NCBI GenBank assembly: GCA_021464245.1
Contig: JADCRB010000026.1
Span: forward strand, 3,324,187 to 3,388,186
Origin: Carallia brachiata
Lineage: Eukaryota; Streptophyta; Magnoliopsida; Malpighiales; Rhizophoraceae
DNA: 64,000 nt
Reading direction: 5' to 3'
Made by a program: the position numbers and the translations under genes. The notes under the pieces were generated by a model that was not told where the DNA came from, ran no database searches, and saw nothing but the letters and a program-made list of their open reading frames with translations. This document shows, piece by piece, positions 1 to 64,000 of this stretch (positions within the stretch are counted from its first letter, which is position 1; every line of letters starts with the position of its first letter).

Positions 1-123
1 CCAACAATTCTGTAGAGATCACACAGAGAATCAGAAGATTCTCCCCCAGTCTTTCGGAGCCTCACAGAGGAAGATTCAGAGTAGATTAGAACCACACAAC
101 AAGTACAGAGGAAGATTTCAGAA

Positions 124-1738
124 TTGGAGAATAAAATTTTGCAGCTGATCAGAGTCGTGGAGGAAAAAGATCAACAGATCGCTGCTCTCAAAGGAAAGGC
201 CCCGATCCAAGTTGATCCCGAGATCCGCGAGGAGCAACCATATCCACCCGGTTTCACTCCAGAAGCCACACCAGCCGACGTCTTCCCTGCAGAAAAGCGA
301 CCAGGTAGTTCTACACAGCTGCCACCCTCAAATTCTGTAGCTTCGCTATCTGTTCAACAATTGCAGGAAATGATAGCCAATACGATCCGACTGCAACAAG
401 CTACATCCTTCCAAGGATCACAGATGTACGTCAAACCGTACACCAGACGGATCGAAAGTCTCAACATGCCCTGGGCTACCAGCCGCCCAAATTTCAACAA
501 TTCAACGAACGAGGCGATCCCAAACAGCACATCGCCCACTTCGTTGAAACCTGCAACAACGCAGGGACTTATGGAGATCTCTTGGTGAAGCAGTTTGTAG
601 ACCGCTTTCACCTGGTTCAAAATCTTGAACCAGAATCGATCGACAGTTGGGAACAGCTACAACGAGTGTTTCTCAACAGATTTTTCAGCACTCGCAGAAC
701 GATAAGTATGATGGAGCTTACCAACACCAAACAAAGGAAAGGAGAGCCCGTTGTCGAATACATCAACAGATGGCGTGCCCTCAGCTTGGACTGCAAAGAT
801 CGCCTGACGGAGACTTCTGCCGTAGATGTGCATCCAGGGAATGCATTGGGAGCTGTTATACATCCTGCAGGGTGTCAAACCCCGAACTTTCGAAGAACTG
901 GCGACCCGCGCACATGATATGGAGATAAGCATCCAGACTTCCGGAGGCACGGTTCCCATCCAGTTGGACCAGCAAGGGGGCAGAAGGGAGATTAAGAAAC
1001 CCAACAGCTCCGGAAAAGGAAAAAAGTGATGACTGTTGAAGCCGCACCAGTAAAAGTGGGCGCCAAAGCTAAGGTAAATCCTCCGACCCAAATAACTCAG
1101 CCAAAACAACAGGAAAGGCGGAAGGTGACATTGCGAGAGTTGGAGCAGAAGCAGTATCCATTCCCCGACTCAGACGTCCCCGACATTCTTGACAACTCTT
1201 GGAGGCGAAGCTGATCGAACTCCCAGAGTGCAAGCGGCCGAATGAAAAGGATCGAGTCAGCGATCCGAGATTCTGCAAATATCACCGGATAGTAAGTCAT
1301 CCAACCGAGAAATGTTTCGTCCTGAAGGAGCTAATCATGAAGCTCAAAAGCCAGAATAAAATCATTCTGGACCAGGAAGGCATAACTCGCAAACCAGACC
1401 ACCATCACTTCAAAACCATCAGAAGAGTGACACACCGTAAGGAGGAGCCGCTCGACAACAAAAAGTCGACAACGGAGAAGGTATATGAAGCTCTCCAAAC
1501 CCTTCTCGCTAACCCTCAGCTGTTTATAGCTTTGCAATCAACAGAAGTGTGGCAAAATCAAGTCAGCAATACTCTCCAGACCTCAGCTGAATCACAGCCA
1601 TCAAATGATTCTAACTCAGCGGAGCAACAGACGGCCAAAATCACGTCGGATGTTACTCTGCTATCTCATTTTCAGATGAGGATCTCCTGCTGGGGTCCAA
1701 ACCCCACAATCGGCCGCTGTATGTATCAGGCTATGTGA
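124..1738 (+). pseudogene. Retrotransposon gag (broken frame)
   Basis: Gag is the structural protein that packages element RNA. The recognisable capsid-like block is near 580-930 (SIDSWEQLQRVFLNRF, MMELTNTKQRKGEPVVEYIN, then [19 protein letters not shown]). A Cys/His knuckle-like motif CKYHRIVSHPTEKCF follows at about 1273-1320. The N-terminal part (from 124) is a coiled-coil-like segment followed by a Pro-rich stretch, and no ATG opens that frame in the window, so the true start may be mutated or lie elsewhere. Frame changes occur near 474 (one base apparently missing in the CCC-TGGG run), near 830 and near 1200. All are small indels. The gene cannot make an intact Gag as read. Confidence 0.85.
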
Positions 1739-2100
1739 GAGAACAGAAGGTCCGACGTATTCTGATCGACGATGGTCAGCAGTCAATATTATCCCAAAAT
1801 CCACCATAAAGGAGCTCGGCATCGGTTGATGAATTATCAGACAGCCGCTTGATGATTCATGGCTTTAATCAAGGAGGACAGAAAGCAATTGGGATGATTC
1901 GCTTGGAGCTAACTATCGGTAATCTCACTTCTAGCACTCTATTTCACGTGATTGATGCACGTACCACATATAAGATGTTGCTAGGACGACCGTGGATTCA
2001 TGGAAATGGAGTTGTGCTCTCAAGCCTGCATCAGTGCTTCAAGTACTACAATGGTGGCGTTCAAAAGGTCAATGCTGACTTAAAGCCGTTCGATGATGCT
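1735..2100 (+). pseudogene. Retrotransposon aspartic protease domain (broken frame)
   Basis: This is the retropepsin domain that matures the polyprotein. The active-site motif is read as ILIDDG at about 1759-1776. The frame breaks directly after it, where one base appears missing in the GGTCAGCAGTC stretch, and the downstream flap/C-terminal part continues in another frame with the typical LLGRPWIHGNG motif near 1978-2010. About 500 bases of low-complexity linker rich in Pro, Lys and Ser follow, before the reverse transcriptase. The identification is firm from the DDG and LGRPW motifs; function is lost as read. Confidence 0.8.
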
Positions 2101-2616
2101 GAATCACATTTGGCGGATGCAGTCTTCTACACCGACACAGACAATCCGGAGATCATTCCATCAAAAGCTACTTGGACTGGGGGCATCCACAAAAAGGGAA
2201 AAGCTGTCGAAGAACCTGCCAATGCCCAACCCCAGGCTCCAACAAATGAAAAGCTGCCACAGCCTGCTGAACTTCGTCCGAAGGATGTTGCATCTTCAAG
2301 CTCCACTCCAGTCCTACGCTATGTGCCGAAGTCACGACGCTCAGAAGGTCAACCCCCTTTCTCTTATTGTATTGATTCTAAACAGGAGCAAGGACATAGC
2401 CAACCCAAAACAAAGGAACTGCACAACCTGAAGGAGACTTACACTCTGCCGATACCAAAGATTGAGCCGGTTTTGTCTTCAAAACCATTAAAAGGTTTCG
2501 TCAAACCACACACAGCGCAGTCAGCGACTCACAGAAAGAAGAACACATGAAGGATTTGATCCTAATGCATACAAGCTTTTGGCAAGGCGGGCTATGACTT
2601 CTCAAACCCGAGCACA

Positions 2617-3885
2617 ATGGGTACGCTGCCGTCCACACATGGCGCTTCTCAAACATCACAGTCCCGACCTGGCTTAGGCTATCAGGAGAAGTCACCTGTG
2701 CGGATCACGCTAAAGAGCCGAAGCCGAGCAGCTGATGCACGTGCCATCACCACCACCACCAAACAAGACAGGCTTATCCAGTCAAACAAAGAAGGTGAAG
2801 TCAGAGGTCTGCATTTCATGTCACAATTAGCGAGGAGGCTGACCGACTCATCAGATGGTGAAGTGAAGGAGGCTCCCCCGGAACTTGAAGATGGTGGCCA
2901 AGCAACTGTTGATGAACTCAAGGAGGTCAATCTTGGCTCTCCGGAAGATCCTCGACCTACATTTGTAAGTGCTTTACTTACTGCAGAAGAAGAGCAAGAA
3001 TATGTTCAGGTATTAAGTCAATACAGGGACGTGTTCGCATGGAGTTACAAAGAAATGCCTGGACTTGACCCAAAAATTGCGGTGCATCGTCTAGCAGTAA
3101 AGAAGGGTGTTCGTTCTGTCAAGCAGCCACAACGACGGTTCCGCCCGGAACTCATTCCACAAATCGAGGAGGAGGTGAACAAGCTGATCAATGCTGGCTT
3201 CATCCGAGAGGTCACCTACCCAACGTGGATTGCCAACATTGTCCCGGTAAGAAAAAGAATGGACAGTTGAGGGTATGTGTTGATTTTCGAGATCTTAACA
3301 AGGCCTGCCCGAAAGATGACTTTCCGTTGCCCATAACGGAGATCACAGTCGATGCAACAACGGGTCACGAAGCATTGTCCTTCATGGATGGTTCTTCAGG
3401 CTATAACCAAATCAGAATGGCACCAGAAGACGAGGAGTTGACAGCATTCCGCACCCCAAAAGGTATATACTGCTACAAAGTTATGCCGTTTGGATTAAAA
3501 ATGCTGGCGCCACTTATCAACGTGCTATGCAAAAAATTTTTGATGACATGCTGCACAAGATTGTAGAATGTTATGTTGATGACTTAGTTGTAAAGACTAA
3601 GAAGCGCAAAGACCACCTCGAGGATCTCAAGACAGTGTTCGAAAGACTTCGGAGGCATCAGCTCAAAATGAACCCTCTCAAGTGCGCATTCGGTGTCACA
3701 TCAGGAAAGTTTCTTGGGTTCGTGGTGCGCCATCGTGGAATCGAAGTTGATCAGTCAAAGGTTGAGGCAATTCAAAAGATGCCTGAACCTAAAAACCTGC
3801 ACGAGCTGCGAAGTTTACAAGGAAAGCTAAGCCTACATTCGCCGTTTTATTTCCAACTTAGCTGGGAGATGTCAACCTTTCCATC
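2617..3885 (+). pseudogene. Retrotransposon reverse transcriptase (broken frame)
   Basis: Reverse transcriptase of the Tat type. Motifs seen in order are RRFRPELIPQIEEEV (about 3133), GFIREVTYPTWIANIV (about 3196), CVDFRDLNKACPKD (about 3278), SFMDGSSGYNQIRMAPED (about 3380), FRTPKGIYCYKVMPFGLK (about 3450) and the catalytic YVDD box (about 3572), then the thumb/connection region. Breaks occur near 3247 and 3497, each where an A run is one base shorter than the conserved frame needs, and near 3826, where one base is extra. Catalytic aspartates are retained in separate frames, so the enzyme is not encoded by one continuous frame. Confidence 0.9.
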
Positions 3886-3887
3886 GG

Positions 3888-4275
3888 TTGATGAAGAAGA
3901 ATATCAACTTCGAGTGGGACGAAGCTTGCAGCAAAGCCTTTGAGAGCATAAAGAAGTACATTTCCAATCCACCAGTCCTGGGAGCTCCAATTCAAGGAAA
4001 GTCGTTGATTCTCTACATTGCAGCACAGGAAAGATCTTTGGGAGCCTTGCTTGCACAGGAAAATGAGCAGGGAAAGGAAGTTGCTCTGTACTACTTGAGC
4101 AGAACACTAAATGGTCCGGAGCTGAGTTATTCGCCCATTGAAAAGACATGTCTAGCACTGTTCTTTGCCATTGACAAGCTGAGGCACTACATGCAAGCTC
4201 ACACGGTACGTCTCATTGCCAGAGCTGATCCTGTCAAATATCTTATCTAGACCAATCTTGTCAGGACGACTTGCC
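3888..4275 (+). pseudogene. Retrotransposon RNase H domain 1 (gypsy type)
   Basis: This is the RNase H that normally follows gypsy RT. It starts at the connection motif NFEWDEACSKAFESIK and continues through SLGALLAQENEQGKE, YYLSRTLNGPELSYSPIEKTC and the ADPVKYL region. A one-base excess near 4245 ends the frame just before the SRPILSGRLAKWA motif, which is read in the neighbouring frame. In the Tat lineage this domain is usually catalytically degenerate because the second RNase H took over; here I only see that the fold motifs are present. Confidence 0.85.
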
Positions 4276-4277
4276 AA

Positions 4278-4830
4278 GTGGGCAGTAATCCTACAAAGCT
4301 ACGACATTGTCTACGTGCCTCAAAAAGCAGTCAAAGGACAAGCTCTAGAGACTTCCTTGCAGATCACCCTGTTCCGTCAGATTGGGAGTTCACAGATGAT
4401 CTTCCAGATGAAGAGGTCTTTTACATTGAGACACTACCACCATGGACGATGTTCTTTGATGGTGCAGCAAGGCGTGATGGTGCTGGTGCCGGCATAGTGT
4501 TTGTCACTCCTCAACGACAAATACTACCATATGCTATCATTCTCGGTGAGTTATGTTCAAATAATGTTGCTGAATACCAGGCTTTGATCATTGGTCTTCA
4601 AATGGCTGTCGATATGAAGATTCCAACTATAGAAGTCCATGGAGATTCCCAGCTCGTCATCAACCAACTTACAGGATTGTATGACGTGAAGAAAGAGGAC
4701 CTTGCGCCTTACCATCAACGTGCTCGACAGCTAATGGATGAATTTGAAAGCATCACCTTGGAGCATGTGCCTCGACGAGAAAACTCAGGCAGACGCGTTG
4801 GCTAACCTGGCCACTCTCTTGCAAAGTCAG
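4278..4830 (+). pseudogene. Retrotransposon RNase H domain 2 (plant/archaeal type)
   Basis: Second RNase H, the hallmark of Tat elements. The catalytic residues are visible: Asp in MFFDGAARRDGAG (about 4449), Glu in NNVAEYQALIIGLQMA (about 4564) and Asp in EVHGDSQLVINQL (about 4635). The end motif HVPRRENS is followed by a two-base loss near 4785, after which the expected ADALANLAT tail is in another frame. The linker upstream contains a one-base loss near 4346. Family knowledge says this domain was acquired from a host-like RNase H and is active in autonomous members. Confidence 0.88.
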
Positions 4831-4871
4831 AAATCCAGGCTACAGTTGTTGCCGTATGCCAGAAATGGATA

Positions 4872-6182
4872 GTGCCACAGAAGGATGATGAAGAAACTAC
4901 AGCAGCCAACGCTGTATCTGTACGTCTCGCGGAGGACGGAGATTGGCGCCAACCAATCATTGACTACCTACAGCACGGGAAGCTGCCCGAAGATCGTCGT
5001 CATAAGACAGAAATTCAACGACGAGCTCCCCGCTTCATATATCTCAAGGATGCTCTGTATCGAAGGTCTTTTGATGGAGTTTTCTTCGCTGCCTAGCAAT
5101 GAAGAGGCAAAACAGCTCTCACTGAAGCACATTCAGGTGTTTGTGGCGGACATCAATCAGGGCCTAAGTTGCACTTCCAACTCAGAAGGATGGGATACTA
5201 CTGGCCAACCATGGTACGTGATTCAATTGAGTTTGCTAAAACCTGTCAAGCTTGTCAATTTCATGCGAATTACATACATCAACCACCGGAGCCACTGCAT
5301 CCAACTGTCTCATCCTGGCCCTTTGAAGCTTGGGGTCTCGACTTAGTGGGGCCCTTGCCAAAGTCATCCCTGGTCACCTGTACATCCTCGCAGCAACACT
5401 ACTTCTCAAAATGGGCTGAAGCCATTCCACTTAGAGAGGTAAAGAAGGAGCATGTTGCCAATTTCATCCGGACTCAGCTGATCTATCGCTATGGAGTCCC
5501 TCGATTCATCATCACTGATAATGGTAAGCAGTTCTACAACAGCTTGATTGACAAGCTCTGCGAGAAGTTCAAGTTCAAGCAGTACAAGTCATCCATGTAC
5601 AATGCCCCAGCAAATGGCTTGGCCGAAGCATTCAACAAGACCTTATGCAACCTGTTGCGGAAGGTAGTCTCTAAATCCAAAAGAGATTGGCATGACAGAA
5701 TTCCGGAGGCATTATGGGCGTATCGTACAACTTACCGGACTCCAACACAGGCGACGCCATACTCACTTGTCTACGGTGTCGAAGCAATACTGCCGTTGGA
5801 AACACAGATTCCATCCCTGCGCATGGCTGTTCTGGAAGGACTCACACAGGAGGAGAATGCTCGCCTACGTCTGGATGAGTTAGAAGCTCTCGATGAAAGG
5901 AGGCTCGAAGCACAACAGCAACTTGAGTGCTACCAAGCCCGGCTCACCAACACGTTCAACCGCAGGGTCCGCCCTCGATCTTTTCAAGTTGGAGACCTTG
6001 TTCTTGCAGTGCGACGGCCCATCAACATGAAGCATCAGTTTGGGGACAAGCTTACTTCCAAATGGGACGGGCCATACCTAGTGCAGGAGGCCTACACTCA
6101 CAACGCTTACATGCTGTCAGACCAAGAAGGCGTTCGAATCGGCCCAATCAATGGTAAATTTCTGAAACAGTATTATGTGTAA
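4872..6182 (+). pseudogene. Retrotransposon integrase (broken frame)
   Basis: Integrase inserts the cDNA copy into the host genome. The N-terminal zinc-binding part ends with CQACQFHANY (about 5244-5273). The core carries GLDLVGPLP (Asp 1, about 5335), TDNGKQFYN (Asp 2, about 5514) and GLAEAFNKTL (Glu, about 5620). The C-terminal barrel contains FQVGDLVLAVRRP and KWDGPYLVQEAY. Most of it, 5169-6182, is one open frame of 337 codons, but the segment around 5370-5400 is read out of frame between two compensating indels, and the HHCC region before 5169 is frameshifted. There is no chromodomain, as expected for Tat and unlike the relic at 14.9 kb. Confidence 0.9.
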
Positions 6183-6640
6183 ATATATTTAAAAAAAATC
6201 ATCAAAAAAATCATCAAAAAAAATTAAAAAAAAACAGAGAAGAAAAAAAATAGAAAAAAAAAAGTCAAAAAAAAAAGTTCGGAAGTCCCGATCTGAAAGT
6301 CCAAGCGAAAACCCAAATCCAAAAGTCCAAAACCCAAACACTCAACTCAAATCCAAAAATTCAAATCCAAGCACAAACACTTGAGCCCAATTCAGAAAAC
6401 TCAAAGCCCAATTCAAAAAACCTGAAAACTAAGTCTAGACTCAAAACCCAAACACTCAACCCAAATTCAAAAATCCAAATCCAAAACCCAAACACTCGAC
6501 CCAAATTCAAAAATCCAAGTCTGGAAGTCCAAACACTCAACCCAAATCCAATCCAAAGCCCAAAACCCAAAAATTTCAAGTTTCAGACACAGTCCAGAAC
6601 CCAAGTTCAGAATCCAATCCAACTCTTGGCCCGCATGAGT
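6183..6640 (+). repeat. A-rich then CA-rich low-complexity tract downstream of integrase
   Basis: After the integrase stop the sequence becomes A-runs (6190-6275), then a degenerate tandem array built on CCCAAACACTCAACCC with a period of about 41 bases, clearest around 6444 and 6485. There are no G-rich stretches and no coding motif on the plus strand. The open frame on the minus strand (6361-6579) has a Phe/Leu/Gly/Trp-only composition caused by the repeat, so I do not call it a gene. Confidence 0.75.
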
Positions 6641-6657
6641 ATAAACTGTGAACGACC

Positions 6658-6672
6658 CAAAAATATAAAAGC
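6658..6672 (+). promoter_or_regulatory. TATA-like box ahead of the WOX-like ORF
   Basis: The sequence AAAATATAAAAGCG lies about 90 bases upstream of the ATG at 6760, a normal distance for a plant core promoter with a short leader. It is the only TATA-like sequence in the GC-neutral stretch before the ORF. This is inference from sequence and spacing only. Confidence 0.4.
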
Positions 6673-6759
6673 GACGGAGGGTTTGAGTCTGAAATTCAGC
6701 ATCAGTCTCAACCGATCTTCACCACATACCAAGATCTTTGCTCCTCTGCCACAAGAAAG

Positions 6760-7155
6760 ATGGAACAAGTTGCAGAACCTCAAGATAAGGGAGAAGAAAG
6801 GTCACCCCGCACAAGGTGGCAACCGACCATGGCACAACTGCAAATTTTGGAGGAAGTCTTCCACAACAATGGAGGTATTATTCCTAATGCATCTCAAATT
6901 TACCAACTTGTCTCACGATTGCGCCCACTCGAGGCAATCGAAGGAAAAAATGTGTTTTATTGGTTCTAGAATCAGAGAAGCAGGAAGAAACCAGCACTGA
7001 AAACTGCTTTTTCCAAAGAACAGTCTGTCGTTCTGATAGTAGATCCCACCGGTACAGCTTCACCCTCAAATGAAGCAGGTCCGAGTTCTTCCACTGCAAT
7101 GGTCTCACCACGGTATGTTCATCAAAGCCGTAGCCCATGGGAGCATGCATGCTAG
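6760..7155 (+). pseudogene. WUSCHEL-related (WOX) homeodomain ORF captured in the retrotransposon, one internal TAG
   Basis: The ORF starts with an ATG in good context (AAAGATGG). Residues 13-70 are a WOX homeodomain: TRWQPTMAQLQILEEVF (helix 1), a loop of WUS-clade length, IPNASQIYQLVSRLRPL (helix 2) and IEGKNVFYWF (helix 3 start). IEGKNVFYWFQN is the WUS-clade signature. The next codon is TAG (6967-6969) where the family has Gln; one C-to-T change explains it. The frame stays open after the TAG for 61 codons (NQRSRKKPALKTAF, then a Ser/Pro-rich tail) to a TAG at 7153. WOX proteins are nuclear transcription factors of meristems. This one lies inside an LTR element, between integrase and LTR, with no visible intron, so it is probably a captured processed copy. 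No WUS-box (TLxLFP) is seen in the short tail. It is either dead, makes a truncated peptide, or needs readthrough. Confidence 0.8.
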
Positions 7156-7360
7156 TCTTGGTGGTCTTACGGAGTCAGCCAATGATTCATCCCTCCTAGG
7201 TACTTAAGTCTAGGAGGAATTTTTCTAGCAGAAAGGAGTCATTCCGGCAAAATTTTGCCTCTTTTTCCAGAATATTCCGGCAGCATCAACCAGCCGGAAA
7301 GCGACGTCAACATCATCGGCCCACCAGACGAGGCCGAGCTTGACTTGGAGATAAGGTGCA

Positions 7361-7448
7361 ACGACTTTGGCAGCACACGGTAACGACTTCTGCAGCACAC
7401 GGCAACGACTTCTGCAACACACGGTAACGACTTTCGTGACGCGCGTCA
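7361..7448 (+). repeat. 22-bp tandem repeat, about four units
   Basis: Units start at 7361, 7383, 7405 and 7427 and share ACGACTTCTGCAGCACACGG with few changes; the fourth is diverged after its first eight bases. The array lies in the accessory segment between the homeodomain ORF and the second small ORF. A protein-coding role is not evident. Confidence 0.85.
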
Positions 7449-7617
7449 GCCGCTGCCTCTTTTGTCTCTTATGCAGGAAAGGGACGTAGATGGCCCTACT
7501 CGATTCTGCATATCTTCTTTTGACTTTTCAAAAAAAAAAACTCTTTATTATTTGTATATATATCCTGCATTCTCGAGTTGTAATACTCACCCCTCAGCTC
7601 TTCTTTCTCAAAAGAAA

Positions 7618-7938
7618 ATGGCTAGTCTCTGCACTTGTCTCAGAAAGTTCTTCGATCAAGAAGTTGGAGGCGTAGGAGCTAAGAAAAGAAGGAGTAGTCT
7701 TCCTCGAGGGATCCCTAAAAGCCCTCGAAATTCAGTCTCCAACGCCATCGGTGTCATGGAGTTCCAACTACTCTCCTTAGTTCACATCTACCACAGAGGG
7801 ATGAGAAACTGCAATCATCCTAATCTTCCTTTGGATGTGGCGACGTACAGGAAGTTCCAACTACTCTCCTTACGTCGAAGCAGACTTAGGAATCATCACT
7901 ACAGTCAGTCTCTCTGTGTGCCGGTCTTGAAGTTCTGA
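7618..7938 (+). CDS. Unrecognised small ORF in the retrotransposon accessory segment
   Basis: A 106-codon frame begins with ATG in the context GAAAATGG and reads MASLCTCLRKFFDQEVGG, then a basic stretch (AKKRRSSLPRGIPKSPRN) resembling a nuclear localisation signal. A TATA-like run, TTTGTATATATATCC, lies at about 7551-7565, some 55 bases upstream. The same frame is open further upstream to 7462, but the ATG at 7618 fits the TATA spacing. Within it, the phrase TTCCAACTACTCTCCTTA occurs twice about 91 bases apart, near 7764 and 7855. I recognise no domain. It could be spurious; the paired TATA-plus-ATG layout, mirrored by the homeodomain ORF, is the reason for listing it. Confidence 0.3.
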   Translation: MASLCTCLRKFFDQEVGGVGAKKRRSSLPRGIPKSPRNSVSNAIGVMEFQLLSLVHIYHRGMRNCNHPNLPLDVATYRKFQLLSLRRSRLRNHHYSQSLCVPVLKF

Positions 7939-8265
7939 GGTACTGGGCCTTCCTCTTGGGGAGGTTCAAGTTCTTTGCCTACCGGATCATCCTCACCAGA
8001 GCTTTGGAATTTCAAAGAACCTTTGCCAGCCTTTGCTAACTATGAAAGCTCGAATGCACCTGGAGTTAGAATGTCAATTTTTATGTTGGCTGGGCTGCTA
8101 ACTTCCTCAAGATCATATCGGTTTCCATTGTGATCCAACAACAGTTGGGTTAGTCGGAGATAAAAGATTTCAACATTCAATGTTCGTCAGGACATCTCAA
8201 GTTTCAAACTGGACTTCAAGACTCGGTGCGGATCACGTCTGTAAAGTTCTTCCTTACCAACCCTT

Positions 8266-8279
8266 GAAGTGGGGGCATT
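8266..8279 (+). other. Polypurine tract of the retrotransposon
   Basis: GAAGTGGGGGCATT directly precedes the LTR start TGTAAAC. It is the expected plus-strand primer site for reverse transcription. The purine run is interrupted by CATT next to the LTR, as often seen in Tat elements. Confidence 0.65.
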
Positions 8280-8323
8280 TGTAAACAAAGAAAAAGAAAA
8301 AAATAAAAAAAAGGAAGTCAATA

Positions 8324-8358
8324 GCCGGCGTTGCCAATTTTGAATTGGCAACGCCGGC
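8324..8358. promoter_or_regulatory. Perfect palindrome 1 in LTR U3 (16-bp arms, 3-base loop)
   Basis: The left arm is GCCGGCGTTGCCAATT, the loop TTG, and the right arm the exact reverse complement. It is GC-rich in an A-rich setting. It could extrude as a hairpin in DNA or RNA, or bind a dimeric factor. It lies about 65 bases upstream of the TATA box. Confidence 0.95.
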
Positions 8359-8385
8359 CCAAAGAAAATCAAAAAAAAAAAAAGA

Positions 8386-8420
8386 TTCCTTTCCCATGTG
8401 AACATCACATGGGAAAGGAA
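8386..8420. promoter_or_regulatory. Perfect palindrome 2 in LTR U3 (16-bp arms, 3-base loop)
   Basis: The left arm is TTCCTTTCCCATGTGA, the loop ACA, and the right arm its exact reverse complement. It ends directly against the TATA element (CCCTATAAAC). It has the same 16-3-16 geometry as the palindrome 27 bases upstream but an unrelated sequence. The CATGTGA/TCACATG cores resemble E-box type sites; that is inference. Confidence 0.95.
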
Positions 8421-8432
8421 CCCTATAAACAG
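8421..8432 (+). promoter_or_regulatory. LTR TATA box
   Basis: CCCTATAAACAG follows palindrome 2 immediately. It is the best TATA match in the LTR, and its position about 140 bases into the LTR is plausible for a U3 promoter. Confidence 0.6.
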
Positions 8433-9108
8433 GCCACTGCCCCTCAGTTCAAAACATATTCAGCAAATCTGTAAACAGAAAAATTCTGAAAATTTGAGAG
8501 AAAAAGAAAATTTTGAAAATCTCTCAAGAAAATTTCTCATTTTCTTACGTGCTTTTACTCTGCAGTATACTCTCCTAACTCCTTTTTGAGAGATATTTTA
8601 GGGGTAAACCCCAAAAAATTTGCTGTTTCCATTTCTAAAATTATTTTTAGGTTTATATTCTCGGATCGCTCTAGATCTGAATTTTTGAGAATATAGATCT
8701 GAAAATATCAAATTACTACAAATCTGACTGGGATTAAGCCTCATACGGCCCGCAGCAAAATCCAGACAGCTCATCCGAGAACAAGTCCTTTCGACCCTCG
8801 GTGAAATTAAGTCAGATCGGTTCAGATCAGGTCTCTGCGGTTCTTAACCGTAGTCAAAACGTCCAAATCAGATCCGGTTTCAGTCTATCCAGTTCAAGAT
8901 AAAGCTGTGGAAATTATTTCTGTCAAGATCAAGCTCGTGCAGCCCTTGACGGAGTCAAAAAAGGAACACTAATCGGAGGATCTACGAAAATCGACCCCAC
9001 GTAAATTTCTTTTTATTACAATTTTTTTTATTGTAATTTGTTTTTGTATTTTCGAGTTTAATTGTTTTAAGTTCGAAATTTACCAGTTACATACCCATAC
9101 AAGAAATT

Positions 9109-9178
9109 TCACATTTGCCCCAGCTGCAATTCCGAAATCCGAGCAACCTGACCCTTGATGGCTGCGACTTTAAACAGC
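9109..9178 (-). pseudogene. Possible orphan terminal exon of an unidentified gene
   Basis: On the minus strand an acceptor-like GGTATTTACAG is followed by a frame reading LFKVAAIKGQVARISELQL and ending in TGA after 22 codons. The composition is coding-like and unlike the AT-rich surroundings. The LTR border is only about 17 bases past the stop. No upstream exon is recognisable at higher coordinates, where MITEs occupy the sequence, so this may be a remnant. I do not recognise the family. Confidence 0.3.
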
Positions 9179-9270
9179 CTGTAAATACCAACGTAACTAG
9201 TTCTCCCCTGGAATTTTTTCAATACCTATACTTGTATGGCAAACTATGGTGCTGTATAAGCGGTCACTTA

Positions 9271-10182
9271 GGGTGTGTTTGGTACACAGATTGAATAGTA
9301 AGATATACGATAGTATAAACTAATATAATATAGGATAAACTAGATTACTAGTTTATACTATATTTAGATGTCATCAAATAGTATAAAATAGTGATTATAT
9401 TTAATATTTAGATGATATGAGATAGAATAGTATAGTATATCAAAATTACTTTTTTACCCTTAGAGATAATTGATTTATATTTACTATTAATTTTAATATT
9501 TTTATTAAAAATAATTAAAATTATGTAATAAAATTAATATTTATTTTACATGTTATTATACATTATACTGTTTATAATTTTTTAATTTTGTATAAAAATA
9601 TTTTTTAAAATTAAGCATTGATTTTATTTATACAAATAAATTTTAAAATATCAAAAAAAAAGAGATTAATATTTTTTTTAATTTTTTGAGAAAAAATTAA
9701 ATGAATTTTAAGAGATAAATATTCAAATTTATATAAAAAAATGAAAGAATGAGCACGAGAGAGAGAGAGCGTGAGGAGAGAGAAAGGAAGGGAGAAAGGA
9801 GGAGGGAGGGGAGAGAAAGTGAAGAGAGAGAGATGAGGAGTGAGAGAGAGAGAGAAGAGGGAGGAGAGAGAAAGGAAGAGAGAGAAGATGAGAGAGAAAT
9901 GAATTTTTTAAATTTTATGTTAATTTTTTAAAAAATATTTAAAATTTATTTTAATTAAGAGAATATTTTAATAAATATATAATTTATTAATAGTATTTTA
10001 TAATGTAAGATAGACTAGCCCATAAGAATGATATTGATAGTACTATCTCATATTCATGGGATAGTAAGTACACGCTAATTTATCATATACTTATCTTATT
10101 AACTAACCAAACATGAATTAAAATAAGATAGTTGACCACTAACCTATCATATCTTATCATATCTCATAAAACAAATCTACCC
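9271..10182. mobile_element. PIF/Harbinger (Tourist-like) non-autonomous element
   Basis: The termini are GGGTGTGTTTGGT and, as reverse complement of the right end, GGGTAGATTTGTT. They are flanked on both sides by the trinucleotide TTA (9268-9270 and 10183-10185), the usual target site of this superfamily. The 912-bp body is AT-rich with no transposase and includes a purine GA-rich tract. The terminal repeats are imperfect (about 9 of 13), so the class call is moderate. Confidence 0.6.
9749..9898 (+). repeat. GA-rich purine tract inside the MITE
   Basis: About 150 bases of GAGAGA/GGAGAG with almost no pyrimidine on the plus strand. The open frame through it encodes only Arg/Glu/Gly repeats and is an artefact. 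It may bind GAGA-type factors or form triplex DNA; both are inference. Confidence 0.9.
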
Positions 10183-11640
10183 TTATAGAATAGCAACTGC
10201 CGAGTTGTACTTAGGATCTCAAATTAAGAAATTTGGCTCCAAATTATTTAATAAATAAAATATTCCTCGTTTATAGTCCGATTTATGAACTTGGTTTTGG
10301 TTCGTATTTCTCCAATCAAATCCAAGCCTTCTATGACCCCAAAATACGTAGAAAAAAATGGCAAAAGGACCAAATCAACAAGTCCATAGGGTCGTGCACT
10401 TATTGCATGGCATATAATACATGGATTAAAATGGAGATGAAGGATTCGAAATCAGATAAAATTGGTTCCTTGGTCTCAAGTTCAATGTCAATTGTATGTG
10501 AAATCACCACTTTTTCTTTTTTTTCAGTTGAAATTTCTATTGAGTTAATTTGATCTAAAAGGCGACAAAACAAGAATATTACTGTGTAATCAATCCTTTA
10601 TGGCTTGTTTGGTTTTGTTGGAAAATAGTGGGGAAAGAAAATGGTTTGAAAGTTTTACTTTTCATTTTTTTTATATTATTTTCTTTCTCACTAATTTTTC
10701 ATTAATTCAAGTAATTTTATTTTCTTATAACTTTTTCTCTCTTAACATTCATTCTCATTTTCTTTCTCGTCGTTTTCTTTCTCACTAATTTCTCATCAAT
10801 CTAAATAATTTTACTTTTTCACAACTTTTTCTCTCACAATATTCTTTATTATTATTTTTCATCATTTCTTTCTCGTTTCTCATTTATCTAAATAATTTTT
10901 CTTTTCATACTTTTTTATTAATCCAAACACACCATTCTTTCTTTCTGAATTTTAAGATTAATGCTCAAATCAAATTATTAAGGACCTGACTGTTTTTTTT
11001 TTGGTCAAATTAAGGACCTTACTTGTCAACGCTTTAATCCAAACTAATCTTTTTTTTTTTTTCTTTTGGGTCAGGGATCCATTCCGTGTATGTGTAATGC
11101 TTTATTTCCGTTTGCCTTTGTTGTGGAAAATATTTGTGGAAGGAATCAAATCTTCTTAAGCGAAAAACGAATCAAATATTACATTGCATTAATATTGTCT
11201 CATCAAATCAAGAATCTTTTTTTTTTTAGCATTTTGACTTCTGCGGGTTGTCTCAGCAGGAATTTCCAAGAACCCCGGAGGATAGGCGGTAGGTTACCGG
11301 TTCAAGTCAACTCTCGAGCAAATCACATATCATCCAAAAGAATAAAGATAAGTATACATATAAATTTAATAATTATTTTTTTATTGTATTAATAAAAATA
11401 AAATTTTTGTCTGAAATAAAAAAAAATTTAAAAAAATTTCATATAATATTTACATTTTATCTTTTAAAGTAACATTTATTTATATTTATATTTATATTTT
11501 TTTAAAAGAATATATTTTTTAAGCCTCGGATGCTTTTTGGTGCACCTGGCAGTCCCTTCTGGAAAACGGTGGCCGCAAAGCTGGAGGGCAGCTTTGTGAG
11601 ATTCTTTCCTTCCTTGCGAATAAAAGCCAGTTAGACACCG
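10183..11640. other. Intergenic AT-rich stretch upstream of the CYSTM gene
   Basis: No gene is recognised. 10600-10933 is a pyrimidine-rich, MITE-like block bounded by GGCTTGTTTGG and CCAAACACACCA. Around 11285-11315 the phrase GGTTACCGGTTCAAGTC resembles a pol III B box of a tRNA-derived SINE, followed by an AT-rich tail, but no convincing A box or target duplication was found. Confidence 0.5.
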
Positions 11641-11723
11641 CTTTTTCTCTGCACCATTATTCTGTTCCTATAAGTTGCACCGGCTAAAAGCTGTTTGATC
11701 CAAGCAGAAAAGAAGAAAAAGAC

Positions 11724-12740
11724 ATGAGCTATTACAATCAGCAACAGCCACCTGAGAATGTTCCCCCACCACAAGGTAAAATTCTTTACCAGTGTTTCTC
11801 TTTCTTTTTTTTTTTTTTTGGTTTTCTTGGGATTGCTTGGATTTTTTTTACGTTGGTTTTCAAGATTTTTTTTTTTTTTTGGTGATTTGCTGTTTCTGTT
11901 GAATGTTGTGATAGAAATTGTAGGATATCCAAAGGATGCATATCCACCACCAGGATACCCAGTTCAGGGTTACCCACAAGGCTATCCTCCACAAAGCTAC
12001 GCTCCTCCACCACAGTACGCCGCCCAGCCTCATCCTAGGCAAGAGGTTGGCTTCCTTGAAGGATGGCATGTATCTCTAGATCTCCCTGTCTCTCCCATTT
12101 AATTGATTGACAATTTTAACAAGCTTGATTTAAGGTTGAACTCAATATTGTATTGGAGAATCATAGGGCCTTTATTGTCTGTTAATTACGGTACCAAGAT
12201 CCTGTCTTTCTCTGGTTATGTTGGTTGCCAAGTGCATTTTCACTTTAGAAAAACATAAGCTCTCAGTGGCGGCTGTGAAAAAAATGTGCAATTTGCAATC
12301 TTGGTTTGGAAAGAATTTAGTTGTGTGCTTTGAGATTCTATTGTGGATCTGCCATTAGAAAGAACATAATTGGAATGGAGATATGAGAAGATTTGGAATT
12401 AGAAATACAGAATCTTTCTGAGGAATGCCAAAGCATAAATGCTCATTTGCAATGGGCATCTACGTGACCTCAGAGTACACAAGCCTCTTATAACATGAGG
12501 GTCGTACACAAAGCTAACCTTGTTTTTACAAAGAAGTTGTTTGTGCGGCCTGCTTGCTAAACTTGTATGCAGATAAATTGATTAAAGTAGAATGCTTTGA
12601 TTGTTGCAAGAGGAAGTAGAACCCTTCCATCCCTGGTGGTTTATTTCACTCTTTGATTTTTTACCCGATTTCTTCTGGTTTTCTGCATATGTAGCTTGGC
12701 CGCGCTGTGTTGCTGTTGCCTTCTAGATGCTTGCTTCTGA
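11724..12740 (+). CDS. WIH1: Cysteine-rich transmembrane (CYSTM) protein, WIH1/WIH2-like
   Basis: Three exons: 11724-11775, 11924-12065 and 12695-12740, giving 79 residues. The N-terminus is MSYYNQQQPPENVPPPQ, then GYP repeats (GYPKDAYPPPGYPVQGYPQ), then FLEG and the C-terminal CYSTM module CLAALCCCCLLDACF encoded mostly by exon 3. CYSTM proteins are small tail-anchored membrane proteins of stress tolerance; WIH1/WIH2 act with tetraspanin TRN2 in megasporogenesis (family knowledge). Neighbour order matches Arabidopsis, where WIH1 is next to FRO1. Intron 2 starts with GC rather than GT (GGATG then GCATGT); only this junction restores the Cys codon and the module. Exon 3 and its flanks are repeated at 16.9 and 22.9 kb. 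Confidence 0.88.
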
Positions 12741-13170
12741 GGAAGTCCTTTTCAGCCAATGAAATTATGCGCAACCAATATTTTTTTCTTCTTTATATAT
12801 ATTATCCTTGTCTTTTTAGGACGTTTTGCAGAAGTGTGAAATTCGTTTGGATACGTACTAATGGGAATATATATGTTCTAATTATTGTGATGTGGATCAT
12901 GTTTGCCCTTGAATATTTTGTCCTCTGCCTATTGCCCTGTACCCAGCAGAATCCATCGCTATCCCTAGCTGATGTGATTTTTCTTGGGAAACGTTGTGGA
13001 GGATTTCTTTTTTACTTTTTTCAATATTTACAACAAATATTTTTGTAGCAAAGGTTTTTGTACCAAAGAATAGTTCGTAATTCACTTGGGCACTGTGAAT
13101 TATGGCCTCAATAGGACATAGTGAGAGTTCTTTCTAGACGTGGATATTACACATTGCAAATGATTGCAAA
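12120..13170 (+). repeat. Segmental duplication block A
   Basis: From intron 2 of the CYSTM gene through exon 3 and about 430 bases downstream, this sequence is closely matched by 16220-17015 plus 18087-18680 (block B) and by 22305-23410 (block C). Landmarks shared by all three are TATTGGAGAATCA near the start, the CYSTM exon, ACCCAGCA(A/G)AATCCAT and a final ATTACACATT(G/C)CAAATGA. A holds the functional exon, so it is taken as the source. Confidence 0.85.
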
Positions 13171-13470
13171 TTAGTTGAAGGGAGGGTTTTAGTGGTTTTG
13201 CTGCATCCAACCAAAACAACAATATCCTTTTCACAAAAATTCTGAACCCTGGAGATGTCTTTGTATTCCCAATTAGACGAATTCATTTCGAATTTTACAT
13301 ATGGAAAGTCAATGCTGTTGCATTTGCTGGATTGATGAGCCAAAACCCTGGTGTCATAACAATTGCAAACGCTATCGTTGGATCAAAACCGCTCATCAAT
13401 CCATTCTGACCACGGCCTTCCAAGTCAACGCGAATGTTGCCAATCACCTATAAAAGCAGTTTCTGGCCAA
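13171..13470 (+). pseudogene. Germin-like protein (cupin) 3'-terminal fragment
   Basis: The plus strand encodes, over three frames, [77 protein letters not shown] and [15 protein letters not shown]. These are the C-terminal cupin motifs of germin-like proteins, apoplastic manganese glycoproteins. Frames switch near 13195 and 13402, and a TAA follows NHL. The signal peptide and first half of the cupin are missing. It begins exactly where block A homology stops. A second scrap, AATTAGTTGAAAGGAGGG, lies at 14048. It is a dead fragment moved here, not a gene. Confidence 0.75.
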
Positions 13471-13489
13471 TGACTTAAGTTATATTTAG

Positions 13490-13880
13490 TATTGAGGTGA
13501 GAAGTGTGTTATGGTGTAATAACTATATTTTGAATTAAAAGTAATTTTTTTAATATTTGGTAATTCTTTTTAAATAGAATTTTGTAAACGTAATAGCTCT
13601 TAAAACTATAATTTCATAAAAACACCTTAAATATGCTTTTGGAGAATGTGATAAAATCAATGACTATACTACACAAATTTTGAATTAAGTAGATAAACTA
13701 ACTCTCTACCAATTCAAGAAATTATTAAACATTCAAAATTTAAATTTTTTTACAGCTTTTTCATAACTATTACCAAACAATCTATAATTTTAAATAATAG
13801 TACTTTTAATTACAGTATTTTATTCACAACATTTCTATTCATAACACTTTATCTCACAGTATTGTCAAACAGACCTTTAA
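13490..13880. mobile_element. Possible foldback/MITE element
   Basis: The left part GTATTGAGGTGAGAAGTGTG and the reverse complement of the right part AATACTGTGAGATAAAGTGT can be aligned with small gaps, and further inner similarity (AATTAAAAGTA) supports a long degenerate inverted repeat. No target duplication could be fixed. No coding content. Confidence 0.35.
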
Positions 13881-14860
13881 TGAACTGATCATACAGGCGA
13901 AATCTGCATGATACAATGGCTTTTTCTTTTATACTTTTTCCAATGTTGTTGTTATTGGATTTTTTATTTTTCTTTTGTTTTTTAAGAAAATAAATAAATA
14001 AAAGTCTTTTTCGGGTCGTCATATTTTAGTTATTTCGAAGGGGAATAAATTAGTTGAAAGGAGGGTTTTATATTTTAATAATACAAGTTTTAAGGTTTCA
14101 ATTTTTTATTATTTATTAAAAAAGCTTTGAAAAAAAATAAACTAAAAATTATAATTATTTTAAAATAAAATCATAATTGCCAAGTCATTGTCTGACGTGG
14201 AATATAAGTAAGACGACACGTTACTAAGTAGATCTCTACGTGTCATAGAAACTAAATATGTTGTATAAAATCATGGTTTTGCCATCTAATTATTAAGGAT
14301 CTTAATTGTCTTACCATTTAATACAAACTTGCTCCACGCCCCAAGTAGGCATAAGAGTAAGTTAAATCAATTACAACTTATTACAGTTACCGTTAAGCAG
14401 CTAAAAATTGGCTCTCTCATCCTCTTTTAATTTGCCAAGATCCATTTTTTACGTCTCTTCTTGCCAAGATCAGTTCTTTACTGCTCCTTTGAACAAAAAA
14501 TCCAATGGTTTGGAATTATTTTGCTCTGTCATCAGCCACCAACGAAATTACATGAAGAATGCCTTCAGGCAATTCCGAATTTGAAGGGATTTCCGAGAAA
14601 GATTGTTGAGGAATTTAGTGTACAAGAAAGATAGAGAATTGGAAATTTTCTTATTAATTGACATCGCTTCAATTACAGAATACTGATTCTCTTTTATACA
14701 ATTGTCATCTACATAATCAATCAATCAACAATCAATATCAGTCTTTATCTCAAACATTTTAATCCAACGGTTCACATAAGCATTTGATTATAACATCCTA
14801 GCAGCCTCGCGTGCAAGGAAGCTAACAAACTAACTAATTGTTGTCGTTTCTCGCCTTCGC
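13881..14860. other. AT-rich sequence, no gene recognised
   Basis: Nothing supports a gene here. The last 300 bases before the integrase relic may be its decayed 3' untranslated region or LTR, because they lie immediately downstream of it on the minus strand, but no second LTR copy is available to test this. Confidence 0.4.
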
Positions 14861-14869
14861 CTGGTCAAG

Positions 14870-15300
14870 TCACGTGTCTCCATCCATAACGCCAAATTCT
14901 GATATGTACCAACGTTCCCTTCTCAAAATCCTTCTCTTCAAGGGCGAAGGAAGGAAATTTCTTCTAGAAGTCATACAAAAGCTACAGCTGGCGAGAAAAG
15001 CAGGATGATCCAACCATTGAACAAGGCATTGAGTAGCTGCCTGATTACGTTTCTTGACCATTCGACGATCTAAGATGGCTACAAGTGCAGCAAATTGAGC
15101 AGCATTAGGAAATGAAACTAGCAATTCAGTGATTACAACAACATCTTGTCCCACGTTTTGTTTTAATTGTGAAACATGAAATGTAGGATATATTTTGGAA
15201 TGAGCTGAGAAAGCCAAGGTATATGCCACTTTTCCAACTCTCGCCAGAATTTGGAATGTACCATAAAAACAAGGGCCTTTATAAAGTTGAGATAAATTGA
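14870..15300 (-). pseudogene. Gypsy chromovirus integrase C-terminus/chromodomain relic
   Basis: The minus strand reads QLYKGPCFYGTFQILARVG, KVAYTLAFSAHSKIYPTFH, VSQLKQNVGQD and, after a divergent linker, ILDRRMVKKRNQAATQCL, VQWLDHPA. This is the end of the integrase barrel and the chromodomain-like tail of plant chromoviruses. It is a different family from the Tat element at the left of the window. Upstream integrase sequence (higher coordinates) is replaced by block B sequence, so only a fragment remains. Confidence 0.75.
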
Positions 15301-16860
15301 TTACGTAAGTTATTTTAACAAGACAACGAATATATTAACAGAAATAAAATAATACTAATGGTCATGCCACATATTATAAAATTAGAGTAAATTAATTAAG
15401 GTGATTTGAGTCATTTTAATAAGACAACAAACACATCAACCAAAATAAACTGAAACTTAAAATAAATTTAGCGCAACACTCTCATAAGTAATAGTCTCTT
15501 ACTCATGAGAATAACATTTAAAATGAATTTGACACAATGCTCTCCCACCCACAATGGCTCACGCCACATTAACATTTGAAGAGTATTTATACATGTAGAT
15601 GGATTATTCTAAAAATTGCTCCAACTTCCTTGTCAGATTCTAGATATTAGCTACTAGAACTTTCCACACATTATAGGTACACACAAGGCATAAAAACAAA
15701 AAGTCATAGGTATTACAAGAGTGTGTTGGAGATTTTTAGAAACTACATGAACAGTAAGGAAGCTATAGCATCTAACATTCTTCCTTAGGTTCTTTTCTGT
15801 TCACACCCATGTTTATTTTTAGTTGTTCAAATCTGGACTTGGACAAGGCTTCCATGTCTATTATAGCTACTTGTAATGGCCCACGCCACATATTAACAGT
15901 CCGTAAGGCCGCCACATTGCTCTGGCAAATTTGGGGAATTTGAGTCAGATTCTAGATTGTATATAGTACGGAAGAGGATAAAGATAAGAGTTCGGGTCCC
16001 GAGATAGATGAGGTCACAACTACTACCAAATTCAAAAAGCTTGAGTGAGGGCCATTTCTATATAGGTTTAGATTCCAAATTTCAATCTTACGGTTTCCTA
16101 TGGAGTATATGCCATTTCTCTGTAGTATTGTTTCCTTCTCAAAATCAATGTTTAATTGTATATAGTGTCCAATTGAGAAAGGCTCAGATGTAGGTCTTTT
16201 CTGAATTTCAAACTTGTTAATTTCGAGAAGGTTTTGATGTTGAAATCAATATGTTATTGGAGAATCACAGGCCCTTTAATGTCTGTTAATTACAGTAGCA
16301 ATATCACGTCTTTTTTTGCTTATGTTGGTTGCCAAGTTTGTTTCTACCTCAGAAAAATGTTAATTCTGAGTGGCAGTTCTCAAATAAATGTGAAATTTGC
16401 AATCTTGGTTGGAAAGGATTATAGTTGTGAGCTTGATGGGTAGTACATTTAGGTCCTGCGAATAGAGAGAGCTAGGATTGGGAGATGTTTAGCAGTGACA
16501 TTTGAGATACATTTATGGATCTGTCATTAGAGATAACATAATTAGAATAGTGATACGAGAAGATTTCAAATTAGAAATTGATAATCTTTCTGAGGAATGA
16601 CAATGCATAAATGCTTATTGGAAACACTTTTGTTTACTCTGAATTGGACCTCTATCCGTGTTTAACCTCCCAGTATACTAGACTTTCGTAACATGATGGT
16701 CGTACACTAAACTAACCCTCTTTCCAAAGAAGTTGTTTCTGTGGCATGCGTACTAAACGTGCAAGCAAATAAATTGATTAAGTAGAACCCCTGCATTCCT
16801 AGTGGTTTATTTGATGCTTTGGTTGTTTACACGATTTCTTCTGATTTTTTGCATATGTAG

Positions 16861-16905
16861 TTGGGCGGCGCTGTGTTGCTATTGCCTTCTAGATGCTTGC
16901 TTCAA
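16861..16905 (+). pseudogene. Duplicated CYSTM exon 3 (copy B)
   Basis: After an intact-looking acceptor (CATATGTAG) the sequence encodes GAALCCYCLLDACF, like the last exon of the gene at 12.7 kb. The leading base needed for the phase is lost and the stop codon is mutated to AAA. No exons 1 or 2 accompany it, so it cannot be a gene. Confidence 0.8.
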
Positions 16906-17015
16906 AGGGAGTTCTTTTCCCATTGAAATTATGCACAACCAATTTTTTTTCTTTATATATTTTACTGGTATTTTTTAGGTCGTTTTGTAGATGTTTAAGT
17001 GTCATTTGGATACTT

Positions 17016-18086
17016 TTTTTTAATACAAAGGAAATCCATTTCATTAATATTCCTTGAGTAGTACACAGGACCAACTCTGAGGTGTTGAGAATACTTGCGT
17101 AAAACAGGGGAGGAACACTGCTCTAATGACTTACAACACATAAGGTTAAACCAACCTTTCACAAGACAGGGACATAATCCATTAAGACACAATTCTCTTT
17201 AAAGGATACAAATCGACTAGTGACTAAATCTACTTAATCATGAATAGCTAACTAGATATAATCTAGTTGAATGAATCTGCCTATGGTAAAAAATACCACA
17301 CCATAACAGACCTGTGACAGAAACTGATCGAGTATTGTTGACACCAATTTCCAAAACTAAGCTATGTACAACAAACAAAAAAATGTTAGAACACCCATCT
17401 GAAACACTAATAATACAGCTCTTCCCAAAAAACATTGATAGAGACAAAAAAGATTTATTTGGCGACAATGGCAGCGCCCCCTATGGCGGTAATGGTGGTA
17501 GGGGGTCGTCGGAGAAGGGCAATGACAGAGAAGATATGGCCGGCTATGGAGGGGATAATGGCGGCGGAGGTAGTAGCGCAGTAATGGGCGTGGCTCTAGC
17601 GAGACGCTTTTTTGGAGACGTTGAACCAATTCTGGCAGCTGCTTCATTGACTGGTAAGGTGGCGCAAGCAAAAAGCATAGTTTAGGAGATGGCGTCGCTT
17701 GTTGAAAAGATTGCGACAGAGATGGCGTCGCCGATGACAAAAATCACAGCGGCAACGACTTTTGAAGCAACAAAAGAAAAGCTCAGCTGGAGAGGAGCCA
17801 GGATATGGTGTTAGAAGGGCCATGGGTGGACTCTAAACAGCTAGATCTAAAAAAAAAAAGAAAGAGAAATGGAGGGAATGACGGTACTGCCGTGGAGACA
17901 AAGAAAGAGAGGGGTGGAAACCGAGAGATAGGAAGGGAATGGGAAAGAAAGGAAGGAAATCATAAGAGGGGGTGAGGGAGGAGGGGGTTGCCGACGGTGG
18001 TGGCTGGAGGTTTTATTCAGAGAGTTTTTGGGTTATCTGCAGCGTCACTTGTTGTAGCTTGTGTCTCACTTTGACAGGCCTAAACA
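17016..18086 (-). mobile_element. LINE-like or processed retroposon insertion with 14-bp target duplication
   Basis: Present in block B and absent at the same point of block C. It is flanked by TCATTTGGATACTT (17002-17015) and TCGTTTGGATACTT (18087-18100). The plus strand begins with a T run, i.e. a poly(A) tail on the minus strand, so the inserted RNA is read right to left. The tail and the 14-bp duplication fit target-primed reverse transcription. The right half is GC-rich (GGCGG/CCGCC), and no RT motif is found in this 1.07 kb, so it is either a heavily truncated LINE or a processed copy of an unidentified transcript. Confidence 0.75.
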
Positions 18087-18286
18087 TCGTTTGGATACTT
18101 ACCAATTAAAATATATATCTTCTAATATTTTGATGTGCCTTGAATATTTTTTCCTCTATCCCTATACCCAGCAGAATCCATTGCTATCCATTGCTGATGT
18201 GATTTTTCTTGGGAAAAAATATAGAGGATTTCTTTTTTATTTTTTCAATATTTACAATAATTACTTTTGTAGCCGTTAGAGTCTAA

Positions 18287-18549
18287 TAGTGTATTTGGAT
18301 TGGGAGAAAATGTGTGGAAAAGAAAGTAGTGAGAAAGAAAGTTATGAGAAAATAAAATTTTTTGGATAAGTGGAGAAAGTTATGAGAAAAAAATGATGAA
18401 AAAGAAAAAAAGAATAATAATTTGTGAGAGAAAAAGTTGTGAGGAAAATAAATTGTTTAGATAAAGGAGAAAGTTGTGAAAAAATGATAAAATAATGATT
18501 ATGCTTTTTTTTTTTTTCCTTACCTTTCTCTACCAATCCAAATAGGCCA
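18287..18549. mobile_element. Tourist-like MITE with empty site in the sister copy
   Basis: A 263-bp element with 17-bp terminal inverted repeats; the inner TATTTGGATTGG is perfect at both ends. It is flanked by TAA on each side (18284-18286 and 18550-18552). Block C at about 23260 runs through this point without it (AGAGTC then AAAGGTTT), giving an empty-site control. The body is A/G-rich with no coding capacity. The TAA target site indicates PIF/Harbinger. Confidence 0.8.
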
Positions 18550-19141
18550 TAAGGGTTTTGTACCAAAAAATAATTTGTATTTCACTTAGGTGCTGTGAAT
18601 TGTGTTCTTAATATAGATATAGTGAGAGTTCTTCTAGAATCTAGATGTGAATATTACACATTCCAAATGAATGAAAAATTTGTAGAATAAACTAATCACA
18701 TCTTAATTATGCTTCAGTAAGTAACATAAGACAATTTTTATTACATTGAAACTTGAGAGATTTGTGCTTTGTTTAAATAAATGCAAAGTATGAACGATAT
18801 TTTACGTCCCTATTTAAGAGAATTGCGTATTAATAAAAGAGTAATCTCTATGAGTGTGTGAATAGTCTCACTGAATGCCTTGACTTAGAATTAAGTTCAT
18901 AACTTTTAGTATGAAAACAGACAATCTCTTTACAATTAGACCATAATCAGTAGTAGGAATAAGCAAGAAAACATCTATCCTTCATAGATTTTGAGAATGA
19001 TAGCATTGTTATGGTAATTTTGCCTCTAAGCTTCGTGGCAACAAATGTTTGCGACTAAATCTTGAATCTTGCATCATTCACAAGCTATCCCCCATGGGAT
19101 TATTCTAGGATGTGATCCAAATGGTTTCACAAAATAGTGAG

Positions 19142-19442
19142 TCTATCAAAGTACATATTACAGTAGATGTTACCATATACAGCTTTATCTGACTAGACTA
19201 AATCTAATTAATATTTTGGAGTACAGTAAGTTTAATTGCAGTTCAGTGTTTCCTCATTAGAGAATGGTGTCTTAATGGGCTTTGTAATCAGTTCGTGAAT
19301 AATCGGTTTCACCATGTCATTTGTAAGCCATTTGAGCCATGAGTTCTCCTGCTTATGCAAGTCTTTCCGATGCTTTTGCATTGGTCCTATGTATAATTTT
19401 TTTATGTTCATTAATGTAATGATTTCTCTTTGGTCAAAAAAA
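19142..19442 (+). mobile_element. 5'-truncated LINE 3' end
   Basis: A 300-bp insertion in block B absent from C (23826). It ends with GATTTCTCTTTGGTC and an A run, typical of plant L1-type 3' ends. It is flanked by AAAATAGTG on both sides (19131-19139 and 19443-19451). Only the 3' untranslated part seems present. The tail motif TTGGTC before the A run is shared with the retroposon at 42.6 kb. Confidence 0.75.
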
Positions 19443-20317
19443 AAAATAGTGTGCCTACCCCATTTCCCAATGCCAACTCAAATGGAACCACTATTCCAAC
19501 TTCGTATGGAGAAGACATCTTAGTGCTAAGCACGAACTTAAATGATTATCCAAAGAAAATGAGGTTTATTTTAATTTTGTCACAAGATGAGAGCAAAGAA
19601 AAAACAGAAGAGTTACTTCCATTACATTATTATAGCTTGAACTGGGGGCTAATGATCTTCTCAAAAAATACAATACTAGTACCCAATAGTAAAAAAGTGC
19701 ACTAAAGTACATCATAAAGAGCTAAATCATGGATTTAATTGATAATATAATTCCTAAATTCCAAGATATTTTTGCTTATGTGAAACGATTTTTTCCCCTT
19801 ATTTCAATTCCTACATTTCCGTTCCAAGGGCATAAGTATAAACAAAAAGATGGTAGATCGTCAAAGGGTTAGATATTTCATCACCTACATGCTTGATGCA
19901 CATCTTCCTCATCTTGTACCAACTTCTACTTTTGGGTAACGACTCCTCTCATAACTTGTTTAGCATATATTAATGATTTAAGCACAGAAAATTCCACTTA
20001 AGCTTTAAAAAAAAAAAAATTCTACTACTAAAATGGTATAAACTTCTCATATCTACTAAGAGATTTTGAAAAAAGAAAACTAAAATTAAAAAAATGCTAT
20101 ACAGTACACCAGGCTCTTACACTATAGGGGCTATAGAAAATATCAGCTATATGTGGCCTTACCTTTGTTTTTACAAAGAGGTTGTTTCTAACTTGTGTGG
20201 TTGAACACAAACCCAAGATCAATTCCTTGCGCACCAGTTGTTTAATTCAGATGGCAAATTATAGCATCAGTTTTTTGATCAAACGTGGGACCTTGATCAT
20301 AAAACACAAAACCATAA

Positions 20318-21040
20318 TGGCCTAGATCAGTTTAACATTTTGTCTGACCGTGTGGATATTACAGAAGAATATGCATTAGGTATTTTTTTGAATGGCTTAA
20401 AAGAAGAGATTCAAAATCCAGTGTGCATGTTCATGCCCAAGACTCTCGTCCATGAATATGCCCTTGCGAAATTGCAAGAAGTCACTATTGTTTCTCGGGC
20501 AATTAAGGGTAGAATTACCTGGGGAGGGTAAGAAGTATTACCCACTCCCAAATCCACTTCGTCACCATTGTTGACTTATTCTTAGGGTCAAGGTTCAAAC
20601 TCTAATAAGCCAGTTACCAACAAACCAAATTGGACTTCTAGAGTTTCCAAAGTAAGATGGGGATATAATAGATAAGAGAAGGGCCAGAGGATTGTGTTGC
20701 TGGTAAGATGAAAAATATGTTCAAGGGCACAAATGTAGAAACAAGAAGATGTTTTTAATGGAAGTAGAAAATAAAGGTGTTATCCAGGAGATTCAGGAAT
20801 TCTTTGGATTGGAAGTAATGGAAATGACGGAAGATTTCCAATTGCAAGTTTTTTTACATGCCATTATGGTTGAGGATGAACAGAAGGCGAGGACTATAAG
20901 AGTCACTTGTAATATTAATTCAAAGTCGGTGCATACATTGATAGATTCAGGAACTACTGATAATTGTTTGGACATATATGTTGCAATTAAGCTGGGATGT
21001 AAGTAAGATCAAATAAAGTTTTTCCCTTCTTCTGTAATTC
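20318..21040 (+). pseudogene. Ty3/gypsy gag-protease relic
   Basis: The sequence encodes a gag fragment (LSDRVDITEEYALGIFLNGL, then MPKTLVHEYALAKLQEVT) and, after disrupted linker, the retropepsin entry VHTLIDSGTTDNCLDIYVA with the DSG active-site triad in place of the DDG of the Tat element. This is chromovirus-type. Everything downstream is missing and the piece sits inside block B with no counterpart in C. It may belong to the same family as the integrase relic at 14.9 kb, which is on the other strand. Confidence 0.75.
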
Positions 21041-21416
21041 TCTTATATTCATTTTCCTTTCGTCAACATGCCAAGACTATAGAATTAAACTCACATCAAA
21101 AGACACTTCTGTGATTTCGACAAACCTAATATTACAAAGCAAAAATATACACTAATCAAAAATCTTGCAACTAGTTAAAAGGTAAAATGAAAGAATAATC
21201 TACAACCTTCAACAATGGTGTGTGGCGATTTGTAACCTACAAATGAGTTTCAGAGTTAAAAACAAACTAAATAGAAATTAAATTTTGAATGGTCTATAAT
21301 GTTTAGATAAGTTGGTTAAAGTAAATCAATTTAACAACACAACGAATTTAACAAAATAAACTAAAATTATAAAATTACAGTAAGTTATTTAAGATGACTT
21401 AAGTTATTTTAATAAG

Positions 21417-21684
21417 ACAATAAGTACATCAACTAAAATAAATTGAAATTTAAAATAAATTTAGTCTAACACTCTCACATGTAACACTCAGTAATAATAA
21501 AATTGAAAATGAATTTGACTCAACATTCTCTTATATGTAATGGCTTACACACAATAAGTACATCAACTAAAATAAATTGAAATTTAAAATAAATTTAGTC
21601 TAACACTCTCACACGTAACACTCAGTAATAATAAAATTGAAAATGAATTTGACTCAACATTCTCCTATATGTAATGGCTTACAC
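21417..21684 (+). repeat. 134-bp tandem duplication
   Basis: Units 21417-21550 and 21551-21684 are nearly identical, with about two substitutions (ACATGT/ACACGT and TTATAT/CTATAT). Block B shows one unit-like copy near 15415-15555, so this duplication is recent and local to C. Confidence 0.9.
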
Positions 21685-22924
21685 ACATTAACATTTAAAG
21701 GGTATTTATACATGTAGATGGATTATTCTAGAAATTCCTCCAATTTCCTTATTAGATTCTAGGATATTAGCTACTAGAACTTTGCACACATTATAGGTAC
21801 ACTTAGGCCATAAAAACAAAAAGTCACAAATATTACAAGAGGGTGCTGGCGATTTTTTAGAAACTAGATGAACAGTAGAAAAGCTATGGCATCTAACACT
21901 TCTCTTTAGCTTCTTTTTTGTTCACGTCCATGTCCATTTTTAGTTGCTCAAATTTAGACTTGGACAAGGCTTCCGTGTTTATTATGGCTACCCGTAATAG
22001 CCCACATCATATATTAACGCTTTGTGAGACTGCCACATTGCTCTGGCATTAAATGTGGAAGAGGATAAAGATTCTGCCCAATTGCTCTGCCACAGTGCCC
22101 ACGCCACATTGAATCAGAGTCAGATTCTGGATAAGGTGGACAATTGTAGAGAAGAGGCTAAAGATAAGGGTTTGGGTCCCCATAGCGATGAGGTCGCAAC
22201 CACTGCCAAATTCAAAGAGCTTGAGCGAGGTCCATTTTTCTATAGGTTTAGATAGAGAAAGGCTCAGATGTAGGTTTTTTTTTAAATTTCAAACTTGTTA
22301 ATTTCGAGAAGGTTTTGATGTTGAAATTAATATGTTATTGGAGAATCACATGCCCTTTAACGTCTGTTAATTACAGTAGCAATATCATGTCTTTTGTTGT
22401 TTATGTTGGTTGCCAAGTTTGTTTCTACTTCAAAAAAATGTTAATTCTGAGTGGCAGTTGTGAAAGAAATGTGAAATTTGCAATCTTGATTGGAAAGGAT
22501 TATAGTTTGTGTGCTTGATGGGTAGTACATTTAGGTCATGCGGATGGAGAGAGCTAGGATTGGGAGATGCTTAGCAGTGACATTTGAGATACATTTATCG
22601 ATCTGTCATTAGAGAGAACATAATTGGAATGGTGATACGAGAAGATTTCAAATTAGAAATTGAGGCAATGCATAAATGCTAGTTGGAAACACTTTTGTTT
22701 ACTCTGAATTGGACCTCTATCCGTGTTTAACCTCCCAATATACTAGACTCTCATAACATGATGGTCGTACACGAAACTAACCCCCCTTTCCAAAGAAGTT
22801 GTTTTTGCGGCATGCCTGCTAAACGTGCATGCAGATAAATTGATTAAGTAGAAACCTTGCATTCCTAGTGGTTTATTTGAAGCTTTGGCTTTTTACACTA
22901 TTTCTTCTGGTTTTCTGCACACGT

Positions 22925-22960
22925 AGCTGAGCGGCGCTGTGTTGCTGAAGCTAGCTTCAG
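22925..22960 (+). pseudogene. Duplicated CYSTM exon 3 (copy C), internally deleted
   Basis: After the acceptor ACACGTAG the sequence CTGAGCGGCGCTGTGTTGCTG matches the exon start, then jumps to GCTAGCTTCAG, losing the LLD part of the module. Not functional. Confidence 0.75.
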
Positions 22961-24143
22961 TGGAAGTCCTTTTCAGCCACTGAAATTATGCGCAACCAAA
23001 CATTTTTTTTCTTTGCACATTTTACGCGTCTTTTTATGCCGTTTTGTAGATGTTTGAGTGTCGTTTGGATACTTACCAATTGGAATGCATATCTTCTAAT
23101 TATTGTGATGTGAGCTGTCACTACTTCTTCCTCTGCTTACTGCCCTGTACCCAGCAAAATCCATTGCTATCCATCGCCGAAGCGATTTTTTTTGATAAAA
23201 TTATGAAGGATTTCTTATTTATTTTTTTCAATATTCACAACAATTATTTTTGTAGCCATTAGAGTCAAAGGTTTTTGCACCAAAAAATAATTCGTATTTT
23301 ACTTAGGCACTGTGAATTGTGGTCTCAATATAGATATAGTGAACAGTTCTAGAATCTAGATGTGGATATTACACATTGCAAATGATTGCAAAATTTGCGG
23401 GAATAAACTAATCACGTCTTATTTATGCTTCAATAAGTAACATAAGACAATTTTTATCACATTTAAACTTGAGATATTTGTGCCTTGTTTAAATAAATGC
23501 AAAGTATGCACCATATAAGTAATTTCTGTGGGTGCATAAATAGTCTCCTAAATGCCTTCACTAAAAATCAAACTCATAACTTTTAACGCAAAAACAGACA
23601 ACCTCTTTATCATTAGATCATAATTAATAGCAGGAATAAGCAATAAAACATCTGGTATTAGATTTTGAGAATGATAGCAATGCTATGGTAATTTTGCCTC
23701 TAAGCTTCATGGGAACAAATGATTGTGACTAAATCTTGAATCTTGCGCCATTCACAAGCCGTCCCCAGTGGGATTAATCTTTGTTAGTTGTTAACTAAAT
23801 TATAGGATGCGATCCAAACGGTCACACAAAATAGTGAGCCCAGCCCATGTCCCGATGCTAACTCAAATGGACAAACTATTCCAACTTCGTACATGCACCT
23901 TAGTGCTGAGCACGAACTTAAATGATTATCCAAAGAAAATGAGGTTTATTATAATTTGGTCACAAGATGAGAGCAAAGAAAAAAGAAGAGTTACTTCCAT
24001 TGCATTATTATAGCCTGAACTGGGTCTGATGATCTTCTCAAAAAATACAATCCTGGCACCCAATAGTAAAAAAATGCACTAAAGTACACCATTTTGCACT
24101 TCCCTTGCAATGAAATGAAGAATGCAGCAAATGAGAAATGAAA

Positions 24144-26533
24144 TCAGGCTTCCTCGGCTTTGGGAAGGCCCCTAAACTTGAAGTTGTCGGCATATGATTT
24201 TGCCTACACAAAAAATCCGAATGAGTTCCCAACATCATAAAGAGCTAAATCATGGATTTGACTGAGAACAAAATTCCTGAATTTCAAGATAATTTGGTGA
24301 TGTGACACAAACTCTCGATTCAATTCTGAGACTTCCCTTCCAAGGGCATAAGCATAAATAAAAAGATAGTAGATCACCAAAGGGTCAGATATTGCATCAT
24401 CTACATCATGCATGTCTTCCTCGTCTTGTACCAACTTCTACTTTTGGGTAACAATTTCTCTCTCGACTTGTTTAGCACATATTAATGACTAAAGCACAGA
24501 CAATTCCACTTATGCTATGAAAAAATTCTACTACTGAAATGGCATGAACTTTCAATATCCACAAGTAGATCTTTGAAAAAAAAATAAAAATTAAAAACAA
24601 GGGCGATGCAGTACATGAGACCCCTACATTGAGAAAAGATCAGCCATACGTAGCCTTACCTTTACCCTTGTTTTTACAAAGAGATTGTTTCTAACTTGTG
24701 TGTTGAACAAAAACCTAAGATCAATTCCCTGTGCACTAATTGTTTAATTCAGATACTAAATTGTAACATCAATTTATTGGTCAGATATGAACCTAAATCA
24801 TAAAATCCCAAACATTATATCCATTTTACTTTTTTTAACATGCCAAGACTGTAGACTTAACCTTACAGACATTCTTATGATTTTGAGAAACCTAACATTA
24901 CAGAGGAAAAATATATAATATATTTATACTATTCCAAAATCTTGCAACTAGTTAAAAAGGAAAATAAAAGAAGAATCTACAACCTTCAACAATGGTGTGT
25001 GGCGCTTTCTAACCTGCAGATGAGTTTAAGAAGAAACGTTAAAAGAAGACTAAAGAGAAATTGAATCTTATGCTTTTTTTTGGTTAGTTGTGAGAAGTTG
25101 GGCAAAGCCATCCCCATTTGCATCAAACTAAGTAAAATTGAATACAAGAACTTAAACCCGAACACAAAATTATATGTGCTACCAGCCTTCTGCACTTCTG
25201 AACTTCATTTACATTTTGTCAAACAATTTCATGAGATAGACACTGAAATAAAAGAACTTTTTTCAGTCATTAAAGTTTGTGAAGATTAAAGAACTGAAAC
25301 GCACTGCATATTCCCAACCATGTCGTTCAGCAAACTCCTTAGCAGCTTCTTCACTGTCAAAACTAAGTCCAGCATCACCAACATTGGCATATGGATCCCC
25401 TGTGGATGTCCAACCCATCAATGGATTTTCCCACCTACAGACGTAACAGTCAGTAATAGAAAACCGTTTAATTAGCCAGTCAAGGAAATCACGTAAGATA
25501 ATCTGTGCTGATCAATTTTTGAGCATATCATTATTCATGAAATTCTTCATAACTAAAACAGTTTCAGATGGTCTAAACAATCTATAGATACAAAACCTTG
25601 TCAAGAAGACTAAAATGTTGCATAACATGAAGTTACTCTTAAAACAACCTTTTTTTTTTTTTTCTCTTTTTTCCACCTAGTAAAGATAACCAGAACAATG
25701 ATGAGCATTTGCAAGCATGACTAGAAAGGGAACATCCAGATTGTTCGGTCAAAATAGTGGTTCATAAAATTGTATTCTCCAAAATATCCTACAAACTCAC
25801 CATAGTCTCCTTAACTTGTGCTGCAGAAAATTACAGAGTGCAAGATCCAGGTAAGAAGACTTACTTTTGAGTTGACATAAAATTTATTTTCCACCTTCCA
25901 ACTTTCCCCGATCCTTGTTGAGTCGCGGTTCTAGCAGGGGAATAAATTACAACCTGCCACACATATCAGGAACTAAAGCTCAGGGATAAAAATGCAGAAA
26001 ACTAACCGAAATCCATGAACAAAGCAAAATTCCATGACATAAAATAACAATTAATCATGAGTGAAAAACTACAAAATTCTATCCACTAATTTTTTTCCCT
26101 TGCAAACAGGTTCAAAAAACATGATTACAATAAAGATCAACTATAACAAGTTCTTAATAAATTAATTCCATTTTCCAAAATGCCTGATACAACTAAAATC
26201 AATGGAACACAGCTAGGTTTCGTTTGATCACAATCATCCACAATGAGCTCTAAATCTTTTTCCGCTTCCTTATAGAATTTTCACTAGCTATGTTAAAAAT
26301 TGAAAGCCTAAAAACATTAAATAATCGAAATCAAAACATAGGAGGGGAAAGAAAATAAGTGGCGGTACCCGCCGGCGGAGGTGCTCCTCGGGGATGCCGG
26401 AGACCATGCCGATCTCTCCGGGCTTGACCTCCACCAATGCGTCCGACGCGGCACAGAATGGTCTGGAGAACGGGCCCACCGGGGCGCGAAGGGTCCGGCC
26501 ATGGCTCCATAATCGTTGCAGAAAGGTCGCCAT
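24144..26533 (-). CDS. FRO1: NADH dehydrogenase (complex I) 18-kDa subunit NDUFS4, mitochondrial
   Basis: Five exons on the minus strand: 26533-26369, 25953-25865, 25434-25305, 25013-24984 and 24203-24144, total 157 residues with all splice phases agreeing. Exon 1 carries an Arg-rich mitochondrial presequence ([18 protein letters not shown]) and the start of the conserved core ([17 protein letters not shown]). Exon 2 gives [17 protein letters not shown], exon 3 [15 protein letters not shown] to [10 protein letters not shown], exon 4 only [10 protein letters not shown], and exon 5 [24 protein letters not shown]4 is an accessory subunit of the peripheral arm needed for complex I assembly; the Arabidopsis gene is FROSTBITE1. 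It is tail-to-tail with the CYSTM gene, with the duplicated blocks between. Exon 4 is a 30-nt micro-exon with a decayed copy at about 21.2 kb. Confidence 0.95.
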
Positions 26534-28610
26534 CTCTTTCAATGGAATGGAACTACCAAAAAACCACACTGTAGTAGCGTTGGGTGCGTGTTTTGCAATG
26601 GTCGGGAGGGAAAAAAATTGGTGGTGTAAAATTTTTTTGATAAGTTAAAAAAAATACGTTCATATTTTATTTTAAAAATAAAAATATATATATTTAATAA
26701 ATTTTTTAGTGTTACTGTTTAATTTTATTTATTTTTTATTTGACTCTCAGCAGCTGATTAAATTACTTTTTACTGCTTTTTAGATTATTTTTTATTTTTT
26801 AATATTAATAATAATTTATATAAAGTAAATTATCTTTAAATAATATTTATATAATTTTATAATTTTTTTATTTGTCACAAAAATTAAATATGTTAATTTA
26901 TTTTATTAATATTTATATAATTTCAATAATTTATGTTTTCAACTATTCTTAAATAATATTTTTTTTACTTCAATTTTTTTAAATACTGACACTTATAGAA
27001 AAATCTCAAATATAATAATTTTTATCATTTAATAAAAATTAATATTTTTTTAAGAGATAAAAATGAAGTAAAACAATTCTTAATATTATTTATAAAATAT
27101 TATTCTAAAAATATATAAAATTATAAAATATAAAAATAAAATTTTCAATATGATATATATACATAAATTAGATATTTAAATTAGACATTTTATTATTCAA
27201 CAATAACAACAAATATAAAATTAACTAAACACTTTATTAATTTTATCAGCAATCAGCAATCAACAGTAGCAATCAGTAACAGCAATATTCAACAGGTAAT
27301 CCAACCAGACCATTTATAATTGTACGCTCGGAAAATTTTTGTATACATTTTGCAGCTCCTCTTTTCGAAAAGAAAATTGCAGGTCAGCCCCTGTAGTTTG
27401 AGTTATTTAACACAGCACACTTACCTGTTGTTAATTCCTTTTATGTTTTCCCTATTTGTAGATATGTCAAAATCTACCTTGATCCGATGGGTTGACTTGA
27501 ATCCGTTCGAAAAATATGACTCGAACTCGATCAGAAGAATGGTTTAATCCGAAATAACCCAAAAATCTTGGATCAAACTCGAATCTGACCAGAATGACTC
27601 ATCTAACCCGAACTTTTTCTTTAAAGGAACAAAAAAAAATTAGCATATTTTATGTTATAAAAAGTAGAAATTCTACTATTTTCAATAAAAATCTTAATTA
27701 TAATTTTTTTAAGAATATTTTGAGATTTTTTATGCGATTTTAAATTTTATTTTGAATTTTTTAAATGTTTTAAAAGAAGTTTCTTAAATTATTTTTTTAT
27801 TTTATAATTTTCTTTGATTTTTAAGAATTTTCAGACAAAATTTTTGAAATTTTCAAAATTTTTAATAAAAAATGTCACGTCATCATTTTGATGACGTGAC
27901 CAACCTATAAGTTGACTCAAACTCGAAGTGAGTCAATCCAAATTGACCCAAAGATAACTTGACTCATAAGTAACCAAAACTTGAAACAATAGAACCCAAA
28001 CTCGATTTGATGATCTATTTTAACGCGTCTACCTATTTGTCATAAACTTTAAAAAATGTTAGGGAAATACGAAAAACCTATACACCAATAAATATATAAT
28101 TACAATAAGTTTTAATTACAATTTTTAGACATGTTTTAGCAAAATTCTATCCATTTTGCAAATAATTTATCATAGAAAGAAAAGCTAATAACACATTAAA
28201 TTTTTCTTTTGACCTCAAGAAATACATAATAGGATAATAAAACTAACGTCGAGATTTTTTATGGACATTCTTACTTAAATTTGTCTCAATTAGTGCCAAG
28301 CAAAATTCTGTCACTGCCAACTACAACAATTATTAAATTTAGAACCTAACATTACACTTTAATCTTCACACAGCTGAAACTAACACCCAACTTATTTACC
28401 AAGAGATAACAGAGCCATGAATATTCGAATCGTAAATCTTGTAAATGTAAACCTTTTAAGTTAACCTTTTGCTTCAGCATTTTTTTATTTTATTTTTATT
28501 TTTGTAACCATTCTACCGTCAAAAGCCTTTTGAGTTTCACTCACCGCCAAACTCTTCCTTGCAGTGGTAATTGGATTTGCACATTGGTTGGACTCATCTA
28601 GTCATCTTTC
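26534..28610. other. AT-rich intergenic region between NDUFS4 and TRB (left part)
   Basis: The first few hundred bases are the NDUFS4 promoter side; no clear TATA was fixed. 26640-27300 is over 80 percent A/T by eye. From about 27480 to 28040 a T/A-rich region contains repeated GACTTGA/TGACTCAAA phrases. No gene recognised. Confidence 0.5.
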
Positions 28611-29891
28611 TAGGGTTGGCAATGAAGAGGGTCGGGGCCGAAGATGCCCCCCATTCCCCGTACCCGTTTATTATCCTCATCCTCGTCCTCGTTCCTGTTT
28701 CCATCAGGTATGAAATTTTAATCCTCGTTCTCATCCCCGCTGGGAATAGGGATCCTCATCCCTACCTCATACCCGTTCAAATAAAAATTAAAAAAATCAT
28801 ATATTTCTACTGTTCAAAGTACTTAAAACTCATGGTTAATGACAAACTAGCAGTATATGTTATAAATATCCTTTGACTTAAAAATATAATAAATAAGTGA
28901 TTTAAATATTAAAGTTCAAACGTACGAGTTTTATATTAAGAATTGGCAATATAAATTAAGGTCTCACATCTTGATGGACAACGTGCAGAAGAATAATGAC
29001 ACTATTTTTTAAGATATTATATTGCTCAAGTTTATAATTAAACAAGTATTAAAACTATATTGCTCAGGTTTATATACTGATATAATGACGCTATTTTTGA
29101 AAATGCTGACATAGAAGAATACTTTAAGTAAATCACATTCAATGTTTCTGTTACTGCATAACATTGAAGTTTAAAATTATATTTTATAAAAATATATATC
29201 ACACAAAAAAAACCCAATTATAAAAAATTCAATAAATGAAAACTATGGAAACACTTTACCCTATAATTTTGATTTTTTTTCTTTTTTTTTCGTATATAGT
29301 GTTAAATTTATTATAATATTGGGAGTTTAAACTTTATTTCTAACTTCTTAAACAATTTATTATCATATTTTTTGGCATGTATATGCTGGCACCTTTAGAA
29401 ATAAAGAAATAATAATATTTTTGAACAAGACTTCCAATAAAAAGATAATCTTTCAGAACAAGTTATAATAATTCCTATATTATCCATTAATAATTTTGTA
29501 ATTGTCATTAGAATTAGTTATTATTTGAATCATTAACTCTAAAGCTATTAATATTGTGAGTAAACTATCAGGTCAAGGGAAAGTAATTCTATTAATAATT
29601 TAACAATTACATTAATAATTTTAAAGTAGATAAAACATAAATTATCGAAGAGTGAAGGTATCAAATATTAACAATAAAAACAAATAAATATTGAAGAATA
29701 TAATAATTAAAATAAAAAAAAGGACAGATATGAGATAGGGATGGGTAAACTCATCTCATCCTCATACCCACTAAAAAAATGCGGGGAATGAAGATCCCCA
29801 CCCCGTTCTCCAGTCAATTGACTTAGACTCTATTCCCGTCAGTACGGATACGAATAATTTTTAGTGAATACAGATAAAATTGTCATCCTTA
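28611..29891. mobile_element. hAT-like non-autonomous transposon
   Basis: The left end TAGGGTTGGCAAT and the reverse complement of the right end TAAGGATGACAAT match at 10 of 13 positions. The 8-bp flanks are CATCTTTC (28603-28610) and TATCTTTC (29892-29899), one mismatch, as expected for hAT. Both subterminal regions are rich in CCCC/ATCC motifs (TCCTCATCCTCGTCC on the left, GATCCCCACCCCG on the right), while the 1 kb middle is AT-rich with no transposase. Confidence 0.65.
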
Positions 29892-29999
29892 TATCTTTCC
29901 TTTAAATCCTTTAACCTTTAGGGGTCCTACCACAATTTTCACAAAATAAAAACTCCCAATTTCATTCAATGTACACGCACAAATGAAATAAGCATGTTT

Positions 30000-30145
30000 G
30001 TTTTCGCTCACGTATTTGTCAGTCTCCTCCTCTGTCTCTTCTAAAGCACAATCCATCCATCCATCCATCCAATGATCTTTTTTATAATTAGTATTATGTA
30101 AATTTCTCGGCTTCTCTGCCAACTCCTCGTTGGTTTCTCGATCAG
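30000..30145 (+). promoter_or_regulatory. Probable 5' UTR exon of the TRB gene
   Basis: A pyrimidine-rich leader-like stretch (CTCCTCCTCTGTCTC) with a (CCAT)n microsatellite at 30053-30070. It ends near GATCAG|GTAGCC, and a TTTACAG acceptor lies at about 30687 before the coding exon. A leader intron of about 540 bases is inferred from these sites and from the fact that TRB genes often have one. Confidence 0.4.
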
Positions 30146-30753
30146 GTAGCCCAAAATATCACCCTCCATTAATCCTTCGTCAAAACTTGATGAACAACTG
30201 AATTTTCATTCTATGTGTGTATATATAATTTTTTTTTAGATTTTCCCTGAACTTTTTGAGCTGAATTTACCCTTCTTTTTTTATTTTCCATCTGAAATGA
30301 ATTTCCCTGGATTCTGATTGATTCAGGTTTATCCGTACGTAAATTCATCTTCTTTTGATGTTTGATTTTGATAAATGTCATGTAAGCAGACAATTATAAA
30401 TGCTATCAAAGTTAAAGCTTGGATTTAGAACTTGGATAGCATCTAATAAAGGTGCTAAATTTGTACCCAGTTCGTCGTTTTTGCTTATAGAACTGTAAGT
30501 TCAATGGATTTAAATACCCAAGTGGCTAATCGTTTCATTAAGGCCTTGATTGGTTTTTGGTGGATTTGGTTGAAGATGCTTGTTACAGTGCCAATCGTGG
30601 GGTTTATAATTTACATGGTTTCTGCACGTTTTAGTGATCCTTGTTTATGGCGTGATTGAAGTTTAATGTCTGATTATCAATTTACAGGTGCATTTGTGGG
30701 GAAGGAGTTGGAAGGTGCAAAATTTCTCTAGCAAGTACATTGGAGTTCTGTTG

Positions 30754-33103
30754 ATGGGTGCTCCAAAGCAGAAGTGGACAGCGGAGGAAGAGGCTGCCCT
30801 TAAAGCTGGAGTTCTTAAGCATGGAATGGGCAAGTGGCGCACAATACTCATGGATTCTGAGTTTAGTGCCGCCTTGCGTTTACGTTCAAATGTTGACCTC
30901 AAGGTATTTATGATGGACACTTCTATAGCAAGAAGTAGTTTGATTTCTATTCTTGATTTGATTTACAAAGAATTTCTCGCTCTTTCTCTCCCTCTCTGCC
31001 TCATCAATGTGGTTTGCTATGGTGTATTGATAATGTAGTATACTGTGGCAGGATAAATGGAGAAATATTAATGCGACTGCTATATGGGGATCTAGGCAGA
31101 AAGCTAAGCTTGCACTTAAGAGGAGTCCACATACCCCAAAGCGAGGTGATAACAGCAAGGCCTTGACCGTTGTCCATCAAAGCAATGATGAGGTTCTTGA
31201 TGCTAAGCCACTTGCGATCTGTAATGGAACACCAAGGAATGGTGCTTCAAAAGAAATATTTTCAAGGTTACATTCCTGTTGTTGTTGTACCAAACTTGGA
31301 GATATACTTGGTGGTGACATTTGTTAGGAATTGGATTATGGGTAAAATGTAAAATTGATGGACCAAGTTCACATGTTTTTTAGTTTTTTGGTGTGCATTT
31401 TGCTATTTAGAAACTGAGGAGCGCTCAATATCCAAGCACCTTTCTTTGAACCAAGGTATTAGGTTGTGCTTTTCGTTGATGACTTTGGTGACAACCATAA
31501 AAGTCATTTGGAATGGATGATCTAATATCTGATGGTTATGTTAATTTTGGAACACGCATCCACAAAAGTTGCTAATTAGTGGCCAAGATAAGATGTAAAT
31601 TCAGATTTTATTTTTCACTGATGAGAAAATAGCACTGCTGCAGTTTAGTAATACTATATTATTTATCAAATGACCTTAATTGTCTTCATTAGCAAAGTTC
31701 ATTCTTTTGCATATTCAGTCTAGCCTGCATCTTGCTTGAGAAAATAAGGTTGATACTATAGTTTCTTGAGGCCATGAAATGCTAGTAGTGGGAACAAATA
31801 TCTGTCTTGGCTTTGCTTAATGAAATTGATCCGTGAGACTTATTATTGTGGTTGCAGGTTGGATAGTCTAATACTAGAGGCCATTGCCACTTTGAAGGAG
31901 CCCAGTGGTTCTGACAGGGCTTCAATTGCTTTATATTTAGAGGTACATGTACTCTGCATCCTTCATTTATGGTTTTGGGGAATTTTGATGGTACAATACA
32001 ATTTTTAAATGGGTCGAGCTGCTGGATGCATTCAGTACCTATAGAATGTACATCAGGAACATGTATTCCAGTTTCACACAAGCAGCAGGCCTTTTCTGCT
32101 TCCTTCCACCCTGCTGCTTCATTTTCTGTTATGATGTTGCAGAAAAATCTTTCTCAAGATTCTTTTTTCCTTTTATGAGAAAAAGAGCAAGCTAAATGAG
32201 CAAGTCCAACAAACATAGTATTTTCATGCACATTTGTTTGCATTCAAACTGATTCTGACATTATCTTCTCATGAATTTTGTAGGACAAATACAAAGCACC
32301 TCCAAATCTTAGAAAGCTCTTGGCTGGAAAATTAAAGGTTTTGACAGCAAATGGAAAATTGATTAAGGTAATAACTCTACAAGGCAGAATGAAACTCAAG
32401 AGCATGCATGGTTATTATTGAGCTCTTGAAATTAATTGAATTAGGATCCTCTACTTGTAATGTGATATATATATGTGTGTATATATATCCTCTGCCTACG
32501 ATGTTTGAAAAGTATCATGTTAGATGTTATTAGGCCATTAATTGTTATGGCACCAATGAATGAGAGCAAAAATGCATTAATATTACTTTTAGAATATTTC
32601 AATTTAAGATATCAAGTGTGAATGATCTCAATGCATCCATAATGTATAAAAGATTTGGAAAAAAAATTTCGGTAGCATATATCAATTAAAATAGAAAGGG
32701 ATCATTTGATGGCTGTTCAGATGAATCGTCTTCGTATCTCTGTCAACAGATGAAACACAAGTACAGGATTGGACCTTGTTCAGCTGTCTCTGAAAGAAAA
32801 AGAAGTTCACCCCTTTTGCTTCTCGATGGAAAGCATAAGGATTCTACAAAACTGGAGAAGAGTAAGAATAAAATCGTTACTAAATCCCAGGTTCATCAAG
32901 AACTATCAAAGATTAGGGGCATGGCTGCCCTTGAGGCAGCAGCAGCAGCTGCAAAAGCTGTTGCAGAGGCCGAAGCTGCAATTGCAGAGGCTGAAGAGGC
33001 AGCAAGGGAGGCTGAAAGAGCAGAAGCTGAAGCCGAAGCTGCACAAGTCTTTGCCAAAGCAGCAATGAAGGCATTCAAATATCGGACACATCATACCTGG
33101 TAG
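30754..33103 (+). CDS. TRB2: Single-Myb-histone telomere repeat-binding factor (TRB2/3-like)
   Basis: Five coding exons, 30754-30903, 31052-31266, 31858-31942, 32284-32367 and 32750-33103, encode 295 residues with consistent phases. Residues 1-70 are the N-terminal telobox-type Myb domain ([19 protein letters not shown]; the split motif VDLK|DKWRNI is diagnostic). Residues about 122-190 form the histone H1/H5-like domain ([16 protein letters not shown], then [16 protein letters not shown]), and the C-terminus is an Ala/Glu coiled coil ([20 protein letters not shown]) ending in HHTW. TRBs bind telomeric repeats and telobox promoters and recruit PRC2 and telomerase components (family knowledge). 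The start ATG is that of the conserved MGAPKQKW. The gene is head-to-head with NDUFS4 and tail-to-tail with ARL8. Confidence 0.94.
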
Positions 33104-35397
33104 GCAATCTCGAGATGTTTTCCTGAAGGTTTTCCAATAATAGCTCTTCTTGTGCCTTGGTAGGATATGGGTTACTTTTCCTTTTATTTATGGCCTTACT
33201 TTGTGAAGCTCAAGTAATTTTGTGGAATTTTTGACAGGCATGGCTCTTTACCACTGGAACGATTATGTTCTTGGTCAACCTTTTCAAACTTTTATCCCAT
33301 TGAACCATACTAAACTCGATAACATTTATGTTCCACTTGAAATTTATGTTTCCCAGATCAACATGTTCTTTTTGCCCCATATTGGGTGCCAAAATATGAA
33401 AAGCTGACTTGTAGAATGATAAAGAAAATAATGTCCATTCCTAGAGGTATCTTTCATTTTCCCTCTAATTTAGCATTTGTTACAGTCCATGCAGAAGGTA
33501 GGCATGAATTTTTGTACTTGATGCCTATGCATAATTATTTCAGTCTTTGATCATCCTTTATGTGGGCTGCTGTGGACACCATTTCCGAGAGAAGATGAAC
33601 AGCACAAAGCACATATGCTATTTATTCTTCTTGTACTCAATCTATCTCTATCTTGTGGTTGTTTATGGTTTTTCTCATTGTATAATGCAATAGTACGTCG
33701 TACAGCCGTTGTTCTTATTGGTATCTTATGCAGAATTGTGCAGATGACAGGACCAGCGAATGGAAGTCTTTGAGGGTTGCGGATGAAAGTATGCATTTAA
33801 GCTTCACATCATCGTGACACAGCTGTACCAACGTGCCATTTTGTCCATAGCTTTACATGTGGCAAATCTTGTAAATGTAAAAGATGCAATCCTAAAGAAT
33901 CCATGAAGCTCATTTTCTGGCTTATATTTATTTGGTTAGGAGCATTTAGAGTTTTAAGACTCAACTTTTGCTATGAGGTAAAAAGTGTAGGGACTGGTAC
34001 AAAATTCCTGGGAAAATGGGAAAGGGGGAGACTTCATTGTTTAGGCAGTGGGATGAATTACATGTTAAATACTCTTTTTTTATGGCTGGTCAATCCTATG
34101 AAAGAGTGAATGGTAAATGGCATTCACAATTTTTCAAGTTTGCTCATTTTCTCACGTTCTCTTTCTCTTTGTGCTTATTTTTAAGAACTGTAGGTTCATG
34201 ATTAACAATTTGACCATCTCCCTCGCTGCCTAAGCCAAAATGCATAGAATAGGAATAAAAAACAGCTGGGCCAAAAATGGAGTTTCAATATAAAAATTTT
34301 TCCATGGAACCAAAAAAAATCAATGTCGATGTTGTCATGTTGATGTAGACGTGCCTCCGGTAACCTCATTAACCAAACAAATTATTTTACATAATCAAGG
34401 GACTTGGTGCGAAAATAAAATAAAATAAAAAAGCGAAATTGAAATTTCGTTTTAATGCCACAGTGGCTCCCAATTCTTTAAGGCTTCTCAACAATGGAAA
34501 AAACAACTACGTAACATCATCCAGACCTTAACTATCACATAAATCTTCATTAATATAATGTCCAACGACTTATACTAATTTACTAATATGATTATTTTGA
34601 CAGCTTAAAATATTAGCCCATTAATTATATCCAATGATCAACATTCAATTTTTGTAAATCAAGCTTCAGTATTCTTTTTTTATTTTTTAAACAGGAAATA
34701 AAGGTGCTTACAAATATATAAGTTATAATATTTGAAAACTGCAAGAATATAAGTCATAATATTTGTAAATTGAGATTGATTTTTGTACCATTGACACCCT
34801 TATTCAACCTCCATTCTAAAGAGGACTCACCGTCCAAACATAACCTAAGTGTAACTCCACCATCACTAACCATAACTATTTTTAAATTTAAAACCTAACA
34901 GTCAGGCCCACTAGTCCTTCAAGTACATTGTGCAAGAAACCCATATATTGAAATATGAGAGGTAAATACTAGTACGGAGATTCAAAACTAATCGGTTATA
35001 CAGAATACAAGCTAGATTACTACTCAGACTATTATCTCAGATTACCACTCAGACTATTATCTCAGGTGGTAAGCTTTAGTATCCTATACCATAGTTAGTA
35101 TGTTCTCATTAAGTCAATGCAATTTATTAGTTGCTAGCAGCAATGCTACTTTGTGAATCCAAAATATCACTCGACATGTGTTTCCATTTCATTACATGCT
35201 TGATTGAAAGAAGCATCTTCTAATATACAATACAAATAGTTCATATGAGATGAAGATCAATTGAACAATCCAGAAGTAAATTAGATTTTTTTTTTTTTTT
35301 TTGGTTGGGGGGGTGGGGGAGGAACTGTCCATCAACAGGCCACGTACGGATCCTCAATTTCGGACAACCATGAAAACATGTGATGCAAGAAACTTGC
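33104..35397. other. Convergent intergenic region between TRB and ARL8
   Basis: The first part is TRB 3' UTR. No gene recognised after that. A 25-bp tandem pair (AGATTAC(T/C)ACTCAGACTA) lies at 35014-35063. A poly-T/poly-G tract is at 35287-35322. The phrase ACTAGTACGGAGATTC at 34967 recurs at 50.6 kb. Arabidopsis has a PPR gene (DG1) at the equivalent place; I see no trace of it here. Confidence 0.5.
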
Positions 35398-38314
35398 TTA
35401 GCCCTTTGATTTTGAATGCTTTATGAGCCAGTCAATGACAGAATCAATGTTTGTTGAGTTCTTGCAAGAGATCATAAAGCAGCAAACTTCTCTATCAGTA
35501 ATTGAACTCAGTCCCCTGCACCAGCAAAAAGCATCATTCAGAGCAAACAGGATAAGGATTACTAACACCAGCAATGTTCAAACAATAATCATAAAATTGG
35601 TGCCATTTATGATAGTTCCTAACAGGGAAGTTGACAGCTTACAATTCATCAGTCAAGGCCTGTTTAGACAGAGCTCCTGGTTTGTCAATTTTATTTCCTA
35701 GCACCAACAATGGAATACCACTCAATGAAGGTTTGCTGAGTAAATCATGCAGTTCACTTCTTGAGATGCTTAGGTTATCACGATCAGCAGCATCAACCAC
35801 GTAACTGCAGAAACATATTTCCATTTTAAAAAAGAATGCAGTAGAGTTCGCGTCTTGTAATAAAATAAAGAGCAATAACAGCAAAACATTTTCCGAATTG
35901 TGAACCAATTTATAGATAGAGTAGTTATATACACGATAGCAGAAACTGCACGGCAATATCGTTCCCACATACTGCGGAATCTAGGTTGACCTCCAAGATC
36001 CCACAACTTAATTGTAACATTCCCTTTTGTCACTTTCCTCATGTTAAATCCCACCTGAAAGTAAATAGTATACCTTGAGGGAGTTAGAACGCCAGAAATA
36101 TGAACAGTTGTGTAGACTAATGAGAAATGGAAGAAATAATCTATTAGCAGAGCTAAAATGTAGCTATGAAATGGATGAATCATGTAAATGTTAGCTATAA
36201 TTTTTCTGGAAAGGCAACTTACCGTAGGGATCATGTCTTCACTGTATCCACCGGTCTGAAAATATGAACAAGCCAGTTACAAATGAATTAGCCAAGAAGT
36301 TTGGCAGACGAAAGACATATACAAAAGTGCAAGGTAGATGCAACGATGTACTTACTGCAACAACATTTACGAGAGAAGTCTTTCCGGCATTCTGGAGTCC
36401 TATCAAAGATAGCTCCATCTCCTGCTTGAAGAAGAGACTGCAGTCACAGACAGAACAGATAGCCCATAACTTATTAATGACCTAACAGGCAAATTGCAGA
36501 AAAACAAATACGATCTTATAAACCTACTTAAGTCCACTTTTAAAATAAGAATATAAACTCAATGAAATGCTAACAGTTCTAAGATATACATCTAAAGCCC
36601 TTAGAATGTTCTTTTGTCCTACACTAAATAAAAGCTATATCTCAGTAAACTCTAACAAAGACAAACAAGGGTTTGCTGCCTGTAGTCACATGGCTGTTAT
36701 TAAAGTTCGGTCAATTTGGTTATAAACAGAATGCGTAATAAGGATAATGGCAAAATTCATGCCCTGCCATTCAGTCCTCTAGTGAATCACGAATTCCAGT
36801 TTGCAAATGTTACTCTGTTTTCCTATTCGTTTTGATAATTCTAACATGCACAAAATGCTTTTTAATTATAACCCAGCCAGAATAGGCAGCCACAAACAAA
36901 AATTCACAAGAACATTGTCAACAGTTCGGGAAGCACAACTGCCAATGGAATACCGACCTGCTTTGAAATGCAATATTGGTACGAAATTTTTCTTTTTTTA
37001 AAATTTGTTAGAAATTGGAATAAAAATTGACCATCTGACGAATACTCTTGTTCTTTTCGTTCATTTGTAGTAGGACGCAAATTCCATTATATTTAGCATC
37101 AGTATTTCAGCGATCGCCTTCCTTTCATAGCTGTCAGCATGGCTACCTGCTTCCCAATCTACATGCTTGCATAAGCAGCACAAATGCAAAACTTTACAAT
37201 TTGGGTTCAACATATGAACCCAATAATCCTTGAACACTCACAGCTCACAACATTTGATTATCTGAAAGTAGTTCAAAATATGATTGAGCAAGCAAAATCC
37301 ATTATTCCCATTCTAACACAAAACACGACCCACTTGTTCTCATCTAGATTGCATTTCAGTCAATTTAGCTCCATCAAGATTCCAGAGTTGCAAATCCGGC
37401 AGTTTGGCTGTATTCTACTTAACAACATTTTTACACGTAGGCATTCACACAAGCACACATGACATGGTCAAAAGGCAGCCAGAACTCCATTTTGCCACCA
37501 TTTTTCAGAATGTGATATGTTCATTTACAACACAGGCTCCAAGTTCTAGGATTTGCCAATTCGAACAAATCCAAATCACCTTCTTCCCAAACTTATGGGA
37601 AAAAAAAGGATTCTTTCCATATCATAATCTATACAATTTCATCCACTAATTTTCACATAAACAGGACTAATTTCCCAAATCTATCCATCTTCATCTGTGA
37701 GATGAGCACAAGGGCAGAACCAGTAGTTCTTAAAACCATTATTATACAAACATTAACTCCATGATCCAACTAAAAAAAAATAATCTAAACAAAGGCACCA
37801 ACGAAATTCCTGTGTTAACGAAAACATCAAAGCATGAAAGCCGGGAAATTATGGGGAGGGGGCAAAAGAATTCACATTAAAATATTAAACAAGCCGGAGG
37901 CCATAGAGATTTTTTTTTTTTTTTTAAAAAAGCCATATATGCAACTTCGTTCCTTAACATTTCCATTCCACCAAAAAGATGCAAAACCCAAAACTATTCC
38001 AAAACGCAAAACTTCAACAAACACAAACTTCCCACCAATGAACTAGAGCAGCTCGTTCATTGGTACTATGACAAGAAAGAGGACGGATTTGATATACAGC
38101 TCTTCCAAATTTATCATTTTCTAGTCCTAATATGGGTTTTGACCTTCTCATAATTCAAAAATAATATAATAATAATAATAATAAAACATAAACAGCCTTC
38201 CCACCAATCTGAAACCGAATTACCCCATCAAACAGAGAGACAAAAGCCACATAAATCACAGAGAAAGAGGCCAGACCTGCGAAGCCAATTGAGAAAAGCT
38301 TCCCACAAGCCCAT
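35398..38314 (-). CDS. ARL8: ADP-ribosylation factor-like GTPase ARL8
   Basis: Six exons on the minus strand: 38314-38277, 36437-36356, 36255-36223, 36054-35933, 35804-35643 and 35515-35398, total 184 residues, the usual family length. The N-terminus is [20 protein letters not shown]. The P-loop is GLQNAGKTS, switch I TVGFNM, switch [11 protein letters not shown], and the base-recognition motif NKID; the C-terminus is [13 protein letters not shown]8 is a membrane-associated small GTPase of late endosomes/vacuole and, in Arabidopsis and tomato, a host factor for tobamovirus replication (family knowledge). Intron 1 is about 1.8 kb. The leader contains a CT/GA microsatellite at about 38433-38454. 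All phases agree and no break is seen. Confidence 0.95.
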
Positions 38315-38439
38315 GATAATGATGGTGATGAGGATCAGAGAGAGACACAGAGATCTACAAATTCTCTGTTTCTAAACAAGAATGAACATATGAAGAGAGA
38401 ATCAGACAGATCTCTCTGTCTCCTCCTCTCCCGCCCTCT

Positions 38440-41400
38440 CTCTCTCTCTCTCTCTATACGATTCACCTTCCTTTTTTTTGGCTTTGGCTAACTAACAACC
38501 TTATTTTTGTGGTTTTTAGTGTTTTGTCCAGCCAAACCCTCGTATCATTTTGCAATAATTTTAGGTTCCTTGTCTTCACAAACAAAAAACATTCTTTGAA
38601 GACACGGGATATCCATTTTATAAATTTTAAATTTTTATAATTTTTATATATAAGTGTTAAATCTTTCTAAAATTTTATTTGAGTATTAATTTTTTTAATT
38701 TCGTATCAAAGTAGTACATCTGTTAACAAAAAGTCATCAATCTATTAAAAAAAAGATTTTGACCTTACAAAAATTATTTGAAAAAAAAGTTAAATAACTA
38801 ATTAAAATTTTTTATCAAAAAATATGTATTTTACATATTTAATTCATATATTTATTATTAAAAAAATATTTTATGTACATATTTATTGATGAAAAAAATA
38901 TTTAATTCATTTATTTGATCTTTTTTTAATAATTTTCATTAATTTAAACTCATTTATTAATGAATTGACCACTTTTCGTAAATGAAAAAATCGATTTGGT
39001 AAAAAATCAAAAAGTTTAGAACTCAAATGAAATGTTAAAAAAGTTTAGAACTTATATGAAAAAAAATACAAAGGTTTAGAACCAAAAATTTATATATCAT
39101 CTCTTAATTAATTCTACTGAAATTTATATTTCAATTCTTTAATTTTAGAGATAATTTTAATATTATTAAATTATAATCCATTGATACTAATAAAAATTAT
39201 TTTAATAATAAAGATAACTACATACAAATAAAAATTTTGGTTTTATACTTAAATAGACACAATTAGTAAAATATAGAATTTGTTAATGTCTTTTTTTTTT
39301 TCCCTCTTTTCCTTAACTCACATTCTTTCTACATTATAATGATAGAGGTAGTAGCATTACATTACTTGTTTTCCATTGTGTTTCGTGTGTTTTTCACTAT
39401 GATAATTGTATTTTTCTAGTGGTAAAATAGCATTTATTTTGGGATCGAAGAGAATAAGATTGTAGAGTGGGGGCTGATAATTTTATTTTGGAAAATGGAA
39501 AATTCCGAAACTTTCTTCAACGGCTCAGATTTAAGGGCCAGATTGTACGACCGGAGATTCTGTGCCGCACTGGGATGTGACCCGGCTGTCTAAGCTGCGC
39601 TACGTTCGCATGGATCAAATGGGGGCCAATCGGGACAGAAGATTCTAGATAAAGCTATGCCGTTCCCAATTTCTCGCGCGTGTTTGGCAAATTCGATTTG
39701 ATGCACTCTGAGCTTTGATGTGATTCCTACACGCGGTCCATTATGATTGGTCCGTGGAAAATCACGTTTCCTGCGCAAGTATGGAAAATGAAGGAAGCTT
39801 ACTGACTGTAAGATTGCATTCATTAGGAAAGGTCCAGCGAACATAGCCTGGCAGTCGGCAAAGCAGTCCACACGGGCATTTGCTTTCTATTTTGAATTTT
39901 TTTTAAGCGGATGTAATTAATTTATAATTTTATATTATATAATAAATAAAATTTATTTAAATAAAAAAATTAAAAATAATATTTAAATAATATTAAATTA
40001 TAAATTAATTTTATTTACTAAAAAAATATAATTAACAAATATCCTTGTTCTATCTTTATCTCACCTTTAATTTTTTATTAAAAAATAAATTAAATAAATA
40101 TTATATAACGAGTATGGTTCGAATTAATGAATGCAAAAGTGCAGTGCCTTTCAAAACCCCTATTACTTCACTGTTTCCTCTTGCAGTGACCTTTTGGTTA
40201 TTCGAATTATCCCTTAAAAAAATCATATAATTATTATATAAAAAATAAAATAATAAATCACCACTGAGAGTTAAAAAAATGTATTTAATAATCATTATAG
40301 AGAGAATTATCTAAATTATTCATCTAAAAATTTTATATAATTATTATATAAAAAATAAAGTAATAAATTTCTAGTAGGGACGGCGTCGGGCGTGGACGGA
40401 GAGGGGATGTTGAACACCGTCTACATCATCCCCGCTGCAAAAATTGGGGCACTGGGCGGGAACCCTAATTCTCCATCAACATGCATTGACTCTGTCGGCA
40501 TTGGAGCAAGGTTGGGCGGCGGGTGCCTGCGGGGGGCGGATTCCCATTGCCATCTCTGGTTCCAGTGCCATGTTCTGACAAAAGGTTTCAAGTTCATGCA
40601 ATCTCGGAGGCATTGAATGATTACCCTGCTCTCTCTCCTTCTTTTTTTTTTTTTTTTGTCTTTTTAGGTATTTGGTTTGATTATAGTTGGAATTTGATCT
40701 GATAATGTAATTAAAAAAAAGTGTATAGTGAGAATATTTATTATTGTGCCTACATACTAGAGTTTAAAATTATTTATTAATGTTCTCATTTATCCATCTT
40801 TCTAACAAATAAGCTTAACATTAATTTTGAATGTTATAAATTAAAATATCACTTTAAATTTTAAATTTAATAATTAAAGCAACCATTTGTGACAAAACCT
40901 CACAATTACGTTTTATGTTGAACTTTTTGGTCATTTAAATATTGATGGCTGCCCTTTATTTATTTATTTATTTATTTTTGTTTTGACTGGAGAAAATGCC
41001 CTTTATTGGTGAATAGAAGTGAGTTCTTTTTAATAGAATTGTAGGTAGTACCTTACTTTCTTATATTTGAACTAAGAGGTGGAGCGATTAGTGGGTATGG
41101 GCTGTTTAATGCTATGTATGAATTTAGAAGTCTTGATACTATGATTTTGAAAACTCAGTATGGAAAATTTATCAAATCAAATTATATTATAAAATTTTTT
41201 AAAAAATTAATTATTTTATGTTATAAATAATTCAATATAAAAAATTATATTTTCAAATTCATCAAAAAGATTTGAACCTGTCAACAAATTGATGCCAATT
41301 GATCGGTTGCTGTGAATCTATGTATTTATAATTCATAGTGCGCAACAATTTTAAAGCCCAAATAAAGGTCCGGTCGAATGAGGTTCAACACACACGCACA

Positions 41401-42553
41401 CACATATTTTTTATCAGGAGACTTGTTAATCATCCATCTACATAATAAAATATCTTTTTTATTTCGGTAAATCTCACGCTCATTTTTTAAGTATTTGTTA
41501 ATTTTACATAAATTTTTTATTATAATTCACTTATGATCTTATATAATATAAATTTATTTTCTTATTTTTTTATTTTAAGTAAATATTACTTATTACGTAG
41601 TATAAAATTATAAGTCAAATATATTAAAAACGAGCTAATTTAGAAATTTTCCTTTTTATTTATACTGAAAACTTCTACAATAAAAATTTAAGTTATAACT
41701 GCTGAAGCGTGTCATGAACTCTTTACATATAACAACATGGAAGCATTGTGAAGACAAGTCGAGACATCAAAAGAACCATTCGGCATTTCGCACAAAGTAA
41801 TTTAAAGAAATAAAACTTTAACGGAGATGCAGCGCCCTCTTCTCCATCCGTGCGATCCAGGGACTTCCTTCTGCTTGACTAATTATATGACCCATTTACT
41901 TGCAAAGGATTTACAAGTCGTCCGAAGTTTTGTAAAGAAGAGTGGCGATGCAATTGATCTTGCAATTGAGACCCTCGTATCGTAAGTATCAATTTCCTGT
42001 TGTCCCATAGTTTCATTTTCGGCTTGTCTAGGTTTTTTTTTTTTTTAAGTGAAAGAAAACAGAAGCAATCTGACTCAAAATACGAGAACTCCACTAGCCA
42101 CTTCTCAGAATGCCCATTCTAAAAACAGTAAATATAGGTGCACGTTAAAAATAGGATGTAGAGAAAACAAGAAATTTTTTTTTTGTGCAATTAATTAGGT
42201 TATTTGTGCAATAATATGTTAAATTATTACAATAAAATTTAAAAATATTTTTTCATCTATTTTTTATTGCAGAAATTAAGTATTTTGTTGCACAAATAAG
42301 TCAATTACTTGTACAAAAAAAAGTTTCCTGTATTTTCTGAATCTTCTTTTTTGCGTCCATGTAACGGGACTCTTCTAAAAAATACGCTTTAAGCCATACT
42401 ACGAGGAGGAATTTTCTATAGTTTGACAGAAACACAATTGATCATTTCAAAATTAGTAAAAATATCTGCACACTGATTGTCTTCTTGTAAGGTGTGCTGT
42501 AGTTTATATAGACATACCCAAGACTGGCTAACCATGTGAAAACAATTTGCAAT
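38440..42553. other. Long AT-rich intergenic region
   Basis: Mostly AT-rich sequence with A and T runs. Two GC-richer islands, 39530-39880 and 40380-40620, break the pattern; both contain short open frames, but neither gives a motif I recognise. The island at 40380 (GGGACGGCGTCGGGCG) could be a gene or transposon scrap. No tRNA fold was found. Confidence 0.45.
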
Positions 42554-42570
42554 AAGAATTTGATAAGTCT

Positions 42571-43473
42571 AAGCAGATGATATCGGGGTGGCTATCGTGC
42601 GCACGTTTACTAACGTGTGCCGAGAGTTTTCTTCCGGTTTTGTCCATCGGTCGGTATCGGTCTGGCGGTTTGTGCCCCTCCGTGGGCTTTGTTTGGTCGT
42701 TTTCTCTGTGGTTTTGGTTAGTGGTGGGATTAGGTGATGTTCCGGTGAGGGGTTTGGTGGTGTTGGGCATTTTGCTTCTTCCGTTTGTGTGTTTGTTTCC
42801 TTTGTTTGGGTTGTGGTGTCATTGTGGTGGTTTTTGGGCCGCTTGCTTGGCTGTTCACTGGTGTTTTAGTCGATTATGTCTGTTGGTGGGCGTCTGGTGG
42901 AGGTGCTTCCTCCCCTGCCTTCCCCACTAGCTTAGGTGGGTGATGGGGAGGTGGGGGTGGCTGCTTTTTTTGTTTGTTAGGGTGGGTCTTGTACAGGTCC
43001 TTTGGTGTGAGTATCCTTTCGGGTTTCCGGAGGTGAAGATGGTCAAGGGTTTCTGGGCGGTACGGTTTGCGACTTCGGGCGTGGCGGTGGTTAGGCAATC
43101 TTGCCTGAATTCGGACGTCTTTCGTCAGATTGGGGTCAGATTCAGGGTGTCTTCTTTGCTGATTGTAGCCTTTATGGCGTTAGCTGGGAGATCGCAGCGC
43201 CTTGCTCTCACTGGCAACGCTAGTGCCGACTGTTCTTGCGTGGTAGGGGCAGCTGTGGAGCTCCCTATGACATTTGGGCCTTTGTGGCTTGGGCCTACTG
43301 TTTGGGCCTATATCTACTGCTGTTGTTTAGGTCTATCCTTGCCCTCTTGGACCTTTGGATTGGTCGTCTGTAAATTGGGCCCCTGATTTCTTGTGTTTGT
43401 ATTGTTCTTGGGCCCTTCCTATGTACTTCTTCTGTTTTCTCAATGCAAGTTCTATTTCTGTTGGTCAAAAAAA
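42571..43473 (+). mobile_element. Retroposon with LINE-type tail and 17-bp target duplication
   Basis: A T/G-rich 0.9-kb insert in AT-rich DNA, flanked by AAGAATTTGATAAGTCT (42554-42570) and AAGAATTTGATAACTCT (43474-43490). It ends in TTTCTGTTGGTC plus an A run, the same tail motif as the insertion at 19.4 kb. Open frames through it (for example 42940-43386) show no RT or endonuclease motif and have skewed Val/Trp/Gly/Leu composition, so I treat it as non-coding. It may be the 5' UTR joined to the 3' UTR of a LINE (internally deleted) or a short retroposon that uses LINE machinery. Confidence 0.75.
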
Positions 43474-43490
43474 AAGAATTTGATAACTCT

Positions 43491-46400
43491 CAAACTCCCA
43501 CTCATTTTTAATAATTTTTTTCACAGAACAAACATAGAATTAGAATCAATAATAACATAACGAAATTCTCGTTACCAAGCTATCTGTAAGGCCATACAAA
43601 TGACTCCGAGTTCCACTCCAATGGTTACTGACATGCCACAAAAGCCAAAAAAAATCATAGGCCCAACCACCACCATCATCCCGATCTACACTCCCAAAAT
43701 CTAGATAGTTTCGAATCCCGTTTACACAGCCATTAACATTGATTTTTAGTGGGTTTAACTCTTATTTTTTAGTAAATAAAATTTACTTATAATATTATAC
43801 TAAATAATAAATAAGTTTATTTAAAATAAAAAATTAAAAAATAGATTTGTGTAATGAAAAATTATATGTGAGTTATATTGACAAAAATTGAGTAAAAATT
43901 AGAAAAGTACTTGATTTCTGAAGGAATATTCTAATTTGATTTTTATTTTTTAATAAGTATAATTTACAAATAATTTTACACCACATAATAAAAAAATAAT
44001 TTTATATAGTATAAAATCATAAATACATTTTATTTATTAAAATAATAAAATAAAATTAACAAACACTTTTTAAAATACATACAGCAGACGGATGCCAACT
44101 GATAAATTGCATTATTTGCATGCCATTAATACCATTTAAGCACACATTACGTCTTCTCGACTCATTCTACAATTCAAGTTAAGATATACGTTAACTCCCT
44201 CCGAACAACGGTTGCAAGCTTTCTTTCTGGTTGTAACTACCAACTCGGCACTGTTAGCGGCCTGATTTGGGTACGATCCTTCATTGACTAGGATAAAACC
44301 CTTTAAACAAACAAATTGTGCACCAGCCAAAAAAACAAAAGGGAACATTTTAACTTTTCCTCACCATGAACCGGGCTTGGACTGGGTCGAATATATCAAA
44401 ATTTTCTATTAGGCCTCAGCTTAACCAAACCCGGCATCGAATACAGGCTGGATTTGGTTGACTTAAGTAAAGTAAACGCAATCATACATCAAAATTCCAC
44501 GTAGTCTTGTTCAAGCGTGCCTGTGTAGTTGTCTTTATCAGAAACATATATGTAAGCATATAGTTATTAATTATTAATTTCAAAACATTTTTGACATGAT
44601 TAATTATTAATTTACTCCTTACTCCTCAAACCCTCTGTTCCATACCTTCACTGAATTTTATTTCTCAGGTTTTTTCCTTTTTTATTTTTTTGTGGTCGTT
44701 ATACTCTTAAAATTCATTTTGTTGACTCCAACTCACAATGATAATTAACTTGGTTAGACGAATGGATTGCTGGTGCTTTGGTCCACACACATACAGCTAA
44801 CAATATATATTTATTAAACTCATTATTAGGTGAACAGTAAACATATCAAAAGAAGAGCAACTCATACATTAAGTGTTTTTTTCAAAGGAAAATGATGGGA
44901 TTATTGACTGCTCTGCTTTAATTTTATGAAAGCACTCATTAATATTTTTTTAGGGATATTTTAGTTGACTCGACAATAATTTGAATTAACTTGACCAAAA
45001 TTCAAGTTCACAAAATCTGTATTAATTAAAAACATTAATAACTCATAACTTGAACTCAAATTAAAATAATTTAAAATCGAAACAAACTAATCTAAAACTT
45101 AATTGACTCGATTTTATAAAATTTAAAATTCAAATAAATAAGTCTGAGTCAAAAATTTAGAAGAGTTCAAATATATATTTTGAAATTCGATGTATTCAAG
45201 ACTTTCTTATGGTCTTGAAGTCAAAATATTCAAAAGTTGAATTACTCAAAATTTGATAAATTAAAAAATTAATTTATCAGAAACTCAAATAATTTGAGAC
45301 TCAATGAACTTAAAATTCGATGAATCTATAAAATAAAATACTTAAAACCTAAACGAGCCAAACTCGAAATTATTGGATTGAAATCTGATTCTACTCGTCC
45401 CTCAGCCACCTTATTATCAAGGACACTTAAAATTTTCGCTCCATAAATTATTTACAAAAGTACGAATTTTAATTCTGATACGCGCAAAGCAATATATATA
45501 ATCCAAGGCTAATCAAAAGAACAATCGGCGGCGAATGTCAACACGATTTCACGCGCACGATGAGCTTGAACAAGGGGTGCGGTGCTGTGCTGGCCCCCTG
45601 TCTTCCAAACAGATCAACGGCGTCTCGTTTGGATGCTCCCAATTAGTTAGAGGAAAAATTAGAGAAGGAAAACATTAGGAAGACGAAGCTTCCTACAAGG
45701 GAGGAACTGCACTTTCTTTTATTTCGAGGGAGCAGAAGTTCATTAGCAATCTTCTTATTTTAAAAGTCACCTCGATTTCTTATGTGTCAGAGGACCCGTT
45801 CAGTGAAGTTTGAGATCCGATGTTTGTACCCTGTCGTCCCCAATTTAGAGTATTATTCTTTTTTTTTTTATGTTTAAAAAAATTTACATAATTTCTCATA
45901 CAATACTTTTTTAAAATATACACTTTAAATTTTAAAATGATAAAATTTAAATTTTATAAAGAAAAAGATAATTTTTGTGAATATGAGTGAAGACACTCTT
46001 ACGTTGTGTTGTGATTGGATAGTAAGATTTTTGATAAAAATTAAATAAAAAAAAATAAAAAATAAGATAGTAATAATGATATTATGATTAATAAAAAATA
46101 ATGATTAGAAAATTGGGAGGAAGAAAATAAATAGTAATTTATAAGAAAAAATAAAAAATAATTATTTAGAAAGATAAAAATAAATTTAAATAAATAAATA
46201 ATAATAAAAAAATTATTTTTTTTATTTTTATTTAAAAATTCCCAATCATACTCATAGTATTAAAGAATTTTACGCCTTCGTCTCTCTTCTCGGGACAAAA
46301 AAAATTTACGGGAAGGGCAGTGCCGAGTAATTGCAGCAACAGTAACAAAAGCTTCTAGGCCAAAATCCAAGTAGAAGTCAAGTCACAGGAAACATCATCA
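43491..46400. other. AT-rich intergenic region upstream of the GH43 gene
   Basis: No gene recognised. About 46000-46256 looks like a small MITE: GTTGTGATTGGATAG near the left edge pairs imperfectly with CCCAATCATACTC at the right edge, with an AT-only middle. A GATA microsatellite lies at 46430-46448, near the probable transcription start of the next gene. Confidence 0.45.
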
Positions 46401-47321
46401 CTCAACCAACAAACGCTAACACTCATAGATGGATAGATAGATAGATAGAGAGAGAAAGGAAAGAGGGAAGAGAAAGACACCATCTTTGGTCTCAAGTCAT
46501 CGTCACTTCTCATCTAACTTCTCCTTCAGATCCCAAAATTTATTACCGGAAACAATCAACTAACCACCCAACTTTGTTATTTTCTTTCTTCTTTTGACCT
46601 TAGTGTTCGGTGAGGAGTTGTTTGTCTTCCTGCTGAATGCTACTGTGTTGGGGGGCTTTGGATTGTTTGGCTTTCCAAGCGTTTGTCAGTTCCTTGCCTG
46701 AACTCTAAATAGCATCCACGGTGAAGCCCCCCCATGTCTGGAAGTTCATCTCCTGTTGTGTTTCAGTTCTTGTCGGGTTAGTTGTCTGACTTTGGTCTTC
46801 AGTTCTTCAGTTCAATTTCTTTCCTTTTTTAAAAAAAGAAAAATTTGGTGGGAACATGTCCTGATTGGGTTTTATGCTTTAGAATGAGGTATTAATTGAT
46901 TCTTCCATTTTGGGGTTTAACTATTTTGCTAATTTGTTGAATGCCTTGAATTGTTTTAGAAATTGCTTTCTGGGTATTTTACCGCTTTGCCAATCCATCA
47001 TTCTGCTATAGACCAGACAATATGACTGAAAAAATTTGCCTTTTATGGCACTTTGTTTGGCAATTGTCGATTGGTTATCTCCGGTGAAAAGGTTAAAAAA
47101 AACAAAAACAAGTTGTCAATTTTGGAACTGTCTGCATTTTTTGTTACTTGTTTTGGAGAATTCTGAGCATCTCAGGCAGTTGAATGATTTTCTTTACCGG
47201 TTATAGAGCTGATTGGCTGTGACCGTTTGACTCATCTTTGTACCGGTTCATTGGACGTCCACATGTTGCATTTGGTTAATTGCAGCATTACTTTGGAGAT
47301 AAAAGGGAAGAGAAATTGAGG

Positions 47322-49706
47322 ATGAGGAACAAATACAGGAAACCAACAACTTTCCATTGCAATGCAGGGAGCAGATGTTCATTGTCTACAGTGGTGTGGA
47401 GTTTGGTGGGGCTTCTACTTTTCTTTCATTTGTGCTCGCTTATTGGCCACAACGGTGGGAAACATGGAGATATTCAATTTAATTCGGGTCATCACTTACT
47501 CCTCCGTGAACTAGAAGAGGTGGAGGAGGAGAATATTCAAATTCCTCCACCAAGGAAAAGATCCCCACGTGCAGCAAAACGAAGGCCTAAGAGGCCAACC
47601 ACCATGATTGATGAATTTCTTGATGAGAATTCTCAGCTTAGAAATGTATTTTTTCCTGATATGAAAACAGGTCTAGATCCAATGAATAGCACTTTAAATG
47701 ACAGCTTCTACTATTATCCTGGGAGGATTTGGTTGGATACCGATGGAAATCCTGTTCAAGCTCATGGAGGGGGTATTCTTTATGATGAACGGTCAAGGAC
47801 GTACTATTGGTATGGAGAGTATAAGGATGGACCCACCTACCATGCTCACAAGAAAGGAGCAGCACGGGTAAGACAGTAACTTGTAGTTATTAGCATCCTG
47901 TGTCAGCTTTTCTGGTAACCCTTGTGCCTCATGCAACATATAGTGTATAGATTTCATCTCCAGGTGCAGTTCTTATTGGATTTGCTGGGATATTGGAGTT
48001 GGTACTCACTGATAATGTATTTCAGAAATGTGTTTTTCAATATTTTGAAGCTTAAAAGCAGAGTTTAACTCTACAGTTGTAAATTGGTTCACTTTAACTT
48101 TTTCAAACATGTTATATCTTTTTACATTGCAAATCCTGGATTTGATTGTTCAATCGTAGTTTGTTAGGTTTTTCCTGATGATGATATGATACGAGAATGA
48201 TCTATCGCTTCAACTGCCTTTTGAAGTATCTTTGGCTTCAGAACATGTTTTTATGCTCTTTCGGTAGATTTTAGCTTTCATGAGCTAGGAGCCTGTATGC
48301 CAAGATTTCGATTATTGGGAAGTAGTATAAAGCCGGGCAGTTAAGCTGTTGATGTTCTTGTCCTCTTAAGTTGGTGGGGTAATGCTGTCCAAATTTGGGT
48401 AAGATTTGTTCACCATGTGATTTTGTGGAAACCCAAAAGATGTTGAATCGGATTGCGGCTATGAATCTTTTTAGTCAGAGAGGCCGTGAACTTGAAGAGC
48501 CTTCTGCTTACTATCTTTTCTGCAGTTATGTTGATGAGTACACTTAAGCCTTGGACACTCGTCTTCTATATTCAGTTTAATTTCACTGTTTATTTGGATA
48601 TCAAAGCACCCATCATCCGTGCTAGCCAGTGTCAAACCCCCCCGCACCGGGGGGCGGGAAATTCTGGTTCTGGCTTTGTTCAAATGTATACTAATATGAA
48701 GATATTTCGTAACAGTGTGAAATTTTTATGATCATGTCACTTGATATTAGTACTGTACTTCCATTTTAGTAGTTTATATCATGTCTTCACTGTCTGCATC
48801 AAATTGTTGAGTGCTCTCTATACGAGCATACATTTAAGTCATGGTTTCTATGTTCTTTTGTTTAGGTTGACATCATAGGAGTTGGTTGCTATTCCTCCAA
48901 GGATCTCTGGGCCTGGAAAAATGAGGGTATCGTGTTGGCAGCAGAAGAGACAGATGAAACCCATGACCTCCATAAATCCAATGTTCTTGAGAGGCCAAAA
49001 GTGATATACAATGAAAAGACGGGAAGTATGTAATGTGGATGCATGTTGATGATACCAACTACACCAAAGCTGCTGTTGGTGTCGCCATTAGTGATTATCC
49101 TACTGGTCCTTTCAATTACCTTCATGGCAAGCGGCCCCATGGCTTCGACAGCAGGGATATGACAATCTTCAAGGATGATGACGGTGTGGCATATGTCATA
49201 TATTCCTCTGAGACAATAGTGAACTTCACATTGGACCTCTCACAGAGGATTATATTGATGTTACACATCGTGTCAGAAGAATTCTTGTTGGACAGCACCG
49301 GGAAGCCCCAGCCCTGTTTAAGCATGAAGGGACATATTACATGATTACATCAGGTTGCACCGGCTGGGCGCCAAATGAGGCACTGGCCCATGCAGCTGAA
49401 TCAATTATGGGACCTTGGGAGACCATGGGAAACCCATGTGTTGGAGGAAACAAGATGTTTCGGCTTGCAACATTTTTCGCCCAAAGCACATTCGTAATTC
49501 CCTTACCAGGGTTACCAGGAACATTTATTTTCATGGCAGATCGGTGGAATCCAGCTGACTTGAGGGACTCAAGATATGTGTGGTTACCTTTGATAGTTGG
49601 GGGCCCTGCTGATCGGCCGCTTGATTACAATTTTGGTTTCCCAGCATGGCCTAGAGTATCTATTTACTGGCATAAAAAATGGAGACTTCCTTCTGGGTGG
49701 AAATAA
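47322..49706 (+). pseudogene. Membrane-anchored glycosyl hydrolase family 43-like protein, two frameshifts
   Basis: Two coding exons, 47322-47867 and 48866-49706. The leading sequence joins an acceptor (AATTGCAG at about 47284), so a 5' UTR intron is likely. Residues about 22-43 form a transmembrane anchor (TVVWSLVGLLLFFHLCSLIG), then a Lys/Arg/Pro stem and the GH43-type propeller (RIWLDTDGNPVQAHGGGILY, YYWYGEYKDG, MWMHVDDTNYTKAAVGVA, GTYYMITSGCTGWAPNEA) ending RLPSGWK. Plant homologs (At5g67540, At3g49880) are annotated as arabinanase/levansucrase-like Golgi or wall proteins of unproven activity. In exon 2 one base is missing near 49022 (GGGAAGTATG) and another near 49211 (CTGAGACAAT); protein similarity continues in a new frame after each. 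Either a very recent pseudogene or assembly error in a functional gene. Confidence 0.85.
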
Positions 49707-52700
49707 AAGGCTCATTTTTCTTTTAAAAAAAAAAAAAAAACTAACTATTGCTGTATATTATGTGAATGCTCTGCAGTTATTCTTTCATTGGTTTCATAGT
49801 AGTTAACTTGAAATATATGCTTTTGTTCCATGAATCTGTTTTTCTGGCTGTCCTACTTACCTCCTTTGTTGCCGAACAGTCCATTTGCGGGCCTTACCGC
49901 CAGCTAGCAATCTAGGATGTTTCTTTCTCAACGATGAAGCTTATTCCCGTTATTTTACTTGCTGATCTTAATCCCTTTCATTTTGTACTTATATGATTAT
50001 ATCTAGTATTCAGAGTTTGCCTGCAGTCCAGTTGATTTTGGAACAGGACGTCATAATTTCTGTAGATATTCCATTTCATTCCTTGGTGTCCCTCTCATTG
50101 TTTTTGGCAAAGAGCAATAGCATTAGTTTAAAAGTTTGCAAGACGTAAATGGGAGTTCATGTCCGGATTGGTTTTAACGGCCTAAGAGTGACTGCAAACG
50201 AGCCACCACGTTCGCCAAGGTTTTGGTTATTGGGCTTGATAAGAGCTTATTCAAGCTAAGTGGGTTTGTTAAGTTCATTTACAAGTTATGTTATACATAT
50301 ACAAGTATACAATAAAATAAACATTATCATTTTTCAATTGATTGGTCTTGTTTACCTCGTTAGATAAACGAGGCTAAAAAACAAAAAAAAAAAAAAACTT
50401 TATTTCAGGTTTGTTTACTAAACTAAACTAAGTTTGGTTCTTTTGCAACCCTGTTCATGCATCTTTTGAATTTTAAATTGATATTAGCAATTTTTTTATC
50501 AATAAAAAATATATCGCAAGTATATTACTTATCGCATCTATCTATTTGAGTAAGTCTCTTATAAGTTTGATTAGGATGTTAACGAGTTTAGAACTTCACA
50601 TTGATTTACACTTAAATTCCCCTTTATTTCGAGGGAAATACTAGTACGGAGACTCAAACTCGAGTTAATACTGAGAGAGGCAGATCAGATTACTATTAAA
50701 CTATCACTTTGGTGATATTAGCAATTGGTATCAACGTGATTTCCTTGTCAAATAAAAGCTTTTGAACACCTTAGCTAAAACAGCAATTGTTATGGGAGGA
50801 TCTGCCTTTGCACGTCTGCCAAACCCCATGTGAAAAATAACTGTTTTTTTTTTTTTGAATTTTTTTTTTAAGGACAATCCATAAAAAAGTACTAAAAGAA
50901 ACTTAAAACGCCCTTTTTTGTCTATTGGCCCAACTTGATGTGAGATGGGGAATTATCTAATAGCCACTCAAGCAATTAAAAATGAAAAGAGTTAGGTGCT
51001 GATGGTGCGTAGTACGTAAAAAGAAAAGTCTCCAATGACTTTTAAATTGGATGAGTAATGCTCGAATCCAAGGGATGTGGGAGGGAATTGGACTTCTCAA
51101 TGGTTGATACCCCACCTCCAAATTATCTAAGGTTTGGTGACTTGGAGCATGATTTCATGGGACAACGACTCACATGTAGTCTTAAAATGGAGTAGTTACC
51201 TCAACATGACGGCTGCAGAAAGCAGAAACATACATTGCTATTGCATTCTTTGTTAAGAAACTATTGAGCCGGGCCCAGTAGGCCTAACTTAAAATTGGGC
51301 CTCATACCGTGGATAATAAAGAGAAATTTTTTTTATCAAAGTATTTCTCAGAAATATAAAGTAATTTATAAATTTAATATATTTTTATTTTTAAAGTTTT
51401 GAGTTGTATGTTTAGAAATAAAGTATGAGATTTGTGACTGAGACGACATACTTCTATTAGTTAGTTTATAACCTGACAAGATTTCTAATAGTCACCAAAA
51501 ATATATATATTTCGACCAAAGTAAACGGAGAACCAAAATGATAGTCATGCGATCCAAACTGTACGTAACTTGATAATGAGCTTGGTCCCATTTTAACGAT
51601 TCATTAAAAAAGCAGCAGCTAGCTAGCTGGCCGGTCACAGTCAATGGTAGAAAGAAAACCTAAAGCGAAGTTAAAGAAGAAACAAGGGCCTATACTTTTT
51701 ATTAAAAAGAGAAACAATGAGATGAACCCAACTCAGAACATTATGTAAAGAAGATGGATATGTAAATAAATCAAAGAGAAAAAAAAAAAGGGTGGCAGTG
51801 GAGAAAAGCAGTACGGGTGTGTGTATATGATAATGTGAAGAGGAGGCAAAGTCTCGTCCATGGATTAAGATATGAACCCTAAAAAGAAGTTCCCACTACA
51901 AGTTTTTTTTTTTTTCTCTTTCGTGGGCCAAAAAGTGCCTGTGTCTTGACGTTGTTACTCTATCATGAATAAGATTTTTGGTCATTTTCTTGTAGAGGAG
52001 CGCTAGTGGTGGGGCCATATGCATTGACCAAAGTTTCTGTTTATTTTCTTGCGTAAAAAATGAAATAACAGCGTTGCTACTCTATAATACTAATAAAAAA
52101 TATTATAATTTTGTATTTAAAAAATGTGAAGTGATTGAATAATTATAAAAATTTTATGTTAGATAATAAATAATAAATTTAATTTTATTACTTAATTTTA
52201 ATAAAATTTAAATTCATAATTTTACACAAATTTAAAATATCTTAATTAGTTCAACCACACATAAACATGTCCCAAAAGTTTCTATGCGTATAAATTGAGG
52301 ATGATAGAGACCATATCAAAACATCGCATATGGTGGCCACTAGACCCCCTTAATATGACTAAACGACTTTCTTTCAGATTCCACTGAAGTCAGTGGCCGG
52401 CCAGACGATTCTGAGGAACCAAACTGGATAGATTTGAGCACTCGATATTGATTAATTCAATGGACAGCTAAAACTCTCTCCCTCTTTTTTTAATCAATTC
52501 TCACACATAGCAGCTGATGTTACAATCTTATCAGACCAAACACCAACCCCATTTCATATTTCGAATTGTATATAAAGGAGAAATATTAAATTTGAAAGGC
52601 TAAAAGACGTGCCATTTAAGGTAATCAAGTAGAAAAACCAATATTAATCTATTGTCGTTAATTGGTTTTTTTTTTTTTAAAGAAAAGCATTTAAATATGA

Positions 52701-53023
52701 TCAAAATTACTCATAAACCATAAGTTTAAACCCTAAATCTTAGGCACATAATTTCCTTTCACTTATCATTGCTCTAACGGCTTCAATAAAGCAAAAAAAA
52801 AAAAGCATTAATTTAACTTCATTCCTTTTCAAATCAAAGCAAATTCCTTAGTCTCCAATCCCCCACTATCAACCCCCCAAATCCAATTACTTGCGTGCAC
52901 GTGCCAAAAAAACACATCACACGTGCCAATCACTCCACCATACTCTGCTAAAAGAGGGGGAAAAAGAAAAAAAAAAAAAAAAGAAAAAAAGAAAAAACAA
53001 AAGCAAAAACAATCTCCAATCAA
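49707..53023. other. Intergenic region between GH43 and SHR
   Basis: Starts with the GH43 3' UTR. No gene recognised. ACTAGTACGGAGACTC at 50640 repeats a phrase seen at 34967 and is followed in both places by a CAGATTACTA-type phrase. An A/G-rich homopurine stretch (52949-52998) lies directly downstream of the SHR stop codon. Confidence 0.5.
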
Positions 53024-54583
53024 TTAGGGCCTCCATGCACTAGCCCACACAACCGGCTGGTCCTTCCAGCACAAGAATATACCACCATCCGCGCACTGCG
53101 TCATGGACCAGCAGCCTTCCTGATACCTCCTCAACAAGGCGCGTACATCATCACACACCTCATCGCTGAACAAAACAGGGCTAAACCCGCACGCATGCAG
53201 TCGCCCCGACCAGCGCGTGGCAGTTTCCCGCCGTTCGATGGAATCGGACGGAGGACATGCCACCAAGTCAACTATGGCCCGCCCTGCACCCCTTTCGAGC
53301 ATCAACCGTTCATTGCTGGTTCTTGAAAAGCTCTCTTCCAATGACTCAAAATAAACCCTAAACCATCTCAAGCATTCTTCGAAACCCTTAACGAAATCCA
53401 ACCCATCAGCACCCACATCAAGATCAGCTTCTTCTTCAACGACCGTGATGATCCTAGGCTGCAACCTCCCAAAACTCGAAATTACATAGTCTCGGAGATT
53501 GGAAACAGAAGTGATCGAATGTAAAGCTCCGACACAGTTTATGGCTAACGCTTCATCGTCTTTGATACCCAATTCAGAAAAATTCAATTCGCATAAGTCT
53601 CCATTGTGATGTATAACATTGAATTTGAAAGGGACCCCCATGAGCCTCGCGAATTTTTCCATTCTGTTTCCAATTTCTTTCATTACTCTTTGAACTGTGG
53701 CTAATCCTCCTCCTCCGCCTTCGTTACTTGGACCGCTTGTCTTTGTGGTCACCACAGTGGTTAGTCTCAAGTGTGGCGTCTCGTCGGTGCGGGTGGCTAA
53801 GGCTTCGAGCAAAGTAGGCCATTGGGTGCAATAAGTGTTGCTAAAATCAATGATATGCAATTTGCTTTCACCGTCAAATGCTTCCATGATGGCTCCATTA
53901 CAAGAAACGTGACCAAAAGTAGTCCAAGGGCTCACCTCTTGGAACTTCAGCACCATTTTTCTTGTCGACTCGAAAGAGCAGATTTTCTCCGAAGCAGATG
54001 CTAGAGTCCGGTAACATCTGTCCCCCGAGTCCGTCATGCGGCTGAACAAAGCTTGGAGAAAGTAGAAAGCAAGCTTTTGGTCTGTGTCACCGTAAGGAGA
54101 GCCGAGTTCGTTGAGCATCCACATCAACTGCTGGACACGAGCGCTGTTTTTATCCGCGATGGCGCGGGCGGTTTCCAGGAGGATGTCGGAGGCCCACTTG
54201 CCTGAGAATTCAAAGTTCAGGTCACGATGAGAAGGGGAGAAAGACAAGTCAGTGGATTCCGCGGCATGGTGAGCTGTTGGGGTACTGCTGGTGTTAGTGG
54301 TGGTAGTGGTGGGAGTCGTAGCAGTTGTGTATTGCTGTTGTAGCTGTTGTTGTTGGTGATGATGATAAGGATAATACTGTCTGGAAGAGGACGAAGAGAA
54401 GTCTTCTTCATCCATGAAAAAGTTGAAGCATTCTTCGTCTTCTTCTTGTTGGTAGTGATGGTGGTGGTGGTGGTGGTGGAAATTGTTCTGTCTGGAGGAT
54501 CTAGAGCTGCTGGAGGTTCTGCTGGTAGAGTTGAAAGATTGATCAGATTGTTGGAAACTAATCAGCCTAAACGAAGTATCCAT
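53024..54583 (-). CDS. SHR: GRAS transcription factor SHORT-ROOT
   Basis: Intronless, 519 residues, intact. The N-terminus [16 protein letters not shown] and the motif [17 protein letters not shown] are SHR-specific. Low-complexity His (HHHHHHHH), Gln and Thr runs follow. The GRAS domain starts near residue 125 ([20 protein letters not shown], first Leu-heptad), then the VHIID-type motif [15 protein letters not shown], the second Leu-rich region ([20 protein letters not shown]), PFYRE-like [11 protein letters not shown] and the terminal SAW ([10 protein letters not shown]). SHR moves from stele to endodermis and with SCR controls radial patterning (family knowledge). A TATA box, ATATATAAAAAG on the minus strand at about 54788-54799, sits about 205 bases upstream. 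The Arabidopsis SHR locus is on another chromosome, so this gene interrupts the conserved order. Confidence 0.96.
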
Positions 54584-54785
54584 TTAACCCAACAAAGACC
54601 CACTTAAAAGAGAGAAAAAAAATATATATGTATGCACTTTGTTTTTGAATTGAGTTTGTTGGGTTGTTGGGAGAGGGATGGGTTTCTGAGTTTTTAACTG
54701 TGGAATTGGGGTATAGAATATAGATAGAATGAATGATTAAAAAGGAGGATCTTGAAGGTTGGATTTTACTAGCTAGCTTTGGTTT

Positions 54786-54800
54786 CTTTTTATATATTGG
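54786..54800 (-). promoter_or_regulatory. TATA box of SHR
   Basis: The minus strand reads CAATATATAAAAAG. It is followed downstream by a plausible leader of about 170 bases before the ATG; upstream lies a GA/CT-rich block (54818-54850). Inferred from position. Confidence 0.5.
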
Positions 54801-54849
54801 AGCCAGTTAAGATAATAATGAGAGAAAGAGGGAGAGAGAGTGGGGAGGG

Positions 54850-57490
54850 GAATCTCAATGGGAGAAAATGTGCTTTTCTTTTTGTGTAATCGATGAGAAT
54901 GTTAGGGGGGGTGCTGGCGCTTCGGTTCTCTTCTAGATTACTCCTTTCCGGGTTCTTCCTTTTTGAAACATACCCATCGTTGTTAAAATCTCAATTCAAA
55001 TTATAAAATTTTACGGTTTTACGATCATATATAACGTCAACAATTTAAATTGTGGTAAAATTTTTTTTAGATAAAATTTTAGTAGAGTCTCGATTTAAAT
55101 TATAGAATATATAGAATCTCAATTTAATCCTATAATTCTCATTATTTTATAAAAATTTGAGCTGAAACTCATTCTTATCAATAATTAAAAAATTATATAA
55201 ATATGTTTTTGTTTAAATTTGAATGCTAAATATAGCTAAACAATTAAATAGATGCTAAAAAAAAATAATTTATAAAAATTATTCTCTAATGACTAAGAGA
55301 AAAGAAATTATTTTTCACTTATATAAGAAAAGAATTATTATAATTCTTCTCATTACTATTGAGTTGATATGCATAACATGTTTAATTATGAGTTATATAT
55401 ATTATAATTAGTTAACTTTTTTTTATTTTTTCTTTATATTTAATAGAATTTTACAATTATACAATCTGACTATACGATTTAATCCGTAAATTCTCAAATC
55501 GATTTCAGGTAAGATTTCGATTTTAAGAACCTTGAACATACCACATTATTCGCTGTTTAGGTTTTTCTATGAAGACTTGGAAAGGTGCGTGAGAATTGGA
55601 CGTGGAATTTGACAGTAGATCCACATTGTTTAATGAAAGGTGAATAAATTGGAATTGAGGATTTAGATTAAGTGACGTAGACTCGAGTCTAATTCTCATG
55701 TCTGTGTAATAGAATTTGATCGCAAAATGTAATTATACATGAAATTGGTCTATCTTATGTCTTACAAAAGGTGAATAAAGATAACAAGGTGTCGATCATA
55801 GATTGGGTATAAAAGAGAGACTAAAAATGGAGACGTTTGAACACGTTGAATTAGCTTTTCATATCTATCCTATAAGAGAGAGGTTGGAAGAGAGGGAAAA
55901 TTTATAGGTTTGAGTGGGAGCAGGCGTGCCAAGTGGGTTAGAGAGAGTAAAGCTGCCGGCGTGCATATCATCATCAAACCCACTATCAACTCCAGCACAT
56001 ATTCCATTCTCATTCCTGTGCCTCCTAAACCCTCTCCAAACTCTGCCAAAATTCCCTCCCACTTTTTCCCTTTTTTCCTACTATAACATAAGTCCATACA
56101 TGAATACGGCATATAATAATGCCCTCTTCTGTTACCAAAATATGCACTTCTCAAAATTCAAGGGGCATGCTAGCTCCTTTCATTTTTTAGTATTTCACCC
56201 ATCACATTATTAATATCCATCCCATTACACCACACACACCAAGCAAAGCTAGGCCATTTCTCAAGATGCCCCAACTATATAGCTCTGCCAATAGCTCTCC
56301 ATGCAAAATCTTACTAATTTCCCACCACTTCACTTATATATATATATATATATATCCTTTTATTAGTTATCTTCATATTCAAGTCTGTTCATAATTATGA
56401 TTGCCCCCCAGGCACAGGTTGGTCCTTTTGTTGTCTCGACCTTGTCCTCAAATTGAACCTTAATTCTTTCTAGAAACACTATTCGTATTTTACTGTATAT
56501 ATATATATATATATATATGTTTTTTTAACCTCCTTCCGTGTCAGCTTCTTCAAGCTTAAGACATGTCTGAATATTTGGATTTGTGGTCCAGATTTGACTA
56601 TTCGATATGTTATGAATATATATATATATATATGCATTAATTTAATTAAATTATGCATTTGTCTGGGAGAATTTTCATTGTTGTTTTCTTGTCCTTGGTT
56701 TCATCTATCAATCATCAGGAGAATTTTTTCATGTATGGATTTTGTTTTGTCTCTTATAGAGAAATGGGTTTGTTCAAGTTTTTCCTTGGAAATCACTGTT
56801 CGGATGGATGGTCATGTCGCGACTCAATTCCCAAGAATTATTCTAAGCTCCATCGCCAACTTCGTATAATTCGTCTAGTTATGTCACTAAAATTCAAATA
56901 AAATTTTTGGGTCATACTAATTATTATAAGAAAACTAAAATAAATCCGACAAAGATCGTCAACGCCCAAATTATGGAGTTAGTGGGACCTAATTATTATT
57001 ATAAAAAATTCCCTTTTTTTTTAATTGCCAACAAATTTCCCACTAACTAATATACATCCATATTTGTAGATGAAATGTCACTGCCTTAACCATTATATAA
57101 ATTTTTTCTGAAGTGCTTCTGCTAAGACTTAGTCTGACAGCATTATTCTAAGCACAATTAGAGCTATTTAGAATTCATTTGGAGAAATTAATTAAAGAAA
57201 CGTAATAACTACGTCTAAGAACTAAATTACTCTGCTTCCCTGTCATCGATCTTATATTGTCTTCTTGGGTCCCAATTAATTTTTGGCGCGTTCTGCTTAC
57301 CGGAAGATAATTACACACATATATGAGGTTCTACCTTCTCAGGCCTCGTTTCATCACGGAGATACGAAAAACAAAGCCATCTTGGAGATGAGGTTATTTC
57401 ATTCAATCATTATCATTGAATATTATTTTCTGAAAAATGTAAAATCTGTAAGTAATGAATAATTGTATATTTATGAATCTGTACATGTAG
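54850..57490. other. Upstream intergenic region of SHR
   Basis: No gene recognised. AT-rich to 55850. 55870-56200 is more mixed in composition, with open frames on both strands but no recognisable domain. Three (TA)n microsatellites lie at 56335-56355, 56496-56518 and 56616-56633. I searched 55.8-56.2 kb by eye for common plant microRNAs and found none. Confidence 0.5.
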
Positions 57491-57491
57491 T

Positions 57492-57978
57492 ATGTTGTCA
57501 GAACCGAATCGGACCGGCCGGTTGGACCGATTGAACCGGGAACCGGCCGGTGGTCCGAGCTGGTTTAGGTAAATTTCGAAGGGTGACTCAGACCGGTTAA
57601 AATCGAAAAAAATCGGTCAAGAACCGGTCAAAATCGGTAAAAATCAGTGAAAACTGGACCGGTTGGACCAGTCCAATAAAATTAAAAAATTCATAAATTA
57701 CAATTTAATCTCAAATGTTATTTAAATTATAATTTAAGCATTAAATTTAATTTAAAAGTTCAATTTAGTACTAAATCTATTAAAAATTTCAATTTCATCA
57801 TTAAAATTACAAAAATTAATATTTAATCACTATTGATAAATATTATTTTTATAATTTCTTTTATACATATATATATTATTAAATATCGATTCAAATACCG
57901 GTTCGACCGGTTCAACTGATTAAATCTTGATTCACTAATATTTTTCAGTTCGATGACCAATCCAATTCTAACAACCTT
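57492..57978. mobile_element. CCGGTT-rich foldback/MITE element
   Basis: The left end GTTGTCAGAACCGAATCGG and the reverse complement of the right end GGTTGTTAGAATTGGATTGG match with a few changes. Both subterminal zones are packed with ACCGG/CCGGT motifs (for example GGACCGGCCGGTTGGACCG), while the middle is AT-rich. No coding content. Target duplication not resolved, so superfamily is unknown. Confidence 0.6.
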
Positions 57979-60865
57979 GAGTCATACACATAAAACCCTG
58001 TCTTCGCAACATGTTTTTGTGTGTATGCCGTGCCATTTAAGAACAAATTAAGCTGAGTAGAACCAGTCCACGCGTCCTTCGGTTAGCTTTTTCTGATGTG
58101 GAGCGATGCCATTAGGCCAAAATTGGTTAAAGAACTGTAGGATGCTACCAGATGGGCCCATGTGTGCCTTTGACCAACCTTTGATTACTTGTAAACTTAT
58201 TCTTAATTTGATTGTGTCAAGGGATCGTTTCTTCCCTTTGACGATTAAAGATAAATTCTTTTGGAGTTAATTGTTCGTTGAGTTGTGCTTGGACGTTCCT
58301 ATAAGACAAATTTTGCGGTGTAATCTGTAATGTGGCGAAAGTAGCTTTGACTTGGAAGTCCGTGGAGAATGTAAAAATTCCATATCTTATTAATTACAAG
58401 CATATGCTCTCCAGCTACTCACCCATCAGACCATGGTAATTGCCAAGTCAAAATTGAAAATTATACTCACGCCCCTGATTTTAAATTAATTAATTTAGTG
58501 AAAGAAATAAATCATGCAAAAGAAAGGAAAAAAAAAAAAAAAAGGAAAGAGAGTACAACAAAACCCATCCCGAATAAGACTTGAGAAAAGGAAAAGATGA
58601 AGGATCTATATCTGGTAAATGGAAATTTGATGGTGATGAGACAAATTGAATGGCGGAAATTGGTGTCAATCAAAAATTACATGAATTAAAAAGGACTTTA
58701 TCAATTTTTGGTGTCAATAAAAAAAAAAAATTTACAAACGTGTAATTAAAAAGGACTTTATCAATTGTTAGAACATAAAACAAATAAAGAAAAATCAAGC
58801 AAAATACGATGAAAAAGAAGTATTTCTTCATTCATACTGCAGAGATTTTGGGCAAGGTTGATGGAGGGAACAATCTGCATTCCACTTAAAGATTTGTGTT
58901 TGCTTACATTCAAAATTGAGTTAAACTGACGTATTGTTAGGTGGGTTAAATTAAAGCTCGGTAAACATTTTCTTTTCTTTGTTTTTTTAACAAAGCTGCA
59001 CAAATATTATGCGTGAGCCTTGAGGGAGGGACATTTTGCTTTCAAATTGCACGAAAAAGATGAGCAGGTGAAATCATTCTGTGTCATTGTTGCGTATGCT
59101 GAGTGGTATCTGAGAATGTGCCTTGTATTTTTGGACCAAAACGCAGAGCTTGCCAGGCATGAACGCTTCCACGGAAGACACATAAAAATATTTTCGTTTG
59201 TCAGTTTGCTGTCAGTTAACCTTTATGTTTTGCCAGTGGACAAAAGATTAATTCCTCTGTAGTTTGTGCCTATTACATCACTTTTATCAGTTTATGCCGT
59301 TATGTTTAGTATGAGGCAGGCAGGGTAACTCCTGTTGAGTTTGGTTTGCCTGGTTTATTCATGTTTTTTGTGTTGAGTTCTGCTCTGATTTTAGGTTTAT
59401 TTTCTTTTCTTTTTTTTTTTTTTCTAAATTAAAGAGAAAATAATCGTTTTCTCAATATCTTTATGGTCTCCTTGTGAAATTGTTGGTTCAAAAAGTTTTG
59501 ATTTTTTTTTTTTTTGAGGTTCTAATTAGTTGCAATTAATATTCCTATTTAAGAGATGACCCGTAATAGGACCTCTCTTCACTGTTCTAGTTCTAACCAA
59601 AACTATGAAATCAATTCTAATCATGGTTTCAATTCTATCCCGATTCTGTTCCATAAGAAATTAGAGTCGTTATCAGGCTGGTATAAGCCCATAAGGTACA
59701 TCACTTAAGAAAAAATTATTTCGTGGTATCTTACACAATATACACCAAATCTTCATGTTATTGCGTTGAAGTCTTTGAGGGTGTAAAAAATAGTAACATC
59801 ATCTCAAATATTTAATATAAATAAATTATATATAATTTGATTGCAAATGTGGATATTATATTTTTGTATTTAATCCTTATGAGTATAATAAATTTAACAC
59901 ATTGGTATTATAGTATTTTATATTCAATTTTTAATTATTCAATATAAACATCTAGATTGTAAATTTTATAAACAATATTTAGAATTTATATTCTCCAATT
60001 ATATGATATATATTTTATTTTAATAATATAACACACAAATTTATATAATTTATATTATATGTTTATCTCTATTCGATGGTGTGATATCAAATTACAAAAT
60101 ATAAAACTATTCCCTTGAAGAAAAAGAAAAAAAAAAGTATTTCTTAAAACATTACTTCTTTCTGTCGGAAAGACTAAATGATAGTAAGCACCCATTCACA
60201 AGTAACCCAGCCAATGGTTAGGACCAAAATCGTTATACCTGTCCCTCACTTCACAGATTTAAAACTCAATCTCTATATGAAGCAGAGTGAAACATTAAAC
60301 ATTCCAAAATATATATATATATATATTCTATCCCAGAAAGCGAAATCAAGAGGTTCTGTCGGCCAATAACAAAAAGCTACTTCCAAGTTCCAACACAGAT
60401 TCCAAACATTTTAATTTAAAAAAAAAAAAAAAAAAACTTACAACAAAAAAAGGGTCTTTGATAGATTCCATTGAGGAAATTGATCTGCAACCATGAAAAT
60501 GGTCCCGAAGGTCCATCATGAGATCTTGACAATTCATGGCCAGATGAATGATGCCACCATTTAAAGGATGGAATTTGCAACTCTATTTCCCATTCCCCTT
60601 TACACGTGCTGACTTTTCCCCAAACATACGAGGGAGAGAGAGAGAACCTGTTGGACAAAATCTGCATTTTATCAGAGGTCAGCTATTTCTTGACTACACA
60701 TGTATTGTACATACAACCTGGAAAAGGGGATTCAATGCAACACAGCAAAACACCCCCTCCAGCTCTTCGCCCGATTAACAGCTTTCGACACCTCCATAAA
60801 GGAATGCCCAAGTCATGCTAAAATGCTGACCCATAAACTCTCCATCCAATTTTCCCCTTCTGCCG
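57979..60865. other. Intergenic region between SHR and PUB49
   Basis: No gene recognised. Poly-A and poly-T runs, a (TA)n tract at 60310-60326 and several short frames without motifs. The region from about 60540 to 60865 is probably the 3' UTR side of PUB49. Confidence 0.5.
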
Positions 60866-63578
60866 TCACCAACCAGAGAAGTCTTTAAACTCCCCCGTCG
60901 TTACTTTCCTCTTCTTGGCTGCGGCAGCAATCATTGTTGACCCATTATCAATTGCTGCAGCCTCGGTTTGAGCACTCCTTGCTTTCAAATACTTCCCAAT
61001 ACCACCACCACCTGTGGCTCCAGTTTCTGTTGTTCCTGCACCCGGATTGCTATACCACGACCCAACTTTGTCCTGAAACATAGATAAGCAAGCCATACAC
61101 AGTTCAGTATCCCAGGAAAAGGAGAACTAAAAGATGCTACTTTGCATCGAAGTCAAAAGATTTAAAAGTCTACATTTTCTTCATCTTGAGCATCTTGCTC
61201 ATTTTTTTCTTTCTCCTGCTCTTCTTCCTCGTCGGGTTCTGTGTAGGGATTCACAAATACAGTCACACCCGTGATCTTGATTTCCTCCTGAACACGTGAA
61301 GAAAAACAAACAATAACATGAGGCACTGGATTACAAACAGCTTAATTGTAATAATGTGTAGGTCACTTAGTTGATGTTCCAATTAACGTTAAGCAGAAAA
61401 CACTGATTTCTGGTAAATTGCATAAATAAATATGAATTGTAAATTTGTAACCTTCCCTCAACTTTAAAAACATCTTTCATTGCCCCAGCCTCTTCTGTGT
61501 GGCAACAATCAATACAATATATGGTTCATAATGTCAAAAGTTTTTCCCCTACATAGTAGCTATTGCTAATTGTATCTGACGTCTGCGACTTTTCATATCA
61601 ACTGCCATTCATGACTCACAATACCAACTAGGAACATTAGTTGTGGAATAGCAGAATTAATAAAGACCTTAGCAAAAGAGAAATCCTGAATAACTTACCA
61701 AAGGCCGATCATTGTCATCAACAGGAACTTTCTCCATTGCTGCCAATGTAGTCAGCCCACCAACTACTCCGCCAAAAACAGTATGTTTAAAGTTCAAATG
61801 ATTTGCAGACTTGTACAGGATGAAAAACTGAGAACCATTTGTGTGCGGCCCACTGTTTGCCATACTAACAACGCCCCTTCCAGAATGGAGCAATTTAGAA
61901 TTTGGCTCATCTTTGAAAGGTTTCCCCCAAATAGATTCACCTCCCCTCCCAGTGCCAGTAGGATCACCACCTTGAATCATAAAATTCCTGCATGAAATGG
62001 ATAACATGTGTCAAATTCTACGTCATATAAAAATGGCAGACAGAAAAAAGATACCACTTAATACAACTCAACAAAGTTGCTTTTATACCGGATGCTTCTG
62101 TGGAAAGCTACACCATTGTAATATCCTTTCTCGCAAAGTGTAATGAAGTTCTCACATGTCCTTGGAGTTATATCACAGTGCAGCTCAATATTCAGATCAC
62201 CATGCGTTGTATGCAGCTGAACATAACCTTTCTTCTTGGGATTTTTCTCAACTTTTACATATTCGAAGTCATTGTTTGTGACAGGGTCAAACGCAGTGGA
62301 AGTGAAGGATCGTGATGCAGCACCAGTTGTATAACGACTCTTTACCTGAGAAGAAAATCTTCTCAAAACAGAACATGGCATAGTCTCTTAAAATCAAACT
62401 AGCTGGTAGTGTATTTGACAACTCAAAGAGAAGCCAGAAAGCAAAATGGCTAAGAAGACAAGAAAATTACTATCAGGACAGTGTTGACACTTTGCAGCAT
62501 GATTTCAACAAGAAAAGATTCAAAATCACCCTAATACGGACTTTTGACAGCAATTTAAGGCCATGCATCAGAGCAAGAAATACTTTTGCTTACAGGGTTA
62601 TTGGATATATTGTTCAAGTTGTGAATGCTTTGGGTCATTATGGCAAGAAATTATGGCTAAAAGGAACCAGGAAAACTAACCATCTTTGCATTTATAGGTG
62701 TCCTCTCACCAGCCATGTGCATGGCTATTCGAGCAGCAGTTTTATCGCTTGAAGCACTTTTTGCTGCAACAGCGCTTCTTCCATGTACTGAGGCAGAGGC
62801 AGCATCTACAATACTATAACGCTCTAGGGGTTTTAGTATCTCCATTCAAATCTGATTTGGAATCTTCTTTAATGCGTGATCTTGCAGCCAAGATTGCAGC
62901 AAGGGCAGCAGCCCTTTCATTTTGCGCCTTGTTGCCACCTCCTCCATGAAGGGCAGTTTGCTTACCTTTCTCAGTTCCAATCTCCTCCAGCATCTGTTTG
63001 ATATCTCCAGTTATGTTTATGCTATAAGCTGGATCTGAACTCATTTTCTTTATGTCTGGAAGAGAGAAAACAAGCAAATCATTCATGATCATAAAATGGT
63101 AAAATGGACTAATCTACAGTCAAACATATGACTAAGGATATAGCTTACCTTCATCATCAACTTTTAAATCATTCTTGACATGATCAAACTCCAAAGTAAC
63201 TTTACTGTCAAGTGCATTAGGATTCTGCAAGCAAAGCCAAAGAAATAAGAACGTTTTCTGGATCCCAATATTTATGCTTGAACACAGTCATGCAGTTATC
63301 AGCTACCTGAATAGTTATGAGGTCTTCCTTAGTGAACGGTTCATCAGTCAGGAGTTCCTTCCAATTCTTGGTCTTGATATTTAACTCTTTAATTGCCTAT
63401 AAAAAGAAAGGCAACAAAATAAGAATAATTCCAGAAATCAAGGGAATAAATTCTCCTGCTGAATAATGGGCCTGGCAAAAACAAACCTCGTAACAGAACA
63501 CATTCCCTGTCGTCTTCACAGCAACTATATGCGTAAATTCTGTAAAAACTTTGTTTAACACGGGGCAATGATACTCTC
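60866..63578 (-). CDS. PUB49: Cyclophilin/U-box protein PUB49 (CYP65, PPIL2-like), 5' end outside window, one-base excess in exon
   Basis: Eight 3' exons on the minus strand: 63578-63487, 63396-63307, 63224-63149, 63055-62681, 62345-62089, 61987-61699, 61287-61174 and 61072-60866. They read from [18 protein letters not shown] (just after the U-box) through a linker ([57 protein letters not shown]) to the cyclophilin domain ([58 protein letters not shown]) and a Lys-rich nuclear tail ending FKDFSGW. Family members are nuclear ubiquitin ligase/prolyl isomerase proteins linked to the spliceosome; His replaces the Trp that binds cyclosporin in CypA. The U-box exons lie beyond 64000. In the fourth listed exon the run at 62827-62834 (GGGGTTTT on the plus strand) is one base too long for the frame; exon phases on both sides confirm the excess. 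Confidence 0.92.
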
Positions 63579-64000
63579 CTGAAAAGAAATTACGGAAGTT
63601 ACAGATGGAATCGTGAGTGTGGTTTAATATACGAATGTGTAATAAAGGATTACACCTCTCTAGACAAGAAAGGCAAATGTAGCAGATGTGCATAGATGGA
63701 GGTTAAATAGGTAACAGACTTTGCATCAACTCTGTGTCACTGCACTAAATACATCAAGTTGCTTCAGAAACAGAAGTTATGACAGAATTTTTCCACAACC
63801 ATAAAGTGATCAGAACAATTATGACAATAAAATTAGATGGAATCAGAATTCAATTCCGGTCATCTTTCCTTCTGATACACATCACAACACCCTTTCAACT
63901 AAAGTTTCATAAATAAGATGTTAGCAGATAACATCTTCCATCAAATGATCAACCAGATTAAACCTACATACCGCCATAGATAGAAGTAACTTGAGGTTTA

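Follow-up and report, generated by a model that had tools for sequence, protein, structure and literature searches.

The locus studied here lies near the start of a 64,000-nucleotide stretch of Carallia brachiata DNA (hereafter the window; positions are counted from its first letter), and it raises the question of what a gene for a WUSCHEL (WUS)-type homeodomain protein does inside a retrotransposon. Extra open reading frames (ORFs) are common in plant LTR retrotransposons and mostly unexplained. The present one encodes a recognisable developmental regulator, the normal job of which is the upkeep of the cells ancestral to plant gametes. We regard the identity of this cargo as a WUS-like gene, and its placement in the element, as practically certain. 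The fuller reading that we prefer, namely that a high-copy Tat family carries a captured WUS-like gene behind its integrase and that this gene encodes a predicted small nuclear repressor, has in our judgement an even chance of being correct.

The gene and its carrier element in the window

The window begins within a + strand element of the Tat type (Ty3/gypsy), the 5′ LTR of which lies outside the window (Table 1). An additional RNase H (aRH) stands between the RNase H (RH) of the reverse transcriptase (RT) and the integrase, which is the angiosperm Tat arrangement according to the excerpted text of PMC6317226. The gag-pol frames of this copy are broken in several places. The WUS-like gene occupies the interval between the integrase and the polypurine tract (PPT) that precedes the 3′ LTR, as the original prediction had it, and the TATA-like box announced upstream of the ATG is present as well.

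Table 1. Features of the carrier element and of its WUS-like gene (window coordinates).
Feature	Position	Strand	Evidence
gag piece, frame broken	582..917	+	PF03732 Retrotrans_gag, E 3.2e-10
Reverse transcriptase, two overlapping frames	3225..3940	+	PF00078, E 5.6e-14 and 3.8e-12
RNase H of RT	3888..4250	+	PF17919, E 4.9e-24; PF17917, E 1.9e-18
Additional RNase H (aRH), after RH and before integrase	4278..4805	+	PF13456 RVT_3, E 6.3e-22; PF00075, E 4.7e-06
Integrase	5169..6182	+	PF00665, E 5e-06; PF17921, E 5.8e-05; both slightly under Pfam cut-offs
Degenerate 40-bp tandem repeats, integrase-gene interval	6315..6571	+	TRF, 6.6 copies
TATA box TATAAAA of possible internal promoter, 96 bases ahead of ATG	6664..6670	+	Sequence
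Frame of the WUS-like gene, from its ATG to its last stop, with further stops at codons 70, 132 and 142	6760..7383	+	Sequence; open counterparts in other copies
Homeodomain, codons 17-78, cut in helix 3 by TAG at 6967-6969 (codon 70)	6808..6993	+	PF00046; PDB WUSCHEL/STENOFOLIA; AlphaFold model of an open copy and Foldseek search
Second in-frame stop, TAG, codon 132	7153..7155	+	Sequence
Third in-frame stop, TGA, codon 142	7183..7185	+	Sequence
WUS-box-like stretch	7252..7275	+	Likened to WUS motif TLPLFPMH (PMC7214502, excerpt)
Degraded EAR-like stretch	7336..7353	+	Likened to EAR-like motif of WUS (PMC7214502, excerpt)
22-bp tandem repeats, which overlap the last part of the gene frame	7360..7433	+	TRF, 3.4 copies
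Polypurine tract GAAGTGGGGGCA	8266..8277	+	Sequence
3′ LTR, TG...CA, starts TGTAAAC	8280..9091 (right end approximate)	+	Sequence; right end (~9091) placed where the match to one other copy stops

The WOX-type homeodomain that had been recognised from the sequence alone proved to be real. The frame up to the stop in helix 3 (6760-6966) matches the Pfam Homeodomain profile PF00046 with an E-value of 3.4e-07, and reading this stop as X gives a match of 6.7e-11 over codons 17-77, from which it follows that the domain goes on in frame beyond the stop. The alignment spreads 53 residues over 47 profile positions, as befits a WOX-type homeodomain with enlarged loops. At E ≤ 10, its sole matches in the PDB are WUSCHEL (6ry3, 3.3e-14), to which it aligns without gaps, and STENOFOLIA (6wig, 1.3e-11). 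The frame itself had been described as open over 131 codons and as ending at 7155, and neither point held: a TAG occurs at codon 70, inside helix 3, and the TAG at 7155 is codon 132 of a longer frame, which reaches 7383 and takes in the WUS-box-like and EAR-like stretches. With three in-frame stops the window copy is a pseudogene, and since its frame is broken it is unable to act as the repressor proposed below.

The region between pol and the 3′ LTR measures about 2.1 kb here, versus 2.9-6.6 kb in the published excerpt on the Retand lineage. The interval 6180-9120 has 42 stop-to-stop stretches, nine of which (five of the nine antisense) were scanned against Pfam along with one nested frame. 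They yielded neither TRP28 (PF04195) nor any credible domain other than the homeodomain, the one further match being non-significant (E 0.18). A second frame of 106 codons, starting MASLCTCLRKFF in a strong ATG context, lies at 7618-7938 (+) behind a TATATATA stretch near 7554; it has no Pfam or NCBIfam match, and a similar frame can be read in copy L008.

Elsewhere in the window, the segment 12093-25031 contains several blocks in two or three copies each, most of them spaced by 4-6 kb, with ~60-96% identity; the pattern resembles that of a tandemly duplicated host locus. A 134-bp unit at 21417-21684 is duplicated head to tail with 99% identity. A small integrase SH3-type remnant at 14870-15229 (-; PF24626, E 4.3e-04, under the Pfam cut-off) perhaps belongs to another retroelement. 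An open GRAS-family gene of 519 codons occupies 53024-54583 (-; PF03514, E 4.9e-105).

Copies in the host genome

A degenerate EGKNVFYWF pattern occurs at 567 places (267 forward, 300 reverse) in the 337,529,591 bases (337.5 Mb) of the host genome that were searched, and at none in the reversed control. This count of 567 versus 0, together with the E-values given above, shows that the homeodomain is not a chance match. At least one of 100 listed places (C40:2417635) is a host WOX gene, so that the elements number a little under 567. A query with the homeodomain returned 1567 first-look candidates, the best 150 of which were scored and are all 94-100% identical to it. Of these best 150 matches to the homeodomain protein, 60 copies were read over 3.4 kb each; they make up a non-random sample.

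The homeodomain is open in 58 of the 60 copies, and TATAAA stands at -93 to -96 in 58 as well. An integrase tail is found within 1.3 kb upstream in 50/60 and LTR/PPT homology downstream in 60/60, and 54/60 have a PPT-like motif no more than 2.1 kb downstream of the ATG. The gene is thus cargo between the integrase and the 3′ LTR, as predicted. Its presence at the same place in other copies disposes of the two outcomes that had been named as fatal to this claim, i.e. other copies devoid of the segment, or a host exon brought in by nested insertion.

Open frames of 203-212 codons are present in 26/60 other copies. Their WUS-box reads TLPLFPEY in 18 of the 26, its last two residues being unlike those of TLPLFPMH, and their EAR stretch reads VELDLEL, a C-terminal LxLxL motif, in 24. 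Across the whole sample, the homeodomain shares one frame with a WUS-box (pattern [TI]LxLFxE) in 31/60 copies and with an EAR motif (ELDLEL) in 25/60; all three occur in one open frame in 24/60, and the other 36 fail on at least one count.

Seven LTR pairs could be compared, with indels not counted. The mismatches in aligned columns are 9/440 (L011) and 6/166 (L009) for autonomous-type copies, and 7/966 (L012), 12/878 (L013), 4/550 (L045), 6/772 (L071) and 7/536 (L025) for the others. As the aligned parts of these seven pairs differ by only ~0.7-3.6%, the insertions are young and the amplification is recent. A protein collection gave six candidate relatives, none at E ≤ 0.001, and a set of viral contigs gave none; both seem near plant-free and are uninformative on other plants.

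Carriers devoid of integrase

The integrase tail is absent from ten of the 60 copies, and five of these were traced further upstream. L013, L045 and L071 show LTR homology ~1.2-1.6 kb ahead of the gene, followed by tandem repeats and the gene; their upstream parts match none of the gag/pol proteins of the window, apart from 30 residues of integrase in L045 and L071. L026, the same copy as L012, has a pair of LTRs and matches no integrase, and L025 has an LTR and gag. All five are non-autonomous elements in which the gene is still present. The upstream LTRs of L013, L045 and L071 match the window LTR over 126-214 bases only, at 78-81%. Between 48 autonomous-type and eight non-autonomous copies (four omitted), the mean identity is 96.7% over the 139 bases ahead of the ATG and 97.6% over codons 1-80. 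Because the LTRs diverge while this TATA-plus-gene cassette stays near-identical, the cassette travels in more than one architecture.

Besides, L012, L013, L045, L071 and L073-L076 can be listed as non-autonomous relatives with the WUS-like cassette and without pol, and the LTR of L012 contains internal repeats with an offset of ~47 bases.

Likeness of the encoded protein to WUS and to host WOX proteins

The open copy L019 matches WUSCHEL (5.5e-18) and STENOFOLIA (1.2e-15) in the PDB, the next match being the human homeobox protein HESX1 (0.1). An AlphaFold model of one natural open copy, made with 11 natural relatives, has three predicted helices, with a pLDDT of 84-88 over residues 21-70; averaged over the protein, pLDDT is 51.9, and confidence is low in the C-terminal part. 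Foldseek returned 11 matches at E ≤ 0.001, all of them WUS or STENOFOLIA homeodomains, with WUS homeodomains at the top.

When the genome was queried with WUS, WUS-clade places ranked above the element copies. The homeodomains of the top seven were read, the eighth place (C108:2463573) being left out; they were taken to belong to host genes from their own sequence, leaving their flanks aside. The element homeodomains are 46-55% identical to these seven and 51% identical to Arabidopsis WUS, and the seven are 63-98% identical to one another. The suggestion of a long independent evolution inside elements fits these values, though part of the divergence may have preceded the capture. A homeodomain tree (13 rows, 64 columns, unrooted, no outgroup) joins the element copies on a single long branch without a firm position.

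The element protein has the one-residue insertion in helix 1 that marks WUS proper: it aligns without gaps to WUS and to two host WUS-type homeodomains, and the residue is missing from the five other host homeodomains and from STENOFOLIA. In the excerpted text of PMC7203112, this insertion (Y54) is found among WOX proteins in WUS only. The equivalents of WUS R38, W39, Q89, N90 and R94 are invariant in 12/12 aligned open copies. The arm residues T35 and S36 of WUS (numbering from the alignment) are P and R in the element protein. Arginine or lysine at these positions has been linked to reading the adenine of TAAT (PMC7203112, excerpt), and this link, applied to the P, R arm, suggests that the binding preference of the element protein may be broader or shifted as compared with WUS. 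Open copies read NVFYWFQNR, a few NVFYWFQNQ, in place of the NVFYWFQNH signature; according to the excerpt of PMC6788696, NVFYWFQNH is the signature of the modern clade and NVFYWFQNR that of the intermediate WOX clade. As the modern signature is lacking, we label the protein WUS-like rather than an orthodox member: judging from its sequence, it is WUS-like and most likely WUS-derived, and not a regular modern-clade member.

Substitution patterns and possible selection on the gene

Homeodomain codons 17-69 show a pN/pS of 0.057 (58 copies), which is not proof of selection, because the copies were ranked by homeodomain similarity. A rough Poisson simulation indicates that taking the best 150 of 1567 cuts nonsynonymous counts two- to four-fold. 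Codons 70-80, the sole part of the homeodomain outside the query, give a pN/pS of 0.226 (11 codons), and the integrase tail, which was not used in the ranking, gives 0.058 (16 ungapped copies spanning the stretch; 31/60 gave ungapped matches). In a codon model restricted to the 26 fully open frames (ten unique homeodomain rows), maximum likelihood gives the homeodomain an omega of 0.112 and the C-terminal part one of ~0.99 (counting ratio 0.73), so the latter looks like neutrally evolving sequence. Within it, the EAR codons have a pN of 0.009 versus a pS of 0.061 (26 open frames), and the WUS-box, with a pN of 0.094 versus 0.057 in the rest of the C-terminal part, has no extra conservation; its sample includes L059, which has a local frameshift in this region. 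Although about half of its residues differ from the host homologues read, the protein keeps its predicted fold, its contact residues, the WUS-box and the EAR motif, and this the ranking does not explain.

What the gene may do for the element

In the mechanism that we propose, a separate short mRNA would start at the internal TATA box in meristem cells, and the element protein would enter the nucleus and bind TGAA-type, possibly also TAAT-type, sites via its WUS-type homeodomain. By analogy with WUS-clade proteins, it would repress the genes there by recruiting the host co-repressor TOPLESS (TPL). WUS-clade repression operates via TPL, and mutating the WUS-box and EAR motif together in HDL, a WUS homologue, abolishes its contact with TPL (PMC6305195, excerpt). 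The altered gene control in shoot stem cells would then favour the element in its passage to the next generation, since plant gametes descend from these cells. The excerpt of PMC7560203 states that Arabidopsis shoot stem cells give rise to gametes, and that in day-7 samples 59 of the 62 differing TEs had higher levels in stem cells than in the cells around them; the step from this anatomy to a function of the element is one that we infer. Taken as a whole, the proposed mechanism has slightly less than an even chance in our estimation. Its furthest-reaching form, that a retrotransposon's miniature WUS with its own promoter, present in hundreds of copies and kept even by enzyme-less elements, steers stem-cell or germline-precursor expression to the element's advantage, is put forward tentatively, as possible and rather doubtful.

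Other readings deserve to be weighed against this one. The gene might be a WUS-type sequence captured long ago and devoid of function, its uniformity resulting from recent amplification from few sources. This is what the C-terminal omega of ~1, the lack of special conservation of the WUS-box, the 36/60 copies without at least one motif in frame, the ~0.7-3.6% difference between LTRs in the seven pairs and the similarity-ranked origin of the homeodomain constraint would lead one to expect. The predicted fold and the base-contact residues are kept, yet about half of the homeodomain residues differ from the seven host homologues, and neutral drift hardly allows this unless the divergence is older than the capture, which counts against a functionless passenger. 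So do the conserved EAR codons and the keeping of the cassette without pol in two non-autonomous architectures, and we consider this reading possible, at well under an even chance.

Alternatively, acting much as a retroviral transactivator does, the protein might bind the LTR or internal promoter of its own element and tune its transcription; any effect on host genes would then not be under selection. TGAA, a preferred WUS core, occurs seven times in 6560-6760 (both strands) versus 1.7 expected from block shuffling, and regulatory roles have been proposed for the accessory proteins of Retand elements (PMC11963269, excerpt). However, this excess is one of 24 region-motif tests against a block-shuffled control and the stretch concerned is rich in repeats; pol, too, contains more TGAA than expected (37 versus 25.4, P 0.010), and the LTR has no significant excess of any tested motif, with TAAT below expectation. 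Self-regulation alone appears unlikely. That a host WOX exon or pseudogene came to lie in one element by nested insertion is next to inconceivable: it is ruled out by the integrase tail upstream in 50/60 copies and the LTR homology downstream in 60/60, and by the host homeodomains, of which the seven that were read reach 55% identity at most; nothing was found in its favour. Our preferred reading remains that of a captured WUS-like gene encoding a predicted small nuclear repressor. The cargo being a stem-cell regulator, a possible manipulation of host cell fate or stem-cell expression by a plant transposon becomes directly testable.

Novelty and comparison with known systems

No element-encoded WUS or WOX gene was found in the open-access literature, as covered by titles and the starts of abstracts (subscription papers, preprints and supplements being outside this scope), and the novelty of a WUS-like cargo gene in a plant retrotransposon is provisional. 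Surveys of WOX genes in cotton (PMC5501002) and Brassica napus (PMC6482515), in their excerpted parts, considered TEs near WOX genes. For genome annotation our findings carry a warning: hundreds of element-encoded WUS-like frames could pass for WOX genes.

Similarly to the carrier described here, the orchid Gypsy elements with an m6A-demethylase ORF (PMC9289625, excerpt) form a dual-RNase H family in which a host-type domain has become fixed in many copies; theirs is an RNA-modifying enzyme, not a transcription factor. In its screen of 121 genomes for extra domains, this report lists B3, from Aegilops, as a transcription-factor domain, and its main text, taken without the supplements, contains no match for 'homeo', 'WUS' or 'WOX'. 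With the Tat (Ogre/Retand-type) Ty3/gypsy elements that bear extra ORFs, the window element shares gag, RT, RH, aRH and integrase, followed by a tandem-repeat region and an extra ORF ahead of the PPT and 3′ LTR. It differs from them in its extra ORF, which runs in the sense direction and codes for a WUS-type homeodomain protein, whereas in Retand clusters, according to the excerpt of PMC11963269, no sense ORF (>600 bp) of the pol-3′LTR region encodes a known domain and the antisense TRP28 is nearly universal.

With WUS and the WUS-clade WOX proteins, the element protein has in common the homeodomain fold, the WUS spacing with its helix-1 insertion, the base-contact residues, and WUS-box-like and C-terminal EAR-like motifs; the corresponding motifs of WUS are TLPLFPMH and ASLELTLN (PMC7214502, excerpt). 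A C-terminal EAR-like LxLxL motif is a feature of WUS, WOX5 and WOX7. The element protein differs from the WUS clade in being transposon-encoded, in its ~50% identity over the homeodomain and in having NVFYWFQNR in place of NVFYWFQNH, and from WUS in the flank of the recognition helix (RRSRKK versus HKARER) and in the length of its open copies (203-212 residues versus 291 in Arabidopsis WUS; PMC7214502, excerpt). A counterpart in design is MiniMe, an engineered minimal WUS consisting only of homeodomain, WUS-box and EAR, with which it shares the three modules and the shortened middle part; MiniMe is a laboratory construct (PMC7214502, excerpt), whereas the element protein is a natural one, known here from its sequence.
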